The notes under the pieces are model-generated. The model saw nothing but the letters and a program-made list of their open reading frames with translations, did not search any database and was not told where the DNA came from. The position numbers and the translations under genes were made by a program. Shown in pieces: positions 1 through 64,000 of a stretch of 64,000 nt of DNA. The stretch is taken from contig JAQBSZ010000017.1 in assembly GCA_027623555.1 (NCBI GenBank), forward strand, positions 1 through 64,000. Reading direction: 5' to 3'. This DNA comes from Pseudomonadota bacterium (GTDB taxonomy: Bacteria; Pseudomonadota; Gammaproteobacteria; Pseudomonadales; Pseudohongiellaceae). The stretch's first letter is position 1. Every line of letters begins with the position of its first letter.

Positions 1-28
1 AATCTTTCCGTTTGCTCCTGATGTTGAG

Positions 29-1073
29 TCAGGCTTCGTCAAACAACCCGATCTGCGGCGGGGCGCGCTCGGGCGGTCGCTGCGCCTGGGAATCTTCCGA
101 CTCCTTCTTTCTCAAATGTTCCAGAATCTGCCGGATCACCGCCGGGTCCTCCACGCAGGCGATGATCCTTACCGGGCCCTGGCACTTCTCGCTGGTTTCG
201 ATGTCTATATTGAATACCCGTTTCAGGCGCTGGGCCCAGGTTATTGCGGCGTGGCGCTCGGCTGGCGTTCTTTCATCCTGGTCGGTGGCTGCCTGTTTTT
301 TCTTACTGCCCTTGCCCCGCCCTGCTGGGGTGATCCTTGCGCGGTGTTTGCTGTTGGGCTCGAACACACCATGAAATCTGGTCAGGTTGACTCTGGGCTT
401 GGGCACCAGAGCGGCCAGTCGCGCAACGAAGTCGAGCGGTTCGAAGATGACGTAGCATGGACGCACTAATGCCGCGGGCGCATGGATGCGCAGGAGCGGC
501 CACATGTGTCGTACCGTTGCGAAACGGCGTCTTCAACTCATAGCGTACCTTGCCGGTAGGGGTCAGTGACAGGCGCTGCTCAGCGACTGCGGGACGGGCG
601 ATGTAACGGCACAGCCTCTCTACTTTTTTGCGTTGATGCGCTTTGGCTGCAACGCCAGCGTGCAGGCTGAAGCCATTGAGATTCGCCACCCTGGCTTTAC
701 CCGGGGATTCTTCCGGTTGCGGTGGAATGGTCTGCAGGCAGAACACCTTACGGCCTTTCTGCGGGCCGATGGCCACCCGATAGGTGACTGAGTAACCATG
801 AATGTCCTTGAGCGGGTCTTCGGCCAGGCCGTCCAGGGTGAGGTAACTGTTCTCCTCGTCCCGCTCCAGAATCCCGCGCCGTTCCAGAAACCGGGCCACC
901 CGCTGGCTGATGCGCTGCAGCAGGTTGTGGAGCTGCTCGATGGTCGGGGGTGGCGTGCGGCGGAAGCCGTATTCGCCATTCGGTCATGTAAATACACCCC
1001 ATCCAGGCGCGGGGACGAACGCCGCCCTGCAATCCCGTTGGCCGCATCGTCCTTGAATAGTTGTTCTGTGCCG
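29..1073 (-). pseudogene. IS91-family transposase, frame-disrupted remnant
   Basis: Overlapping minus-strand ORFs 29-505, 303-899 and 620-1225 together cover one transposase-like protein (LLQRISQRVARFLERRGILERDEENSYLTLDGL..., PKPRVNLTRFHGVFEPNSKHRARITP, CEKCQGPVRIIACVEDPAVIRQILEHL), split over several frames. Confidence 0.8.
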
Positions 1074-1500
1074 TCAGTCCAGCAGTCCCTGCTGCCCCGG
1101 AAGAGGGAATAACGGCGGGGCGCGGGTGGGCGGTAGCCGGTCAGCACTGATGTGTTGTCCTGTTTCCTTTGCCTTGAGATGACTGAGTATCTTTTCGATG
1201 ACTGCGGGGTCTTCAATACAGGCAATAATCTTTACGGGACCCTGACACTTTTCACATTCTGTAATATCAATAGTGCCCGTGTACTTGCTCTATCGGGTAA
1301 GCTTCCAGATGCTCCAGGCTGAGGAGGCTGTTCTCGCTGTCCTGCACCAGCAGGCCTTCCTTCACCAGAAAGCGGGCCAGTCTTGCGCTGATGCGGTGCA
1401 GCAAGACTTCCAGGTCGGCTTTGGCAGGGGCGTTGACCCGCCGGAACACCTGGTGGTCCACATTACTATCGGAACGGGTGAAGTAGATCCCCTCCAGAAA
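1074..1500 (-). pseudogene. Second, divergent IS91-family transposase remnant
   Basis: Minus strand encodes ITECEKCQGSVKIIACIEDPAVIEKILSHLKAKETGQH... and, in ORF 1267-1461, VDHQVFRRVNAPAKADLEVLLHRISARLARFLVKEGLLVQDSENSLLSLEHLEAYPIEQVHGHY. Homologous to but distinct from the neighbouring remnant. Confidence 0.7.
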
Positions 1501-1591
1501 AAGGATGTGAAACGGGGTGGGGTTGTTGTCACCCTGTGGCCCGCGCAGTTAGACTGTCCGGGCCATAAGGAAACAGACCTCACTGGAAGAT

Positions 1592-2107
1592 ATGATGACC
1601 CTGGACAGTTTTGAAGCCATCGTCCGTACCCTGAATCAATTCAATGTGAGCTATCTGGTCGCCGGAGGGCTGGCAGTCAATGCCCATGGATATTTGCGCA
1701 TGACACGGGACGTGGATCTGGTCATCGCACTGAAGCCTGACAATATCCTTCAGGCATTCGAAGCGCTGGGCACCCTGGAGTATCGACCGCTGGTTCCCAT
1801 CACGGCCGGACAGTTTGCCGACCCTGAAATGCGGAGTCAGTGGATAAAAGAAAAAGGCATGAAGGTTCTCAATTTTTTCAGCGATCAATACAAAGATACA
1901 CCCATAGATATATTCGTCTTTGAACCTTTCAATTATGAAAAGGAAATTCCAGTGTGCATGCGGACTGAGTTGCTGCCCGGCATCACGGTGCAATTCGTAA
2001 GCCTGCCTACTTTGATACACATGAAGGAAATGGCAAACAGGCCCCGGGATGTGGATGATCTCCAGCATCTGCGGTGGATACTGGAGGAACAGAACCATGA
2101 CAAATAG
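1592..2107 (+). CDS. Nucleotidyltransferase-fold protein (AbiEii/MNT-like)
   Basis: VSYLVAGGLAVNAHGYLRMTRDVDLVIAL: GG-x-A-x(n)-T-x-D-x-D nucleotidyltransferase signature. Confidence 0.8.
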   Translation: MMTLDSFEAIVRTLNQFNVSYLVAGGLAVNAHGYLRMTRDVDLVIALKPDNILQAFEALGTLEYRPLVPITAGQFADPEMRSQWIKEKGMKVLNFFSDQYKDTPIDIFVFEPFNYEKEIPVCMRTELLPGITVQFVSLPTLIHMKEMANRPRDVDDLQHLRWILEEQNHDK

Positions 2108-2288
2108 CCAGGATGCCGATACCGAAATCGACTGGAGCAAAACCACCTGGGAGGGCAGTCGCCGCGAACAATTGCGCCAGTGGCAGAAACTCAGCCTGCG
2201 GGAGAGACTTCAGACGCTAGATGAAATGAACCGGCTCTCGGACCGTCTGGCCGAGTTGCGTGCCCGGGGGTCGGACCCGCGGAAGTAG
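2097..2288 (+). CDS. Small charged protein overlapping the nucleotidyltransferase gene
   Basis: ATG at 2097 lies inside the end of the upstream CDS; product MTNSQDADTEIDWSKTTWEGSRREQLRQWQKLSLRERLQTLDEMNRLSDRLAELRARGSDPRK. Confidence 0.65.
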   Translation: MTNSQDADTEIDWSKTTWEGSRREQLRQWQKLSLRERLQTLDEMNRLSDRLAELRARGSDPRK

Positions 2289-2487
2289 TTGTTCCACAAG
2301 CCATTCACCCCGTAAAAAGTGGCGTTTTCTTGCTTAAAACCGCCATTTACTACTGAAAATAGTGCCTTTAAGGTATTCGTTAAGGCATTCGGCGGCCGGC
2401 TAGCCCGCATTATTCATGTATCTAGTCTTGGCCCTCTGATGTTTTACTGTTTCGATACTGGCTTAAAAAGTCGCTCAGCTCGGCCTC

Positions 2488-2573
2488 GCTTATAGGAAGT
2501 ATTAAGGCTATCTCCGATCTCCGAACCTTGATTGTGTCCAGCTTCGTGAGCGGTGACCCGTTGATGCCCCTTA
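2488..2573. repeat. 86-bp direct repeat, copy 1
   Basis: gcttataggaagtattaagg...ccgttgatgcccctta, identical to 6380-6465. Confidence 0.95.
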
Positions 2574-2600
2574 GCAGAATATGGCCTGATGTTGTCTGGC

Positions 2601-3290
2601 TTATGGTGAAGAAGCAGAAAGGAATCTGTATCCCACTCCCGGTTCTGTCTCTATGAACCGCGGCGCAGAGGCATCGTCTCCCAGTTTAGCCCGGAGCTTG
2701 CCAACGAGAATGCGCAGATAGTGGGTGTCCTGCACATGGGACTTGCCCCACAACCGATCGAGGATTTGTTGTTGGGTGATTACCCGGTCCTGGAACTCAA
2801 TCAACAATTTCAACAAATCGAATTCCTTGCGCGACAGACGAATCGGCTTGCCGTCCACCGTCACCCTGCGCTGCAGCAGGTCCACCTGCAAGGCACCGTC
2901 GTCATAGGCAGCGAACACCGAATCTGGCTGGCCGCTGGCGCGCAGTAAAACCCGGATTCGCGCCAACAATTCGTTGATGCCAAACGGTTTGACGACATAG
3001 TCGTTGGCACCGCCATCCAGTGCGGCGACCTTTTCCTGTTCCCGATTTCGTACCGAGAGAATAATCACCGGGCCTTGATAGAACTCGCGCAGGGACTTCA
3101 ACACATCGATGCCATCCATATCCGGCAGTCCCAGATCGAGCACGACTAATTGCGGTGCTTCCAAAGCCGCTTGCTGCAGACCTTCAGCGCCGTTTGCAGC
3201 CTCGATTACGTCATAGGCTTTCGCCGACAGACCAATACGCAGAAAATGCCGGATCTGCGGCTCATCGTCGATTATCAGTATCCGACTCAT
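2601..3290 (-). CDS. kdpE: KdpE-like response regulator (OmpR family)
   Basis: Receiver domain MSRILIIDDEPQIRHFL...LDLGLPDMDG...VVKPF plus winged-helix C-terminus ending PRFIETEPGVGYRFL. Confidence 0.85.
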   Translation of the reverse strand: MSRILIIDDEPQIRHFLRIGLSAKAYDVIEAANGAEGLQQAALEAPQLVVLDLGLPDMDGIDVLKSLREFYQGPVIILSVRNREQEKVAALDGGANDYVVKPFGINELLARIRVLLRASGQPDSVFAAYDDGALQVDLLQRRVTVDGKPIRLSRKEFDLLKLLIEFQDRVITQQQILDRLWGKSHVQDTHYLRILVGKLRAKLGDDASAPRFIETEPGVGYRFLSASSP

Positions 3291-4723
3291 TCGCTTTGCT
3301 CGCCTGTGTCTGGTAGCGGAAGCCGGATTACGACGACACAGCCGCTGCCTGTGGTGGGATCGCGAATCTCGACTACACCGCCATGGGCGCCGATCATGCC
3401 CTTGCAGATTGCCAAACCAAGACCGGACCCTGCCACCCGCCTATCACCCCGATCGGCACTGTGAAACATCTCGAACACTTTTTCGCGCTCCTCCAGCGGA
3501 ATTCCCGGGCCGCTGTCTTCAATCTCGATGACCAGTTGCGAATCCTCCGTGAAGCCTCTCACAGAAACGAACGCGTCGGTTGGAGAAAACTTCAGTGCGT
3601 TTTCGATTACGTTATACAGCGCCTGTTCAATAAGCGCCGCATGCACGTTCAACAAAGGCAATGTCGACGCAACCTCCAGTTTCAGGCGATCTTCCTTGCC
3701 AGCGTGCCGGAAGCGTTTCTTGATGACGTTGAGAATTTCCTTGAGTGACACTGTTGAGCGATGCAATTTCAGTTCGCCATAACCCAGGCGGGTCATGTCC
3801 AGCAATTTCTGGGTGTAACCATCCAGTCTGCTCGCTTCGGACAATATCGAATCGAGTAATTCCTTTTGTTGTGCCGGACTCAGGGAATCCCTCATTTCCT
3901 GCAGGGTGCTGGCAGCACCTATCATGGATGTCAGCGGCGTCCTGAAATCATGTGATACGGAAGACAATAAAGATGAGCGCAATGTTTCCTGTTCCTTGCC
4001 GAGTTTCTCGTGTTGCAGATCTGCCACGAGTCTGGTTCGGCCCAGGGCCAGATTGGCCTGGTGCACCAGCAACTGGATGGAATCGTTCTGGTCACGGGCC
4101 TCGGCATCAGACTGTGTTTTGAGAATGGCGACAATGTCTTCGCCGTCTGTCAATTCCCTGGTTGGGAAGCGCGTAGCGCTTGCGTCGATGGCAGCTGCAG
4201 TTCCTGGTCGCTCCTGCTCTTGTGCCTGGATGGCATCCTTTGTTGTCAGCAGTTCATACTGCAGTCCCGAGATATGCTGCAATGCCTCATCCAGCGCCGT
4301 CAGAACCTGCTTCGCATCAATCGCGCCTGCGAGCTTTTCCATGAAGATCAATTCGATGTTGCTGAAGTGTTCCCGATTCTGTAGCTGTTCTACCCGCTCC
4401 CGTAGCCGCGCCGCCAGATGTCCAACGAGCACGGCGGTGAGCAGGAAAATGCTGATCGTCAGCACGTCCGGTGGATGCAGTACCAGCAAGGTGTGCCGGG
4501 GTTCAGTAAAGAAAAAATTGAAGGTGATAAAACTGACAAAGGCCGCCAGCATCGCCGGTCTGGTGCCGGTGTTTACTGCCGTGACGATGACGGCGACGAT
4601 ATAGACCAGGGCGATGTTTTCTGCCGGCACCATGCCCCTGGGCAGTAGCGCCAACAACGTAACCAGCGCAGGCAGGATCAATGCCACAATATACTGGTTA
4701 TGTCGATTGCTTAACATTTTCAT
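3287..4723 (-). CDS. KdpD-like sensor histidine kinase, short form (DUF4118 membrane region + HisKA/HATPase)
   Basis: Four-TM segment with FNFFFTEPRHTL, SSVSHDFRTPLTSMIGAASTL H-box, GPGIPLEEREKVFEMFH...GSGLGLAICKGMIGAHGG; lacks the large KdpD N-terminal sensor domain. Confidence 0.85.
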   Translation of the reverse strand: MKMLSNRHNQYIVALILPALVTLLALLPRGMVPAENIALVYIVAVIVTAVNTGTRPAMLAAFVSFITFNFFFTEPRHTLLVLHPPDVLTISIFLLTAVLVGHLAARLRERVEQLQNREHFSNIELIFMEKLAGAIDAKQVLTALDEALQHISGLQYELLTTKDAIQAQEQERPGTAAAIDASATRFPTRELTDGEDIVAILKTQSDAEARDQNDSIQLLVHQANLALGRTRLVADLQHEKLGKEQETLRSSLLSSVSHDFRTPLTSMIGAASTLQEMRDSLSPAQQKELLDSILSEASRLDGYTQKLLDMTRLGYGELKLHRSTVSLKEILNVIKKRFRHAGKEDRLKLEVASTLPLLNVHAALIEQALYNVIENALKFSPTDAFVSVRGFTEDSQLVIEIEDSGPGIPLEEREKVFEMFHSADRGDRRVAGSGLGLAICKGMIGAHGGVVEIRDPTTGSGCVVVIRLPLPDTGEQSE

Positions 4724-4730
4724 CGGCTCG

Positions 4731-6185
4731 CTAACCCCGCCAATAGCTGGGTGTCAACAATATCAGAATCGCCAGGAATTCCAACCGACCGAGTAGCATG
4801 CCAATACAGAGCAGCCATTTCGCAGGATCGGAGAGTGAGCTGAAATTACCGGCGGGGCCGATAACATCTCCCAGTCCCGGACCTACGTTCATCAAGGCAG
4901 TCGCGGCGCCGCTGAGGCATGTCACCAGATCCAGACCGGTCAGGGCCAGACCCAGGGTGAGCAGGCCCAGGCTCGACATCAATATGAACATATAAGCAGT
5001 AAGCGCGGTGATTACCTCCATGCCGATCACCTGACCGTTGTATTTGAGCGACGAGGATAACCGGGGATGCACCGCGCGCATCAGCTGCTCGCGAAACAGG
5101 ATCAGATACAATTGAAAACGGAAAATCTTGACACCGCCACTGGTGGAGCCGGAACACCCGCCTATGAACGTGGCGAAAAACATCAGGCCGATACAGAAGC
5201 TGCCCCAATGCGTGTAATCGGCGCTGACGTAACCCGTGGTGGTGACAATCGAGGTGACATTGAATATCGAGGTTGTGAACACGTACAGCAGGTTGCCCTC
5301 ACCGTCAAAAAAACGCGCAGCGGACATCGCCAGAGCGACTCCCATAACGATCAGCAGCAGCGCCCTGACCTGGGTATTACTCATGGCGAGCATGCGTTTA
5401 CCGGTAACCAGGTACACATACATCACGAATGGAACCGCACCGGACAGCATAAAGACCACACCGGTCCACTGAATGAACAACCCGCGATTGCCGAATGACT
5501 CATCCACAGTGGAATATCCGCCGGTGGACAGCGTGGTCATTGCATTATTCACGGCATCCAGCGGGCTCATGCCGCCAATACCATAGACGCCCGCACACAA
5601 GACAGTCAGGGCAATGTAGATATAGATGATGGCTTTCACCAGGCGTTGCGCCCGCGGCGCGTTGTCGTCACTCCAATGCGAGGATTCAGTCTGGAACAGG
5701 CGCATTCCTCCAACCTTGAGGAAGGGCAGAATAGCCACCGCCATGCAGATGATACCGATGCCTCCCAGCCACTGCAGAATTGATCGCCATAACAGAATGT
5801 CCTGGGGCATCCGGTTCAGGTTACTGAGAACGGTAGAACCAGTGGTTGTAATGCCGGAAACGGTTTCGAAGATTGCGTCAGTAACCGTGACACCTGTGGT
5901 GGTCATCAGCAGCGGCACGGTGGCAAAGAGAGGCACGATTATCCAGGTGCCTCCTGTTATGAGGAACATCTGTCTGGTGACAAGTCCCGGTGTGCGGTTA
6001 AGCAGTCCCAGTATCCAGAACAGGGCGCCGCTGAACAGACATATCAGCCCTGAATAGAGAAATTCCGCCGTATGCCCCGTTTCAAAGTAAAGTCCGATTG
6101 CGGCAGGCAGGAACATGCTGATTGCCAGGGTCGTCAGCGCGACGGCTACTACAAGAAACATTGGGGCAAGAAGCTTCACGTTCAA
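4731..6185 (-). CDS. trkH: TrkH/KtrB-family potassium uptake protein
   Basis: Multi-TM with pore motifs: VSGITTTGSTVL, MTTLSTGGYSTVDESF, TSIVTTTGYVSADY, FIGGCSGSTSGGVKIFR. Confidence 0.88.
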   Translation of the reverse strand: MNVKLLAPMFLVVAVALTTLAISMFLPAAIGLYFETGHTAEFLYSGLICLFSGALFWILGLLNRTPGLVTRQMFLITGGTWIIVPLFATVPLLMTTTGVTVTDAIFETVSGITTTGSTVLSNLNRMPQDILLWRSILQWLGGIGIICMAVAILPFLKVGGMRLFQTESSHWSDDNAPRAQRLVKAIIYIYIALTVLCAGVYGIGGMSPLDAVNNAMTTLSTGGYSTVDESFGNRGLFIQWTGVVFMLSGAVPFVMYVYLVTGKRMLAMSNTQVRALLLIVMGVALAMSAARFFDGEGNLLYVFTTSIFNVTSIVTTTGYVSADYTHWGSFCIGLMFFATFIGGCSGSTSGGVKIFRFQLYLILFREQLMRAVHPRLSSSLKYNGQVIGMEVITALTAYMFILMSSLGLLTLGLALTGLDLVTCLSGAATALMNVGPGLGDVIGPAGNFSSLSDPAKWLLCIGMLLGRLEFLAILILLTPSYWRG

Positions 6186-6296
6186 AGCATAGTTGCGCGC
6201 CCTGTAATATTACTATCCATGAAAAACGGCGTGGGCGTAAAAAAAGCGTAAATATTTCCCGATTTGCATTGTGAGTAGATTCCGGCAGCACAAAAA

Positions 6297-6324
6297 AGCC
6301 GTATCGAATCGCTTCGATACGGCT
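6297..6324 (-). terminator. Intrinsic terminator-like hairpin
   Basis: Perfect stem agccgtatcgaa / ttcgatacggct, tcgc loop, A-tract on + at 6293-6298 (U-tract for minus transcript). Confidence 0.75.
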
Positions 6325-6379
6325 TCTTGTAGAGAACTTAAGTCTGCTTGTTATAGTTTGTCAGCAGGCCAGGTAGGCG

Positions 6380-6465
6380 GCTTATAGGAAGTATTAAGGC
6401 TATCTCCGATCTCCGAACCTTGATTGTGTCCAGCTTCGTGAGCGGTGACCCGTTGATGCCCCTTA
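6380..6465. repeat. 86-bp direct repeat, copy 2
   Basis: Identical to 2488-2573. Confidence 0.95.
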
Positions 6466-6599
6466 ACCAGCCAAATTTCCGAGGAAACCGATGACTTCTG
6501 CGCTTCAATGCGCCATCTACGCCCCTGCATTGCTGAGTTAGTTCAGCTTGGGTCGCCACCAGACCGCAGGCTGCCCGGCCACCTTCCCTGGCAGACTGT

Positions 6600-6830
6600 A
6601 ATCTTTCCGTTTGCTCCTGATGTTGAGTCAGGCTTCGTCAAACAACCCGATCTGCGGCGGGGCGCACTCGGGAGGTCGCTGCGCCTGGGAATCTTCCGAC
6701 TCCTTCTTCCTCAAATGTTCCACAATCTGCCGGATCACCGCCGGGTCTTCCACACAGGCGATGATTCTTACCGGACCCTGGCACTTCTCGCAGGTTTCAA
6801 TGTCGATGTTAAAGACCCGTATATGGACTC
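6600..6830 (-). pseudogene. IS91-family transposase 3'-end fragment, second copy of the 1-231 sequence
   Basis: 6600-6830 aligns without gaps to 1-231 with about 15-16 differences by eye; encodes VFNIDIETCEKCQGPVRIIACVEDPAVIRQIVEHLRKKE... Confidence 0.85.
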
Positions 6831-7074
6831 CTCCTTTTTTACAACACTCTGATTGATAAAGGGTAGGTTCGACAGCGAAAGTATATCCGGCCTCTGAGGT
6901 GGCACACGTCGATGCCGGGCCATAATGGGCTATCCGCGCGCTGGTTCCCAATCGTTTCAACGCACTCGAAGTGCTCGGGTGTTCGCGGGCTCTACCAACG
7001 CCGGTTCGACCAGTTCTCCATCATTCAGCTTGCGTCGTAAAACAGGTTTTCCTATTTAGTTTATTGGATCGTGT

Positions 7075-7200
7075 TTAGCGTGAAGCTAAAGCAGGATCGT
7101 AGTCAGTTTCGTTGACCATCATTGCCCACGCCATCCTCGCCGTCTTGTTGGCTACGGCAACAGCGGCGACATTGGTGTGGCTCCTTTGCGCCAACTCTGT
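7075..7200 (-). pseudogene. IS110-family transposase C-terminal remnant
   Basis: Minus-strand translation TELAQRSHTNVAAVAVANKTARMAWAMMVNETDYDPALASR* has the typical IS110-type C-terminus (ANKxARxxWA). Confidence 0.65.
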
Positions 7201-7522
7201 CATCCAAATCGATATCAGGATATTCAGACAGAACGATCTCTATCGTCCAGGCATTGTAAGCATTGATGAGAAACGCCAATTGTGAGGCTACTGACCAATC
7301 CTCAATTTCCTCTCTAGAAATCTCAGCGAGTTTTGCAAGATAAGCGCGCAGATCAGCACGGTCGGCTGACATGCTAGCGTAATTCATCTGGGTAGCCTTG
7401 CCTCCTTCAAGCACTACAACGTTGGAGTTAAGAAGAATGTCCCAATCTGTGTGGTCGAAATCAGCAGCCGTGCAATGTCCGACTAACCAGAAAACTAATG
7501 TTACGATAAATTTTCGGAGCAT
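7190..7522 (-). pseudogene. DUF547-family protein, 3'-truncated
   Basis: MLRKFIVTLVFWLVGHCTAADFDHTDWDILLN...LAFLINAYNAWTIEIVLSEYPDID; reading then runs into the IS110 remnant. Confidence 0.65.
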
Positions 7523-7782
7523 TGCCTTCTTTTGCTGTTCTGTTAAGCAACCTTTCTACTTATCCCGAGCTCCCATACTGCAAGACCTCGGGCTATCCAG
7601 CATCACTAAATTGAAGTATGCTTGTTCGCCAGTTCTGGCGATTTAGCTCGGGACCGCTAGCCATCTTGCATTGGCAGCAAAGATCACGAAATACCGGTCA
7701 ATATTACACCACAACCACGATAACAATTTATTCTAGACCTGACTAAGTTAGAAGCTTGGGTCATAAACTCCGGAGAGAGTGA

Positions 7783-8871
7783 ATGTTTCACGCGGAAATT
7801 ACTGGCTGGGGCAAATGTTTACCCCCGGCGGTACTCAGCAATGAAGATCTGGCTACGTTCTTGGACACATCCGATGAGTGGATAACGTCACGAACGGGAA
7901 TCAAGGAACGCAGGATTTGTCATTGCAATTTTTCCGATATGGCCCTGGTCGCCGCCAGACGCGCACTGGCTGCAGCTGACCTGGACCCTTCTGAACTCGA
8001 TCTGATTCTACTTGGCTCACTCACTAACGACAGCTTGTGCCCGAATACGGCGTCTCTTATTCAGGATGCTCTGGGTGCACGCAATTGTGCGTCAATCGAC
8101 ATCAATTCTGCATGCACCGGATTTCTCTATGGATTGCACATTGGCACCAACCTGATCCGTACCGGCGCCCATAAGAAAGTCCTGGTAATCGGAGGTGAGT
8201 TCATCTCTCACTACATGAACTGGAACCGGCGTGACGTAGCGGTGTTATTCGGCGATGCCTGCGGTGCGGTAATTATTGAGGCGAGCGAGAAAGAAACCGG
8301 GTTAATCGCCTCGAAAATAGGTTGCGAGGCGGATGCCAAATACGCTATTCAAATTACTAACCTCGGATCGGCCTATTCCCGGCAATCCGATGATTTCCTC
8401 TATGTTGGCTGGAATTTTGAAGGGCAGGAAGTTTTCAGGCGCGCCGTCAAGTGCATGTCTTTAGCTTGTAAAGATGTGTTGAAGCAAGCCGGGCTGACTG
8501 TTGACGATATCAAATTAGTCGTTCCTCACCAGGCCAATAAGCGCATTCTGGACTCGCTTGCCAGGCGCGTGGGGATCGATCCAGACAGGGTCTTCGTCAA
8601 TGTGCACAAATACGGCAACACATCGGCTGGCACCATTCCCGTGGCACTGACCGAAGCCGTGGAGGAAGGCCGGATTAGCCCTGGCGACTATATCCTCACA
8701 GCCTCGTTTGGAGCTGGCCTGACCTGGGGTGCGGGGCTGATTCGGTGGGGTGATCGGGTCACCCCCCTTAAAGAATCGGATGCCGAACTGCCGCCTAATG
8801 ACAAAACGGCACTGGAAATCCTGGAACCACAAATAAGGCGTTACGCCGCGCGTGAAGAGTCCGTAACCTGA
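7783..8871 (+). CDS. 3-oxoacyl-ACP synthase III (FabH-like)
   Basis: TSDEWITSRTGIKERR, SIDINSACTGFLYGL, VVPHQANKRILDSLARR, NVHKYGNTSAGTIPVAL. Confidence 0.88.
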   Translation: MFHAEITGWGKCLPPAVLSNEDLATFLDTSDEWITSRTGIKERRICHCNFSDMALVAARRALAAADLDPSELDLILLGSLTNDSLCPNTASLIQDALGARNCASIDINSACTGFLYGLHIGTNLIRTGAHKKVLVIGGEFISHYMNWNRRDVAVLFGDACGAVIIEASEKETGLIASKIGCEADAKYAIQITNLGSAYSRQSDDFLYVGWNFEGQEVFRRAVKCMSLACKDVLKQAGLTVDDIKLVVPHQANKRILDSLARRVGIDPDRVFVNVHKYGNTSAGTIPVALTEAVEEGRISPGDYILTASFGAGLTWGAGLIRWGDRVTPLKESDAELPPNDKTALEILEPQIRRYAAREESVT

Positions 8872-9243
8872 ACCTCATTTGAAGACTCAAACGCTGGAAG
8901 TTACTGTCACAAAATACCCTTTTCTTCATGATTCCTCAGAACTGTACTGGCCGGCCCCTTAAGGGAAGAATGGAAAGGGGAAGAATGGAAACGGGAATAA
9001 AGCAAAACGGTAAGAAAGAAAGTACCCACGAGAATATTCCTGTCTGATACCCTGCTTCTGTTCATGTTGATGGCAATTCATGACTCAGTCAGGGCCGCTG
9101 ACCAGTAGTTCAGTTCGATTCAAGCCAGGAAGTTATGCGATCGACGGTGAACCAAATTCGGTGTCGTTTTAAGAGATCAAGTCAGCGTAGATCTCGTTTC
9201 ATCAAATTGAGACTTGCTTGCTTTTCAGGGGCCACACAGATCC

Positions 9244-9582
9244 ATGCTCTCACTTTCATTCTTGTTCTGGGTCACAGTAGTCAGCGCCCTGGTGAGTTTC
9301 TGGTGGCAGAGTGACAAGGTGAAGTCGCTGGCACTGGGGTATGTCTACCGATATTGTCAAGATCAAAAACTGCAATTACTCGATCAGACCATGGTGCTAA
9401 AAGGCGTATGGCCGGTGCGGGATACGAATGGCTCTCTCAGTCTACGACGCCGCTACAATTTCGAATTTACTTCTACGGGCGCAGCTCGCAGCAAGGGGAC
9501 AGTTGAATTGATCGGAAGCAAATTGCAAACCCTGCAACTGGAGGCCCATATTCTCCCTGATGAAGAAAATACCCTTCACTGA
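9244..9582 (+). CDS. DUF3301-like small membrane-anchored protein
   Basis: MLSLSFLFWVTVVSALVSFWWQSDKVKSLALGYVYRYCQDQKLQLLDQTMVL; internal ATG of ORF 9214-9582 preferred. Confidence 0.65.
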   Translation: MLSLSFLFWVTVVSALVSFWWQSDKVKSLALGYVYRYCQDQKLQLLDQTMVLKGVWPVRDTNGSLSLRRRYNFEFTSTGAARSKGTVELIGSKLQTLQLEAHILPDEENTLH

Positions 9583-10934
9583 CCGTCTGCTATGGAATTT
9601 CGCAAGGGCGCATAGTAGAAGAACAAAACCCCAGCCCTGGCCACCACATAGATGATCATCGCCCACCACAATCCCACAACACCGTAGCTACCGCTCAGCA
9701 ACCACCAGGCTAGCAAAAACACCAGCAGGGACATAACGGCCGCGTTGCGCATATGCCGGGTGCAAGACGCACCTATAAAAATTCCGTCCAATTGAAAAGC
9801 TGCGAAAGAACAGCACACGTAGATCGCCGCCAGAAACAACAGACTTGCCGCCGCATTGTGTACTTCTGTCAGGTCGGTAATCAGGCTGATAGCAAAATTC
9901 CCGAATAACCAGATCAACAGAGCCAGGATAATTGCGGTAATAAGCGCCAAAACGGAAGACCGATACACAGCCTGATCAAACCTTGCCCTCCTTCCAGCAC
10001 CAATTGAATTTCCCACCAGCGCCTCCACCACGAAGGCATAGCCGTCGAGAAAGAATGCAGCAAACGCTACCAGTTGCAGCAAGATATGGTTTGCAGCCAG
10101 TATCACATCACCGAACTGCGCACTCTGGTTGATGAAAAACGCAAACGAAAACACCAGCAATAAGGTGCGGATCATGATATTTAGATTTGCAGACAGTGCT
10201 CGAATTAACGAGATCTTATCCAGGATTCTGGACAGCAGCCAGAATGGGCGTCCTGGCTCCTTATGTCTGCTTAATTCTCGAATAATCAACCAGGCGGCGA
10301 GCACTACTGTTGCCCATTCTGCAACTACGGTACCTAATGCAATTCCTGCCACACCCAGCTTCAGTACCCCTGCGAATAGAATGTCCAGTGCGATGTTGAG
10401 CCCGTTCAGGAATAACTGCACAACCAGTAAGGTTTTGCTCTGGCCGCGGCCGATTAATACACCCATCAGGACAAAGGTCGCCAGGGTAGCGGGAGCTCCC
10501 CAGATTCGAATGCGGAAATATTCCCGCGCAATGAGTTCAACTGTCTCACTGCCGCCGAGCAATGAAAATGCAAGTTCTCGAATTGGCCATTGCAACGCAA
10601 TCAAGAGCAACCCCAGGCCGATCGCCATCAGCAGAGATCGACCCAATATAGCTCGCACTTCCTGCTCATCTTCAGCGCCAGCGGCTCGAGCAATGAACCC
10701 GGTAGTTCCCATGCGCAGGAAACCAAACCCCCAATAAACAAAAGAAAAAATCAGCGCACCGAAGGCTATTGCACCGAGATCTTCCACGGTTCCTACATTG
10801 CCGATAACGGCAGTGTCTACCAGACCCAACAGTGGCACTGCAGCATTTGCCAGGATAATAGGCCAGGCTTTACTGAGAAGATAACGATAACTCAAGGGTG
10901 AGATGTGTGCATTTACCACAACGGTGCCTTCCAA
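9576..10934 (-). CDS. MATE-family efflux transporter (DinF-like)
   Basis: 12-TM pattern; PIILANAAVPLLGLVDTAVIGNVG, GFLRMGTTGFIARAAGAED, LDGYAFVVEALVGNSIGAGRR. Confidence 0.85.
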   Translation of the reverse strand: MEGTVVVNAHISPLSYRYLLSKAWPIILANAAVPLLGLVDTAVIGNVGTVEDLGAIAFGALIFSFVYWGFGFLRMGTTGFIARAAGAEDEQEVRAILGRSLLMAIGLGLLLIALQWPIRELAFSLLGGSETVELIAREYFRIRIWGAPATLATFVLMGVLIGRGQSKTLLVVQLFLNGLNIALDILFAGVLKLGVAGIALGTVVAEWATVVLAAWLIIRELSRHKEPGRPFWLLSRILDKISLIRALSANLNIMIRTLLLVFSFAFFINQSAQFGDVILAANHILLQLVAFAAFFLDGYAFVVEALVGNSIGAGRRARFDQAVYRSSVLALITAIILALLIWLFGNFAISLITDLTEVHNAAASLLFLAAIYVCCSFAAFQLDGIFIGASCTRHMRNAAVMSLLVFLLAWWLLSGSYGVVGLWWAMIIYVVARAGVLFFYYAPLRNSIADGQ

Positions 10935-11138
10935 TTGCAGGCCCTAATGTAATAGAAGCCCTCATAACTTGCGAGCGTCAATAAAAATGAGCGACAGGCG
11001 AAAGAAGATATAGCCTCGATTGAATTCCCGATGCATAAACCTTCCTCTTTCTGTAAACCTATTCGCTGGCTCTGCGTTGTACCAGGTATGACGGATTTTT
11101 ACGGCAAGGAGTGCTGAATGAAGATAGGAGAACACGTG

Positions 11139-11495
11139 ATGAAAAAACTAGTCTGTTCCACACTAACATTGCTCAGCCTGGCACTGCTATCACCGCTGTT
11201 GGTGGCACAGGATGAGGCTGAAACGATAGTGGACGATGCGGCACGAGCAGAGCGCATCGCTCGAATCCAGGAATTGCGGCAATTGCAGCGCGAAGAACGA
11301 GAGCTCAGGCGCCAGGAGATTCAACAACGCCTGGAAGGCTTGAGCGAAGATGAGCGCCAGGCTCTGCGTGAGCGACGTCGCATGCAACAACAGGGCAGGA
11401 TGCGCCAGGGTCAGAGACCTCGTCAGAATCCACGCCAGCGTTGCCCTTGTCCACAGGAAGCAGACGCTACTAGCGAGCAGGATGCACAGCCTTGA
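11139..11495 (+). CDS. Secreted/periplasmic Arg/Gln-rich hypothetical protein
   Basis: Signal peptide MKKLVCSTLTLLSLALLSPLLVAQ followed by a charged coiled-coil-like region. Confidence 0.55.
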   Translation: MKKLVCSTLTLLSLALLSPLLVAQDEAETIVDDAARAERIARIQELRQLQREERELRRQEIQQRLEGLSEDERQALRERRRMQQQGRMRQGQRPRQNPRQRCPCPQEADATSEQDAQP

Positions 11496-11555
11496 GTTAA
11501 CTAATTGATAGTAAAAACTATTTCTCCAGCTCCTCGCAACTCAGCGACTCTTACA

Positions 11556-11579
11556 GGACCTTCGGGTCCGGTTTTTTTT
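11556..11579 (+). terminator. Intrinsic terminator
   Basis: ggacc-ttcg-ggtcc hairpin followed by ggtttttttt. Confidence 0.85.
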
Positions 11580-11714
11580 GCCGCAAGATAAGCCGTGACA
11601 GCAGTACGGAAAACCCCACCTAATTCTTCCACTCTATCTGTTAACCATTTGCCCGGTTCAGTCCTCTAATGTAGTAAATTGAAGCCGTAAACCGGCCGTT
11701 GTGGGGAGTTTTCC

Positions 11715-12275
11715 TTGTTAAAGGAAACCGAAGAGGAATTGGTAAGGTCAGCGCAGACCGGCAATATCGCCGCGTTTGAAAGGCTGCTGCGCGTCCTTGA
11801 GCGCCAGATGCTGGCCGTAGCCGCAGGATTCGCTCACACCCCCGATGATGCCAATGACATTTACCAGGATGCCATGCTGGCGGCGTACCGGGCTCTGCCG
11901 AACTTCAAGCTGGAAAGTAAGTTCAGCACCTGGCTTCACAAGATTGTGGTTAATACGGCATTGTCAAACCGGCGTAAATTGAAACGAACCTGGCAGAAGA
12001 TGGCGGCTATTCAGGCCGAGTATGAGCAGGAAGAGAAATATGTGGAAAGCCATTCACCGGAATCTGCCCTGTTAGACGATGAACTGAATACGCACATCAA
12101 CAGAGTAATGAACAGATTAACAGACACCGAGCGTATGGCCTTTGTGCTTTGCCATCAGCAGGGTTTCAAGATTCGAGAAGCAGCGGTAATCATGTCTTGC
12201 TCAGACAACTCGGTAAAAGTGGTGTTGTTCAGAGCGAGAAACAAATTAAAGGAACACTTAAGGGAATTCGTTTAA
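11715..12275 (+). CDS. ECF-type RNA polymerase sigma factor
   Basis: DANDIYQDAMLAAYRALPNFKLESKFSTWLHKIVVNTALSNRRK; C-terminal TDTERMAFVLCHQQGFKIREAAVIMSCSDNSVKVVLFRARNKLKEHL. Confidence 0.9.
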   Translation: MLKETEEELVRSAQTGNIAAFERLLRVLERQMLAVAAGFAHTPDDANDIYQDAMLAAYRALPNFKLESKFSTWLHKIVVNTALSNRRKLKRTWQKMAAIQAEYEQEEKYVESHSPESALLDDELNTHINRVMNRLTDTERMAFVLCHQQGFKIREAAVIMSCSDNSVKVVLFRARNKLKEHLREFV

Positions 12276-12293
12276 CAGTCACGACGAATCGAA

Positions 12294-13292
12294 ATGAACG
12301 AACAGGATAGTGAGCAGGTAAGTAATATGAATATCCCCGAAAATAATGAAACTTTACAACTTCTGGTTATTCAGTATCTCTACGCAGATTTGAACCCGGA
12401 AGAAATTTCCCGGTTCGAGGCAGAACTGGAAAGCAATGCCATGCTGCGGCAGATGCTGGAAGACGAGCGAAGATTGGATAGCGCAATCCCCTTAGGATTA
12501 CAGCCCCAAATTGACGACGAGCGTCTGCAGGGAAATCGCTGGCTACTGCGCCAAAACCTCCAGAGAGAAAATCGACAGAGCTTTTCGATTAAGCAGTGGC
12601 TGACAGGCTTGACAGAACGACCGCTGACGGTTGCTTTTCAGGGCGCGGCAATGGCAATGACTTTTGTTCTGGGTATTATGGTTGCTACGCCTTCTGATCC
12701 AGGCTCTCCCTCTTTACCCATCGAGCAGCTGGCCAGCAGCAACCTATCACCGCTGACATTGGTAAGTGACGATGATTATGAGATCTATCAATTCAAGGTA
12801 AACAACTACAACACGGCAACCGGAGATATTGACCTGTCCTTCTCGTTGGCTTCCGAAACTCGACTCACTGGCAATGTCGCGGATCAGCAGATTCATCAGC
12901 TAATGGCTGCAGCGCTGCACAATGATATCGACAGTGCATCTCGCCTGGATACCATTAATGCATTGCAGCCTGTTGTCAGGGGAATCGATGTGTACGAGGC
13001 ATTGATCTATGTGCTGACCAATGATCAGAATCCAGGGGTACGATTCCAGGCTGTCCAATCCCTGGTTGCACTGGCTGATGAAGAACAGGTAAGAGATGCC
13101 TTACGCTATGCTCTGCGCGCAGATGTCAACGAGGGCGTGAGAGTCGAAGCGTTCAATGCGCTGACCGATTACCAGGACGAACAAACTCTGGCGGTATTCA
13201 GACAGCAAATGAATACTGACAGCAACGAATACATAAGAGCGCAATCGAAATCCATTATCGATGTATTCGATGGCGCTGAAACCATTTTATAA
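12294..13292 (+). CDS. Probable anti-sigma factor with C-terminal HEAT-like repeats
   Basis: Directly downstream of the sigma gene; N-terminal YLYADLNPEEISRFEAELESNAMLRQMLEDER, central TM, C-terminal VRFQAVQSLVALADEEQVRDALRYALRADVNEGVRVEAFNAL. Confidence 0.7.
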   Translation: MNEQDSEQVSNMNIPENNETLQLLVIQYLYADLNPEEISRFEAELESNAMLRQMLEDERRLDSAIPLGLQPQIDDERLQGNRWLLRQNLQRENRQSFSIKQWLTGLTERPLTVAFQGAAMAMTFVLGIMVATPSDPGSPSLPIEQLASSNLSPLTLVSDDDYEIYQFKVNNYNTATGDIDLSFSLASETRLTGNVADQQIHQLMAAALHNDIDSASRLDTINALQPVVRGIDVYEALIYVLTNDQNPGVRFQAVQSLVALADEEQVRDALRYALRADVNEGVRVEAFNALTDYQDEQTLAVFRQQMNTDSNEYIRAQSKSIIDVFDGAETIL

Positions 13293-13326
13293 ATATCAAG
13301 GGATAAGATCTTGCGAGGTAACAACA

Positions 13327-14535
13327 ATGAGCAAACTTAAATTAAATCTCATGTCGCCATTCATTATGTCCGCACTGCTCGTTGTATCGGGAGCTGCCTG
13401 TTCGGCGGCATCAGATGACATCGACCAGGAATACAATGTTGGGGCGGGCGGCACGCTCACGATCGAGAGTGATTCCGGCCGTATTGAGGTCAACACCTGG
13501 GATCAGAATCGCGTGCGACTGCGAATTCGCAACACCGAAGGTTTCGAGGTTGATATTGCGCAATCCGGAGACAACGTTCGCGTACTTGCCGAGTCCGAGA
13601 GACGCGGACTGTTCGGCTTTCGCAGGTCCAGTATAAGTTTTGTCGCCGATGTGCCGGACAGCTATAACCTGAATCTGAATACCGGAGGAGGCGCGATCCA
13701 GGTAGCAAATATCAATGGCAGTATCGATGCCGATACCAGCGGCGGAAGCATCGAAGTGGGCGACGTGACCGGAGGCAATGTGCGCGCCGATACTTCAGGT
13801 GGTCGCATTGAGATTGGTGATGTCGACGGCAGTGTCGAAGCTGACACTTCGGGCGGCTCGATCACAATCGGTGATGTCACAGGAGAAGTCAGTGCGGACA
13901 CCTCTGGTGGCAACATCAACATTGGCAATGTTGACGGAGATTTGACTGCCGACACCTCCGGCGGAAATATCACTGTTGGCGAGTCTGGCGGCAGAGTCGA
14001 GTTAGATACTTCCGGCGGTACCATTCGTGCGGCTTGGGCGCTGGGGCCGATCGTCGCTGACACTTCGGGAGGCAATATTATCCTGGAAGGCAGTAATACC
14101 AGCGTCCGAGCTGATACCTCCGGTGGCAATATTACTGTTGAACGAAGCAATGGCCCGGTTGATGCAGACACGTCCGGAGGCAGCATTACTATTCGTCAGG
14201 CGGTAGGTCCGATTCGAGCAGACACAGCAGGTGGCAGGATTGATGCTGAGCTTGCCTCCGCATCGGGAAGCCGGGATGCCACTGTAGAACTTGAGACTGC
14301 CGGTGGTGACGTCACCATTCGTATACCCAGCAATCACAATGCTTCCGTGTCGGCAAACCTCGAAGTGACCCGACGCAGCCGGGGTGACTACCGCATCTAC
14401 ACTGACTTCCCTCTTTCTATCCAGGAAAGCGATAACGGAAATATAGTTGGAAGTGGCGACATCAACGGCGGCGGCGATAGGATCTATCTCGAGACCACCA
14501 ACAGCGACATCCATATTGTGAGCGTCGACAACTAA
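13327..14535 (+). CDS. DUF4097-family beta-solenoid-like repeat protein, exported
   Basis: Signal peptide then about ten ADTSGGxI repeats; start at 13327 (MSKLKLN) preferred. Confidence 0.8.
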   Translation: MSKLKLNLMSPFIMSALLVVSGAACSAASDDIDQEYNVGAGGTLTIESDSGRIEVNTWDQNRVRLRIRNTEGFEVDIAQSGDNVRVLAESERRGLFGFRRSSISFVADVPDSYNLNLNTGGGAIQVANINGSIDADTSGGSIEVGDVTGGNVRADTSGGRIEIGDVDGSVEADTSGGSITIGDVTGEVSADTSGGNINIGNVDGDLTADTSGGNITVGESGGRVELDTSGGTIRAAWALGPIVADTSGGNIILEGSNTSVRADTSGGNITVERSNGPVDADTSGGSITIRQAVGPIRADTAGGRIDAELASASGSRDATVELETAGGDVTIRIPSNHNASVSANLEVTRRSRGDYRIYTDFPLSIQESDNGNIVGSGDINGGGDRIYLETTNSDIHIVSVDN

Positions 14536-14564
14536 GTAACTGTCTAGACCCAGGTGAGAAGCAG

Positions 14565-14598
14565 ACGGCGCAACCCACTTTGGGTAGCGCCGTTTTTT
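14565..14598 (+). terminator. Intrinsic terminator downstream of the DUF4097 gene
   Basis: acggcgc-a-accca / tgggt-a-gcgccgt stem followed by a T run. Confidence 0.8.
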
Positions 14599-14602
14599 GT
14601 GC

Positions 14603-15829
14603 TTACTCGTAACGCAGAGCGTCGATCGGATCGAGATTGGCGGCCTTGGCGGCAGGAAGAATCCCGAACAGCACACCGACGAAACCAGAGAATCCCAGGG
14701 CCAGAGCAATGGACCACAATGGAATGCTGGCGGAAGGAAATCCCGGGATAGTATTGGATATCAGCGTACCCAATCCGAATCCGATGGCGAGACCTATGAT
14801 CCCGCCCAACAAAGATAGCAATAGCGCTTCGATCAGGAATTGCATGAGAATATGATGACGCTTGGCACCGATAGCCTTACAGATACCTATCTCCCTGGTG
14901 CGTTCGGTAACCGACACCAGCATGATATTCATGATGCCGATGCCACCGACCAGCAGTGAAATACTTACAATACCGCCGATGACAACGGTCACCATGCCAA
15001 TAATCTGATCGAATTCCTCCATCAACTGTTCGGCAGTCTGTATTCGGAAGTCATCGTCTTCGTCGCTGCGCAGATCATGTGCATTGCGAAGCAGCGTGGT
15101 GAGTTGCCGGGATACATCCTCAATGTCCGCCGAGTCACTAAGACTCAACTGAATCTGTATGTCTGTTCGAGTCTGATTGCCTTGCAGGCTAACCATCGTG
15201 GCATAGGGCACCAGTACAATATCGTCCTGGCTGAACCCCATAATGTCACCCCTTTCTTCCAACATGCCGACGATCTTGAACCATTCGCCGCCGATCTCGA
15301 CGTATTCATTGACGGGATTCTCAGGCAGGCTTAGATTTTCTCTGACCTTCTCGCCGATGACAGCAATGCGACGGCGAGTAAGGTTGTCAGTCTGCGCCAG
15401 AAACCTGCCGATCTGAGTGTAGGATTGAGCGACATCCTGGTACGCATACGTCGTCCCCATGATCTGACTAAATGCCGTTTGCGAACCATACTTTATCTGC
15501 GAAGAGCGATTGGCATAGAGGATAGGTGTAATAGACGCAATACCTTCGGCGCGTCGTTCAATCATCTCCAGATCCTCTGGCGTCAAGCGCGCACGAATTC
15601 CTTTCATCTGATCCTCGAAAGGAGTGTAGGATTGAATCGTGAGACTATTGGTTCCAAGTGAAGCGAACGTGTCGCCAATGAAGGAACTCATTCCCTGGGT
15701 AACCGACACTACAGCGATTACGCTGGCGACCCCAATAACTATGCCGAGGGTTGTCAAGAAACTTCGCAGACCGTGGGCATAGATCGAAGCAAGTGCGGAG
15801 CGAGCGCTTTCGAACAGTGCAAAAAACAT
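14603..15829 (-). CDS. MacB-like ABC transporter permease (FtsX domain)
   Basis: LRSFLTTLGIVIGVASVIAVVSVTQGM, GGIGIMNIMLVSVTERTREIGICKAIGAKRHHILMQFLIEALLLSLLGG. Confidence 0.88.
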   Translation of the reverse strand: MFFALFESARSALASIYAHGLRSFLTTLGIVIGVASVIAVVSVTQGMSSFIGDTFASLGTNSLTIQSYTPFEDQMKGIRARLTPEDLEMIERRAEGIASITPILYANRSSQIKYGSQTAFSQIMGTTYAYQDVAQSYTQIGRFLAQTDNLTRRRIAVIGEKVRENLSLPENPVNEYVEIGGEWFKIVGMLEERGDIMGFSQDDIVLVPYATMVSLQGNQTRTDIQIQLSLSDSADIEDVSRQLTTLLRNAHDLRSDEDDDFRIQTAEQLMEEFDQIIGMVTVVIGGIVSISLLVGGIGIMNIMLVSVTERTREIGICKAIGAKRHHILMQFLIEALLLSLLGGIIGLAIGFGLGTLISNTIPGFPSASIPLWSIALALGFSGFVGVLFGILPAAKAANLDPIDALRYE

Positions 15830-16536
15830 CAGGCAGTTACCTTGGCTGAACCACCGGTCACGGTGCTGTCGTTAAAGATCTTTCCATCTTTCATCTCCAC
15901 TACTCGATGGCAATGCTGGGCGATCTCATCTTCGTGAGTAACAACAATCAGGGTATGCCCTTCGGCGTGCAATTCATCAAACAGTTGCATGATCTCGATG
16001 GTGGTTCTTGAGTCCAGGTTACCGGTGGGTTCATCTGCCAGCAGAATTGAAGGACTGGTTACCAGAGCGCGGGCAATGGCAACCCGCTGCCGCTGGCCAC
16101 CCGAGAGCTGATTGGGAAGGTGATCCACCCGATCCCCCAGGCCCACGCGCTGCAGGGCTCGCATGGCCATCTCCTTGCGCTTCCTGAAACCGATATTGCG
16201 GTAGATCAGTGGCTGCATGACATTCCCCAGCGCATTGGCACGGGGCAGCAGATTAAAACTCTGGAAGATAAAACCAATTTCCCGGTTTCTGATCTCTGAC
16301 AGTTCGTTCTGTTCCAATGCCTCTACATTCTTGCCATTGAGATGGTACTCGCCCGTTGTCGGCTTATCCAGACAACCCAGAATATTGAGCATCGTGGATT
16401 TGCCAGATCCTGATGAACCGATAAAGGCAAGGTAGTCGTTCTTCTTGACATCAATATCGATCCCATCAAGTGCCTTGACTACTTGTGATCCCATCTCGTA
16501 GAACTTGGTAATTCTCTTGATTTCGATAAGTGCCAT
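15829..16536 (-). CDS. MacB/LolD-like ABC transporter ATPase
   Basis: [56 protein letters not shown]. Confidence 0.92.
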
Positions 16537-16569
16537 GCGATTCTCTTTATTTAAAAGAGCAATGGAGTG

Positions 16570-17796
16570 TTATTTCAATTCGATGCGTGTGACGTCGAGT
16601 CGATCACCTTCCAGCAAGTGCCGGAGTTCCTGGTTAGGACCAATTACGATCTCAACATCTCTATCTATCTCGCTCATGAGCTCCTGGTATTCATCATCTG
16701 ACAGGCCAACTTCTACCTTGGTCTTGCGGGCAATACCACCATCGTTCACAAAGATGAAGTAATCACTGCGTAGTTCAGCACGGTCCTCTTCGAAGATAAT
16801 GGCCTGAATTGGAATGGCAGCTACTTCCTGATCCTGACGCGTGAAGATCTCTGCACGACAAGACATTCCTGGTCGAAGTTCCACGCCACCGGGATCGGTA
16901 ATATCGATCTTGACCACGAAGCTTAGTCCCTGGCGCCCGGGAGCGATCTTTGCGGTATTGGCAATGAATCGCACAACGCCCACCATTGGTTGATCAGGAT
17001 AGGCAATCGCGACGATCTCGGCTCGCTGACCAATTTGAATATTCGCCACATCGGCCTCATCCACCAGAACTTCGGTATAGATACTGGCAGGATTGGCAAT
17101 TGTCATTAGCGATGAGCCGGGTATATTGGTCGAGCTGGCAATAGCCGTTTCACCTACCTTGATGTCGAGACTGGTAATCACGCCATTTATAGGTGAGAGA
17201 ATCTGCGTCTTGCTTAGCTGATCATTAACCTGATCGAGCTGTGCCCTGGCCTGTGCCAATCTCGCCATTGCGGACAATAAATCGATTCTTACAAGATCGA
17301 GTTGATTCCGCACTGATTCAAACTCTTCGGCACCGATAAGATTGCGTTCAAAAAGACTCTTGCTGCGATCGAACTGCCGTTCCAGGTTCTGAATGCGCAC
17401 TTCCTGGCGCTCAATGTCTATCGTATTAATTGATACAGCGGCTTCTGACTGCTCCAGGCCGGCGAGAAAATTCTTGTCATCGACACGCAGCACCAGGTCG
17501 CCAGTTTTTACTACATCGCCTTCTTCGACGAACAGATCAGCCACTTTGCCGATGACCTCGGAGCTGAGCATCACCTCTTCCTCGTGAGTCAAAAATCCCG
17601 ACGCCAGAATTGACGGACTGATCACTCGCTGTGACAGCGCAGAAACATTAACTTCCTTAACGTTAGTGCCAAAGACTGCTCGATTGATAAATGGCAGTGC
17701 GATGACCGTTCCGGCAATCAGAACGATCAATATAAGTTTCTTGGCATTCATAAAACGAGCCTGTTTCCCTAATTGATACAGCACGTTAACGGCCAA
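16570..17796 (-). CDS. MacA-like periplasmic adaptor (HlyD/RND family)
   Basis: N-terminal TM, biotinyl-lipoyl-like GKVADLFVEEGDVVKTGDLVLRVDD, coiled-coil hairpin, SPINGVITSLDIKVGETA. Confidence 0.85.
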   Translation of the reverse strand: MAVNVLYQLGKQARFMNAKKLILIVLIAGTVIALPFINRAVFGTNVKEVNVSALSQRVISPSILASGFLTHEEEVMLSSEVIGKVADLFVEEGDVVKTGDLVLRVDDKNFLAGLEQSEAAVSINTIDIERQEVRIQNLERQFDRSKSLFERNLIGAEEFESVRNQLDLVRIDLLSAMARLAQARAQLDQVNDQLSKTQILSPINGVITSLDIKVGETAIASSTNIPGSSLMTIANPASIYTEVLVDEADVANIQIGQRAEIVAIAYPDQPMVGVVRFIANTAKIAPGRQGLSFVVKIDITDPGGVELRPGMSCRAEIFTRQDQEVAAIPIQAIIFEEDRAELRSDYFIFVNDGGIARKTKVEVGLSDDEYQELMSEIDRDVEIVIGPNQELRHLLEGDRLDVTRIELK

Positions 17797-17844
17797 ATCA
17801 GGCCAGAGTTACACGCAAGCGGCGCTACCCTACCATAAATCCGA

Positions 17845-18651
17845 TTAAGTGAGCGCAAAATACGCCCAAGTGCCAAGAATTAGGAGATAAGGCGCAAGCA
17901 CGATGCCCAAAGCCCTGGCCCAACTGGATTCCAGCCATTGTCTGTAAGCCAGCACCGTGAGCGCGATACTCCACAGCATGGTCAGATTTAGCGCATTCAT
18001 GATTGTTTGTACCGAGCCGTTGCTGGACTGCATACCCAGGTTCGCGAGTGTAGTTGGATCCAGCGCATAGGCGCTCAGCTGTCCATTTGGGCTGAGTGCC
18101 ACGGTGACTGCCATGCCGATAACAGAAATCAGATAGGGCAATCCTGTCCAGACTATAAGAGAGAACCAGTGAGTAAACTTGAATCGGTCACCCTGTAGAG
18201 CAGATACCAGACTGAGATAACCTGCCTGTAATACCCATACAACGAGTAATGATATTGACCCCCCCAATACCCCGAACATCTTGAACGTGGTTTGGGACAT
18301 CGACTGCATTGCCTCGCGCGCCTGCTCCAATTGGTTTTCATTCAGGTTGGCAATCGATAGTGCATCGTCGATATACCAGTCAAAATCGATGATCGTAAAA
18401 TACCAGAACATCACCGCCATGGTGCTGATAAGAATGACCGCGATAGGAATCAGCTTGGTAGGACGCTGCTCGAGTTCAATAAACGCCTCAGAAGGGGACG
18501 TCAGAATATTTATCGCGGTATTCAGTGGACCGCTGGGTTCAGTCTTGTTTGAGTGCGGGGAATCAATTTCAGCCATGCCCGTGTCCTTTCTTGAAGTTAC
18601 GATTTTTAATGTGACTGGATACCGATTTGTAGCGGACATCGAACTGGTCAC
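17845..18651 (-). CDS. Yip1-family membrane protein
   Basis: NILTSPSEAFIELEQRPTKLIPIAVILISTMAVMFWYF with multiple TM segments. Confidence 0.65.
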   Translation of the reverse strand: MTSSMSATNRYPVTLKIVTSRKDTGMAEIDSPHSNKTEPSGPLNTAINILTSPSEAFIELEQRPTKLIPIAVILISTMAVMFWYFTIIDFDWYIDDALSIANLNENQLEQAREAMQSMSQTTFKMFGVLGGSISLLVVWVLQAGYLSLVSALQGDRFKFTHWFSLIVWTGLPYLISVIGMAVTVALSPNGQLSAYALDPTTLANLGMQSSNGSVQTIMNALNLTMLWSIALTVLAYRQWLESSWARALGIVLAPYLLILGTWAYFALT

Positions 18652-18723
18652 CCTCAGTGACTGGTCTGATGTTCGTAATCTAGGATATGGGATCGATATT
18701 TATCGAATCAAGCCTGTTATTAG

Positions 18724-18973
18724 GGAGCCTCTGAACAAGTAGTTGGCCACTCTGCGGGAGTCTGTCGCGCTTTGCCGCTAGGCGACGTGCGCAGGCAATG
18801 GCAGTCGTCCTTGGCAAGCGCGTCAACACGGCGCGACAGGCCCCGCCGGTCGGGGGTTTACTTAGAGTGCGCTCTCAGCGTTGCACTGGCTTGAAAGGTC
18901 GACCGTCCTGCGTGCGCCTTGAGCGCGAAATTGGCTGTAAGCCAGAGTGGCCAACTACTTGTTCAGAGGCTCC
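18724..18973. mobile_element. MITE-like non-autonomous element (~250 bp)
   Basis: Perfect 30-bp terminal inverted repeats ggagcctctgaacaagtagttggccactct (18724-18753) / agagtggccaactacttgttcagaggctcc (18944-18973); flanks ttag / ctag; no plausible internal gene. Confidence 0.75.
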
Positions 18974-18994
18974 CTAGTCTACTTTATTGCACTC

Positions 18995-19177
18995 TCACTC
19001 CTCATCTTGTTCCTGAGCGCTTGCCGGTTTCTGCTTGAAGCGTCCCGTTCGAGAGAGGCTCTCACGCAACACAAACTCGATCTGCGCATTCAAGCTGCGC
19101 AAGTCGTCGTTTGCCCAACGCTGCATGGCAGCGAGCACATCAGGATTAACTCTCAGAGGATAAGCCTTGCGTTTCAT
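18995..19177 (-). CDS. Ribbon-helix-helix (Arc-like) DNA-binding protein
   Basis: MKRKAYPLRVNPDVLAAMQRWANDDLRSLNAQIEFVLRESLSRTGR. Confidence 0.75.
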   Translation of the reverse strand: MKRKAYPLRVNPDVLAAMQRWANDDLRSLNAQIEFVLRESLSRTGRFKQKPASAQEQDEE

Positions 19178-19186
19178 CTGTGCAGC

Positions 19187-19366
19187 CTATCCCATCCAGA
19201 ACCCTTTGCGATGAGATATCCCCAACGTCTTTTGACACCTGGAACAGAAGTAGATATATCGTTTACCCCACAGACTGCTCAGCTCCCTGAACCAGAGATC
19301 ACTCAAGCGTGTTTCGCAGTGTGGGCACAGTGGTGCTACGTCATTTTTTTCAACCAGGTTCAGCAT
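19187..19366 (-). CDS. Small zinc-ribbon protein (59 aa, not in ORF track)
   Basis: Minus-strand translation MLNLVEKNDVAPLCPHCETRLSDLWFRELSSLWGKRYIYFCSRCQKTLGISHRKGFWMG*; two CxxC knuckles. Confidence 0.75.
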   Translation of the reverse strand: MLNLVEKNDVAPLCPHCETRLSDLWFRELSSLWGKRYIYFCSRCQKTLGISHRKGFWMG

Positions 19367-19414
19367 GTGTGTCTCCTGTAATTGTTCTGAACAGTGGACC
19401 GGAAGAGACTGGCA

Positions 19415-20311
19415 TCAGGTATAAAGACTTCCGGCATTTACCACCGGTGTTACTGAACTCTCAGCGCAAAGCACAACAAGCAGATTACTGACCATCGCTG
19501 CCTTGCGCTCTTCATCTAACTGCACCACATTTTTTTCAGAGAGTGCTTCCAGAGCCAACTCCACCATGCCCACTGCACCTTCCACTATCTTCTTGCGGGC
19601 AGCGACGATCGCCGAAGCCTGTTGCCGCTGCAACATGGCGTTGGCGATCTCCGGTGAGTACGCCAGGTGACTGATACGCGCTTCGATTACATCTACCCCG
19701 GCTTTACTCAGCCGGTTCTGCACTTCGGTCTTTAAGAGCTCGGCCACATCTTCCGGATTACTGCGCAGACAGAATCCGGTACCTTCATCATCGTGGCTGT
19801 CATAGGGATGCGTCGTAGCCAGGTTTCTCAACGCTGCCTCGCTTTGGATATGAACGTAGTTCTCATAGTCATCCACTTCGAAAAGCGCTTCGGCAGTATC
19901 TACCACTTTCCAGACTACAACCGCCGCTATGTCGATTGGATTGCCATTACTGTCGTTGACCTTAAGCGTGCCTGACTCGAAATTTCGAACCCGCAGCGAA
20001 ACCTTGGCTTTCATATAGAGTGGGTTGGCCCAACGCAAGCCCTCCTGGCGTTCGCTCCCTACATATTTGCCGAACAGCTGCATCACGCGTCCCTGATTGG
20101 GAGCTACCATGAAGAACCCAAACCAACAGATAAAAACGATGATGCCGCCGACCCCGAAGAGTAGCTTGAGCATGGGTGGTGCCGCCGCAATGCCTAATAC
20201 CGCGATGATTTGCAGTGCGAACAAGACCACGATAGTGGTGTAGCCGCTGAAGGTAGAGCCCTGTCTTTCCTCGATCATTTGCTTTCTCCTTAATGACATC
20301 CAGCGACGCAT
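19415..20311 (-). CDS. SPFH/Band-7 domain protein
   Basis: [32 protein letters not shown]..., [55 protein letters not shown]; start may be 20278. Confidence 0.85.
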
Positions 20312-20622
20312 TGCTGCATGTTTCAGTGTCTCAGTTTGGAACTGAATCTTTTTGATGTCATTTTGATATCACTTCTTCAAAATCAAGTCAATACCAATGT
20401 TCACACGACAGCGTTTTTACCCGTCATGATTAAGGGGTAACCGAGCGGAATTACCACTTGTACCGTAACCAGAGAATTAAGGGGCGGTGGGCGGGATTCG
20501 TTGATTTTTGTAGCTCTCAGCGTTAGGGTAAGCGAATAACTGATGCGCTTCATTGCCGAGCATTTGCGTTCTTCCGTCCAACCTCTGCCAGAACACTACA
20601 GTACCCAGGGAGTGAAAAGCCT

Positions 20623-21210
20623 GTGAACCCAAAACTTTCCCGAAGACGCTTCATCAAGGGCGTTATTTATTCCAGTGCGGCCGCTGCCTCTGGAGCTGGT
20701 TACTATCTTGCCTCCGCCCAATCTGCCTCTAACACCGTTGTAGAACGCCTCTTGTCACTCAATGTCAACGGTCGTACTCGACTGGTGGACGTGGCTCCAG
20801 CCGAAACCCTGGCATTCACCTTGCGGAACAAGTTGGGCCTGACTGGCCTCAAGGTCGCCTGCAACCGGGGTGAATGCGGTGCCTGTACGGTCCTCCTGGA
20901 CGATATCTCCAATTACAGCTGCTCGGTGCTGACGCACACGGTCAAAGGACGGCAGATTACCACCGTCGAGGGGCTGCGTTCCGAGTCGGGTCAACTCAGT
21001 GCGGTGCAACAGGGATTCATTGAGGAACTGGCTCCGCAGTGCGGCTTCTGCACACCGGGTCAGGTAATGGCGGCTACCGCCCTGCTGCGTGCCAATCCCA
21101 ATCCTACCCGTGAAGAGGCACGCCAGGCACTTGCTGGCAATCTCTGTCGTTGTGGGGCCTATGATCATTACCTTAACGGCACAATGCGCGCCGCGGAGTT
21201 GCTGTCATGA
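20623..21210 (+). CDS. [2Fe-2S]-binding subunit, xanthine dehydrogenase/aldehyde oxidase family, Tat signal
   Basis: SRRRFIKG Tat motif; CNRGECGACTVLLD; CGFCTPGQVMAATALL...LAGNLCRCGAYDHYL. GTG start. Confidence 0.9.
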   Translation: MNPKLSRRRFIKGVIYSSAAAASGAGYYLASAQSASNTVVERLLSLNVNGRTRLVDVAPAETLAFTLRNKLGLTGLKVACNRGECGACTVLLDDISNYSCSVLTHTVKGRQITTVEGLRSESGQLSAVQQGFIEELAPQCGFCTPGQVMAATALLRANPNPTREEARQALAGNLCRCGAYDHYLNGTMRAAELLS

Positions 21211-23645
21211 CATTCATGCATATTGGCAAGAATTTCGTACCACCCGATGTAGAAGGGAAAGTCACTGGCGATGCAAAATACGTCGAAGATTTCCAGCCTG
21301 AAGGGTTGGTTTATGCGCGCTTGCTTACCAGCCCCATGCCGAGTGGCCGGGTGCGTTCGATCGATGCCTCTGAAGCGCTGCGCATGGATGGTGTACTTGG
21401 CATCCTGACTGCCGATGATCTGCCTCCATCGACAGCGCCGGCCGATCCAATGCTGGCAATCGAAGATGTCACCTATGTGGGTCAACCTATCCTCGCCATT
21501 GCGGCGATTTCCGATGCCATTGCAGAAAACGCCATCGAGCGGATCAGCGTTGAATTCGAGTATCGAGAATTTGTGACCGATCCACTGGAGAGTCTGGTAG
21601 AAGGTGGCCCCAATGCCTATCCTGATGGCAATCATCTACAGCAGACTAATTCGCTGGAAGATGAAAACGCCACTATTCGGGGCGGGTTCGGCACCATCAA
21701 ATGGCCGGCCAGTGAGGTTGAGAGATTTCGAAATGGGCAGGAACCACGCAATGTAGAGTTTGCCGATGGCTGGACCTACGGTGACCTCGATGCAGCCTTT
21801 GCCGAATCCACAGTTATCGTGGAGGAGTCATTCGTTACCGCAGGCACACCCCATCATTGTATGGAACCTCGCAGCAGCATGGCGTACTGGGAGAATGGCA
21901 AGTGTTACTTTCATGCCTCAACCCAGAGTCAGAGCTCAGTAAACGAAGGCTTGGCTGCGATGCTCGGTATCGATCCTGCGAATCTATGCATTATCAACGA
22001 AAACACCGGTGGTGGGTTTGGCTCCAAAGGTACCAGTTATCCCACCATGGGAATTACCGGGCAATTTTCACGCCTGCTAAATCGACCCGTGCAATTGCGT
22101 ATTACTCGCGAAGAGGAATACTACCTTGGTGTTGGACGTCCAGGCATGCAGGGCTGGGTGAAAACTGGCGTACGTGCCGACGGCACTGTAGCCGCAGTTG
22201 ATGTCATCATAATTAGCGACGGCGGACCGACAGGTCGTAACAGCGCTTCATCTTCTGCCCAGCACATCTCCGTCGTGTATACCCCGGATGCTATGCGTCT
22301 GAGAAATATTCCGGTGTTTACCAATACAGCCCCACGCGGAGCACAGCGTGGTCCAGGCCAGAATGAGATGTCTGCTGCCATCGCTCCAATCATGGACAAG
22401 GCGGCTCGTCAGCTCGGTCTGGATCGAGCGAGCTTCCGTCGCATCAATGCTCCCCACAGCGAATCACCTGTCTACGAACACCAGGGTCCTGTCACGAGTG
22501 CTTATATGGCGGAAGCAATCGACAAGGCGTCTGCAATGTTTAATTGGCCAGAGCGAGAAGCTGCACCACGCCAACGCAATGGCAGTAAGGTTCGCGGTTT
22601 AGGAGTAGGCATGGGTTACCACTCAGCTGGTGGCCGTGGTTACGACGGATTGGTGCGGATTACCCCCGATGGCAAGATTCATCTGCACAGTGGTGTAGGA
22701 AATCTCGGCACCTATTCCTATGCTGGAACTACCCGGGCAGCGGCAGAAGTTTTGCAGTGTCATTGGGAGTCTTGTGAGATTGTGCACGGCAACACGGATC
22801 AGCATCTGCCACACAGTTCCACTCAAGGTGGCAGCAATACAATCTTCACGCACACTCGAACTAACTGGGTTGCCGCAGAGGACGCGGTAGTGAAGTTGAA
22901 AGAGATCGCCGCAGGTGAATTTGGCGGTGCGGCTGACGACTACAGCATCGCGGATGAACGCGTGTTTAAAACTGCCGATTCCAACCAGGGCATGAGTTAC
23001 GCTGAAGCGGCGGCGAAGGCGATAGCACTGGGCGGGCGATTCAGTGGCGAAGAATACCCTGAAGACATCCATCCTATCACCCAGCGCGCGGTACAGGGAC
23101 TGGCTGGATCCGGCCTTATCGGAGTAGCGAAAGACAACCTGCCGCAACGCGGAATAGCGCCGGGCCTCATGGTCAGCATGGCTGAAATCGAGGTCGATCT
23201 GGAAACCGGCAAGATGGAGATTCTGGATTACATCGGTATTGCCGATTGCGGCACTATTATTCATCCGCAAGGTCTCTCGCAGCAGATAAATGGTGGTGCC
23301 GTGTGGGGATTTGGCATGGCAGGATCAGAACGCCATGTGTACGATCCCCAGAATGCGCTGCCGGCAAATCTTGGGCTGTATCAAGCCAAACTGCCAACAA
23401 TGTTGGATGTACCGGCAAAGATGGCGAGTGGCGCTGTTGATCTGCCTGATCCATCAAATCCAGCTGGCGGCAGAGGCGTTGGTGAACCTTCCCAGGGCAG
23501 TGCCGTCGCTGCTATTACCAGCGCAATTGCCGATGCTCTCGACGGACACCTGTTCAATCGCGTGCCGGTAACACCGGATATGATCGTTAACCTGGCATCT
23601 GATAACGAACAGGCAACGAAGCAGCTGGCACTGAACACTTTCTAA
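21207..23645 (+). CDS. Molybdopterin-binding subunit, xanthine dehydrogenase/aldehyde oxidase family
   Basis: NTGGGFGSKGTSYPTMGI, TNTAPRGAQRGPGQNEM, IADCGTIIHPQGLSQQINGGAVWGFGMA, GRGVGEPSQGSAVAAITSAIADA; overlaps the small-subunit stop. Confidence 0.9.
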   Translation: MTFMHIGKNFVPPDVEGKVTGDAKYVEDFQPEGLVYARLLTSPMPSGRVRSIDASEALRMDGVLGILTADDLPPSTAPADPMLAIEDVTYVGQPILAIAAISDAIAENAIERISVEFEYREFVTDPLESLVEGGPNAYPDGNHLQQTNSLEDENATIRGGFGTIKWPASEVERFRNGQEPRNVEFADGWTYGDLDAAFAESTVIVEESFVTAGTPHHCMEPRSSMAYWENGKCYFHASTQSQSSVNEGLAAMLGIDPANLCIINENTGGGFGSKGTSYPTMGITGQFSRLLNRPVQLRITREEEYYLGVGRPGMQGWVKTGVRADGTVAAVDVIIISDGGPTGRNSASSSAQHISVVYTPDAMRLRNIPVFTNTAPRGAQRGPGQNEMSAAIAPIMDKAARQLGLDRASFRRINAPHSESPVYEHQGPVTSAYMAEAIDKASAMFNWPEREAAPRQRNGSKVRGLGVGMGYHSAGGRGYDGLVRITPDGKIHLHSGVGNLGTYSYAGTTRAAAEVLQCHWESCEIVHGNTDQHLPHSSTQGGSNTIFTHTRTNWVAAEDAVVKLKEIAAGEFGGAADDYSIADERVFKTADSNQGMSYAEAAAKAIALGGRFSGEEYPEDIHPITQRAVQGLAGSGLIGVAKDNLPQRGIAPGLMVSMAEIEVDLETGKMEILDYIGIADCGTIIHPQGLSQQINGGAVWGFGMAGSERHVYDPQNALPANLGLYQAKLPTMLDVPAKMASGAVDLPDPSNPAGGRGVGEPSQGSAVAAITSAIADALDGHLFNRVPVTPDMIVNLASDNEQATKQLALNTF

Positions 23646-23856
23646 ACAGTGAAGCGCCAGGCTCTAATCTGGAAGTGCGGCTGGCATCGAACACTTTCTG
23701 CGCAGTGAAGAGCCAGGCACTGAGCCGGAAGCGCTTGTGTTGGCCACTGCGCTGTAGAAGAAGTAAGGCCAGCTCCTACTAATGCCTGTTATGTCCCGGA
23801 GATTGGTGGCAACGGGCGTTCTGACCCGGTTTTTGCGTCCTTTCGCCCGCTGTGTA

Positions 23857-25314
23857 CTAATCTTCGATGCCACCGATACACAGGTATTTTATTTCCAGGT
23901 ATTCATCCAAACCGTAGCGTGATCCCTCCCTGCCCAGACCTGACTCCTTGACACCGCCGAAGGGTGAGACCTCGTTCGACAATAGTCCTGTATTGATGCC
24001 GACCATTCCTGTTTCCAGGGCTTCAGCAATCTTCCATATTCGAGCCATGTCGCTGGCATAAAAGTAGGCCGCTAAACCAAACTGGGTAGCGTTTGCCAGC
24101 TCGATTCCCTGCTCGTCATCAGCAAATCTGAATACCGCAGCAAGCGGTCCAAAGGTTTCTTCATGGGCAACTTTCATCTCAGCAATGGCATCGACCAGCA
24201 GGGTCGGTTCGAAGTAGGTACCGCCCAGTGAATGACGTTTGCCACCACACACAATGCGGCCGCCCTTGTCGATGGCGTCTTCGATATGTTCTTCAACTTT
24301 TTCTACCGCCGCCATATCGATAAGCGGACCCTGATTCGTCTCAGCCTCGAGACCACTACCAACTCTCAGACCCGCCATTGCAAGCTGCAACCTGGCAACG
24401 AAATCGTCATGGACAGGCGACTGCACATAGATTCGATTCGCACACACACAGGTTTGCCCCGAATTGCGAAACTTCGATGCCATTACGCCTACAACTGCCG
24501 CATCGAGGTCAGCATCGTCGAAAACCAGGAACGGCGCATTACCGCCCAGCTCCATGGACAGTTTCTTAACCGTTGCAGCGGATTGCGCGATCAATTTCTT
24601 GCCAACCTCGGTGGACCCGGTGAAGGTAATCTTTCTCACCAGCGGATTAGCGGTTAATTCCCCGCCCACCTCACTGGCTCCTCCGGTTAGCACATTGAAC
24701 ACCCCCGCTGGCAAGCCGGCGCGGTTGCCCAGTTCGGCCAATGCCAGAGCGGAGTAAGGTGTGGCACTGGCAGGTTTCAGCACTACCGGGCAACCCGCCG
24801 CCAGGGCCGGGCCTGCCTTTCTCGTGATCATCGCCGCTGGAAAATTCCAGGGAGTGATTGCCGCAACCACCCCAACCGGTTGCTTGATTGTCAGGTAACG
24901 CTTGCCTTCCTGGGTATGGGGAATAACATCGCCGTAACTGCGTTTACCTTCTTCAGCAAACCATTCAATAAACGACGCTGCATAGGCTATTTCACCTCGA
25001 GCTTCGGCTAATGACTTGCCCTGCTCGAGAGTCATAAGTGTAGCCAGATCTTCCTGATGCAACAGCATCAATTCATACCACTTCCGCAGGATGGCTGATC
25101 TCTGTTTTGCGGCTAATCGTGCCCAGGGTTTGAATGCAGAGTGGGCGACTTTTATAGCACGGCGTGTTTCTGCAGCACCCATACAAGGCACAGTGCCTAG
25201 CTCTTCCCGAGTAGCCGGGTTCGTTACACTAAAAACAGCTCCACTCTCGGCATCCGTCCATTCACCAGCAATGAAGCATTGCTCTCTAAATAGCGCAGGA
25301 TCAGTTAACTTCAC
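23857..25314 (-). CDS. gabD: NAD(P)-dependent succinate-semialdehyde dehydrogenase-like aldehyde dehydrogenase
   Basis: VAAITPWNFPAAMITRKAGPALAAGCPVVLKPA, MELGGNAPFLVFDDADLDAAV, GQTCVCANRIYVQ, EVSPFGGVKESGLGREGSRYGLDEYLEIKYLC. Confidence 0.88.
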   Translation of the reverse strand: MKLTDPALFREQCFIAGEWTDAESGAVFSVTNPATREELGTVPCMGAAETRRAIKVAHSAFKPWARLAAKQRSAILRKWYELMLLHQEDLATLMTLEQGKSLAEARGEIAYAASFIEWFAEEGKRSYGDVIPHTQEGKRYLTIKQPVGVVAAITPWNFPAAMITRKAGPALAAGCPVVLKPASATPYSALALAELGNRAGLPAGVFNVLTGGASEVGGELTANPLVRKITFTGSTEVGKKLIAQSAATVKKLSMELGGNAPFLVFDDADLDAAVVGVMASKFRNSGQTCVCANRIYVQSPVHDDFVARLQLAMAGLRVGSGLEAETNQGPLIDMAAVEKVEEHIEDAIDKGGRIVCGGKRHSLGGTYFEPTLLVDAIAEMKVAHEETFGPLAAVFRFADDEQGIELANATQFGLAAYFYASDMARIWKIAEALETGMVGINTGLLSNEVSPFGGVKESGLGREGSRYGLDEYLEIKYLCIGGIED

Positions 25315-25632
25315 TTTTTACTTTCTCCAGTGTTTTCGAATTCCATACTCTTCAGTATTCGTCCGCAATCGCACAAGCTTCTGCATAATGGTGAATCGCA
25401 ATAGCCGCCTCTTTGCCACCCAGGCGAATTGCCGAAGACATTTTTCCTGATCTTGAAACCTTACCATCAACAGAAACGTATTCTACATGAGCCGACTATA
25501 ATCTGGCGAAACACCAGAATTCCGGAGCTAACCGGTTGATTGGGCGGAATAATAGGAGATGGCCCTAATATACCAGTTGAATAGGTCGCGCAAAGGGATT
25601 AATAATGGCCTACGCTGAATAGGAGACCGACC

Positions 25633-26085
25633 ATGGATTTTGCACTTCTCTATTGGCACTGGATTGTGATTGGTATCGCATTGATGCTAACCGAAATCTT
25701 TATAGGATCATTTTTCATATTCTGGTTCGGAGCTGCGGCCATTGTCGTCGGCTTACTGCTTATACCCTTACCGGGAATTACTGTTACCGCTCAGATCATC
25801 ATTTGGGCCGTTTCTTCAACAGCCTTCGCGCTAGCGTGGTTCAAACTAATTAAGCCCCTCAATGTTGACAAAACCAAGGCTGGCCTTTCCAGAGAAGCAT
25901 TGTTAGGTGAGATCGGACAGGTACTAAAAGTTCCTAATGGAGACAAACGCGGTAGAGTCAGATTTCCAGCGCCACTACTGGGGTCAGACGAATGGTTGAT
26001 TATTTCGCAGGAAGATCTCGTTATTGGCGACCGAGTCAGTGTGGTGGATTTATCCGGCAACTCTCTGATAGTCAAAAAGGCCTAG
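25633..26085 (+). CDS. NfeD-family membrane protein
   Basis: TM segments plus C-terminal OB-like RVRFPAPLLGSDEWLIISQEDLVIGDRVSVVDLSGNSLIVKK; next to a stomatin-like gene. Confidence 0.8.
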   Translation: MDFALLYWHWIVIGIALMLTEIFIGSFFIFWFGAAAIVVGLLLIPLPGITVTAQIIIWAVSSTAFALAWFKLIKPLNVDKTKAGLSREALLGEIGQVLKVPNGDKRGRVRFPAPLLGSDEWLIISQEDLVIGDRVSVVDLSGNSLIVKKA

Positions 26086-26114
26086 CGCCTACATTCAAAT
26101 AAAGGAGCATCATC

Positions 26115-26966
26115 ATGGAGCCTGGAATTGTATTAGCAATCGCCATCTTTGTATTTTTACTCGTTACAGTGGCGCAAGGAGTGCGACAGGTACCACAGGG
26201 ATTCAAGTGGGTTGTACAACGGCTCGGTAAATACAATTCCTCTCTCAACCCGGGATTGAATTTCATCATTCCCTACATTGACACCGTATCTTACAAAGTT
26301 ACTACCAAGGATATCGTTCTCGACATTCCCTCCCAGGAAGTCATCACCAAAGACAACGCCGTCCTGGTCACGAATGCAGTCGCTTATATAAACATCGTAT
26401 CACCGGAAAAAGCGGTCTACGGAGTAGAGAACTACGTAATCGCTATTCAAACCCTGGTACAAACCTCATTACGTTCGATCGTTGGTGAAATGTCGCTCGA
26501 TGACGCCCTGTCTTCCCGGGATCACATCAAGGCCAAACTCAAAGCCGCCATTTCAGACGACATCTCTGATTGGGGCATCACTCTGAAGACCGTGGAAATT
26601 CAGGACATTAATCCGTCAGATACTATGCAGCATGCCATGGAGGAACAGGCCGCTGCTGAGCGAGCCCGTCGCGCCACTGTGACCCGTGCCGATGGCGATA
26701 AACAGGCAGCAATTCTTAAAGCTGAAGGCGCACTGGAAGCCTCCAAGCGCGAGGCAGAGGCACAAGTGATACTCGCTGAAGCCAGCAAGCGCGCTATCAG
26801 CCTGGTGACCGAGGCTATCGGTGAGAAGGAATTACCCGTAGTTTATCTGCTGGGTGAGAAATACATAAGCTCACTACAGCAACTTGCATCTTCTGACAAT
26901 TCCAAGTTCGTGGTATTCCCGGCGGATATTCCCGGCGCTCTGCAAGGCATGCTGGGCAGGAAATAA
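26115..26966 (+). CDS. Stomatin-like SPFH protein (QmcA-like)
   Basis: VRQVPQGFKWVVQRLGKYNSSLNPGLNFIIPYIDTVSYKV..., MEEQAAAERARRATVTRADGDKQAAILKAEG. Confidence 0.9.
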   Translation: MEPGIVLAIAIFVFLLVTVAQGVRQVPQGFKWVVQRLGKYNSSLNPGLNFIIPYIDTVSYKVTTKDIVLDIPSQEVITKDNAVLVTNAVAYINIVSPEKAVYGVENYVIAIQTLVQTSLRSIVGEMSLDDALSSRDHIKAKLKAAISDDISDWGITLKTVEIQDINPSDTMQHAMEEQAAAERARRATVTRADGDKQAAILKAEGALEASKREAEAQVILAEASKRAISLVTEAIGEKELPVVYLLGEKYISSLQQLASSDNSKFVVFPADIPGALQGMLGRK

Positions 26967-26982
26967 TCCGGGTTGACATCAA

Positions 26983-27750
26983 TCAAGCAACTCCATCGAG
27001 TTGCTTGAGCATTCGCTGCAATGCAAAATGCCGGTAACTATGCAGTACCAGGCCTTCTATCTCCTTCCAGTCGGCGTATCCTTCAATCTCCAGATCGATC
27101 CATCCGTTGTGGCCCATATACTGCGGAATCTTGTAGCGCTTGTCTGCAACCAGGAAGCTGTGTTGCGCCAAGCCAACCCATACCTGCAAGCACAAAACCA
27201 AATCATAGCGATGCACGCACACGAAGGTCTTCTTGCCAGCTTTCCACACCGGATTGCCAAATTGTCTTGCAGGGGCAGTTTCCGGAAGCGCGTTACAGAT
27301 CTTCCCCAGCTGCAGTATTTTTTGCTGCGCATCTGGCGCCAGCAAGGGATCCTTTTCAGCCGGCATTAAATCTTCGATCTTGCCCTTAAGACTGATCAGC
27401 CCTTCTTGGTCTTTGACTAGTGCAGCGGGAGCTACTTTCTCATAAGCTTCCTGCACCCTTTTAGCGATACTGCTCCAACTCAGGCCAGTATTAAGCTCCA
27501 CTCCCAGCCAACCCTTCGGACCAACGTACGGCGGCACAAAGTAAAATTCTGGCTCCATCCTGGTTAAGAGCGCCTGTGATCCTGTCGGCGCTTCCAACCA
27601 GAGCGCGACGCGCCCATCGCCATGATGATTAATGGCATAAGTGGCAAAGGTCTTGCCCCTGACCTTGAAGTTCGCCATCGAATGAGATTCGGTTTGCTCT
27701 GCTTCTGGAAAACTGAGGCAAACTTTGCGTACCGCCTCGGAGATATTCAT
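26983..27750 (-). CDS. Tandem MmcQ/YjbR-like domain protein
   Basis: Two similar halves: FPEAEQTESHSMANFKVRGKTFATY...GPKGWLGVEL and LPETAPARQFGNPVWKAGKKTFVCV...GHNGWIDLEI. Confidence 0.7.
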   Translation of the reverse strand: MNISEAVRKVCLSFPEAEQTESHSMANFKVRGKTFATYAINHHGDGRVALWLEAPTGSQALLTRMEPEFYFVPPYVGPKGWLGVELNTGLSWSSIAKRVQEAYEKVAPAALVKDQEGLISLKGKIEDLMPAEKDPLLAPDAQQKILQLGKICNALPETAPARQFGNPVWKAGKKTFVCVHRYDLVLCLQVWVGLAQHSFLVADKRYKIPQYMGHNGWIDLEIEGYADWKEIEGLVLHSYRHFALQRMLKQLDGVA

Positions 27751-28202
27751 GGGGTGGAAATCTGCTGGTCGTAAATTATTAACCGCCGACTTTTGACTGT
27801 TCTGATGATGAGATAAAGCGCCAGCCCCGTTGGCCCAAGCATCAGGGTCAGAAACAGACAGGGAATGACCAACCAGTGAGAAATGCCTTGCTGCTGAGAA
27901 TCATGTACTTCCCAGGCCCCCACGAAGAGATCGAATGCCAGGTAGTGAATCCAGCCCGCGGCCAGCACATAGGGATTCGAAAACAGGATGGCAATGCTGT
28001 CCAATGAACCAAATCCGCCACTCTGGGGCATGTTTCCCAGTTGTGATAGAAACAGCCCGACATAAACCATGCCTAATACCAAAGGTAATATTGCCGTACA
28101 AATCAGGCCGAGGGTCCATTTCCATCTTGGCAGCAAGACTAGTAGAAGCCAGCCAGGCAATACCGCGTTACTACATATCGAAAAGATCAGGTCGGCAGAC
28201 AT
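27747..28202 (-). CDS. ABA4-like (DUF4281) membrane protein
   Basis: IFSICSNAVLPGWLLLVLLPRWK..., NPYVLAAGWIHYLAFDLFVGAWEVHDSQQQGISHWLVIPCLFLTLMLGPTGLALYLIIR. Confidence 0.75.
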   Translation of the reverse strand: MSADLIFSICSNAVLPGWLLLVLLPRWKWTLGLICTAILPLVLGMVYVGLFLSQLGNMPQSGGFGSLDSIAILFSNPYVLAAGWIHYLAFDLFVGAWEVHDSQQQGISHWLVIPCLFLTLMLGPTGLALYLIIRTVKSRRLIIYDQQISTP

Positions 28203-28308
28203 GACAAACCCCAATTTCTTTATTATTTATTGCATTGCAGGGTAGAGTATCTATTCAGCCAAGTAAACTTGAGCAACGACCCTTCAATCCGACAGAACGC
28301 CTGACGCT

Positions 28309-28902
28309 ATGACTCAGAACAAGCCATTATTCTTTCATAATCAGTCCGCTTTCCGAGACTGGTTACTGTTAAATCATGAGAACAAAACTGAGCTGTGGGT
28401 TGGCTACTATAAAAAGCACACGGGCAAGCCAAGCCTTACCTGGCCACAATCTGTGGACGAAGGCTTGTGTTTCGGTTGGATAGACGGTTTACGCAAGTCA
28501 ATAGATGCTAGTCGTTACATGATCCGATTTACTCCGAGAAATCCCAATAGTCACTGGAGCCATGTAAATATTGAACGATTCAAGAAGCTGATGAAGCTGG
28601 GCCTCGTCGAGCCAGCTGGCTTAGCAGCCTACGCTAAAAAGACCGCTAGGAATACCGGTAAGACTGCCTATGAACAGGCCAGGGTAGTCCTGGACAAGCA
28701 CTATGAAAAGCAAATTCAGCGCAATAGAAAAGCTTGGGCTTATTACAGCTCACTTGCTCCCTCGACTCGAAAACGCTATGACTGGTGGATCATGAATGCC
28801 AAGCAGGAAGCAACTCGACAGCGACGAATCGTTGTACTGATTGAGAGCTCAGAAAAAGGCGAGATGATTCCCGCTATGGTGTGGGGGAAACGGAATAAGT
28901 AG
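28309..28902 (+). CDS. YdeI/OmpD-associated family protein
   Basis: FRDWLLLNHENKTELWVGYYKKHTGKPSLTWPQSVDEGLCFGWIDGLRKSIDASRYMIRFTPRNPNSHWS. Confidence 0.85.
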   Translation: MTQNKPLFFHNQSAFRDWLLLNHENKTELWVGYYKKHTGKPSLTWPQSVDEGLCFGWIDGLRKSIDASRYMIRFTPRNPNSHWSHVNIERFKKLMKLGLVEPAGLAAYAKKTARNTGKTAYEQARVVLDKHYEKQIQRNRKAWAYYSSLAPSTRKRYDWWIMNAKQEATRQRRIVVLIESSEKGEMIPAMVWGKRNK

Positions 28903-28903
28903 C

Positions 28904-29797
28904 TCAGTGGGTAAATTTGAGCAGCGTGCGTTCCGTAATAATTATTATTTTGTGTCCTTCTCGCTTGAGCAGTAATGCCTTTTCGATTTTTCGACCATGA
29001 CTGGTATAGAGCCAATCCTTACTCGCCAGAGTACCGATCACCAGATAATCGACAGTCTTGTTCACATTGGGCGATGTTTCAGCACCCAGGCAGCGCAACA
29101 TTGTGTCCACAGCGTTGCGATCACCACAGACAAAATCACCGGACAGGCAAAAAGTCGACCTGGCAATTTGCAATGAATCTATTTTGTCTTCCCAAACTTC
29201 TGTCGAGGCTTCAATAGTAACTTCACCGGCATCAGAGTCAGAGCCTGTTACCTGGTTTACTGTAATCAGCAAGTCGTCTCTTTCTTCTTCGCCGAGTATT
29301 CCATCATCGAGAATATTCGCAAGTCGATGGACTATGACGCTGGCAGGCCAGCTATTCTTAATTGATTCATTGCGGTCGAGCCATGTCGAGAGAGCACCAA
29401 TTTCGTCATCGTTGAGCACACCGTCCGAGGCAACCCCCGTCAAAAAGCCGATTAACTCATTGACATGACCCACTCCGGGAGAGGCACTGGATTCATTTTC
29501 TGAGACAATTTCCTGGATTCTGGATTGCATCTGCTGCAATTCATCGGGGCTGATCTGACCGTCTTCGAGGATATCTCCTACTTTCGACAAGATCTCCAGC
29601 AGATTCTTGTCTTCATTCAAGTACTGCTGAGATTTCAACCAGGAGTCGAGAAACAATAACTCCTTTTCATTCAATCGCTTATCAGCTACCACTCCAGACA
29701 GGATGCCCTTGAGTCCATACAAGGCACGCTCCCGCTCCCGAGTGAAACTGAATGCCTGGGACAGCGATTGGCTCTCGAATTCTTTGGAAACGTCCAC
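28904..29797 (-). CDS. TerB-like/EF-like repeats plus C-terminal BRCT domain protein
   Basis: C-terminus STFCLSGDFVCGDRNAVDTMLRCLGAETSPNVNKTVDYLVIGTLASKDWLYTSHGRKIEKALLLKREGHKIIIITE is BRCT-like; N-terminal half has two repeats with ADKRLNEKELLFLDSWL / SDGVLNDDEIGALSTWL. Confidence 0.7.
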   Translation of the reverse strand: MDVSKEFESQSLSQAFSFTRERERALYGLKGILSGVVADKRLNEKELLFLDSWLKSQQYLNEDKNLLEILSKVGDILEDGQISPDELQQMQSRIQEIVSENESSASPGVGHVNELIGFLTGVASDGVLNDDEIGALSTWLDRNESIKNSWPASVIVHRLANILDDGILGEEERDDLLITVNQVTGSDSDAGEVTIEASTEVWEDKIDSLQIARSTFCLSGDFVCGDRNAVDTMLRCLGAETSPNVNKTVDYLVIGTLASKDWLYTSHGRKIEKALLLKREGHKIIIITERTLLKFTH

Positions 29798-29974
29798 AAC
29801 CCTCTACCTTCAATATGTAAGGATTTTCTTACGTCGGTCATCATAAAACTTTCATCTATGCCTGTCGAAACTTTTGCGCTACCCCAATTGGAATCCTGTA
29901 TCCATCCCTCTACATGGGACATTTTCTAAGCTGACCTTGTGCGATACACTTGCTAATCCTCGGGAATCCATACT

Positions 29975-30319
29975 ATGAGCCAGATCGAGCACACCAATCA
30001 ACCCGGGCCTTCGGTCCAGAAGTCCTTCATGGCAAGGATGCTGGCGGGTGAATATGGCCTGGCCATAACCTATTGGGCACTGTATTTTTTCGGATGCAGC
30101 ATCTTCTTCGTACTCGGAAGTCGAATGGTTGATAACGAACAATGGCTTGCCTACCTGGTTATTGCTGCCTTGATGCTGGCTTATACTGTCATCCTCATCA
30201 TTGGAATACGGGCGGCCTACAAGGGACCACAACTGTGGAAGGTAATGTCCAGAACTTCTTCAGTATTTATGATTATAAATATACTGGTGGGTATCAGCAC
30301 TATCGGATTCATCTATTGA
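29975..30319 (+). CDS. Small membrane protein of unknown function
   Basis: Three predicted hydrophobic segments. Confidence 0.5.
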   Translation: MSQIEHTNQPGPSVQKSFMARMLAGEYGLAITYWALYFFGCSIFFVLGSRMVDNEQWLAYLVIAALMLAYTVILIIGIRAAYKGPQLWKVMSRTSSVFMIINILVGISTIGFIY

Positions 30320-30374
30320 TAGTGCTTCATCTGCTTGTCCATACATACCGAGTCATTGCTGAGAGATCGAGTCT

Positions 30375-31817
30375 TTGAACACGTCATCAACCCACAACTA
30401 TTCCCTGGTCGTTAAGAAAGACTGCCCCACCTGCTTGCTAATTGAACCCGTCATCCGGCAGCTGGTGGAAAATTTTGCTGGATCGCTGAACATCTATGTG
30501 CAGGACGATCCGCAGTTCCCGGAAAGCATCCAATCGAAGATTGATGATTCCTCCCTGGAGTTTTCCTATCACAATCACATAGAGATCGTTCCCACGTTGA
30601 TACGCTTTACCAATGGTACCGAAGATTCCCGCATTCATGGGTGGGATAAGAGTCAATGGCAGGAATTTACCGGAATTGAGTATCTCGGTGCTGAACTGGT
30701 GGAATTTAAACCGGGCTGCGGCTCCAAGACTCTGGACCCCGGCATGGAAGAAGTTCTGACTCTGCGTTTTGACAGCGCAGGCTTAACCGCTCGCAAAGTA
30801 CAACTGGAAGAGTCTGAAGATATTATCGAAGCTTGCTATGAACGAGGCTGGACTGATGGATTGCCAGTTGTACCGCCTACCCCTCTTCGTGTAATACGTA
30901 TGTTGGCAGGGACTAACCGGGTCGCCACCGAAGTGATTGGGCAAGTGCCCCCCGACAACATTTCCTGCACAGTAGAAAAAGTTGCCATCAACGCAGTAAT
31001 GGCAGGCTGCAAACCCGAATATATGCCGGTAGTGCTTGCCTCACTCCAGGCAGCACTGAAGGACGAATTTTGTATGCATGGCTTGCTCTGCACGACTTAT
31101 TTCTCGTCTCCGGTAATGATTGTTAATGGCCCTGTAACCAGGCAGATTGGTATGAATTCTGGCGTCAATGCCCTGGGGCAGGGCAATCGTGCCAATGCAA
31201 CGATCGGCAGAGCACTGCAATTAATCATAAGGAATGTCGGTGGTGGTATTCCTGGCGGTATCGACCGGGCCGCCATGGGCAATCCGGGAAAATATACCTA
31301 CTGTTTCGCGGAAGATGAGTCGGACCCTGATTGGACATCACTGGCTATGGACCGCGGATACGACCGTGGCGATTCTGTTATTAACCTGTTTGCCGGCGAA
31401 GGCTTGCAAGCTTTTGTCGATCAACAATCTCGAGAGCCAGCATCGCTGGCCAAGAATCTCGCTAACAGCTTGCGCAGTGTTGTAAACACCCGATCCTTCG
31501 GGCTTGCCGATGCAATTGTAGTGATTAGCCCTGAGCATCGCCGGGTTATCAGAGATGGAGGCTGGAACAAGGAGAAATTGAGACAGGCATTGTACGATGA
31601 ATTAGTGACACCTGGCTCTGAAATTGTTCGTGGCAAGGATGGTATTGCCGAAGGCATGCCAGAGAGACTGAAAGACAAATTACTCAACAAGTTCAGAGAT
31701 GATGGGCTTCATATCGTCAGCGCTGGCGGCAAAGCAGGAATGTTTTCTGCCATAATTAGTGGCTGGGTTGCATCCGGAGAACGGGGCAGCCAGCTGGTTT
31801 CACAATTAATTGAATAA
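30375..31817 (+). CDS. Thioredoxin-fold N-terminus fused to a conserved domain found beside UGSC genes
   Basis: N-terminal YSLVVKKDCPTCLLIEPVIRQLVENF; C-terminal ERGWTDGLPVVPPTPLRVIRMLAGTNR...IIRNVGGGIPGGIDRAAMGNPGKYTYCFAEDE. TTG start; directly upstream of the UGSC gene. Confidence 0.65.
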   Translation: MNTSSTHNYSLVVKKDCPTCLLIEPVIRQLVENFAGSLNIYVQDDPQFPESIQSKIDDSSLEFSYHNHIEIVPTLIRFTNGTEDSRIHGWDKSQWQEFTGIEYLGAELVEFKPGCGSKTLDPGMEEVLTLRFDSAGLTARKVQLEESEDIIEACYERGWTDGLPVVPPTPLRVIRMLAGTNRVATEVIGQVPPDNISCTVEKVAINAVMAGCKPEYMPVVLASLQAALKDEFCMHGLLCTTYFSSPVMIVNGPVTRQIGMNSGVNALGQGNRANATIGRALQLIIRNVGGGIPGGIDRAAMGNPGKYTYCFAEDESDPDWTSLAMDRGYDRGDSVINLFAGEGLQAFVDQQSREPASLAKNLANSLRSVVNTRSFGLADAIVVISPEHRRVIRDGGWNKEKLRQALYDELVTPGSEIVRGKDGIAEGMPERLKDKLLNKFRDDGLHIVSAGGKAGMFSAIISGWVASGERGSQLVSQLIE

Positions 31818-31829
31818 GGGGAGAATGTC

Positions 31830-32354
31830 ATGAGTAGCGATACCGTCATGCTGGACCCAACGGCGGAGTTGCAACCTGTAGAGAAACAACTGGTTGAGCG
31901 GCTTAATAGCCTGGCGGGTGCCACCGTGGGACTGCTGGATATTTCAAAGCCGCGCGGCAAGGAATTTCTCGATGAGATTGCCAAACTGTTGGAGGATATG
32001 GGAGCCAAGGTGAATCGGTATATGAAACCGACTTTCGCCCGAGTCGCGCCAAAGGAACTCAACCAGAGAATCAGTGTAGAGTGTGACGCTGTAATTGAAG
32101 GATTAGCCGACTGAGGTTCATGTACCTCGTGCAGTTTGCATGACATCATGGATCTGGAAAGTCGCGGCATTCCTTCAGGTTTCATTGCGTCCAGTGAGTT
32201 TCAAGAGGCCGCCGATGCACAACAAAAGTCCCTCGGCATCAAGGCAGCCCGCGTTTTTGTCCCTCACCCGATACAAGATAGAACCGATGCGGAAATGACA
32301 GAATTGGCTCGGCAATCGATCGAACTGGTCGCTGCGCTAATTGTCAAAAGTTAG
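31830..32354 (+). CDS. UGSC-family selenoprotein, Sec encoded by in-frame TGA 32112-32114
   Basis: ORFs 31830-32114 and 32136-32354 are one frame joined at TGA: ...CDAVIEGLAD-U-GSCTSCSLHDIMDLESRGIPSGFIASSEFQEAADAQQKSLGIKAARVFVPHPIQDRTDAEM...; UGSC motif; hairpin just after the UGA. Confidence 0.9.
32113..32142 (+). promoter_or_regulatory. Candidate bacterial SECIS element
   Basis: Stem cgtgca (32128-32133) / tgcatg (32137-32142, one G-U) with G-starting loop gtt; loop G is 20 nt after the UGA. An adjacent alternative stem gaggt/acctc starts inside the UGA codon. Confidence 0.65.
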
Positions 32355-32372
32355 CAACAGCTGGAGAACCTA

Positions 32373-33557
32373 ATGAGTAGAGAAGCAGTAATTGTAGCAA
32401 CCGCCAGAACGCCAATCGGCAAAGCTTACCGAGGCGCCTTTAATGACACCGCTGCACCAACTCTGGGTGGGCATGTCATTGCCGAAGCAGTCAGGAGAGC
32501 AGGCATTGATCCTGGCGAAGTTGATGACGTGGTCATGGGCTGCGCCATGCAGCAAGGATCGTCGGGAGCCAACATTGGACGAACATCAGGTGTTGCCGCA
32601 GGTTTGCCTAGCACAGTGGCGGGCATGAGCATAGATCGTCAATGTGCATCTGGCATGATGGCCATTGCCACTGCCGCCAAGCAGATCGTCTCTGATCAGA
32701 TGCCGATCGTCATTGGTGGTGGATTAGAGTCCGTCAGCCTGGTACAGAATGAACATCGTAATGCCTATCGAGCCCAGGATCCGAATGTAATCGCCAAGTC
32801 GGAACACGCCTACATGTCAATGCTGGAAACTGCCGAGATTGTCTCCAAACGCTATAACATTTCACGGGATAAGCAGGATGAGTTTGCTCTGCAGAGTCAA
32901 CAGCGAACCGCAGCGGCACAACTGGCCGGTAAATTCGATGCTGAAATCGCTCCTCTTCCATCGAAGATGGTTTTCGTCGACAAAGAAACCAAGCAACAGA
33001 GTGTTCACGATGTAAATCTCGAGAAAGATGAGGGCAATCGTCCAACGACCACCCTGGAAGGACTGGTAGGACTGAAACCGGTATTTGAGGGGGGAGTAAT
33101 AACGGCGGGTAACGCCAGCCAACTCTCCGATGGTGCCTCTGCATCAGTTTTAATGGATAGCAAACTTGCCGAACAGAAGGGGCTCGAACCCCTCGGTGCC
33201 TACCGTGGAATTGCAGTGGCTGGTCTCGATCCAGACGAAATGGGTATCGGCCCGGTGTACGCAGTACCGAAGCTACTAAAGCGCTTCAATCTGAGCATCG
33301 ACGATATCGGTCTGTGGGAACTGAACGAAGCCTTTGCCGTCCAGGTTGTCTACTGCCGTGACAAGCTGGGCATTCCCAATGAACTCCTCAATGTTAACGG
33401 TGGTGCGATCTCCATTGGCCACCCCTATGGCATGAGCGGCGCACGACTGGTTGGACATGCCTTGATAGAAGGCAAACGTCGCGGAGCGAAATACGTGGTT
33501 TGCACGATGTGTGTCGGCGGCGGCATGGGTGCTGCAGGATTGTTTGAGGTATTTTAG
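32373..33557 (+). CDS. Acetyl-CoA acyltransferase (thiolase)
   Basis: [76 protein letters not shown]. Confidence 0.92.
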
Positions 33558-33663
33558 AAAGCTACTGCGGTTGTGTCCAAGGATGGACGGTATGCCAAAA
33601 ATGCAGGGGCTTGTTCGGCTGGGAATACTTTCATCTTGATGTTTTTTGTAGCGACGCGAAAGA

Positions 33664-34209
33664 CTACATACAGACTGAATCAATAAAGTTAATCGTGGCT
33701 GCCTCATCGAATTCGGCTGCAGGCAGTTGTTGATTGCTGGTCGATGCTACTTTTCGCTCATTAATATTACTAAGCAGGATGCTGCCGAATTCAGTCACGA
33801 TGGTTTGCTGAAACTCAGCATCCACAGCAATATACCGGTCGCGGCGATATTCCAGGCCTGCCAGGAAGCTGAAACTTAGTTCAGCCTTTTCCTCGATAGT
33901 CATTCTGCCGTTTTCTGGATCTCTATAAAATCGGCACATGGCGCTGTCACTGTTAAAGCCGCGACTGAATTCGCCGTAGTAAGTCTCTAGCACTTCGATA
34001 AAAGCCTCCAGATCGGCACCATCTATTCCCGGATTATTCACCAGCCTGCCCGTAGTGCGAAACGTCTGCAGTGTGCTGGTGATGTAGCGAAAGCTCGCTT
34101 CGGCACTTTCAAGTAAAGGCGGCGTCAGCGAAGATTGTGCTGCAACGCCTCCTCCTGAGTTAGTAACAACCATTACCACGATAGCGCTCGTCAACCAGGT
34201 ACGTCTCAT
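33664..34209 (-). CDS. Exported hypothetical protein
   Basis: Signal peptide MRRTWLTSAIVVMVVTNSGGGVAAQS and a full-length ORF. Confidence 0.5.
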   Translation of the reverse strand: MRRTWLTSAIVVMVVTNSGGGVAAQSSLTPPLLESAEASFRYITSTLQTFRTTGRLVNNPGIDGADLEAFIEVLETYYGEFSRGFNSDSAMCRFYRDPENGRMTIEEKAELSFSFLAGLEYRRDRYIAVDAEFQQTIVTEFGSILLSNINERKVASTSNQQLPAAEFDEAATINFIDSVCM

Positions 34210-34255
34210 CTATTGTCCTTACTACTGTGGGTGAAACTCGATCGGCTATTCTCCA

Positions 34256-34639
34256 TTATTTCGGCCCAACGAGGTTATACGGATTGCCGTAGAGATCTCG
34301 AATGATACCCGAGATGCCCCAGGGTACTTCCGAGGCAGCATCCACGATCTCCACGCCACTTGCTTCCAGCTTCTTCATGTCAGCCTTGCAATCGTCACTA
34401 CTCAACACCGTCATCAGATTCTTCCCAATGCGTGACTTTTCATCACTGCTGTGGGCTGGGTGCAAGACAAGCTGAGTGTCTGGATTATTTTTTGGAGATA
34501 CCGTTAACCAGCGCATGCCGGGAAGCACGGCGCTGTTATCCATGACTATGTCAAAATCGAGGTTGTTCACATACCAATCGCAAGCCGCCTGTTGATCTTC
34601 AACGTAAACGGTAATATGAGAAACTCTGTTTATAGTCAT
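34256..34639 (-). CDS. VOC/glyoxalase-family protein
   Basis: INRVSHITVYVEDQQAACDWYVNNLDFDIVMD...GISGIIRDLYGNPYNLV. Confidence 0.8.
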   Translation of the reverse strand: MTINRVSHITVYVEDQQAACDWYVNNLDFDIVMDNSAVLPGMRWLTVSPKNNPDTQLVLHPAHSSDEKSRIGKNLMTVLSSDDCKADMKKLEASGVEIVDAASEVPWGISGIIRDLYGNPYNLVGPK

Positions 34640-34663
34640 ACCAATCCCCAACAGTGGTCTTTG

Positions 34664-35077
34664 TTATTGGTTATCCAGCGAACTTTTCGCTGAGCGTCCC
34701 TGTTTTTTCTCCCCGGCGTGTTTCTTGTCTTTCAGGCGTTTCTCTTTAGCTCTTCTACTCGGCCTGGTTGCAATTCGCCTCTTACGTGGTACATTTACTT
34801 TCGCCAGCAGTTTCTCCAATCTATCAATCGCGTCTTGTCTGTTCTTATCCTGACTGCGAAAGCGTTGTGCCTTTATGAGTAGGATGCCCTCTTTGCTTAT
34901 CCTTTTATCAGCATGGTTCAACAACTTGTTCTTCAAGTAATCCGATAAACTGGATTTTGCAATGTCAAATCGAAGCTGAATTGCCGTTGAAACTTTGTTG
35001 ACATGTTGACCACCCGGACCACTGGCCCGTATGGCACATATTTCGAAATCCGCTTCGTGAAGACTTATCTTGCTCAT
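34664..35077 (-). CDS. arfB: Peptidyl-tRNA hydrolase / ribosome rescue factor ArfB
   Basis: SGPGGQHVNKVSTAIQLRFDI (GGQ motif) with a basic C-terminal tail. Confidence 0.9.
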   Translation of the reverse strand: MSKISLHEADFEICAIRASGPGGQHVNKVSTAIQLRFDIAKSSLSDYLKNKLLNHADKRISKEGILLIKAQRFRSQDKNRQDAIDRLEKLLAKVNVPRKRRIATRPSRRAKEKRLKDKKHAGEKKQGRSAKSSLDNQ

Positions 35078-35373
35078 CTATCTGCTTATCTTTCTGTTTA
35101 TCTTTCTAGTTATTTTCCGGCACTGACAAATAGCAATTCCTGCAATCCAATCCTACCCGATTCGAGGAAGTGACGGCACCGTTTATCGCCAGGGGAAACC
35201 CCTTATAACCCGTGTTTCCTGCTGTACTGTCCTGAATTCCTGCTTCGCACCGGAATTCTTGCTTCGCACTGCTGTCTAGGTTAATGTCGATGTTTCTTCC
35301 GAATTCAGGGAGTTACGTCTGAGCCAAGCCAATAACACCTGGTGTAAAATCAATCGAAGAAGACTAAACACCC

Positions 35374-36633
35374 ATGAAAAAATTGCCTATTGTCCCGTAT
35401 TTGAAACCCCTTCTGCTGGCCACACTATTATCTGCAAGCAGCGCTGTTCAGGCCCAGGAACCCGTGCGAATCGCCTTCATGGATCCGCTGTCCGGCGCCT
35501 TCGCTTCAATTGGCACCAGCGGCCTGAAACAGATTCAATTCGCCGCCGATTACTTGTTCAATTCCAAAGGTGGCATTCTGGGTGGCCGCATGATCGAGAT
35601 CGTGCCGCTGGATAATCAACAAAGCCCGACCGAAACCCAGATACAATTTCGCCGTGCGGTTAGCGATAACTTGCAAATCATTGTCCAGGGTAATAGTTCA
35701 GCCGTAGCGAATGCTCTGAATTCGGCGGTCACCCGACACAATCGACGCAACCCGGGTCAGGAAATATTGCAGATCAATTATTCTGCCGTCGATCCAATCC
35801 TTACCGAAGAAAATTGCAGCTTCTGGCATTTTCGGTTCGATGCTCATGCCGTAATGAAGTTGAATGTCCTCACTGACTATATTGCCGAGAATCAAGACCT
35901 CAAGAGCGTCTACATAATTGGACAAGACTACTCGTTTGGTCAAGTCGTGTCCGATACGTCGATAAGATTGCTGAACGAGAAGCGGCCTGATATTGAGATC
36001 GTTGGCAACGAATTCCATCCCATCGGGCAAGTGAAAGATTTTACCCCCTACGTGACGAAAATCGTTTCATCGGGTGCCGACGCAGTCATCACTGGCAATT
36101 TCGGTGCGGACATGGTCTCCCTGGCTCGCTCCATCATCGATAATGGCCTGGATATTCCAATCTATACGTTCTATGCCGCCTACGATGGCATCACCGCCAC
36201 GCTGGGTGCCGATGGCAAGAACAAGATTCGACTGATTCACAATGAAACCTCCAACCCGATTCCGACAGAAGAGCGCAAAGCCTTTATTCGTGCCTTCAAG
36301 GCGGCCAATCCAAATAATGACGTTACTCAACCACGCATCATAAATGCGCTTTCGATGATAGTCGCGGCGATGGAAGAAACGCAGAGTACCGATCCTTATG
36401 ATATCGCCACAGCACTGGAAGACATGCGTTTTACCACACTCAGTGGTGAAGAGATCTGGATGCGCGGAGAAGACCATCAGATTTTCCAGTCTCTGCATAT
36501 CTCAGTACATACTGACGAAGGAGTAGAGTTCGATGCCGACAATTCCGGTTTCGGATTGTTCAGTGAATTTCATGTGCCTGCGGAAGAGACCATCGTGCCG
36601 GTAAACTGCAGCATGGATCGCCCGCGCCGTTAG
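35374..36633 (+). CDS. Branched-chain amino-acid/urea-type ABC substrate-binding protein
   Basis: Signal peptide; VRIAFMDPLSGAFASIGTSGLKQIQFAADYLFNSKGGILGGRMIEIVPLDNQ. Confidence 0.85.
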   Translation: MKKLPIVPYLKPLLLATLLSASSAVQAQEPVRIAFMDPLSGAFASIGTSGLKQIQFAADYLFNSKGGILGGRMIEIVPLDNQQSPTETQIQFRRAVSDNLQIIVQGNSSAVANALNSAVTRHNRRNPGQEILQINYSAVDPILTEENCSFWHFRFDAHAVMKLNVLTDYIAENQDLKSVYIIGQDYSFGQVVSDTSIRLLNEKRPDIEIVGNEFHPIGQVKDFTPYVTKIVSSGADAVITGNFGADMVSLARSIIDNGLDIPIYTFYAAYDGITATLGADGKNKIRLIHNETSNPIPTEERKAFIRAFKAANPNNDVTQPRIINALSMIVAAMEETQSTDPYDIATALEDMRFTTLSGEEIWMRGEDHQIFQSLHISVHTDEGVEFDADNSGFGLFSEFHVPAEETIVPVNCSMDRPRR

Positions 36634-36676
36634 TCCGGTTCGTAAGCAGTTACAGAACAGAATCCCCATTAGCCCA

Positions 36677-37627
36677 ATGCTAGATGTCTTTATTTTTGCC
36701 ACTTTAAACGGACTGGTTACTGGTCTGTTGCTATTTATGCTCGCCAGTGGCCTGACCCTTATTTTCAGTATGATGGGCGTATTGAATTTCGCTCATGCCA
36801 GCTTTTATATGCTGGGTGCCTATTTCGCCTATTCCATCAGCCTCTATTTCGGTTTTTGGACAGGGTTGATCTTCGCTCCCCTCATTGTCGGTGTGCTGGG
36901 TGCCTTCGTTGAACGCTACGGTTTGCGCCGCGTTCATCAGGCAGGCCACGTCGCGGAACTGGTGTTCACCTTTGGCCTGGCTTTCTTAATCGAGGAGGCA
37001 GTGCAGTTTTTCTGGGGGCCAGGCACCAAGAATTACCAACAACCTGAACTACTGGACTTCCCCCTGTTCACATTGTTCGGTCAGGAGTTTCCAGCCTACC
37101 GTGGCTTCATGATCGGTATCTCCATAACCATCTTCATTGGCCTTTACTATCTATTAACTCGCAGTCGTATCGGCATAATTATTCAGGCCGCCATCACCCA
37201 TCCCAAAACCGTCGCCAATCTTGGCCACAACGTACCGCTGATCTTCATGGGAGTATTCGGAGTAGGCACGGCCCTGGCTGGAGTCGCCGGTGTTATCGCC
37301 GGCCCGGTATTGACGACATTTCCCGGCATGGCCGTCGTGTTAGGGAGCATTGTCTTCGTGATAGTTGTCATTGGCGGGCTCGGTTCCCTGGCAGGTGCCT
37401 TCATCGCTTCGTTGTTAATAGGGCTGCTACAGTCTTATGCCATAGCCTCGGATGTTGGTGTGCCGGACCTGTTAAACCTGTTAGGTCTGGAATTTGCGCG
37501 TGACCATCCATTAACCGACCTGTGGACTATGACGCTGCCACAGATTGCTCCGATTCTGCCATTTCTTTTGTTAGTGCTGGTACTGATCTTTCGGCCTACT
37601 GGTCTGTTAGGAAAACGGGAACAGTAA
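36677..37627 (+). CDS. livH: Branched-chain amino-acid-type ABC permease (LivH-like)
   Basis: GLTLIFSMMGVLNFAHASFYMLGAYFAYSI; C-terminal IFRPTGLLGKREQ. Confidence 0.85.
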   Translation: MLDVFIFATLNGLVTGLLLFMLASGLTLIFSMMGVLNFAHASFYMLGAYFAYSISLYFGFWTGLIFAPLIVGVLGAFVERYGLRRVHQAGHVAELVFTFGLAFLIEEAVQFFWGPGTKNYQQPELLDFPLFTLFGQEFPAYRGFMIGISITIFIGLYYLLTRSRIGIIIQAAITHPKTVANLGHNVPLIFMGVFGVGTALAGVAGVIAGPVLTTFPGMAVVLGSIVFVIVVIGGLGSLAGAFIASLLIGLLQSYAIASDVGVPDLLNLLGLEFARDHPLTDLWTMTLPQIAPILPFLLLVLVLIFRPTGLLGKREQ

Positions 37628-38859
37628 TGGCCTTTCTCAAAAAATCAACAATCTGGATCGCGTACTTGCTTGCATTGCTAGTTCTGCCGCAATTCTTCAA
37701 TTCGATTCTGGCCATCTCTATTTACAACCAGATGGCCATCGCCATTGTCTTCGCCCTGAGCTACAACATGTTGTTAGGCCAGGGTGGCATGCTGTCTTTC
37801 GGTCACGCCGTGTATTTCGGTCTTGGTGGATTCTTGGCCGTGCATACCCTGATTATGATCGAATTCGAAACGGTCTATTTCTCAATAATCTTCATTCCCC
37901 TGGTTGGTGGAGTGATAGGTCTGCTGGCCGCTATCTTCATCGGCAGTTTCTCGACTCACAAGGCTGGCACTGTCTTCGCCATGATCTCGCTGGGCATAGG
38001 AGAATTGATTGCTGCCTCATCACTGATCTTTGTCAGCTTCTTCGGGGGTGAAGCGGGTGTGAGTGGAGACCGCACGTTCGGACCACCGCTGTTTGGGGTT
38101 GAGTTTTTGCAGGATGTGGAAATCTACTATCTGGCTGCTGGCTGGGTATTTATCGCGACCGTGTTTATGTACCTGTTTACTCAGACACCCGCGGGTCGCA
38201 TGGCTAATGCCGTACGCGACAACCCGGAACGGGCCGAATTCATCGGGTATAGTGCCAGGCGAGTGCGCTTCATCTCCTTTTGTGCCGCCGGCTTCTTCGC
38301 GGGAATCGCCGGAGGTTTGTTTGCACTGAATTACGAATTTATCACCGAAGAGAATCTCAATGCAGCGACCTCGGGTCGTGTGCTACTGATGGCCTACATC
38401 GGCGGCCTGGGTTACTTCATCGGTCCCATTGTTGGCGCCGTAATCCTCACCCTGATGAACTCACTGCTTAGCAACTACAGTGAATTGTGGATGCTCTACC
38501 TCGGCATATTGTTCCTGCTCACGGTGATGTTTCTCCCGAGAGGATTTGCTGGATTCATCATGATGCATCAGGTCGCCTGGATACGCGGCAAACTGCACAC
38601 TCTGTTCATTCCCTATCTGCTCACGGGTATCCCGGCGCTGATCTTAATTCTAAGCTGTGTTGCCTTACTGGAGATGAGCCATATCGAGGAGGAAGTTCTG
38701 CACTATCTGGGCCTGGAACTGAATCCAGCAACCTTGTTAACCTGGGTGATTACGATTGTCATCGCCAGCGCCTCATTGTTTGCCATTCGCCTGACCTTGC
38801 CTCGATTAAGAGCAGCCTGGGAAGCGGCCAACGCAATTCCCGATAGTGAGGATGGCTAG
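37627..38859 (+). CDS. livM: Branched-chain amino-acid-type ABC permease (LivM-like)
   Basis: AIVFALSYNMLLGQGGMLSFGHAVYFGLGGF; start at 37627 preferred over 37522. Confidence 0.85.
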   Translation: MAFLKKSTIWIAYLLALLVLPQFFNSILAISIYNQMAIAIVFALSYNMLLGQGGMLSFGHAVYFGLGGFLAVHTLIMIEFETVYFSIIFIPLVGGVIGLLAAIFIGSFSTHKAGTVFAMISLGIGELIAASSLIFVSFFGGEAGVSGDRTFGPPLFGVEFLQDVEIYYLAAGWVFIATVFMYLFTQTPAGRMANAVRDNPERAEFIGYSARRVRFISFCAAGFFAGIAGGLFALNYEFITEENLNAATSGRVLLMAYIGGLGYFIGPIVGAVILTLMNSLLSNYSELWMLYLGILFLLTVMFLPRGFAGFIMMHQVAWIRGKLHTLFIPYLLTGIPALILILSCVALLEMSHIEEEVLHYLGLELNPATLLTWVITIVIASASLFAIRLTLPRLRAAWEAANAIPDSEDG

Positions 38860-38862
38860 GCG

Positions 38863-39615
38863 ATGGCAATTCTTTCTCTAAAAGATGTGCGTAAGAATTT
38901 CGGTAAGACGGAAATTATTCGCGGCGTAAATCTGGATATCGAGCGAGGCGAGAAACATGCGATTATAGGACCCAATGGTGCAGGAAAGTCTACGCTGTTT
39001 CATTTAATTAGCGGCCTCTACGGTGTAACTCATGGCACTATCCAGTTTAAAGAGCATCTGATCCAGAATCGCACTCCCTATGAGATAAGCCGACTAGGGC
39101 TGGCGAGAAGCTTTCAGGTAACGAACATCTTTCCTCGCATGAATGTCTTTGAGAATGTGCGCTGCGCATTGTTCTGGCCGCATGGCTATCGATACTCATT
39201 CTGGCATCTGCTGGGTCGTCAGACTGAACTCAACGAGAGAACCTTGCAGGTGCTCGAGCAGATCGGGCTGCAAGACAAGATGCACTTTCCAGCCGGGGAA
39301 CTCGCCTATGCTCAGCAACGCGCGCTGGAGCTCGGCATCGCAATCGCCAGCGGCGCTGAAGTGATCATGCTGGACGAGCCGGTCGCTGGAATGAGTCACA
39401 GCGAAGCTGAAAATGCTGTCCAGCTGATTCGAGGCATTACCGAAGGCAAGACCTTAATCATGGTTGAACACGATATGAGCATCGTGTTCGATGTGGCAGA
39501 CAGAATATCGGTACTGGTTTACGGCGAAATCATTGCCTGCGACAAACCGGAAAACATCCGTGCCAATCCTCAAGTTCAGGAAGCCTATCTGGGTGAGGTG
39601 GCCGTCAATGCTTGA
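38863..39615 (+). CDS. livG: ABC transporter ATPase (LivG-like)
   Basis: IIGPNGAGKSTLFHLISGLYGVTHG, LAYAQQRALELGIAIASGAEVIMLDEPVAGMSHSE. Confidence 0.9.
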   Translation: MAILSLKDVRKNFGKTEIIRGVNLDIERGEKHAIIGPNGAGKSTLFHLISGLYGVTHGTIQFKEHLIQNRTPYEISRLGLARSFQVTNIFPRMNVFENVRCALFWPHGYRYSFWHLLGRQTELNERTLQVLEQIGLQDKMHFPAGELAYAQQRALELGIAIASGAEVIMLDEPVAGMSHSEAENAVQLIRGITEGKTLIMVEHDMSIVFDVADRISVLVYGEIIACDKPENIRANPQVQEAYLGEVAVNA

Positions 39616-40303
39616 GGTCGCTGACTTACACGCCTACTACGGCAAGAGTCACATCCTGCAGGGTGTGAGCTTCCAGGTTCAGGAAGGAGAAATTGTCAGC
39701 CTGCTGGGACGCAATGGAGTAGGACGATCAACTACCATCAAGACGATTATGGGAGAAGTAGAGCCACACGGCTCGATCCGGTTTAAAGGCGAAGAGATCG
39801 CCGGTAAGAAAAGCTTTGAGATCGCCAATCTGGGAATCGGCTACGTTCCGGAGAATCGGGACATCTTCCCTACTCTCACAGTCAGACAAAATTTGCAGCT
39901 CGGTTTGAAATCCATGCGGCAAGAGGGACGCTGGAACCTGGAGGAAGTGTTTTCCATGTTTCCAAATCTTGCCGAGCGCGCCGATGTCGTTGGCGGAGTA
40001 TTGAGCGGCGGTGAGCAGCAGATGTTATGCATGTGCCGCACCCTGATGGGCGATCCTGACATGATAATGATCGACGAGCCAACCGAGGGTCTGGCGCCGA
40101 AAATCGTCGCTCAGGTCGCAAATCTGCTGCAGGAAATTGCCAAACGCGGCGTAGCTATCCTGCTCGTGGAACAGAAGCTCAATATCGCGCTAAAAATCTC
40201 TCACCGCCTCTATGTCATGGGTCATGGTCAGGTAATCTACGAAGGCACACCGGATAGTCTGATGCAAGCCGATGCCGTGCGGGCAGAATGGCTGGAAGTC
40301 TGA
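39608..40303 (+). CDS. livF: ABC transporter ATPase (LivF-like)
   Basis: MLEVADLHAYYGKSHILQGVSFQVQEGEIVSLLGRNGVGRSTTIKTIMG, LSGGEQQMLCMCRTLMGDPDMIMIDEPTEGLAPKIV. Confidence 0.9.
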   Translation: MLEVADLHAYYGKSHILQGVSFQVQEGEIVSLLGRNGVGRSTTIKTIMGEVEPHGSIRFKGEEIAGKKSFEIANLGIGYVPENRDIFPTLTVRQNLQLGLKSMRQEGRWNLEEVFSMFPNLAERADVVGGVLSGGEQQMLCMCRTLMGDPDMIMIDEPTEGLAPKIVAQVANLLQEIAKRGVAILLVEQKLNIALKISHRLYVMGHGQVIYEGTPDSLMQADAVRAEWLEV

Positions 40304-40388
40304 ATAGACTGAATTTTTTACCTCACCAAGTGGCTCCCCAGCAAAAATTCTGGTGTTACACTTAAACAGATTCCACGCTGGGGCAATC

Positions 40389-41381
40389 ATGCGAAAATTA
40401 TTTCATTTTCTGTGCAGCATCATCCTGATCACATTCAGTCCGCTGTCTGGTGCCTGGGACAGCATCGGACATCGTGCCAGCACTTCCATAGCGTTGTATT
40501 TTAGCAGCGAAGAGAAGCGTGCTTACTTGCTGGAGATTCTGACTCAACACCCTCGCTTCGAAATCGATTTTCTAGATGCCATGCCGGCACTCATTCAGCG
40601 AAGTAATGAAGCAGCCAGACGTGAATGGCTGTTGGGTCAGGCGGCATACTGGCCGGATATCGCCAGGGGTCTTCCGGAAACAGAACGTGCCCTCTATAAC
40701 CGCCCTGCCTGGCACTATACCGACGGTGCCTGGGTAAGGGGTGACGCCGCGTTTCAGGGAAATGTCTACATCGATAGCCCACGCTTTCCAGACCGGCCAG
40801 GGGAACTCGGGTCATCGATTCAGAACCAGGCCGATGTACACAACGTGGTTACAGCCCTGGATTACAATGCCAGGGTATTGAAAGATACCGGCAGCTTGCC
40901 AGCCGAACGCGCAGTCGCACTTTGCTGGTTCCTCCACCTGACTGCCGACATTCATCAACCGCTACATGCAGGGTCATTATTTTCCAGAACTCTATTCGCC
41001 ACAGGAGACCGCGGGGGTAATGGTATTCCGACAGATAACAACACACTGCACCTGCGCTGGGACCGGGCCCTGGCCGATTTTGGAGTTTCCGGCAGCACAT
41101 CTCGCACAATCGAACGACTCACGCGCTTTAGCCAACCCAGGATTTTTGGTGTGGAGTCTGACTGGACCACGTGGCTGAATGAGAGCAGGGAAGTTTTGCT
41201 CTCTGTTGTTTACAGTGACGAGATGAAGACGGCAATAATCGCGGCAGATCGCTCCCGGCAGCCGCTGGCGCAATTGCCCTTGGATGAGACTTATATAAAC
41301 CAGATGCAGCGCATCGCTCTGCAACGCATCGGCCTGGCTGGTCTGCGCATGGCAATCTGGTTTGAGAATGAACTGGACTGA
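40389..41381 (+). CDS. S1/P1-type nuclease, secreted
   Basis: Signal peptide ending GAWDSIGH; WHYTDGAW; CWFLHLTADIHQPLHAGSLFS; GDRGGNGIP...LHLRWD. Confidence 0.9.
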   Translation: MRKLFHFLCSIILITFSPLSGAWDSIGHRASTSIALYFSSEEKRAYLLEILTQHPRFEIDFLDAMPALIQRSNEAARREWLLGQAAYWPDIARGLPETERALYNRPAWHYTDGAWVRGDAAFQGNVYIDSPRFPDRPGELGSSIQNQADVHNVVTALDYNARVLKDTGSLPAERAVALCWFLHLTADIHQPLHAGSLFSRTLFATGDRGGNGIPTDNNTLHLRWDRALADFGVSGSTSRTIERLTRFSQPRIFGVESDWTTWLNESREVLLSVVYSDEMKTAIIAADRSRQPLAQLPLDETYINQMQRIALQRIGLAGLRMAIWFENELD

Positions 41382-41405
41382 AACCTCACTGGGATAGCTG
41401 TTTTT

Positions 41406-43604
41406 TCAGACAACCTTCGTCACTGGTACTCGTTGCGCGATACTCGCTACCACGTTCCTGATCAATTGGTGCCCCGCTTTATGTTCCAGACTCATGATGG
41501 ACTCTGGATGAAACTGCACAGCCGTGATCGGCAGTGATTCATGTTCGACTGCCATCACCTTGCCATCTTCTGTGCGGGCAGTAATGCGCAAACAATCCGG
41601 TACCCGCTCTGCTACCAGTGAGTGGTAACGCCCGGCGATAAACTTCTCTGGCAGCCCATCGAACAGCGGCGTGCCCTGATGCTCTATCCTGGAAGGCTTG
41701 CCATGCATAGGATAATCCAAAGTAGTAAGCGTTCCTCCAAAATATTCAACGATCCCCTGTAGACCAAGACAGACCCCAAACAGGGGAATTCCTTTATCGA
41801 CAACCCGGGCTATTGTCTCATCCATGTTGAAATCTTTGGGCTGCGATGGGCCCGGAGAAAGAATAACCAGGTCGGTCCGGTGATTCTGCAACCAGCGCTT
41901 GGCCGGCTCGGGTCTCAGGGTAATTAATTCAACACCAAAAGTTCTGAAATAGGCTGCCAGGTTATGTACGAACGAGTCCTGGTGATCGATCATCAGCGCC
42001 TTGAGGCCTGCACCGATGGTGCCGCAGTCCGCCCCATTACCCTGTATTGCTGGTTTTGAATCACCGCGTATCGCATCTAGTAATGCCGAAGCCTTGAGTC
42101 GGGTTTCCTGTTCTTCCTCGGCGGGATCCGAATCGAACAGAAGCGTTGCACCAGCCCTGATCTCGGCTATTCCGTCCTTGATTCTTACCGTGCGCAGTGT
42201 CAGACCAGTATTCAGATTTCCATTGAAGCCGATATGCCCCAGCGCACCACCATACCAATGCCGTGGCGACTTCTCGTGTTGCTCGATGAATTGCATGGCG
42301 GCCAACTTGGGCGCACCGGTTACGGTTACTGCCCAGGTATGCGCCAGAAAACCATCCAGAGCATCAAACTCGGGTCGCAGTTTGCCTTTTACATGATCCA
42401 CCGTATGAATCAATCGCGAATACATTTCGATCTGTCGTCTGCCGATGACCTCAACTGATCCTGGAACACAGACGCGAGATTTATCATTGCGATCTACATC
42501 GGTGCACATCGAGAGCTCAGATTCATCCTTGACAGAATTCAACAGAGCCTTGATCTGCTCTGCATCGCTGATCGCATCGGTGCCGCGTCTTATGGTGCCG
42601 GAAATTGGGCAGGTCTCAATCTGATCCCCTTCCACCCGGACGAACATTTCCGGTGAGGCAGCCACCAGGTACTCTTGCTCACCGAGATTCATCAGCGCTC
42701 CGTAAGGAGCAGGATTGCTGCGCTTCAATCGCGTAAAAACTTCGGCCGGACTGTCCTTGCACGGCTCATAAAAAGTCTGACCCGGAACCACTTCAAACAG
42801 ATCGCCACGTCGAAAATACTCCAGCGCCTGCTCAACAAGCCCGGCATATTCCTCGGGCACATGATCGCAATCTTTCGGGACATGGATAGCCGGAGCAAAC
42901 CGTTTCTTACTACCCGTTCGCCTGAAGCCACCGGTAGTTTCGGTGCGCTTGCGTGAGTTCCAACTGCAACAGTTGAAATCGTAGTTATAACAGAGTGTCT
43001 GCTCGATACGGTGGTCAGCAACAATGATCTGGTCGGGAAGAAACAGCACCATGTCCCTGTCTGCAGGGTCGCGTTGTTGAAATCGCCTGACATCTTCGAA
43101 CTGGAACGTGAGGTCGTATCCAAACGCGCCATATAATCCCAGATAGGAATCTTCCGGGCTGGAGAACCAGGCGACTAACCGGCGTAACACAGAAAAGTGG
43201 CTGGGCCTGCGACTTCGAAGTTCCTCTTCGATATCTGAGTCGTCCACTATAATCTGCAAATCAATAGCAGATTTAGATGATTCCAGCGTCTGTATTTCAC
43301 TACAGTCCTGAATGCCGCGATAAATCTCAGGTAATAGAATTTCGCCACGCTTATTCAGCGCCTGGATGCTAATCTGGCGACCACGCGCCACAAGCTGAAT
43401 TGGCGGATTGACGAAGCCTATATCCCAGCGTGTATAGCGTCCGGGATACTCGAAGCTGGACGCGAGCAGTACACCGACGTTCTCATTGAGTGAGCTTGCC
43501 AGTTCATCGGTGGCCCTCTCATAATCAAGCTCCATGGCGGAACGGCGCACACGAATGCCACTTTTGCATTGATACTGAATTTGTTTATGGTTTTGCATTG
43601 CCAA
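41406..43604 (-). CDS. trpE(G): Fused anthranilate synthase TrpE-TrpG
   Basis: PYGALMNLGEQEYLVAASPEMFVRVEGDQIETCPISGTIRRG, LSMCTDVDRNDKSRVC; C-terminal amidotransferase LSPGPSQPKDF...LFGVCLGLQGIVEYFGG...AVQFHPESIMSLEH. Confidence 0.93.
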   Translation of the reverse strand: MAMQNHKQIQYQCKSGIRVRRSAMELDYERATDELASSLNENVGVLLASSFEYPGRYTRWDIGFVNPPIQLVARGRQISIQALNKRGEILLPEIYRGIQDCSEIQTLESSKSAIDLQIIVDDSDIEEELRSRRPSHFSVLRRLVAWFSSPEDSYLGLYGAFGYDLTFQFEDVRRFQQRDPADRDMVLFLPDQIIVADHRIEQTLCYNYDFNCCSWNSRKRTETTGGFRRTGSKKRFAPAIHVPKDCDHVPEEYAGLVEQALEYFRRGDLFEVVPGQTFYEPCKDSPAEVFTRLKRSNPAPYGALMNLGEQEYLVAASPEMFVRVEGDQIETCPISGTIRRGTDAISDAEQIKALLNSVKDESELSMCTDVDRNDKSRVCVPGSVEVIGRRQIEMYSRLIHTVDHVKGKLRPEFDALDGFLAHTWAVTVTGAPKLAAMQFIEQHEKSPRHWYGGALGHIGFNGNLNTGLTLRTVRIKDGIAEIRAGATLLFDSDPAEEEQETRLKASALLDAIRGDSKPAIQGNGADCGTIGAGLKALMIDHQDSFVHNLAAYFRTFGVELITLRPEPAKRWLQNHRTDLVILSPGPSQPKDFNMDETIARVVDKGIPLFGVCLGLQGIVEYFGGTLTTLDYPMHGKPSRIEHQGTPLFDGLPEKFIAGRYHSLVAERVPDCLRITARTEDGKVMAVEHESLPITAVQFHPESIMSLEHKAGHQLIRNVVASIAQRVPVTKVV

Positions 43605-43644
43605 AGCCTCTTAGTCATTCTTTGCTCAAGAGTTATGGCGAAGT

Positions 43645-43735
43645 GGGAAAATGGAAAGCAATAGACCGCCACAACCCGGGGCGGCCAAAGAAGAAATCTA
43701 CTGTAGTTTCATCTGGCAGCCCGTTTTTTCAAACC
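43645..43735 (-). promoter_or_regulatory. Candidate trp attenuator
   Basis: Minus strand contains tctgg/ccaga, gggctgcc/ggccgccc and ggccgcc/ggcggtc pairings, the last two mutually exclusive. Confidence 0.6.
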
Positions 43736-43760
43736 ACCAGAAATAGAATCGTGAATTCAT
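43698..43760 (-). CDS. trpL: trp leader peptide (20 aa), not in ORF track
   Basis: MNSRFYFWWFEKTGCQMKLQ* with tandem Trp codons (TGG TGG), ~90 nt upstream of trpE(G), followed by hairpins. Confidence 0.75.
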   Translation of the reverse strand: MNSRFYFWWFEKTGCQMKLQ

Positions 43761-44356
43761 AGTCGCGGGATAATGCGCCTCTGGTCTGTTCATGTCAACC
43801 GTTTAAACCTGTCTGAATAGCCATTGTTCAGTTAGCGATTGATACAAACTATTTCAATATATTCAATATGTTAGAAAATTATTTTCCACGATGCATTGCT
43901 TTGCCACTGGGCGTGAAACCATGATCTTCGATAAATTCTCATCCCGAGAGTGGCATTGTGCATGTTCCCTCCAAGCTCTTATCACAAGGCAGTCTGCATC
44001 TATGGCTAGCAATCGAAGCACAGGCTTGATAAACAGATAGCAGGAAAATACAATTTCTGATTAATAAGAGAAAGCCTATACTCGTGACCTGGGCCAGTTA
44101 CTCGAGAAACCTATAATGAAGCAGACGAATTTACGAAGACTGTCTGCTCTCGTGCTGCTATTGGTTTTCTCCGGATCACTTGTTGCCGCCGCCTTTTCTC
44201 TTGCCAAACCCGAACGTCTGGGAATGTCAGCAGGTGGATCCGGCGAAGCAACATGCAGGGGTCAATCCGACCCAGATGTTTCCTGTTAACAACCTTGATG
44301 ATTACGCCAACTTACGTAGCGGCATCTATCAGGCGATAATCGACTAGTTCATTGAC

Positions 44357-45004
44357 ATGAGTGGTAATTCAGAAACGCAGAGAAAAGACGGACTCCGAGT
44401 TCTTTTTCCAACCCTCATCTACGAGGCCTGGTATCCCGACTATGGAGCAGAAAGCGAGCAGCTGATTGGCTTTGTAAGGCAATTGCGTGAGGAAGACAAG
44501 GAAGGCCAACGACTCTCGGCGCGGGAATACCCCAGTGGATACACTTCTTATTTCACTCGCAGCAATCTTTATTCTGAAACCAGGCTTGCCGGACTGGTTA
44601 ACTTCATCCATCAATGTGCCGGGAACTACGCCCAACAACATCGCTGGGATACCCAGAATTTCCAGCCGGTGATCAATGCGATGTTTGCCAACATCAATCC
44701 CAGGTTCAGTTTCCATCCAGAGCATTTACACCCTTATTCTCATATCAGCGGCGTATTCTATGTCAGGAGTGAGCCCGGCAATCCCGCCATCAGCTTCAAG
44801 GATCCGCGGCCAGCTCGCTGGATGATGCCGCCGGCTGCTGACGGCAGCAAGCCGGAGAATACGTTTAATGCCAGGGTAGCACCAGAGCCGGGAAAGCTAC
44901 TCATGTTCCCTTCATGGCTGGAGCACGGAGTCCCGCAAAACCAGACCGAAGAAGAGCGCATCAGTATGTCATTCAATTTCGAGATGCGACCCCGTCAAAA
45001 ATAG
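44357..45004 (+). CDS. TIGR02466-type putative 2OG-Fe(II) oxygenase
   Basis: FPTLIYEAWYPDYG...FSFHPEHLHPYSHISGVFYVRSEPGNPAISFKDPRP...PGKLLMFPSWLEHGVPQNQTEEERISMSFNF. Confidence 0.85.
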   Translation: MSGNSETQRKDGLRVLFPTLIYEAWYPDYGAESEQLIGFVRQLREEDKEGQRLSAREYPSGYTSYFTRSNLYSETRLAGLVNFIHQCAGNYAQQHRWDTQNFQPVINAMFANINPRFSFHPEHLHPYSHISGVFYVRSEPGNPAISFKDPRPARWMMPPAADGSKPENTFNARVAPEPGKLLMFPSWLEHGVPQNQTEEERISMSFNFEMRPRQK

Positions 45005-45212
45005 TCTCACTTTCACAACTGTAAGCTGCCAGGTCAAATAGCTTTTTTCCCGTCGCTGGGGTTCTCCAGGGCCGAAGAAAGAGGTGCCAGGCACCTAGTC
45101 ACATGCGAACCGAAGCGGTAGCTTCGCTAAGGCGGAACGACAACGCAGGGATGGGTTAGCTGGCAAACACTACCAGGGATGGTTTACGCTGCGACTTGCT
45201 AATATTTCATAA

Positions 45213-45247
45213 CAAAAAAAACGGCGATGATTGCTCATCGCCGTTTT
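45213..45247 (-). terminator. Intrinsic terminator of the TonB-receptor gene
   Basis: aaaacggcgatga-ttgc-tcatcgccgtttt with flanking A run (U run in minus transcript). Confidence 0.85.
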
Positions 45248-45271
45248 CATAAAACTGAACTCAATCAGTAA

Positions 45272-48200
45272 TCAGAACTGCCACAACGCTCGAGCGTAGA
45301 GGCGTCGTCCACGAGGATCGAAGACTGTCGCATCGTAGTTCAAGCCACCGACTTCACGGTAGGGAAGATCTTCATCGAATATATCCAGAACACCGGCTGT
45401 AAAGGTAGTGCTGCCCAGGTTGCCGTTATTCCAATCGTGGGTATAGCGGTACTGGATATCCCAGGTGCTGTAGCTGTCAATCTTCCTGGTCAGCAGCGAT
45501 CTGACCAGATCATTGCCAGTCTCAAAGGCAAAATCATAGGCCAGATCCTGGTAAGAACCGATGTGACGATTGATCACCGTGACGCCATGATTATCGCGCT
45601 GCCAGGAAAAAGTCAGGTTACCCTTGTTGTCCGGCAGTGAACGCACGTGCAGTCCATTTCCGGAAGTACCCGCCGCATCGGACTTACCGGTATCCAACAG
45701 GCCCAGTTCCAGACCCGGTACACCGATCAGCTTGTACTGACGTACGTGGGTGAAATCCATGCTGGCACGGAAGCGGCCCCAGTCGTTATCCCAGGTGTAG
45801 CCCAGTTTCACGTCCACACCGTCTGCCTCGATCTCGCCGGCATTAATCGCCGCCAGGGTCAGGGTAATCAGGTTGGCACTGGTGGATCGAAATAAGCGGC
45901 TGATACCAATCCCTTCTGTTACGTCCTGGTACAGAGCTGGATTCACTACACAATTCAAACGCTCTGCCGAATCGACACCAAACTGTGCGGTGAGTGCATT
46001 GGGGTCACAGGGCACATCCAATACTGGTGCCGTAGTTGGAATCGAGTCATTCAGGATGTAGTTGTTCGGATCATCTCGAACGGCCAGGAACCTGTTGATT
46101 TCAGGTTGTACCGCCGAGATACCCGGTTCGGGTAATACCCTGTCGGATACCTCGAAGCGCCATACATCCGCTTGTACACTCAGGCCTTCCAATCGACCAC
46201 CCGGTGTCCAGATAGCTCCAATACTGTAAGTATCAGCAGATTCGTTACCCACGTTTGGCGCCGGGCCTCCCAGGGTAAAGGTCTGCTCCACTTCGCCATT
46301 TTCCGGCGTCGGGTCAAGTAAGCCGGCTCGAACTGCCTGATTGGAGATTGGATCCCTGAACACGATGCTGCCCGCTTCCAGGCCCTCTTCCACGATACCG
46401 ATGTTCGGCGCGCGGAAAGACTCTGACCAGGAACCACGCAGCAGGATGTCTTCCGTCGGACGCCAGCTCAGGGCCACCTTCGGTGAAAGTTCACCGCCGA
46501 TATTGCCGCCGTAATCTTCATAACGCAGAGCCACCTGGCTTTCTATGTTCTCCCAAAATGGCAAGGACATCTCGACGAATACCGCCTTGACAGTCCGCTC
46601 ATGGTCGAAATTGAAGATACAGTTCGAGCACTCAAAGTTATTGGCGACATAGTGAAATTTATTCGGAACACCGTTGGCATCGTATCCCAGGATCCGGTCT
46701 TGCAGACCCGGGAAGTTCAGCGCTGGTGCTTTCGAGGTGGCATCACGCTGTCGGTACTGTGCCCCGAGCGCGATGGCCGCGGTGCCGCCACGCATGTCGA
46801 ACAGCTCGCCACCAACTACGGCGTCGAGCACCGCCAGCGTGTTGCGCTTATCGGCTCTGAGTACCGTTTCATTTATCCAGGCCATCAACTCAGGCGAGTT
46901 CGCCACATTGGGATTAGAGAACTGAGTCAAGAACGGATTATAGAACTGACAGCCACCCTGCCCCTGGTTGTTACTGGTCAGCGCGTAGGACAGACTCTCG
47001 CGGGTGGTTAATACATAACCCGGGAAGAAGGTCTGGGTGTAACCATTACCGAAGAACTGCCAGGCCTGGGGTACGGCGCCGCCAAAGGGTCCCTTCTGGT
47101 GCTGCCAGTCGAAATCCGGCACCCCGTTCGGTGTACAGTTGGGGCCGCCCAATCCATTCGCTGCCAGCTCGGTGCGCTCGCGGTTAAAGGTCTGGTAGGT
47201 CTGCTCGTTACTGGATTGACTCCAGGAGATTCCCACATCGTAATTCCAGGGCCGATCGCGGTAGGTGAAATCACCCCGCAAGCCAGCCTGCACCAGACTC
47301 GATTCTGAGGTATTGAAGTTGGAACGTTTACCGTTTCTGGGAATGCCGTCGCGGGGATTCGCCAGATAGGTCACGTTGATACCCCCATTTGCCAGAGCGA
47401 CTGGCGCATTGGGAATATCCGCCGCGGTGGGACGGGTCAGACCGATGTTGGGTGCGAACCAGCCCAATTCCGTAGTCTGGCCAATGGCATTGAAGCCGAA
47501 GGCTGGATTACGGGTATAGGCACCCGGAGTCGCCAGTACCACGGTGGGTCCACGAGTCTGGCTGGAACCACCGGTGTTATTCAGGCCGCCACCTTCGAGA
47601 AAGATTTCATTCTCCATGTAGTTGGCGAACGCATAGAATTCTGCCGCCTCACTGAAGGTATGGTCGAAGGCCGCTGCAAAGCTGGTACGTTCGGTGTCTC
47701 TTTCGAGAAAATTAAAGCGCGCCACGTCTTCCCGGCAGGCACCGCTGCGTTCACCGCGCTGCTCTCTGAGACTACCTTCAAACATTGGGATACCCTCAGC
47801 AGTGAGGGTTGATGAACACAGCGGATCGCGATAGACGTTATCGCCATCGCCACCCTGGGACAGGTTATAGGCGATAATATCGTTGGCTACATAGGCTGGA
47901 TTGACATTGGCACCGAAAGAAGCCAGATCGATGGCATTGCCGATTGAGGAGGTAGTCCCCAGGAACTGGGAATTTTCATCGATGTGATTGCCATCGGTAA
48001 CAAAGACCTTGTCCCGCTCGAAGCGTTCGGCGGAGACCACGAAGTGGGTGTCGCCGTTATCGCTGGACCAGCCCCAGATGCCGCTGAGGGTCTGATCAAA
48101 AGCTGAACCTGCTGCTTCGACACCCTGGATGTCAGCGTATAGCTCCAGACCTTCGAAGTCGGTGCGCATGATCACGTTGACCACACCAGCCACGGCATCC

Positions 48201-48682
48201 GCACCATAAAGGGCTGAGCCACCGTCAGTGAGAATTTCGATGCGATCGGTCATCACGATCGGAATCGCATTAATATCGACGAACTCGCCGCCATTGTTGG
48301 TGGTGGCTGCATAGGGTGAAACTCGCTTGCCGTTAATCAACGTCAAGGTTGAGTTTTCACCAAGGTTTCTAAGGTTTACCTGTGCGGTTCCTTCGACTTG
48401 GGAACGCTCACCGGAACTTGAGTTGGTAAATGAACCGGAGTTCACCTCCAGGTTCTTGATCACGTCCCAGATGATTGCGGCACCCTGTGCCTCAATGCTC
48501 TCGCGGTCCACGATCTGTACCGGAGAGGGAGCATCCAGCGGGGTTCCGCGGATGAATGACCCAGTAACAACGACTTCTTCAATATCAGCGTCGTCTTGCT
48601 GAGCGGCTAGTGGTAAAGACAGGCCAGCGAGTATTACCCCAAGGGTAATGGCTTTACGCCTGCTAGGAAATTTTTTGCGCAT
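45272..48682 (-). CDS. TonB-dependent outer-membrane receptor
   Basis: Signal peptide; IEEVVVTGSFIRGTPLDAPSPVQIVDRESIEAQGA plug; C-terminal RGRRLYARALWQF. Confidence 0.93.
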   Translation of the reverse strand: MRKKFPSRRKAITLGVILAGLSLPLAAQQDDADIEEVVVTGSFIRGTPLDAPSPVQIVDRESIEAQGAAIIWDVIKNLEVNSGSFTNSSSGERSQVEGTAQVNLRNLGENSTLTLINGKRVSPYAATTNNGGEFVDINAIPIVMTDRIEILTDGGSALYGADAVAGVVNVIMRTDFEGLELYADIQGVEAAGSAFDQTLSGIWGWSSDNGDTHFVVSAERFERDKVFVTDGNHIDENSQFLGTTSSIGNAIDLASFGANVNPAYVANDIIAYNLSQGGDGDNVYRDPLCSSTLTAEGIPMFEGSLREQRGERSGACREDVARFNFLERDTERTSFAAAFDHTFSEAAEFYAFANYMENEIFLEGGGLNNTGGSSQTRGPTVVLATPGAYTRNPAFGFNAIGQTTELGWFAPNIGLTRPTAADIPNAPVALANGGINVTYLANPRDGIPRNGKRSNFNTSESSLVQAGLRGDFTYRDRPWNYDVGISWSQSSNEQTYQTFNRERTELAANGLGGPNCTPNGVPDFDWQHQKGPFGGAVPQAWQFFGNGYTQTFFPGYVLTTRESLSYALTSNNQGQGGCQFYNPFLTQFSNPNVANSPELMAWINETVLRADKRNTLAVLDAVVGGELFDMRGGTAAIALGAQYRQRDATSKAPALNFPGLQDRILGYDANGVPNKFHYVANNFECSNCIFNFDHERTVKAVFVEMSLPFWENIESQVALRYEDYGGNIGGELSPKVALSWRPTEDILLRGSWSESFRAPNIGIVEEGLEAGSIVFRDPISNQAVRAGLLDPTPENGEVEQTFTLGGPAPNVGNESADTYSIGAIWTPGGRLEGLSVQADVWRFEVSDRVLPEPGISAVQPEINRFLAVRDDPNNYILNDSIPTTAPVLDVPCDPNALTAQFGVDSAERLNCVVNPALYQDVTEGIGISRLFRSTSANLITLTLAAINAGEIEADGVDVKLGYTWDNDWGRFRASMDFTHVRQYKLIGVPGLELGLLDTGKSDAAGTSGNGLHVRSLPDNKGNLTFSWQRDNHGVTVINRHIGSYQDLAYDFAFETGNDLVRSLLTRKIDSYSTWDIQYRYTHDWNNGNLGSTTFTAGVLDIFDEDLPYREVGGLNYDATVFDPRGRRLYARALWQF

Positions 48683-48928
48683 GTTTCTCCCCTTTCTTAT
48701 GTATTGTAGGTAGTTCTAAAATTCACCTTTCGTCTTAAAACAGCACCGACTGTTCAACAGAATCAGATCCGGAACCGGGATGAAAAATATCACAAAAATC
48801 GCACTAAGGCAGGGAATATGGCTGGTTTGGACATCCGTGTTACCATCCTTCCCAAATCGCGACCCAGAGTATCTTCATTCTTTTCAGTTCCGGATCTATG
48901 CCGTACATAGTCAGTCAAGGCGAACAAT

Positions 48929-49921
48929 ATCAGACTATCAATCCTAGACCAATCACCAATTAAGCAAGGTGGCGATGCCGCGATGGCTCTACAGGAAACC
49001 GTACAACTGGCGCGGCTTGCAGACGATTTGGGCTACCATCGTTTCTGGGTGGCCGAGCACCATGCCTCCGATGCCCTGGCGGGTTGTTCACCGGAAGTCT
49101 TGCTGGGTCGCCTGGGTGCAGAGACCAGCAATATCCGCATTGGGTCGGGGGGCGTTATGCTGCCCCACTACAGCCCCTACAAAGTGGCTGAGAATTTCAA
49201 ATTGCTGCAAACACTCTACCCCAACCGGGTCGATCTCGGCATAGGTAGAGCTCCAGGTACCGACCCCTTTACTGCCGCTGCTCTGCGTTACGGTTCACGC
49301 GTAGGACCCGAGCACTTCCCGAACATGGTCGCCGACCTGCAGGCCCTGCTTAATGACAGCGACCCACTCACTCCAGGGATGGAACAGGCGCGTGCCTTTC
49401 CTAAAGTAAGCCCACCGCCACAACTGTGGATGTTGGGATCCAGCGAAGACAGTGCGCTGTTCGCTGCTCGGGCCGGACTACCTTATAACTTCGCCTATTT
49501 CATCAATCCAAAGATACGGACAGATATATTTGACCTCTATCGGCAGCGCTTTCAACCAGGACCTGAATTCCAGCTTCCCCGTACCTGCCTCACGGTATTT
49601 TGTATCTGTGCCGAAACTGAAAAAGAGGCACTGGAACTCTCCCGCAGTCGAGACCTGTGGTTTCTGCGCTTGCTGAGGGGTAATCCCGGTCCCTTTCCTG
49701 GCGTCCAGGAGGCCTCAGATTACGATTACTCGGCAGGTGAACTCGCTGCCATAGCTGACAATCGCGACCGATGTGCGGTCGGGACTCCTGAGCTGGTGCG
49801 GGAGAAGCTAATGGGCTGGGTGGAGAGTTTTCAACTGGACGAACTCATGGTCATTACCATTACCCACAACCCGGAAGCTCGACGCCGATCCTACGAAATG
49901 CTGATGAGAGTCTGGGGGTAG
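48929..49921 (+). CDS. Luciferase-like (LLM) flavin-dependent monooxygenase
   Basis: Frame upstream of ATG 48983 encodes the conserved N-terminus [I/M]RLSILDQSPIKQGGDAAMALQETVQLARLADDLGYHRFWVAEHH; first in-frame ATG is at 48983. Confidence 0.8.
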   Translation: MRLSILDQSPIKQGGDAAMALQETVQLARLADDLGYHRFWVAEHHASDALAGCSPEVLLGRLGAETSNIRIGSGGVMLPHYSPYKVAENFKLLQTLYPNRVDLGIGRAPGTDPFTAAALRYGSRVGPEHFPNMVADLQALLNDSDPLTPGMEQARAFPKVSPPPQLWMLGSSEDSALFAARAGLPYNFAYFINPKIRTDIFDLYRQRFQPGPEFQLPRTCLTVFCICAETEKEALELSRSRDLWFLRLLRGNPGPFPGVQEASDYDYSAGELAAIADNRDRCAVGTPELVREKLMGWVESFQLDELMVITITHNPEARRRSYEMLMRVWG

Positions 49922-49994
49922 TCCTGCGCGTTGTGGACTCTCCCACACAGAGTCATTATCCTAGCCGTTAACTACAACTTCAGGAGAAACAATC

Positions 49995-50795
49995 GTGAAA
50001 GTTTCTACCAGCCTTTTGCTGCTGACTATGCTGTCCACTCCAGCCCTGGGACAACTTGCCACCCCCAACGAAAACGGGCTCACCTATGGCCATGTCCATC
50101 TGAATGTAACGGATATGGAAGAACACAAACGCATCTGGGTTGAACACTTCAATGCAACCATAGTGGAGCGTGGCCCGCTGACTGTTGCCAAAATGCCCAA
50201 CATGCTGGTCGCCCTGACTCAACATGAACCCACTATGGGGATGCGCGAGACTCGCATGGATCATTTCGGCTTTAAGGTCAGGCACATGGATAAGTTTCTG
50301 GACAAATGGCGAGCCGATGGCCTGGAAGTTGGGCGCATCTTCCCTGGCGCCGAAGGTCAGACCAATGCCTACGTCATGCTGCCGGGCGGTGTTTATGTAG
50401 AGATGCAGGAAGACCAGGGATTACAAGCGGAAATCACCGGCTACCATGTGCACTTCTTCACCGAAAACCATGAAGCGTTGTTGGCATGGTATACCGAGAT
50501 GTTCAACCTTGAAGTCAGGCCTCGTGGCAGTATCCCGACTTCAACCAATGTTCCAGGCATGAATCTCAGTTTCGCAGGCGCTAACGGCAGCCGCAAACCA
50601 ACTCGAGGTTCTGCTATCGACCATATCGGATTCGAGGTCGACAATCTGGAAGCCTTTTGCCGCGAATTGGAAGCAAAGGGCGTGGTGTTCGATGTGCCTT
50701 ATCGAGAGATTCCTGCCATCGGATTAAACATAGCCTATTTCACCGATCCGGCGGGCGTTTATGTTGAGCTGACCGAAGGATATGACGAATACTAA
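49995..50795 (+). CDS. Exported two-domain VOC/glyoxalase-family protein
   Basis: Signal peptide; two beta-alpha-beta VOC units (YGHVHLNVTDMEEHKRIWVEHF; GYHVHFFTENHEALLAWYTEMFNLEVRPRG). Confidence 0.8.
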   Translation: MKVSTSLLLLTMLSTPALGQLATPNENGLTYGHVHLNVTDMEEHKRIWVEHFNATIVERGPLTVAKMPNMLVALTQHEPTMGMRETRMDHFGFKVRHMDKFLDKWRADGLEVGRIFPGAEGQTNAYVMLPGGVYVEMQEDQGLQAEITGYHVHFFTENHEALLAWYTEMFNLEVRPRGSIPTSTNVPGMNLSFAGANGSRKPTRGSAIDHIGFEVDNLEAFCRELEAKGVVFDVPYREIPAIGLNIAYFTDPAGVYVELTEGYDEY

Positions 50796-50803
50796 AGCGT
50801 TTT

Positions 50804-51445
50804 ATGAAAGCTGAATCTGTCCTTGCATGGATTGTCGGATTTCTCGCACTCGCCGGGATAGGCGGGGCGTTTTTTTTCTTGTCGACGGGCGGGAACAACG
50901 AAGGTTTTGCCGAATTTCCAACGATCACCAATCTGCATGTTATACCTGGCGCTGTCTATCTGGCTCTCGCTCCCTTTCAATTCTCCAGCACCATCCGCGA
51001 TAGAAATCGGAGTTATCATCGTTGGGCCGGCAGACTGCTTAGCAGTATCGCGTTAGTCGCCGGAGCCGGCGCCTTGTTTCTGGGCGTAATTATTCCTTTT
51101 TCTGGCCTTGCGGAGCAGATCGTTACTGGTTTTTTCGGCACTGTATTCTTAATCGCTACGGTGAAAGGCTTCACCTGTGCCCGGGCCGGAAACTTTACGA
51201 CTCATCGCGAATGGATGATGCGTGCTTTCGCCATTGCACTGAGCATCGCCACCATGCGCCTGATCTTCGTCCCGACTCTGATAATTATTGGCAACCCGAC
51301 TCGCGAGGAAGCCGAATTCTATTCTATTACCTCTTTCACTATCGCCTTTATCCTCCATAGCGGCTTCGCCGAATACTGGATTCGCCGCACTAGAACAAAA
51401 TCGAGTAGCAGCAACGTCCCAAAGCCCGCCTATACTGCAAGCTGA
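50804..51445 (+). CDS. DUF2306-like membrane protein
   Basis: VIPGAVYLALAPFQFSSTIRDRNRSYHRWAGRL; GNFTTHREWMMRAFAIALSIATMRL. Confidence 0.75.
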   Translation: MKAESVLAWIVGFLALAGIGGAFFFLSTGGNNEGFAEFPTITNLHVIPGAVYLALAPFQFSSTIRDRNRSYHRWAGRLLSSIALVAGAGALFLGVIIPFSGLAEQIVTGFFGTVFLIATVKGFTCARAGNFTTHREWMMRAFAIALSIATMRLIFVPTLIIIGNPTREEAEFYSITSFTIAFILHSGFAEYWIRRTRTKSSSSNVPKPAYTAS

Positions 51446-51459
51446 ATCGGAGATCGAAA

Positions 51460-53910
51460 ATGACGCGTCCAACAATTGCCGCCGTGATATGCCTCTTCTT
51501 CTCAGGTGCAGCGACCTCTCAGTCAATTACCCTGGAACAGATCATGGCAGATCCAGACTGGATCGGCCGCGAACCTCAGCAATCCTACTGGGCTGATGAC
51601 AGCCGTTCCGTCTATTTTGTCCAGAAACGCGCCGGCGTCGAGCAAACCGATCTGTTTGAGGTGGATCTCGATGGTGACAATCTCCGCCAGGTGGAACCGG
51701 AAGGAATGGCGCGCATCGATGTAGCGGACAGAACCCTTTCTCCAAATCGTAGATTGAAGGCGTACGCGAGGGCCGGCGATATCTTCGTGAAAAACCTCCG
51801 CAGCGGTGACATCAGTCAACTAACGCGTACCGCTGCGGCAGAAAGCGACCCGGTCTTTTCCGCCGATAGCCGCCGAGTCATCTTCACTCGCGATAATACA
51901 ATCTTTGTTCGCGATCTGGAGACTGGCCTGGAGTACCAGCCAGCCGATCTTAGATTGGCGGAGTCGCCAGCGGAGGAAGACGAGAAAGATTTTCTTGCAG
52001 AGCAACAACTCCGCTTGTTCGACATTATAAGATTGCAAGAGGAGCGGGAAGACCGGGAAGAAACCTTCGCGAACGAACAGCAGGAGCAGGATCCCTCTCG
52101 TGTGGCGCTTCCTTACTACCTGGGTGAAAACAAGGAGATTATTACTGCCAATCTTTCCCCCAACGAAAACTGGTTAATCATCGCGTTGCGAGACAGCACT
52201 GAAGAGGATACTGGTAAGGCCGGGACCATGCCCAACTATGTGACGGCTTCCGGGTATATTGAAAACAGCGAAGTGCGTACCCGCGTGGGCACGACTGATT
52301 TTGCTGACCAGGAACTCTATCTGTTCGACCTCGATGCGCACCAGTTTGCCCAGCTCGAGTTGTCCGAACTTCCGGGTCGTCAGGACGACCCGCTCGCCGA
52401 GCTACTGGAAAACGTCTCGGAGCAGGTCGATTCTCAGAGCGACAAACCTGAGGAGAAGGGTCCGCGAGAGATTCAATTCACTGGCATGCGCTGGTCGCCG
52501 GATGGGAATAGACTGCTGTTTCAGGCTATTAGCCGCGATAACAAGGACCGCTGGTTGCTGAGCCTGGATATTCAGAATTTGCAATTCACTCGGGATGAGA
52601 ATGAAGCGGACGAGGCAGATGACCAGGACAACAGCCGCATGGACAAGCTGGGACTGAATTCGCCGCACTTTAGCCTGGTGCATCACAATTACGATCCTGC
52701 CTGGATTAATCGTCAGTTCATTACGGCCGATTGGCTTCCTGACAACCGCTCTATCTACTTTTTATCTGAGACTGATGGCTACGGTCATCTTTATGTGCAT
52801 TCAGAAGACGCGACCAGGCAACTCACGAAAGGCAGCTATGAAGTCAGGGATCTCACGGTAAGCGAAGATGGGGAGCAGATTTACTTTCGCGCCAATCGCC
52901 TGGATCCCACGATTTACGAGATAAATCGCTTAACACTCGATAGCGGGCAAATTCAACAACTCACCGAATTGGGCGGCATGAACGATTACCGCCTGTCACC
53001 GGATGAATCCAAACTCCTGGTAATCCACAGCGAAGCCAGGCAACCGCCAGAGCTCTATATTCAGAATGCTCGCCCCGGAGCCGACGCAAAGCGCATCACC
53101 GATACCATCAGTGCGGCGTTCAAGGCGGTCGACTGGTCCACTCCGGAATACGTCGCCGTCCCCTCGTCCTATGCAGACGCGCCAATCCATTCGCGAGTCT
53201 ACACCCTGCAAGACTCCAGCACATCGCGTCCCGCCGTCGTCTTTATTCATGGCGCTGGCTATCTACAGAATGCGCACCGCGGCTGGTCTGGCTACTTCCG
53301 GGAATTCATGTTCCACAGCTTCCTCGTGCAACAGGGCTTCGTTGTTCTCGACATGGACTACCGGGCATCGAGTGGCTACGGGCGAGACTGGCGCACGGCG
53401 ATCTACCAGCAGATGGGCACGCCAGAAGTACAGGACCTGGCCGACGGAGTGAACTGGTTAGTCGCTAACAGGAATGTCGATCGCAGCAAGGTCTGCACCT
53501 ATGGCGGTTCTTACGGTGGATTCCTGACACTGATGGCGCTGTTTAACGCACCTGACTTGTTTGCCTGTGGCGCTGCCCTGCGTCCAGTCACTGACTGGGC
53601 TGCCTACAATCATGGTTACACCTCCAACATTCTGAACATCCCGGAGATTGATCCTTCCGCTTACCAGCGCAGCTCCCCAATCGAGTTTGCCGAAGGGCTC
53701 AACAAGCCTCTGCTGATAGCGCACGGCATGCAGGATGATAATGTGTTTTTCCAGGACTCGGTGCGACTGGTGCAGCGCCTAATTGAACTGGAAAAGGAAA
53801 ACTGGGAGCTGGCGATCTATCCTATCGAAGCCCATGGCTTTACAGAGCCCAGCAGCTGGCTGGATGAGTATCGGCGGATCTATAAACTGTTCCAGGAAAC
53901 ACTGCAGTAG
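51460..53910 (+). CDS. S9-family prolyl oligopeptidase-like peptidase, exported
   Basis: WD40-like N-terminal repeats; C-terminal VFIHGAGYLQNAHRG, CTYGGSYGGFLTLMALF (GxSxGG), AHGMQDDNVFFQDSV. Confidence 0.9.
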   Translation: MTRPTIAAVICLFFSGAATSQSITLEQIMADPDWIGREPQQSYWADDSRSVYFVQKRAGVEQTDLFEVDLDGDNLRQVEPEGMARIDVADRTLSPNRRLKAYARAGDIFVKNLRSGDISQLTRTAAAESDPVFSADSRRVIFTRDNTIFVRDLETGLEYQPADLRLAESPAEEDEKDFLAEQQLRLFDIIRLQEEREDREETFANEQQEQDPSRVALPYYLGENKEIITANLSPNENWLIIALRDSTEEDTGKAGTMPNYVTASGYIENSEVRTRVGTTDFADQELYLFDLDAHQFAQLELSELPGRQDDPLAELLENVSEQVDSQSDKPEEKGPREIQFTGMRWSPDGNRLLFQAISRDNKDRWLLSLDIQNLQFTRDENEADEADDQDNSRMDKLGLNSPHFSLVHHNYDPAWINRQFITADWLPDNRSIYFLSETDGYGHLYVHSEDATRQLTKGSYEVRDLTVSEDGEQIYFRANRLDPTIYEINRLTLDSGQIQQLTELGGMNDYRLSPDESKLLVIHSEARQPPELYIQNARPGADAKRITDTISAAFKAVDWSTPEYVAVPSSYADAPIHSRVYTLQDSSTSRPAVVFIHGAGYLQNAHRGWSGYFREFMFHSFLVQQGFVVLDMDYRASSGYGRDWRTAIYQQMGTPEVQDLADGVNWLVANRNVDRSKVCTYGGSYGGFLTLMALFNAPDLFACGAALRPVTDWAAYNHGYTSNILNIPEIDPSAYQRSSPIEFAEGLNKPLLIAHGMQDDNVFFQDSVRLVQRLIELEKENWELAIYPIEAHGFTEPSSWLDEYRRIYKLFQETLQ

Positions 53911-53981
53911 TACCACACGGCTCGATTGGAAAAAACCGGCGTGTACGTTATGCTGGGCCGACAATAACAAGATGCAATACT

Positions 53982-55628
53982 GTGCGAAGACTTCCCATAC
54001 CTCATAACCATCGTGCCTCCCTGACGGCGGACGGCAAACCCGCACACCTGCCACAGACTTTTTCCCGGCGTGATTTCATGCGTATCACCGGCAGCACTGC
54101 CGCCGGCACCGCCTTGCTGGTTAATGCCCGGCCAGTAACGGGACAGAGCCTGACTACGCTCGAGAAAGCACTATTGCTCCATGCCATCGACGTTGCCATG
54201 GATGCAGGTGCAGACTACGCCGACGGGCGGGTGATTCGCACCCAATTCGAAGCCATAGGCACTCGCGAGCAAACCATTACCCAGGTACAGAGTACCGACT
54301 CTTTTGGCATCAACGTGCGAGCATTGGTGGGTGGCTCCTGGGGCTTTTCTGCGACCCAGGTGTTCGACCGGGACGCTATCGCCGCCATGGCCAGACAAGC
54401 GGTTACTGTGGCTCGGGCAAACAATGCTGTGGCTCCTTTCACCTCGAGCCTGGCGCCGGTGAATGTTTATCCCGATGCCAAGTGGACGACTCCCTATTCA
54501 ATCGATCCGTTTGCTGTTTCGCTGGAAGACAAGGCAGCGCTGTTATTACGTGCCAATGAGGAAGCCCTGCGCATCAGCAATATACGCTTTGCATCAAGCA
54601 GTATTCTTTCTGTAAAGGAACAACGACTGGTTGCCACCTCGGAAGGCTCATTCATCGATCAGACCTTCTTCCGCATTAATCCTGCCATGAGCATTACAGC
54701 AATATCCGCCGACTCCAGCGATTTTCAGACCCGTGATGCCGTGGTAGAACCGGCTGGCAGAGGCTATGAATATATCCTCGGGCTGGATCTGGTCGGCAAT
54801 GCACCCCTCTGGGCGGAGGAAGCCGCGCTGAAACTGGAAGCAGTGCCAGTCGAAGCCGGTAAATGGGATCTGGTACTACACCCTTCAAACCTCTGGCTAA
54901 CCATTCACGAATCGATCGGGCACCCTACGGAGTTGGACCGATCACTAGGTTTTGAAGCGAACTACGCCGGCACATCATTTCTACATCCTCCAGAAGATGT
55001 GTTAGGCAACACCCGTCTGGGGCCGGACTACATGCAATTCGTCGGCAATCGCACCGAATTCGGCGGCTGTGCAACTACCGGCTGGGATGATGAGGGAGTG
55101 CCTGCCGAATCCTGGCCGATCATCAAGGATGGGGTCTTCGTGGATTATCAGACTACCCGCGACCAGGCCGCCATGATAGCCGCACAGACCGGCATCACCC
55201 GCAGCCATGGCTGTGCCTATGGGCAAGACTGGCAGAGCATGCCCTTCCAGCGTATGCCAAATGTGAGCCTGATGCCCGGTGAGGAAGATCTTTCGGAAGA
55301 CGATGTGATTGCCGCGACCGATCGAGGCATTCTGATCGAGGGTCGAGGCTCCTACTCCATCGACCAGCAACGCTACAACATACAGTTCGCCGGTCAGGTC
55401 TTCTGGGAGATTCGTGATGGCAAGAAACTGCGAATGTTGCGTGATGTTGCTTACGTTGGTAGAACTCCCGAATTCTGGAACTCCATGGACGTAATTGGTG
55501 GTGACAGCACCTACTTCCTCGGAGCATCCTTCAGCGATGCCAAGGGTCAACCGATCCAGGTCAACGCCGTATCGCATGGCTGTCCGATAGCACTTTTTAG
55601 AAATATAGACATCATTAACACGGCATAA
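53982..55628 (+). CDS. TldD-like metalloprotease with Tat signal
   Basis: SRRDFMRITGSTAAGTALL; TIHESIGHPTELDR (HExxxH); GCATTGWDDEGVPAESWPIIKDGVFVDYQTTRD. Confidence 0.88.
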   Translation: MRRLPIPHNHRASLTADGKPAHLPQTFSRRDFMRITGSTAAGTALLVNARPVTGQSLTTLEKALLLHAIDVAMDAGADYADGRVIRTQFEAIGTREQTITQVQSTDSFGINVRALVGGSWGFSATQVFDRDAIAAMARQAVTVARANNAVAPFTSSLAPVNVYPDAKWTTPYSIDPFAVSLEDKAALLLRANEEALRISNIRFASSSILSVKEQRLVATSEGSFIDQTFFRINPAMSITAISADSSDFQTRDAVVEPAGRGYEYILGLDLVGNAPLWAEEAALKLEAVPVEAGKWDLVLHPSNLWLTIHESIGHPTELDRSLGFEANYAGTSFLHPPEDVLGNTRLGPDYMQFVGNRTEFGGCATTGWDDEGVPAESWPIIKDGVFVDYQTTRDQAAMIAAQTGITRSHGCAYGQDWQSMPFQRMPNVSLMPGEEDLSEDDVIAATDRGILIEGRGSYSIDQQRYNIQFAGQVFWEIRDGKKLRMLRDVAYVGRTPEFWNSMDVIGGDSTYFLGASFSDAKGQPIQVNAVSHGCPIALFRNIDIINTA

Positions 55629-55638
55629 CATTTTTAAT

Positions 55639-56988
55639 ATGGCAGAAGCTAGAGGACTCTCCGATACCGACCTTCGTGCAATCAGCGAACGGGTATTACA
55701 GATCAGTGAAGCGGATCAATGTCGTGTCAGTATAAATTCTGGCTGGCGCGGCTATACCCGGGTGGCCACCAATCGGATCACCAGCGCCGGTGGATCCGAT
55801 GAGACAACGATCAATATAACCAGCGTGTTTGGGAAACGGGTGGCTTCGGTTAATACCAATCGCCTTGCTGATGACGATCTGTTGCAAGCGGTACGGCGCT
55901 CAGAAGAAATGGCGCGCCTGGCTCCGGAAAATCCGGAATATATGCCCGAGCTGGAACAGCAGAGCTATCAGGACATTCCGGCTTTTTACCCATCCACCGG
56001 CGATCTGGATCCTGGCACTCGGGCGGCAGCCGCGGCGATCGCGATTCGACAGGCGCAGACAGCGGGTCAGATTGCCGCATCCTATATGGATGTGCAGGCC
56101 GGCACCTCAGCGATAGCCACTTCCAATGGCTTGTTCGGCAGCCATGCCAGCACTGGAGTTGCCTATACGCTAACCAGTCGCACACCCGACGGGCTGCAAT
56201 CTGGCTGGGCCGGTGACGAAGCGAACGACTGGAACAATATCGAGAGCCAGCGGGTGGCAAATGACGCCGTGCGAAAATGTCGTGACTGGCGCAAGACTGC
56301 CCTGGATGCCGGTGAATACACGGCTATCCTGGAACCAACCGCAGTAGGCATGCTGATGTTGCGCATGATGAATGCCTTTAACCAGCGCACCGCTGACGAG
56401 GGGCGTTCCTACTTCTCCCGACGCGGAGGAGGCAATCGTCTCGGAGAGACCCTGTTTGACGAGAAAGTCACACTCTACAGTGATCCTGCCTATGTCGATG
56501 CTGAAACAGCGCCTTTTGACAGTGGCGGTCAGGCCATAAACAGGCGCCTGTGGGTCAATACTGGCCGACTGGAAAACCTGTCCCGCTCCCGGTTCTGGGC
56601 GGCTGAATCTGGCCAGCAACCACTACCCGCGCCGTTGAACCTGATCATGCAGGGTGGCAATGACAGCCTGGAGGAGATGATCTCCTCTACCCGGCGCGGT
56701 GTATTGCTAACCCGTTTCTGGTATATCCGCGGACTCAATCCCCGCATCATTTCCTACACCGGACTGACCCGAGACGGCACGTTCCTGATTGAAAATGGCA
56801 GGATCACCCGCCCGGTCACGAATTTCAGGTTTAACCAGTCATTGGTTTCCATGCTGCAAAACATCGAGATGCTCGGCCCGGCCGTTCGCGTGGCAGCCTC
56901 GGAAAACAGTTCGGTGAGTACACCGATAGTCGTTCCCGCAATAAAGGTTAGTGGCTTTAACCTGTCCAGTGTCAGCGATGCTATTTAA
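55639..56988 (+). CDS. PmbA/TldE-like protein
   Basis: Immediately downstream of tldD-like gene; INSGWRGYTRVATNRITSAGGSDETTINI; EYTAILEPTAVGMLMLRMM. Confidence 0.85.
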   Translation: MAEARGLSDTDLRAISERVLQISEADQCRVSINSGWRGYTRVATNRITSAGGSDETTINITSVFGKRVASVNTNRLADDDLLQAVRRSEEMARLAPENPEYMPELEQQSYQDIPAFYPSTGDLDPGTRAAAAAIAIRQAQTAGQIAASYMDVQAGTSAIATSNGLFGSHASTGVAYTLTSRTPDGLQSGWAGDEANDWNNIESQRVANDAVRKCRDWRKTALDAGEYTAILEPTAVGMLMLRMMNAFNQRTADEGRSYFSRRGGGNRLGETLFDEKVTLYSDPAYVDAETAPFDSGGQAINRRLWVNTGRLENLSRSRFWAAESGQQPLPAPLNLIMQGGNDSLEEMISSTRRGVLLTRFWYIRGLNPRIISYTGLTRDGTFLIENGRITRPVTNFRFNQSLVSMLQNIEMLGPAVRVAASENSSVSTPIVVPAIKVSGFNLSSVSDAI

Positions 56989-57018
56989 TACACAGATCGA
57001 ATCATATTGAGGCATGCC

Positions 57019-58245
57019 ATGAATCGCCGTCAGTTCTTCGAAACCTTAAGCAGCCGGGTCGCCCCTTTTTCCCTGGCATCGCTGCTGTTCCCCTCATTGG
57101 CACTGGCGCAGAGCGAGCGGCCGCGCATTACTGACATCAAGGTGTATCGCATGAAAACGCAGGGAGAGACTGGCGTCATGGAATCTGCCTGGGCGCCCGG
57201 ACAAGCTTATATGCGGAGTATTGGCGGCGGCACCGTCACCGAGATTTTCACCGATCAGGGCATCAGCGGAATCGCCCCCGGAATGAGTCCTGCTGGAATT
57301 AACCGCATGAAGCAATTACTGGTAGGCCAGGACCCCTTCGACAATGAAGCGCTGGGGCACCGCATGCGCTACACCAATGGAGCCGCCAATAACTGGCGCG
57401 ATGTTGGTTGCATTGAAATTGCACTGTGGGACATTGTCGGCAAGGTCGCAGGTCAACCTCTTTACAAGTTGTGGGGTGCTCAGAAAGACAAGGTTTCTGC
57501 CTATTCGAGTGCGATTCAACTCTCTACGCCGGAAGAACGGGCCGAGTTGGCGGTGCGTCTCAAGGAACAGGGTTGGCAGGGTATGAAAATTCGCCTGCAT
57601 CACCTGGAAATGCGCGAAGACATCCGCACTATTGAGTTGGTGCGCGAAGCCGCCGGGGAGAACTTTACAATCATGACCGATGCCAATCAGGCACAGTCCA
57701 GTGGCATCTGGCAGCCTGGCATTCAATGGGATTTCAAGCGGGCCCTGGATACGGCGCGGGCACTCAACGATTTTGATGTCTATTGGTTGGAAGAACCCTT
57801 ACGCCGCTATGACTATGCAGGGCTGGCAGAGCTCAACCGCGCCACCGACATTACCCTGGCTGGTGGTGAAAATAACCAGGGAGTGCAGGAGTTTGTCGAG
57901 ATTATCGAAAAGCAGGTTTACGACATCCTGCAGCCGGAAATTCTAGTGACCGAAGGCATTCAGGGGCTCCGGGCTGTCGCCGCACTGGGACTGGCCCATC
58001 ATAAACTGGTGATCCCGCACCACGGTGGCGGACAACTCGGTACCATCGCGCAATTACATATGATCGGCACGTGGCCCCACTGTCCGTGGGTAGAGATCAT
58101 GAACGACCCGCCTATCTCACCCTATACGAATGGCTTTGCGATACTGGAGAACCCGCCTGTGGTGGATAGTGAAGGCTATATGGTGATGCCCCAGGAACCT
58201 GGACTGGGGGTAAGGCTCAACAGGGAATTGATCGAAGACACCTAA
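57019..58245 (+). CDS. Mandelate racemase/muconate lactonizing enzyme-family protein, exported
   Basis: MNRRQFFETLSSRVAPFSLASLLFPSLALAQ signal; NWRDVGCIEIALWDIVGKVAGQPLYKLWG; MTDANQAQ; YWLEEPLRRYDYAGLAEL. Confidence 0.88.
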   Translation: MNRRQFFETLSSRVAPFSLASLLFPSLALAQSERPRITDIKVYRMKTQGETGVMESAWAPGQAYMRSIGGGTVTEIFTDQGISGIAPGMSPAGINRMKQLLVGQDPFDNEALGHRMRYTNGAANNWRDVGCIEIALWDIVGKVAGQPLYKLWGAQKDKVSAYSSAIQLSTPEERAELAVRLKEQGWQGMKIRLHHLEMREDIRTIELVREAAGENFTIMTDANQAQSSGIWQPGIQWDFKRALDTARALNDFDVYWLEEPLRRYDYAGLAELNRATDITLAGGENNQGVQEFVEIIEKQVYDILQPEILVTEGIQGLRAVAALGLAHHKLVIPHHGGGQLGTIAQLHMIGTWPHCPWVEIMNDPPISPYTNGFAILENPPVVDSEGYMVMPQEPGLGVRLNRELIEDT

Positions 58246-58937
58246 TCCTGTCGCTTGTCCTTGTGCGATTCCTCTTGCGATTCCTCTTGCGATTCCTCTT
58301 GCGATTCCTGCTTCACGCTTGTTGGCAACTTCGCCTGCAGTTTCTGCATCCACAGATTGACAGGCAGCCTGGTCTTTAGTTGCTGCGTCCATGCAGCGGC
58401 AGGCAGCTTCGCCTCTAGTTGCTGTTTCCAGGCATTGACAGGCAACTCTATATGACGCCGCGCCATCTCCACACCGGCCCAATAGCCAAGATAGGCGACC
58501 AGAATCCAGATCCATATCGAGTCGGCTGGCCAGAAACTGAACCAGACAAATGCCTGCACTATATTGCCGAGTTGGTTTAGCAAAAAATCGACGATAAAAC
58601 CAACCAACCCATCCTCGAACAGTACCGTTAATCCGGGAAAGTTAAATACGAAACCAAAAAACTGAACTATTTCAATAACCGCGAAAGTCCACAATCCAGC
58701 CAGACCATAGAACCCACTGCCGAACCACATCCATTTCTCATACACGTAGTTCGCATTCTTATGCTCCTTGGCCGCCACCGACTTCTTCATTTTCTTGAGA
58801 CGGGCAGAGATAGCCTTGCGATCGTCTTGCCTGTCGATCTCACCGGTATTGAACATCCAGGTGAATAGAAACCAGCTGAGCACTACCATTGGAGCACCCA
58901 ACAAGATCAGGGCTTGTAGTAGATCAAGGCTATTCAT
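58242..58937 (-). CDS. Membrane protein with amphipathic and QEES repeat tail
   Basis: Several TM segments then (LPxxxWxQxLxxx)x3 and (QEES)x4. Confidence 0.6.
   Translation of the reverse strand: MNSLDLLQALILLGAPMVVLSWFLFTWMFNTGEIDRQDDRKAISARLKKMKKSVAAKEHKNANYVYEKWMWFGSGFYGLAGLWTFAVIEIVQFFGFVFNFPGLTVLFEDGLVGFIVDFLLNQLGNIVQAFVWFSFWPADSIWIWILVAYLGYWAGVEMARRHIELPVNAWKQQLEAKLPAAAWTQQLKTRLPVNLWMQKLQAKLPTSVKQESQEESQEESQEESHKDKRQD
58265..58309. repeat. 12-bp tandem repeat gcgattcctctt, ~3.75 copies
   Basis: gcgattcctctt gcgattcctctt gcgattcctctt gcgattcct. Confidence 0.95.
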
Positions 58938-58958
58938 TGCAACTCTAACCGAAGAGTC

Positions 58959-59666
58959 CTATTTCTCGTGGCGTGCTTCCTGTGGCATCAACGCCGCCCG
59001 GATGGAAGACCCCCAGATCAGGTTACCCATGTCGTTAAGATGCAGATTGTCATCCACGAAGATATCTGTCATCACACTACCATCGGCATTCAGGAATGGG
59101 TTTGCAACATCCACGTAGTAAACCAGTGGATCACCCTCGGCGATTGCCTGATAACCTGCATTCACGATTTGCGCATTAGCCCACACATTTTCACGCAGCA
59201 CACTGGGCTTGACCGATAATACATAGATGCGAGTATCTGGCAGTTCCTTGTGTATGGTGGCAATGATTTCCTGCAACTGACCAAGAATCTTGTTCTCCGG
59301 TATATTGTAGGACGTGTCATTGTCACCCTCATAAATAAGAATGGCCCGAGGCTTGTATTTGAGCGCGACCCTCTCCAGGTGATAGAGCACGTCTCCCATA
59401 ACACTGCCACCAAAGCCCCGTGGAATTACCGTCAACGGCGCCAGTGCCGCGGCAGCCTGATCGTTCCAGCGCGCAATGCTCGAACTTCCAGTCAGCACGA
59501 TTGCCCCCTGGGGAGGCGCATGCATTCGATCCTGCTCTTCGAATCGTTGCATTACCTGTTCCCAACGCATGGGATCGGTATTTTGGGCATTGGCTGAAAC
59601 TGCCACTATCGCCAGCAGTACGGCGAATAGCGAACGCTGAATTAATGTTGGAGTGAGCTTATTCAT
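58959..59666 (-). CDS. SGNH/GDSL-family hydrolase, exported
   Basis: GAIVLTGSSSIARWND; GFGGSVMGDVLYHLERV; LIYEGDNDTSYNIPENKI; DNLHLNDMGNLIW. Confidence 0.85.
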   Translation of the reverse strand: MNKLTPTLIQRSLFAVLLAIVAVSANAQNTDPMRWEQVMQRFEEQDRMHAPPQGAIVLTGSSSIARWNDQAAAALAPLTVIPRGFGGSVMGDVLYHLERVALKYKPRAILIYEGDNDTSYNIPENKILGQLQEIIATIHKELPDTRIYVLSVKPSVLRENVWANAQIVNAGYQAIAEGDPLVYYVDVANPFLNADGSVMTDIFVDDNLHLNDMGNLIWGSSIRAALMPQEARHEK

Positions 59667-59748
59667 GTGTAAACCTTCTTATAAATAGGTGAAGAGTAAG
59701 TAAAGAATTGGTAAAAAATACTGGCAACCTCGCAGGCGCAACGACAGT

Positions 59749-60678
59749 TTAATCGATGCGTCCTCCGAATTCTAACCACTGGGCCAATTCCGGACCGAGT
59801 TCATTGAGCGCCAATGTGTCGTAGGCGGCCACCTGATCATCAGTCAACACACCCTGCCAGCGTTTGTTCGTGCCCTTATGGAAGAAATTACTGGTGTCCT
59901 TCCAGACGCCTTCTGTGGCTCCAGGCGCCATCTTTGCCGCATTAGATTTCATGGACTTGAACGAAACGCCTTCCACCAGACTTGGCCAGACGTCTTCTTC
60001 GACAGGAATCTCCAGGAACTCAGAGATGCGGCGCATCTCGGCATCCGTGTCGGACAACAGGTCCTCAAAATGCACCATCAGGATATTGGGCAAGTGTCGG
60101 TAGTTCCACCAACTCCTGGCATGGTACAGATGTGACCAGAAGGGATAGCCATCGTTCTCCCAGGGAAACGAGCCGCGGGTCAGCCACTCATCAAAAGCCG
60201 GACCGATATCATCAGGCGCATGCATCAACGGAGGGCCCTCACGATCCGGAGCATTATTCAAGCCTTCAATCACCTCAGGATTCATGTTATGCCAATGATT
60301 CCACATGGACATCCAGACATCTTTTCCGTCCCGACCCACAAAAATGTATTTGCTCTCATCAAAAAATTTAATGCCATCCAGCGGCAGATGAGTCTTGATA
60401 TAACGGCGGCTTTGCAGGCCTTCCAGTCGTGCCAGAACATCATCAATAGGCCCGAAATTCGCATCCAGCCACGGCGACAGCGCGTCTTGTGGCACCGGTG
60501 GTTCCGGCGCCTGGAACACCAGGGCCGCGCAGATTCCCTGCATCCAGGTGGTACCTGCCTTGTAAGAGGTGGTGATTACAATATCGCCATTCCGCACCTT
60601 GAAATTTTCCCAACGCTTGCCGTTAACCAGAGCGCTACGATACTCCCGGGACATTTCCGGCCTTGCATTTGCTGACAT
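59749..60678 (-). CDS. Sulfotransferase-family protein
   Basis: GDIVITTSYKAGTTWMQGICAALVF (PAPS-binding), KYIFVGRDGKDVWMSMWNHW. Confidence 0.88.
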   Translation of the reverse strand: MSANARPEMSREYRSALVNGKRWENFKVRNGDIVITTSYKAGTTWMQGICAALVFQAPEPPVPQDALSPWLDANFGPIDDVLARLEGLQSRRYIKTHLPLDGIKFFDESKYIFVGRDGKDVWMSMWNHWHNMNPEVIEGLNNAPDREGPPLMHAPDDIGPAFDEWLTRGSFPWENDGYPFWSHLYHARSWWNYRHLPNILMVHFEDLLSDTDAEMRRISEFLEIPVEEDVWPSLVEGVSFKSMKSNAAKMAPGATEGVWKDTSNFFHKGTNKRWQGVLTDDQVAAYDTLALNELGPELAQWLEFGGRID

Positions 60679-60757
60679 ATCTAACTCCTGTTCGGTGTTA
60701 CTTCCAAAAGTGTTGTTGCTTAGATGAGGCAGGATTCGCGCTATCTCATTGATGGCG

Positions 60758-61165
60758 TTAACTCGGGTCCAGGCGCACGAAGTATCTGGGAGGAAACCCG
60801 GTCAGTACTCGAAATACCAGACCCAGGCTGTTCTCTGTATCCACCCGCTCATGTTCTGCACCTGAAACATTGCTAACTCGGTATTCCGCGGTGACGCCTT
60901 GAAATGAAACGCGCATCCTTGGATTCTCCAGGGCCTGCCGGTACCAGGCTCTCGGCCAGTGATTCGCAGCCACATAGACAAATCCATTGCTTTCCAGTCG
61001 GGCCACAACCCGATCATGGCCCTGCCCTGCTTCATCATAAGTGGTTATCAACATCGTGGTGCCAGCCTCTGGCTGAAAATAACCCAGCATCGATTCAAAC
61101 AGAATTACGATCCCGACGTAGACCAGCAGTACTATCGCGGTAATCTTTGCGGCTTTCATACCCAT
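60758..61165 (-). CDS. Nitroreductase/deazaflavin-dependent-oxidoreductase-like small protein
   Basis: N-terminal TM then FVYVAANHWPRAWYRQALENPRMRVSFQGVTAEYRV. Confidence 0.65.
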   Translation of the reverse strand: MGMKAAKITAIVLLVYVGIVILFESMLGYFQPEAGTTMLITTYDEAGQGHDRVVARLESNGFVYVAANHWPRAWYRQALENPRMRVSFQGVTAEYRVSNVSGAEHERVDTENSLGLVFRVLTGFPPRYFVRLDPS

Positions 61166-61409
61166 TTCCCTCTTGTTTCTTTAGTTGAATACTTACAATC
61201 TCTGACCTGGTTTATTCAGCTCACAATCAGCAAGTACCTACAATTGCTTTATGAACGAGGATAAATTCTCCTGCTACTTCGTGGCCGAGCACTATGATTC
61301 GCCAGGGCTTTACTTCGGGTTGGCGATACGCTGTTCAGATAACAGCATTCATAAGCAGTCGAGGTTAGCCAGGACAGATGTTGTAAACTTCATGCACAAA
61401 AATGATTAG

Positions 61410-61781
61410 CTAATTAATATCGGTGGCAAATTTTTTCAATTTTTCCAGCGCTACGATTTCCAACGCGCGTTTATGGGTCCGGGCGAGAAATACTTGCGGT
61501 GCCATATCCTGCTCAAACGCCTCCAACCAGCGAGCGGCGCACAGGCACCAACTGTCGCCAGGGTTGAGCCCGGGAAATCCGAAATCGGGCATAGGTGTTG
61601 TAAGATCATTGCCTCGGAAACGTGAGTACTCCAGGAATTCCTTGGTTATCTTTATACAGACTGTGTGAGAACCCAGATCCTGATCACTGGTGTTGCAGCA
61701 ACCATCGCGGAAAAATCCGGTCACAGGATCGGATCCGCACGGAACCAGTGGTTCATCGAACACGTTCAGTGATTCATCCAT
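61410..61781 (-). CDS. DUF2237-family protein
   Basis: DPVTGFFRDGCCNTSDQDLGSHTVCIKITKEFLEYSRFRGNDLTTPMPDFGFPGLNPGDSWCLCAARWLEA. Confidence 0.85.
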   Translation of the reverse strand: MDESLNVFDEPLVPCGSDPVTGFFRDGCCNTSDQDLGSHTVCIKITKEFLEYSRFRGNDLTTPMPDFGFPGLNPGDSWCLCAARWLEAFEQDMAPQVFLARTHKRALEIVALEKLKKFATDIN

Positions 61782-61808
61782 ACAGGGGAATACTCTTGTG
61801 TGGTCTTT

Positions 61809-62495
61809 CTAGCGTCTTAATATCATGAACCAGCGACCAATGTTAAGCACATTCGCCAGCGCCGCTGCAAAATAGGTGAGGGCTGCAGCTTTGAGTATTT
61901 TTCTGATGGCAGGAAATTGTTTCTCATTAACATACTCACCATCGATGAGGATTGGTAGAGCCTTGTTGAAACTGGCATCCCATTCTTCCGGCAAAATTAT
62001 CAAGTAGGCAAGCGCACCGGCCAGCTGTAATAACAGGCTCAGTCCGATAACCATGCCCACTGCCCAGGGTGACCGTAGAACGATGCCAATGATTGGAAAG
62101 GAAAACATGATTGCGATGCCAGCTTGATTCAGCATCTGTGCGCGAGGTAGGTAGCGACTACGTAACTCGAATATTTTTTCCTTACGGTGAAACTGGATTG
62201 CATGGCCAACTTCATGAGCAGCTACCGCCACCGCTGTGAGAGATCTGCCGTTGAAGTTGTCAGGACTCAAGCGCACGGCCTGATCTTTGGGATCGAAATG
62301 GTCGCGAAAAGGCTGAGTCTCTTCTACTTTAATGCCATCCAGCTTGAATCGATCTACCAGGTGTTGGGCCAACTCACCCCCGGTGCCAGGCAGGTCAGCA
62401 AGCTCCTGACTGTATTTCGACATGACATGACGCACCCAGAATGACGGACAGTACACCAGTATTGCCAAGACCGCTCCGATGATAAGAATCAACAT
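61809..62495 (-). CDS. Zinc metallopeptidase, YugP-like
   Basis: VAVAAHEVGHAIQFHRKEK (HExxH) in a membrane protein. Confidence 0.88.
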   Translation of the reverse strand: MLILIIGAVLAILVYCPSFWVRHVMSKYSQELADLPGTGGELAQHLVDRFKLDGIKVEETQPFRDHFDPKDQAVRLSPDNFNGRSLTAVAVAAHEVGHAIQFHRKEKIFELRSRYLPRAQMLNQAGIAIMFSFPIIGIVLRSPWAVGMVIGLSLLLQLAGALAYLIILPEEWDASFNKALPILIDGEYVNEKQFPAIRKILKAAALTYFAAALANVLNIGRWFMILRR

Positions 62496-62516
62496 AGTTT
62501 CAGTTTGGATCTGGCG

Positions 62517-63206
62517 CTAGATAACGCGCTTGAATTTGGGAGGGGAAGATCCTGCCCGGTTGCGAGCGGGCGCGCTACCCGGAATCTGAAAGCTCTTTTC
62601 CCGGAACCAGAGATTACAGGCCCACTTCTCGCCTTTCAGAACCGGCATTCCCCCATGCAGCGTGTCCGGATGACGTACCGTGCTGCCTTTATGGCAATTG
62701 TGAAACAGTAGCATCCGACCTTGCTTGGCCCTGACCTCCATATCCAGTTTCGGGAAAGAAGTTCCGCCGCCTTCGACCACATCGTTCAGGTAGAGAAGGC
62801 AGGTAACCATGCGCTGGCCGCCGCGGGTCATGCAGCGTTGACCGCGTTCGGTGGCAGCATCCCAGGCATCGAAATGCGGCGCATATTCCTGGCTTTCGTC
62901 ATAATGAATCACCTGGAATGATTCAGCATTTTCAAGGGGAATGCCGATGACTTCGGCAATCCGCAGCGACAGATCTTCGATCACCTGGTTGTAACCGTGA
63001 GCAATCCAGCAATTACTGCCACTGCGCCCGGCACTCTCGACACCCGATTTCGCAGCACTTACCAGTGCCTGCTTCAGTTTAGGTTTAGCGGCACCGAGAA
63101 GTTGCTCGACTTCAAGCGCTGCAATGAAATCCTCGAATACATAGACAAGGGGATCTTCATTGATCTTGCTGCCGATCTCGTAGAAGTCTCGTAGTTTGAT
63201 TGTCAT
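62517..63206 (-). CDS. Prolyl 4-hydroxylase-like 2OG-Fe(II) oxygenase
   Basis: YDESQEYAPHFDAWD (HxD), TCLLYLNDVVEGGGTSFPKL, GRMLLFHNCHKGSTVRHPDTLHGGMPVLKGEKWACNLWFREK. Confidence 0.88.
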   Translation of the reverse strand: MTIKLRDFYEIGSKINEDPLVYVFEDFIAALEVEQLLGAAKPKLKQALVSAAKSGVESAGRSGSNCWIAHGYNQVIEDLSLRIAEVIGIPLENAESFQVIHYDESQEYAPHFDAWDAATERGQRCMTRGGQRMVTCLLYLNDVVEGGGTSFPKLDMEVRAKQGRMLLFHNCHKGSTVRHPDTLHGGMPVLKGEKWACNLWFREKSFQIPGSAPARNRAGSSPPKFKRVI

Positions 63207-63242
63207 AATCAGGCCCGTCGGATGAGTCTACTATTATTATGA

Positions 63243-64000
63243 CTAAAAGTTCTTCAGAGTAGCATAGCGATCTCGATGAAACGCAGCGTCACCAAGAAAC
63301 TGTTGCGCAACCCGTGCGCGCTTGATAAAGAAACCAATATCGAATTCGTCAGTCATCCCGATACCACCATGCATCTGAATGCCTTCGTTGCTTGCCAGGA
63401 AAAAGACTTCTGACAGTTTCGCCTTGGCTATGCTGGCCAGCTCGGCGATTTCATCCCAATTCTTTTCCGGATTATCCAACGCCGATAATGCGGCACGCAC
63501 TACGGATTTACAAAGCTCTATCTCACTGTACATAGTCGCGGCACGATGCTGTAAACCCTGGAATGAGCCTATCAGTACGCCAAACTGTTCACGGTGCTTC
63601 AGGTAATCCATGGTGCGATCGAAGATCTCCTGAATACTGCCGAGCATTTCTGACGCCAGGCCAATACGCGCAATGTCCAGGACCCGGTCCAGACTCGCAA
63701 AACCCTTATCGAGTTCACCCAACAGGGCATCCTCGGCAACCACCACCTTATCCAGAGTGAGCTTGGCTGCATTGCGACTGTCCACCATCCAGGTGCGAGT
63801 GACAGCCAAACCGGCAGCCCCTGCATCCACCAGAAAAACGCTTATTCCTTCCATGCTGTATTTATCACCGCTGGTTCTAGCAACCACGATAAACTTGCTC
63901 GCCACATGACCATCCAGGACAAAGGTCTTGCTTCCGCTCAACTCAAAGCCTTCGCTAATTTTCGTCGCCCGCGTTTCAATGCTGGAGGGCTTATGCAATG
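63243..64000 (-). CDS. Acyl-CoA dehydrogenase, truncated by window edge
   Basis: YLKHREQFGVLIGSFQGLQHRAATMYSEIE; GGIGMTDEFDIGFFIKRARVAQQFLGD. Confidence 0.88.
   Translation of the reverse strand, partial: LHKPSSIETRATKISEGFELSGSKTFVLDGHVASKFIVVARTSGDKYSMEGISVFLVDAGAAGLAVTRTWMVDSRNAAKLTLDKVVVAEDALLGELDKGFASLDRVLDIARIGLASEMLGSIQEIFDRTMDYLKHREQFGVLIGSFQGLQHRAATMYSEIELCKSVVRAALSALDNPEKNWDEIAELASIAKAKLSEVFFLASNEGIQMHGGIGMTDEFDIGFFIKRARVAQQFLGDAAFHRDRYATLKNF

Follow-up and report, generated by a model that had tools for sequence, protein, structure and literature searches.

Selenoproteins of the UGSC family have been known since at least 2008, when the Global Ocean Sampling (GOS) survey found them among the commonest selenoprotein families, with 255 Sec and 21 Cys forms. 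The same survey supposed that UGSC adopts a thioredoxin-like fold and noted its fusion to a domain named Unknown_1 (PMC2398784). Later selenoprotein surveys list UGSC without a function, and no experimental study of the family was found in the open-access literature. The enzymes with which we compare it are the reductases of glycine, sarcosine, betaine, and D-proline, represented by the selenoproteins GrdB and PrdB (PF07355, TIGR01917, TIGR04483). The GrdB motif is UxxCxxC (PMC13188914), and glycine reductase is driven by thioredoxin and works with a Sec-carbon adduct (PMC10298544). The monofluoroacetate proteins FarB/FarE of Synergistota provide a precedent for the use of GrdB-type Sec proteins on other C-X bonds (PMC10838667); these are bona fide GrdB/GrdE homologs, whereas UGSC and the partner protein described below are not.

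Here we describe a UGSC-family gene and its neighbors in the window, that is, the whole stretch of 64,000 nucleotides that was analyzed (Table 1).

Table 1. Coordinates of the features at the UGSC locus, numbered from the first nucleotide of the window
Feature	Position	Strand	Remarks
Small predicted membrane protein	29975..30319	+	Upstream of partner; conserved in close group only
Partner gene	30375..31817	+	480 aa; core without Pfam or NCBIfam model; ends 12 nt before UGSC gene
Partner N-terminal thioredoxin-like domain	30375..30671	+	CPTC at residues 17-20 (30423-30434); thioredoxin profile match E=4e-5; Foldseek thioredoxin matches
Partner core domain (GWTDGLPVVPPT... family, ~330 aa)	30822..31814	+	Alignments A3 and A6; no NCBIfam match
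Shine-Dalgarno-like AAGGGGAG	Directly upstream of UGSC gene	+	
UGSC-family selenoprotein gene	31830..32354	+	174 aa, Sec = residue 95; PF24696 E=2.7e-41, NF041046 148.5 bits (cut-off 125)
Sec-UGA codon	32112..32114	+	TGA in 80/80 related loci; TGC/TGT in Cys-type homologs
bSECIS hairpin	32127..32143	+	7-bp stem, GUU apical loop 32134-32136, 19 nt past UGA
Acetyl-CoA C-acyltransferase (thiolase)	32373..33557	+	18 nt past UGSC gene, same strand

A UGSC gene with an in-frame UGA

Two open reading frames, at 31830-32114 and 32136-32354, lie in the same frame and are separated by a TGA. A sequence-only reading had taken them for the two parts of one selenoprotein gene with a GLAD-U- motif and coding character on both sides of the TGA. 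The translation bears this out, as position 32136 is an internal TTG only, the frame is open immediately past the TGA, and the read-through product contains ...EGLADUGSCTSCSLHDIMD... at its Sec residue. The proposed membership of UGSC, a family which the GOS survey confirms as known from marine metagenomes (PMC2398784), also holds, since both curated models are matched above their cut-offs; PF24696 gave 142 bits against a cut-off of 25 and was covered from profile position 2 to 170 of 172.

A total of 80 related loci with 57-84% identity were retrieved from the genome collection. All of them carry the TGA, within EGLAD/EALAD/ESLAD-U-GSCTSCSL, and conservation flanks it on either side; no homolog terminating at this TGA was found. 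More distant homologs have Cys in place of Sec, which had been suggested as a check: one of them is 42% identical (DCGSCTSCS), and Cys-type forms were found at three loci (L104, L114, and L119) and in plasmid copies, the pairs of Natrinema and Arthrobacter being of this type. Across 23 diverse members of the family, C/U95, G96, S97, C98, D105, F124, and P147 are invariant. In one further homolog (L118, G450:C6:12789-13246), Cys replaces Sec, another TGA lies downstream (EKF-TGA-PAG, with Trp in a relative), and the frame is broken; this is perhaps a decayed copy. The standard code would give a stop at 32112-32114 and leave the downstream half as a remnant or a separate ORF, but this reading can be regarded as already refuted by the sharing of the TGA among all 80 relatives, the coding conservation around it, the existence of Cys replacements, and the presence of both Sec machinery and a bSECIS element.

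With the family as described (PF24696, NF041046; PMC2398784), the gene shares a match along the whole length, the D-U-G-S-C motif, the bSECIS, a host among marine bacteria, and Cys homologs elsewhere. Nothing essential differs, and in this locus the neighboring partner has a fused thioredoxin domain. The gene adds a member to an established family, part of which is hidden, with some Sec-type copies still truncated or split at the TGA in public annotation. Such truncation by standard gene callers had been expected, and it can be seen in the plasmid records of Acidovorax sp. T1, where the UGSC CDS was ended at the TGA, and of Paracoccus ferrooxidans, where UGSC was split into two "hypothetical proteins".

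Selenocysteine signal and host machinery

The rules for a bSECIS ask for a spacing of 16-37 nt, a G within the first two loop positions, and an MFE of -7.5 or lower (reviewed in PMC13188914). The hairpin downstream of the UGA, which had been noticed earlier as a bSECIS-like element with a G-starting loop about 20 nt away and within the usual spacing, agrees with all three (19 nt, GUU, and -18.2 kcal/mol for a 48-nt segment). Its stem arms occupy 32127-32133 and 32137-32143. Compared with dinucleotide shuffles, the energy of the segment has z = -2.7, and among synonymous recodings only 2% folded as well as the native segment. Of 58 distinct Sec-type sequences, 56 encode the loop Ser by AGT, as do the two plasmid copies of Sec type, whereas none of ten Cys-type homologs uses this codon there; the conserved G-U loop is kept by Sec forms only. 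Covariation in the stem exceeded that of all 500 shuffles on two measures (cells changed on both sides and covariation score), and would count as supporting evidence only, because related sequences inflate such counts. A promoter scan gave hits no more numerous than in shuffles.

The genome of the host, 4.5 Mb in size and 97.5% complete, contains all of selA, selB, selC, and selD, the genes for which the sequence-only reading had proposed a search. The tRNA-Sec scored 65 bits, above the gathering score of 47, and has the anticodon UCA according to ARAGORN, while SelB (407 bits), SelA (558 bits), and SelD (285 bits) are all above curated cut-offs. The UGA at 32112 is predicted to be read as Sec by means of the bSECIS and this SelA/B/C/D set. 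With the Sec genes in the host and homologs that continue past the TGA, the earlier interpretation of the gene as a selenoprotein is supported. The host SelD (L018:262-2529, contig C12) is 755 aa long and has an NADH-dehydrogenase-like domain fused at its N terminus, the Ndh-SelD form reported in the GOS paper (PMC2398784).

The partner gene

The gene preceding UGSC encodes a protein, here called the partner, that adjoins UGSC in 80 of the 80 close relatives. In an order-wide set of 195 genomes, above-cut-off copies of UGSC and of the partner were found in the identical 16 genomes, with 23 copies of each, and all 23 pairs were adjacent at gaps of 1-194 nt; the probability calculated for this co-occurrence (p=9e-24) is only indicative, as the genomes are related. 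The arrangement varies, with the partner first, UGSC first, or, once, the two genes convergent, and both are fused in one frame in genome G077 and in Variovorax. Because gene order varies and fusions exist, the association is not just the inheritance of one gene order. Taken over these genomes, the distribution suggests that the partner is an obligate companion of UGSC, and we consider it highly likely that a Sec-inserting UGSC gene works with the partner at this locus.

A second pair is present in the host's own genome (contig C26), and pairs were also found on plasmids in haloarchaea, actinobacteria, rhizobia, Paracoccus, Acidovorax, and Roseovarius. On three haloarchaeal plasmids, the pair is accompanied by DUF6282 genes (L129:9656-10489, L138:9660-10511, and L137:2811-3707). 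On plasmid pFER4 of Paracoccus ferrooxidans (L132), the pair lies within 8 kb of selA, selB, DsrE-like, TusA-like, and cysteine desulfurase genes, a set resembling a selenium island on a plasmid. At another locus (L106), a SelA gene and a SelB-like gene adjoin the pair.

The thioredoxin domain is missing from the partner in distant lineages. Searches of the partner core against NCBIfam yielded nothing meaningful (three unrelated families, E 0.066 or worse). The partner has no invariant Cys, Cys212 being nearly invariant, so that it is not an obvious pyruvoyl proprotein of the GrdE/PrdA type; its invariant residues include DGLP and H388. An assignment to GrdE/PrdA was rejected as no model matched, and the partner does not qualify as a pyruvoyl-type subunit. 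A relation to class I fumarase was likewise rejected, since the Foldseek match (E 3e-5) has a TM of only 0.24 and an rmsd of 15.8 A. The UGSC/Unknown_1 fusion drawn in Fig. S1 of the GOS paper (PMC2398784) resembles the fused pairs of G077 and Variovorax, whereas UGSC and the partner are separate genes in the window. From these fusions, we infer that the partner is probably Unknown_1.

Predicted fold and relation to GrdB and PrdB

An AF2 model of UGSC, built from a 23-row alignment, reached a pLDDT of 94 and shows strands alternating with helices, with Sec95 at the beginning of helix 96-111 and following strand 87-93. The best interpretable Foldseek matches in the PDB were flavodoxins and lumazine synthases (TM ~0.45), some of these flavodoxins being fusion partners of receptors, and no thioredoxin was found among the 50 best PDB matches. 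A sequence search for related solved structures returned nothing meaningful. The model predicts a single flavodoxin-like alpha/beta domain in which Sec95 sits where a helix begins, just past the third strand. A thioredoxin fold for UGSC was rejected on the basis of the AF2 model and Foldseek, and the predicted fold departs from the one suggested in 2008 (PMC2398784); UGSC does not pass as a thioredoxin-fold selenoprotein, and only the N-terminal domain of the partner is thioredoxin-like. The Sec motif of the family is UxxC, extended to UxxCxxC in the window's protein, and the final Cys is not universal among the 23 members.

Apart from the family's own model, the NCBIfam model most often matched by the 23 members was TIGR01917 (glycine reductase selenoprotein B; 8 of 23, best E=4.8e-4). 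Six members matched the sarcosine GrdF model, and betaine GrdH, TIGR01918, and PrdB were also among the matches. Real UGSC sequences outscored 20 shuffles of each. A comparison by hhalign of UGSC with a combined GrdB and PrdB profile gave 87% (E=3.7e-6), with Sec aligned to Sec, GIP to GIP, and PHP to PHP, and a comparison with GrdB alone gave 75%. The combined profile consisted of four GrdB-type and nine PrdB or PrdB-like sequences, drawn from Acetoanaerobium, Peptoclostridium, Lactobacillales, Terrisporobacter, Roseomonas, and the window's own genus. When UGSC was aligned directly by hhalign with six same-genus PrdB-like proteins, the result was a non-significant 8%, which rose to 87% once real GrdB and PrdB joined the set. 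The similarity spans only ~65-90 residues at <30% identity. The window's UGSC scored 14.2 bits with TIGR01917 against a cut-off of 602, and did not match PF07355 at E 0.1 or better. Since it falls below the GrdB cut-offs, UGSC would be a remote relative and not a member, and these profile comparisons point to a distant kinship with the Sec domain of GrdB/PrdB from glycine and D-proline reductase.

In GrdB/PrdB, as in UGSC, Sec stands in a UxxC or UxxCxxC motif after a DAVI strand, and the GIP and PHP motifs are in register; the thioredoxin dependence of glycine reductase can be counted as a further likeness. UGSC differs in its length of 174 residues, without the N-terminal region of GrdB, and in its occurrence in marine Gammaproteobacteria and haloarchaea, not only in amino-acid-fermenting anaerobes. 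No GrdA, GrdE, or PrdA was seen beside UGSC in the loci examined. Other genomes of the same genus (L123:1447-2322, L124:1090-1977, and L125-L128) encode a PrdB/GrdB-like protein of ~290 aa that is interrupted in frame by a TGA (VDVAILVPL-U-PVCHQT); no such TGA-split protein is present in the window's own genome.

Gene neighborhood and electron supply

In the window and in close relatives, the partner carries a fused thioredoxin. The gene order is trxB-trxA-partner-UGSC in Arthrobacter and partner-UGSC-trxB in Roseovarius, and many loci, such as those of haloarchaea and the host's own second copy, have no thioredoxin link.

The thiolase gene that follows UGSC is probably part of the same operon. 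Of the 62 loci in the closest group, 61 have it after UGSC, the one exception being a contig end, and it is absent from all 18 Halieaceae-type loci, the pair lying between kdsB- and murB-like genes in Halieaceae. A KAS III-like gene follows UGSC at two distant loci (L106 and L107). Other neighbors of the pair include CoA transferases, malonyl-CoA enzymes, HMG-CoA lyase, PEP-mutase-type enzymes, and TTT/TRAP uptake genes. The neighbor genes point to small-carboxylate catabolism and name no particular substrate; deducing one from the neighborhood was rejected, as contexts vary too much. Farther downstream in the window (35374-38859, + strand) are branched-chain amino acid/urea-type ABC transporter genes, comprising a substrate-binding protein and two permease-like ORFs.

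A proposed selenoenzyme and its alternatives

The fusion or adjacency of thioredoxin and the precedent of glycine reductase (PMC10298544) form the basis for a mechanism in which the locus encodes a two-subunit, thioredoxin-linked selenoenzyme. UGSC would be a stand-alone version of the GrdB/PrdB Sec domain, and the partner would aid the binding or activation of a small carboxylate or acyl substrate. By attacking a carbon-heteroatom bond, the selenolate would form a Se-adduct, which Cys98 would displace to give a selenenylsulfide, and the fused or neighboring thioredoxin, together with its reductase, would regenerate the selenolate. The product may then enter acyl-CoA catabolism through the thiolase here and through other CoA enzymes elsewhere. 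For this scheme as a whole, chemistry included, we see roughly even chances.

Alternatively, UGSC could be an antioxidant-type thiol/selenol oxidoreductase or peroxidase with the thioredoxin-like fold supposed by the GOS authors, and the partner a regulatory or client protein. The UxxC motif and the Trx system adjoining or fused to the partner are compatible with this function, but we regard it as unlikely in the face of the confident flavodoxin-like model, with no thioredoxin among its top structure matches, and of the profile matches to GrdB/PrdB. The neighbors, moreover, are mostly catabolic genes (CoA transferases, thiolases, and TTT/TRAP transporters) and not stress genes. It is likewise improbable that UGSC and the partner form a carboxylate-activating or isomerizing enzyme whose Sec serves as a covalent nucleophile with no net reduction, thioredoxin just keeping Sec reduced. 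A flavodoxin/lumazine-synthase-like fold and the plasmid setting of the pair, with lyases, CoA transferases, and aldolases around it, would suit such an enzyme, as would the weak, low-TM similarity of the partner core to class I fumarate hydratase, were that match not unreliable; fusion or adjacency to Trx, however, better fits an enzyme that consumes reductant.

A last proposal extends the two-subunit reductase and does not exclude it. In glycine reductase, GrdC is a condensing-enzyme-type acyl acceptor, and the thiolase at 32373 could similarly accept an acyl group as a functional part of the enzyme. Its near-constant position after UGSC in the close loci and the KAS III-like genes at L106 and L107 speak for such a role, which is nonetheless quite doubtful given that the 18 Halieaceae-type loci have no adjoining thiolase and most other distant loci no prominent one.

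Beyond the sequence-only reading, the analysis adds the predicted flavodoxin-like fold, the link to GrdB/PrdB, the apparently obligate partner, and the association with thioredoxin. Together with a likely electron donor and a distant family relationship, the partner would turn UGSC from an "unknown redox protein" into a testable enzyme. More broadly, and with somewhat less confidence than for the scheme proposed above, we tentatively suggest that UGSC and its partner may constitute a widespread and previously unrecognized class of thioredoxin-driven reductases, in which a free-standing GrdB-like Sec domain and a new substrate-binding protein would cleave a carbon-heteroatom bond during carboxylate breakdown in marine bacteria, and of which haloarchaea and actinobacteria have Cys versions.
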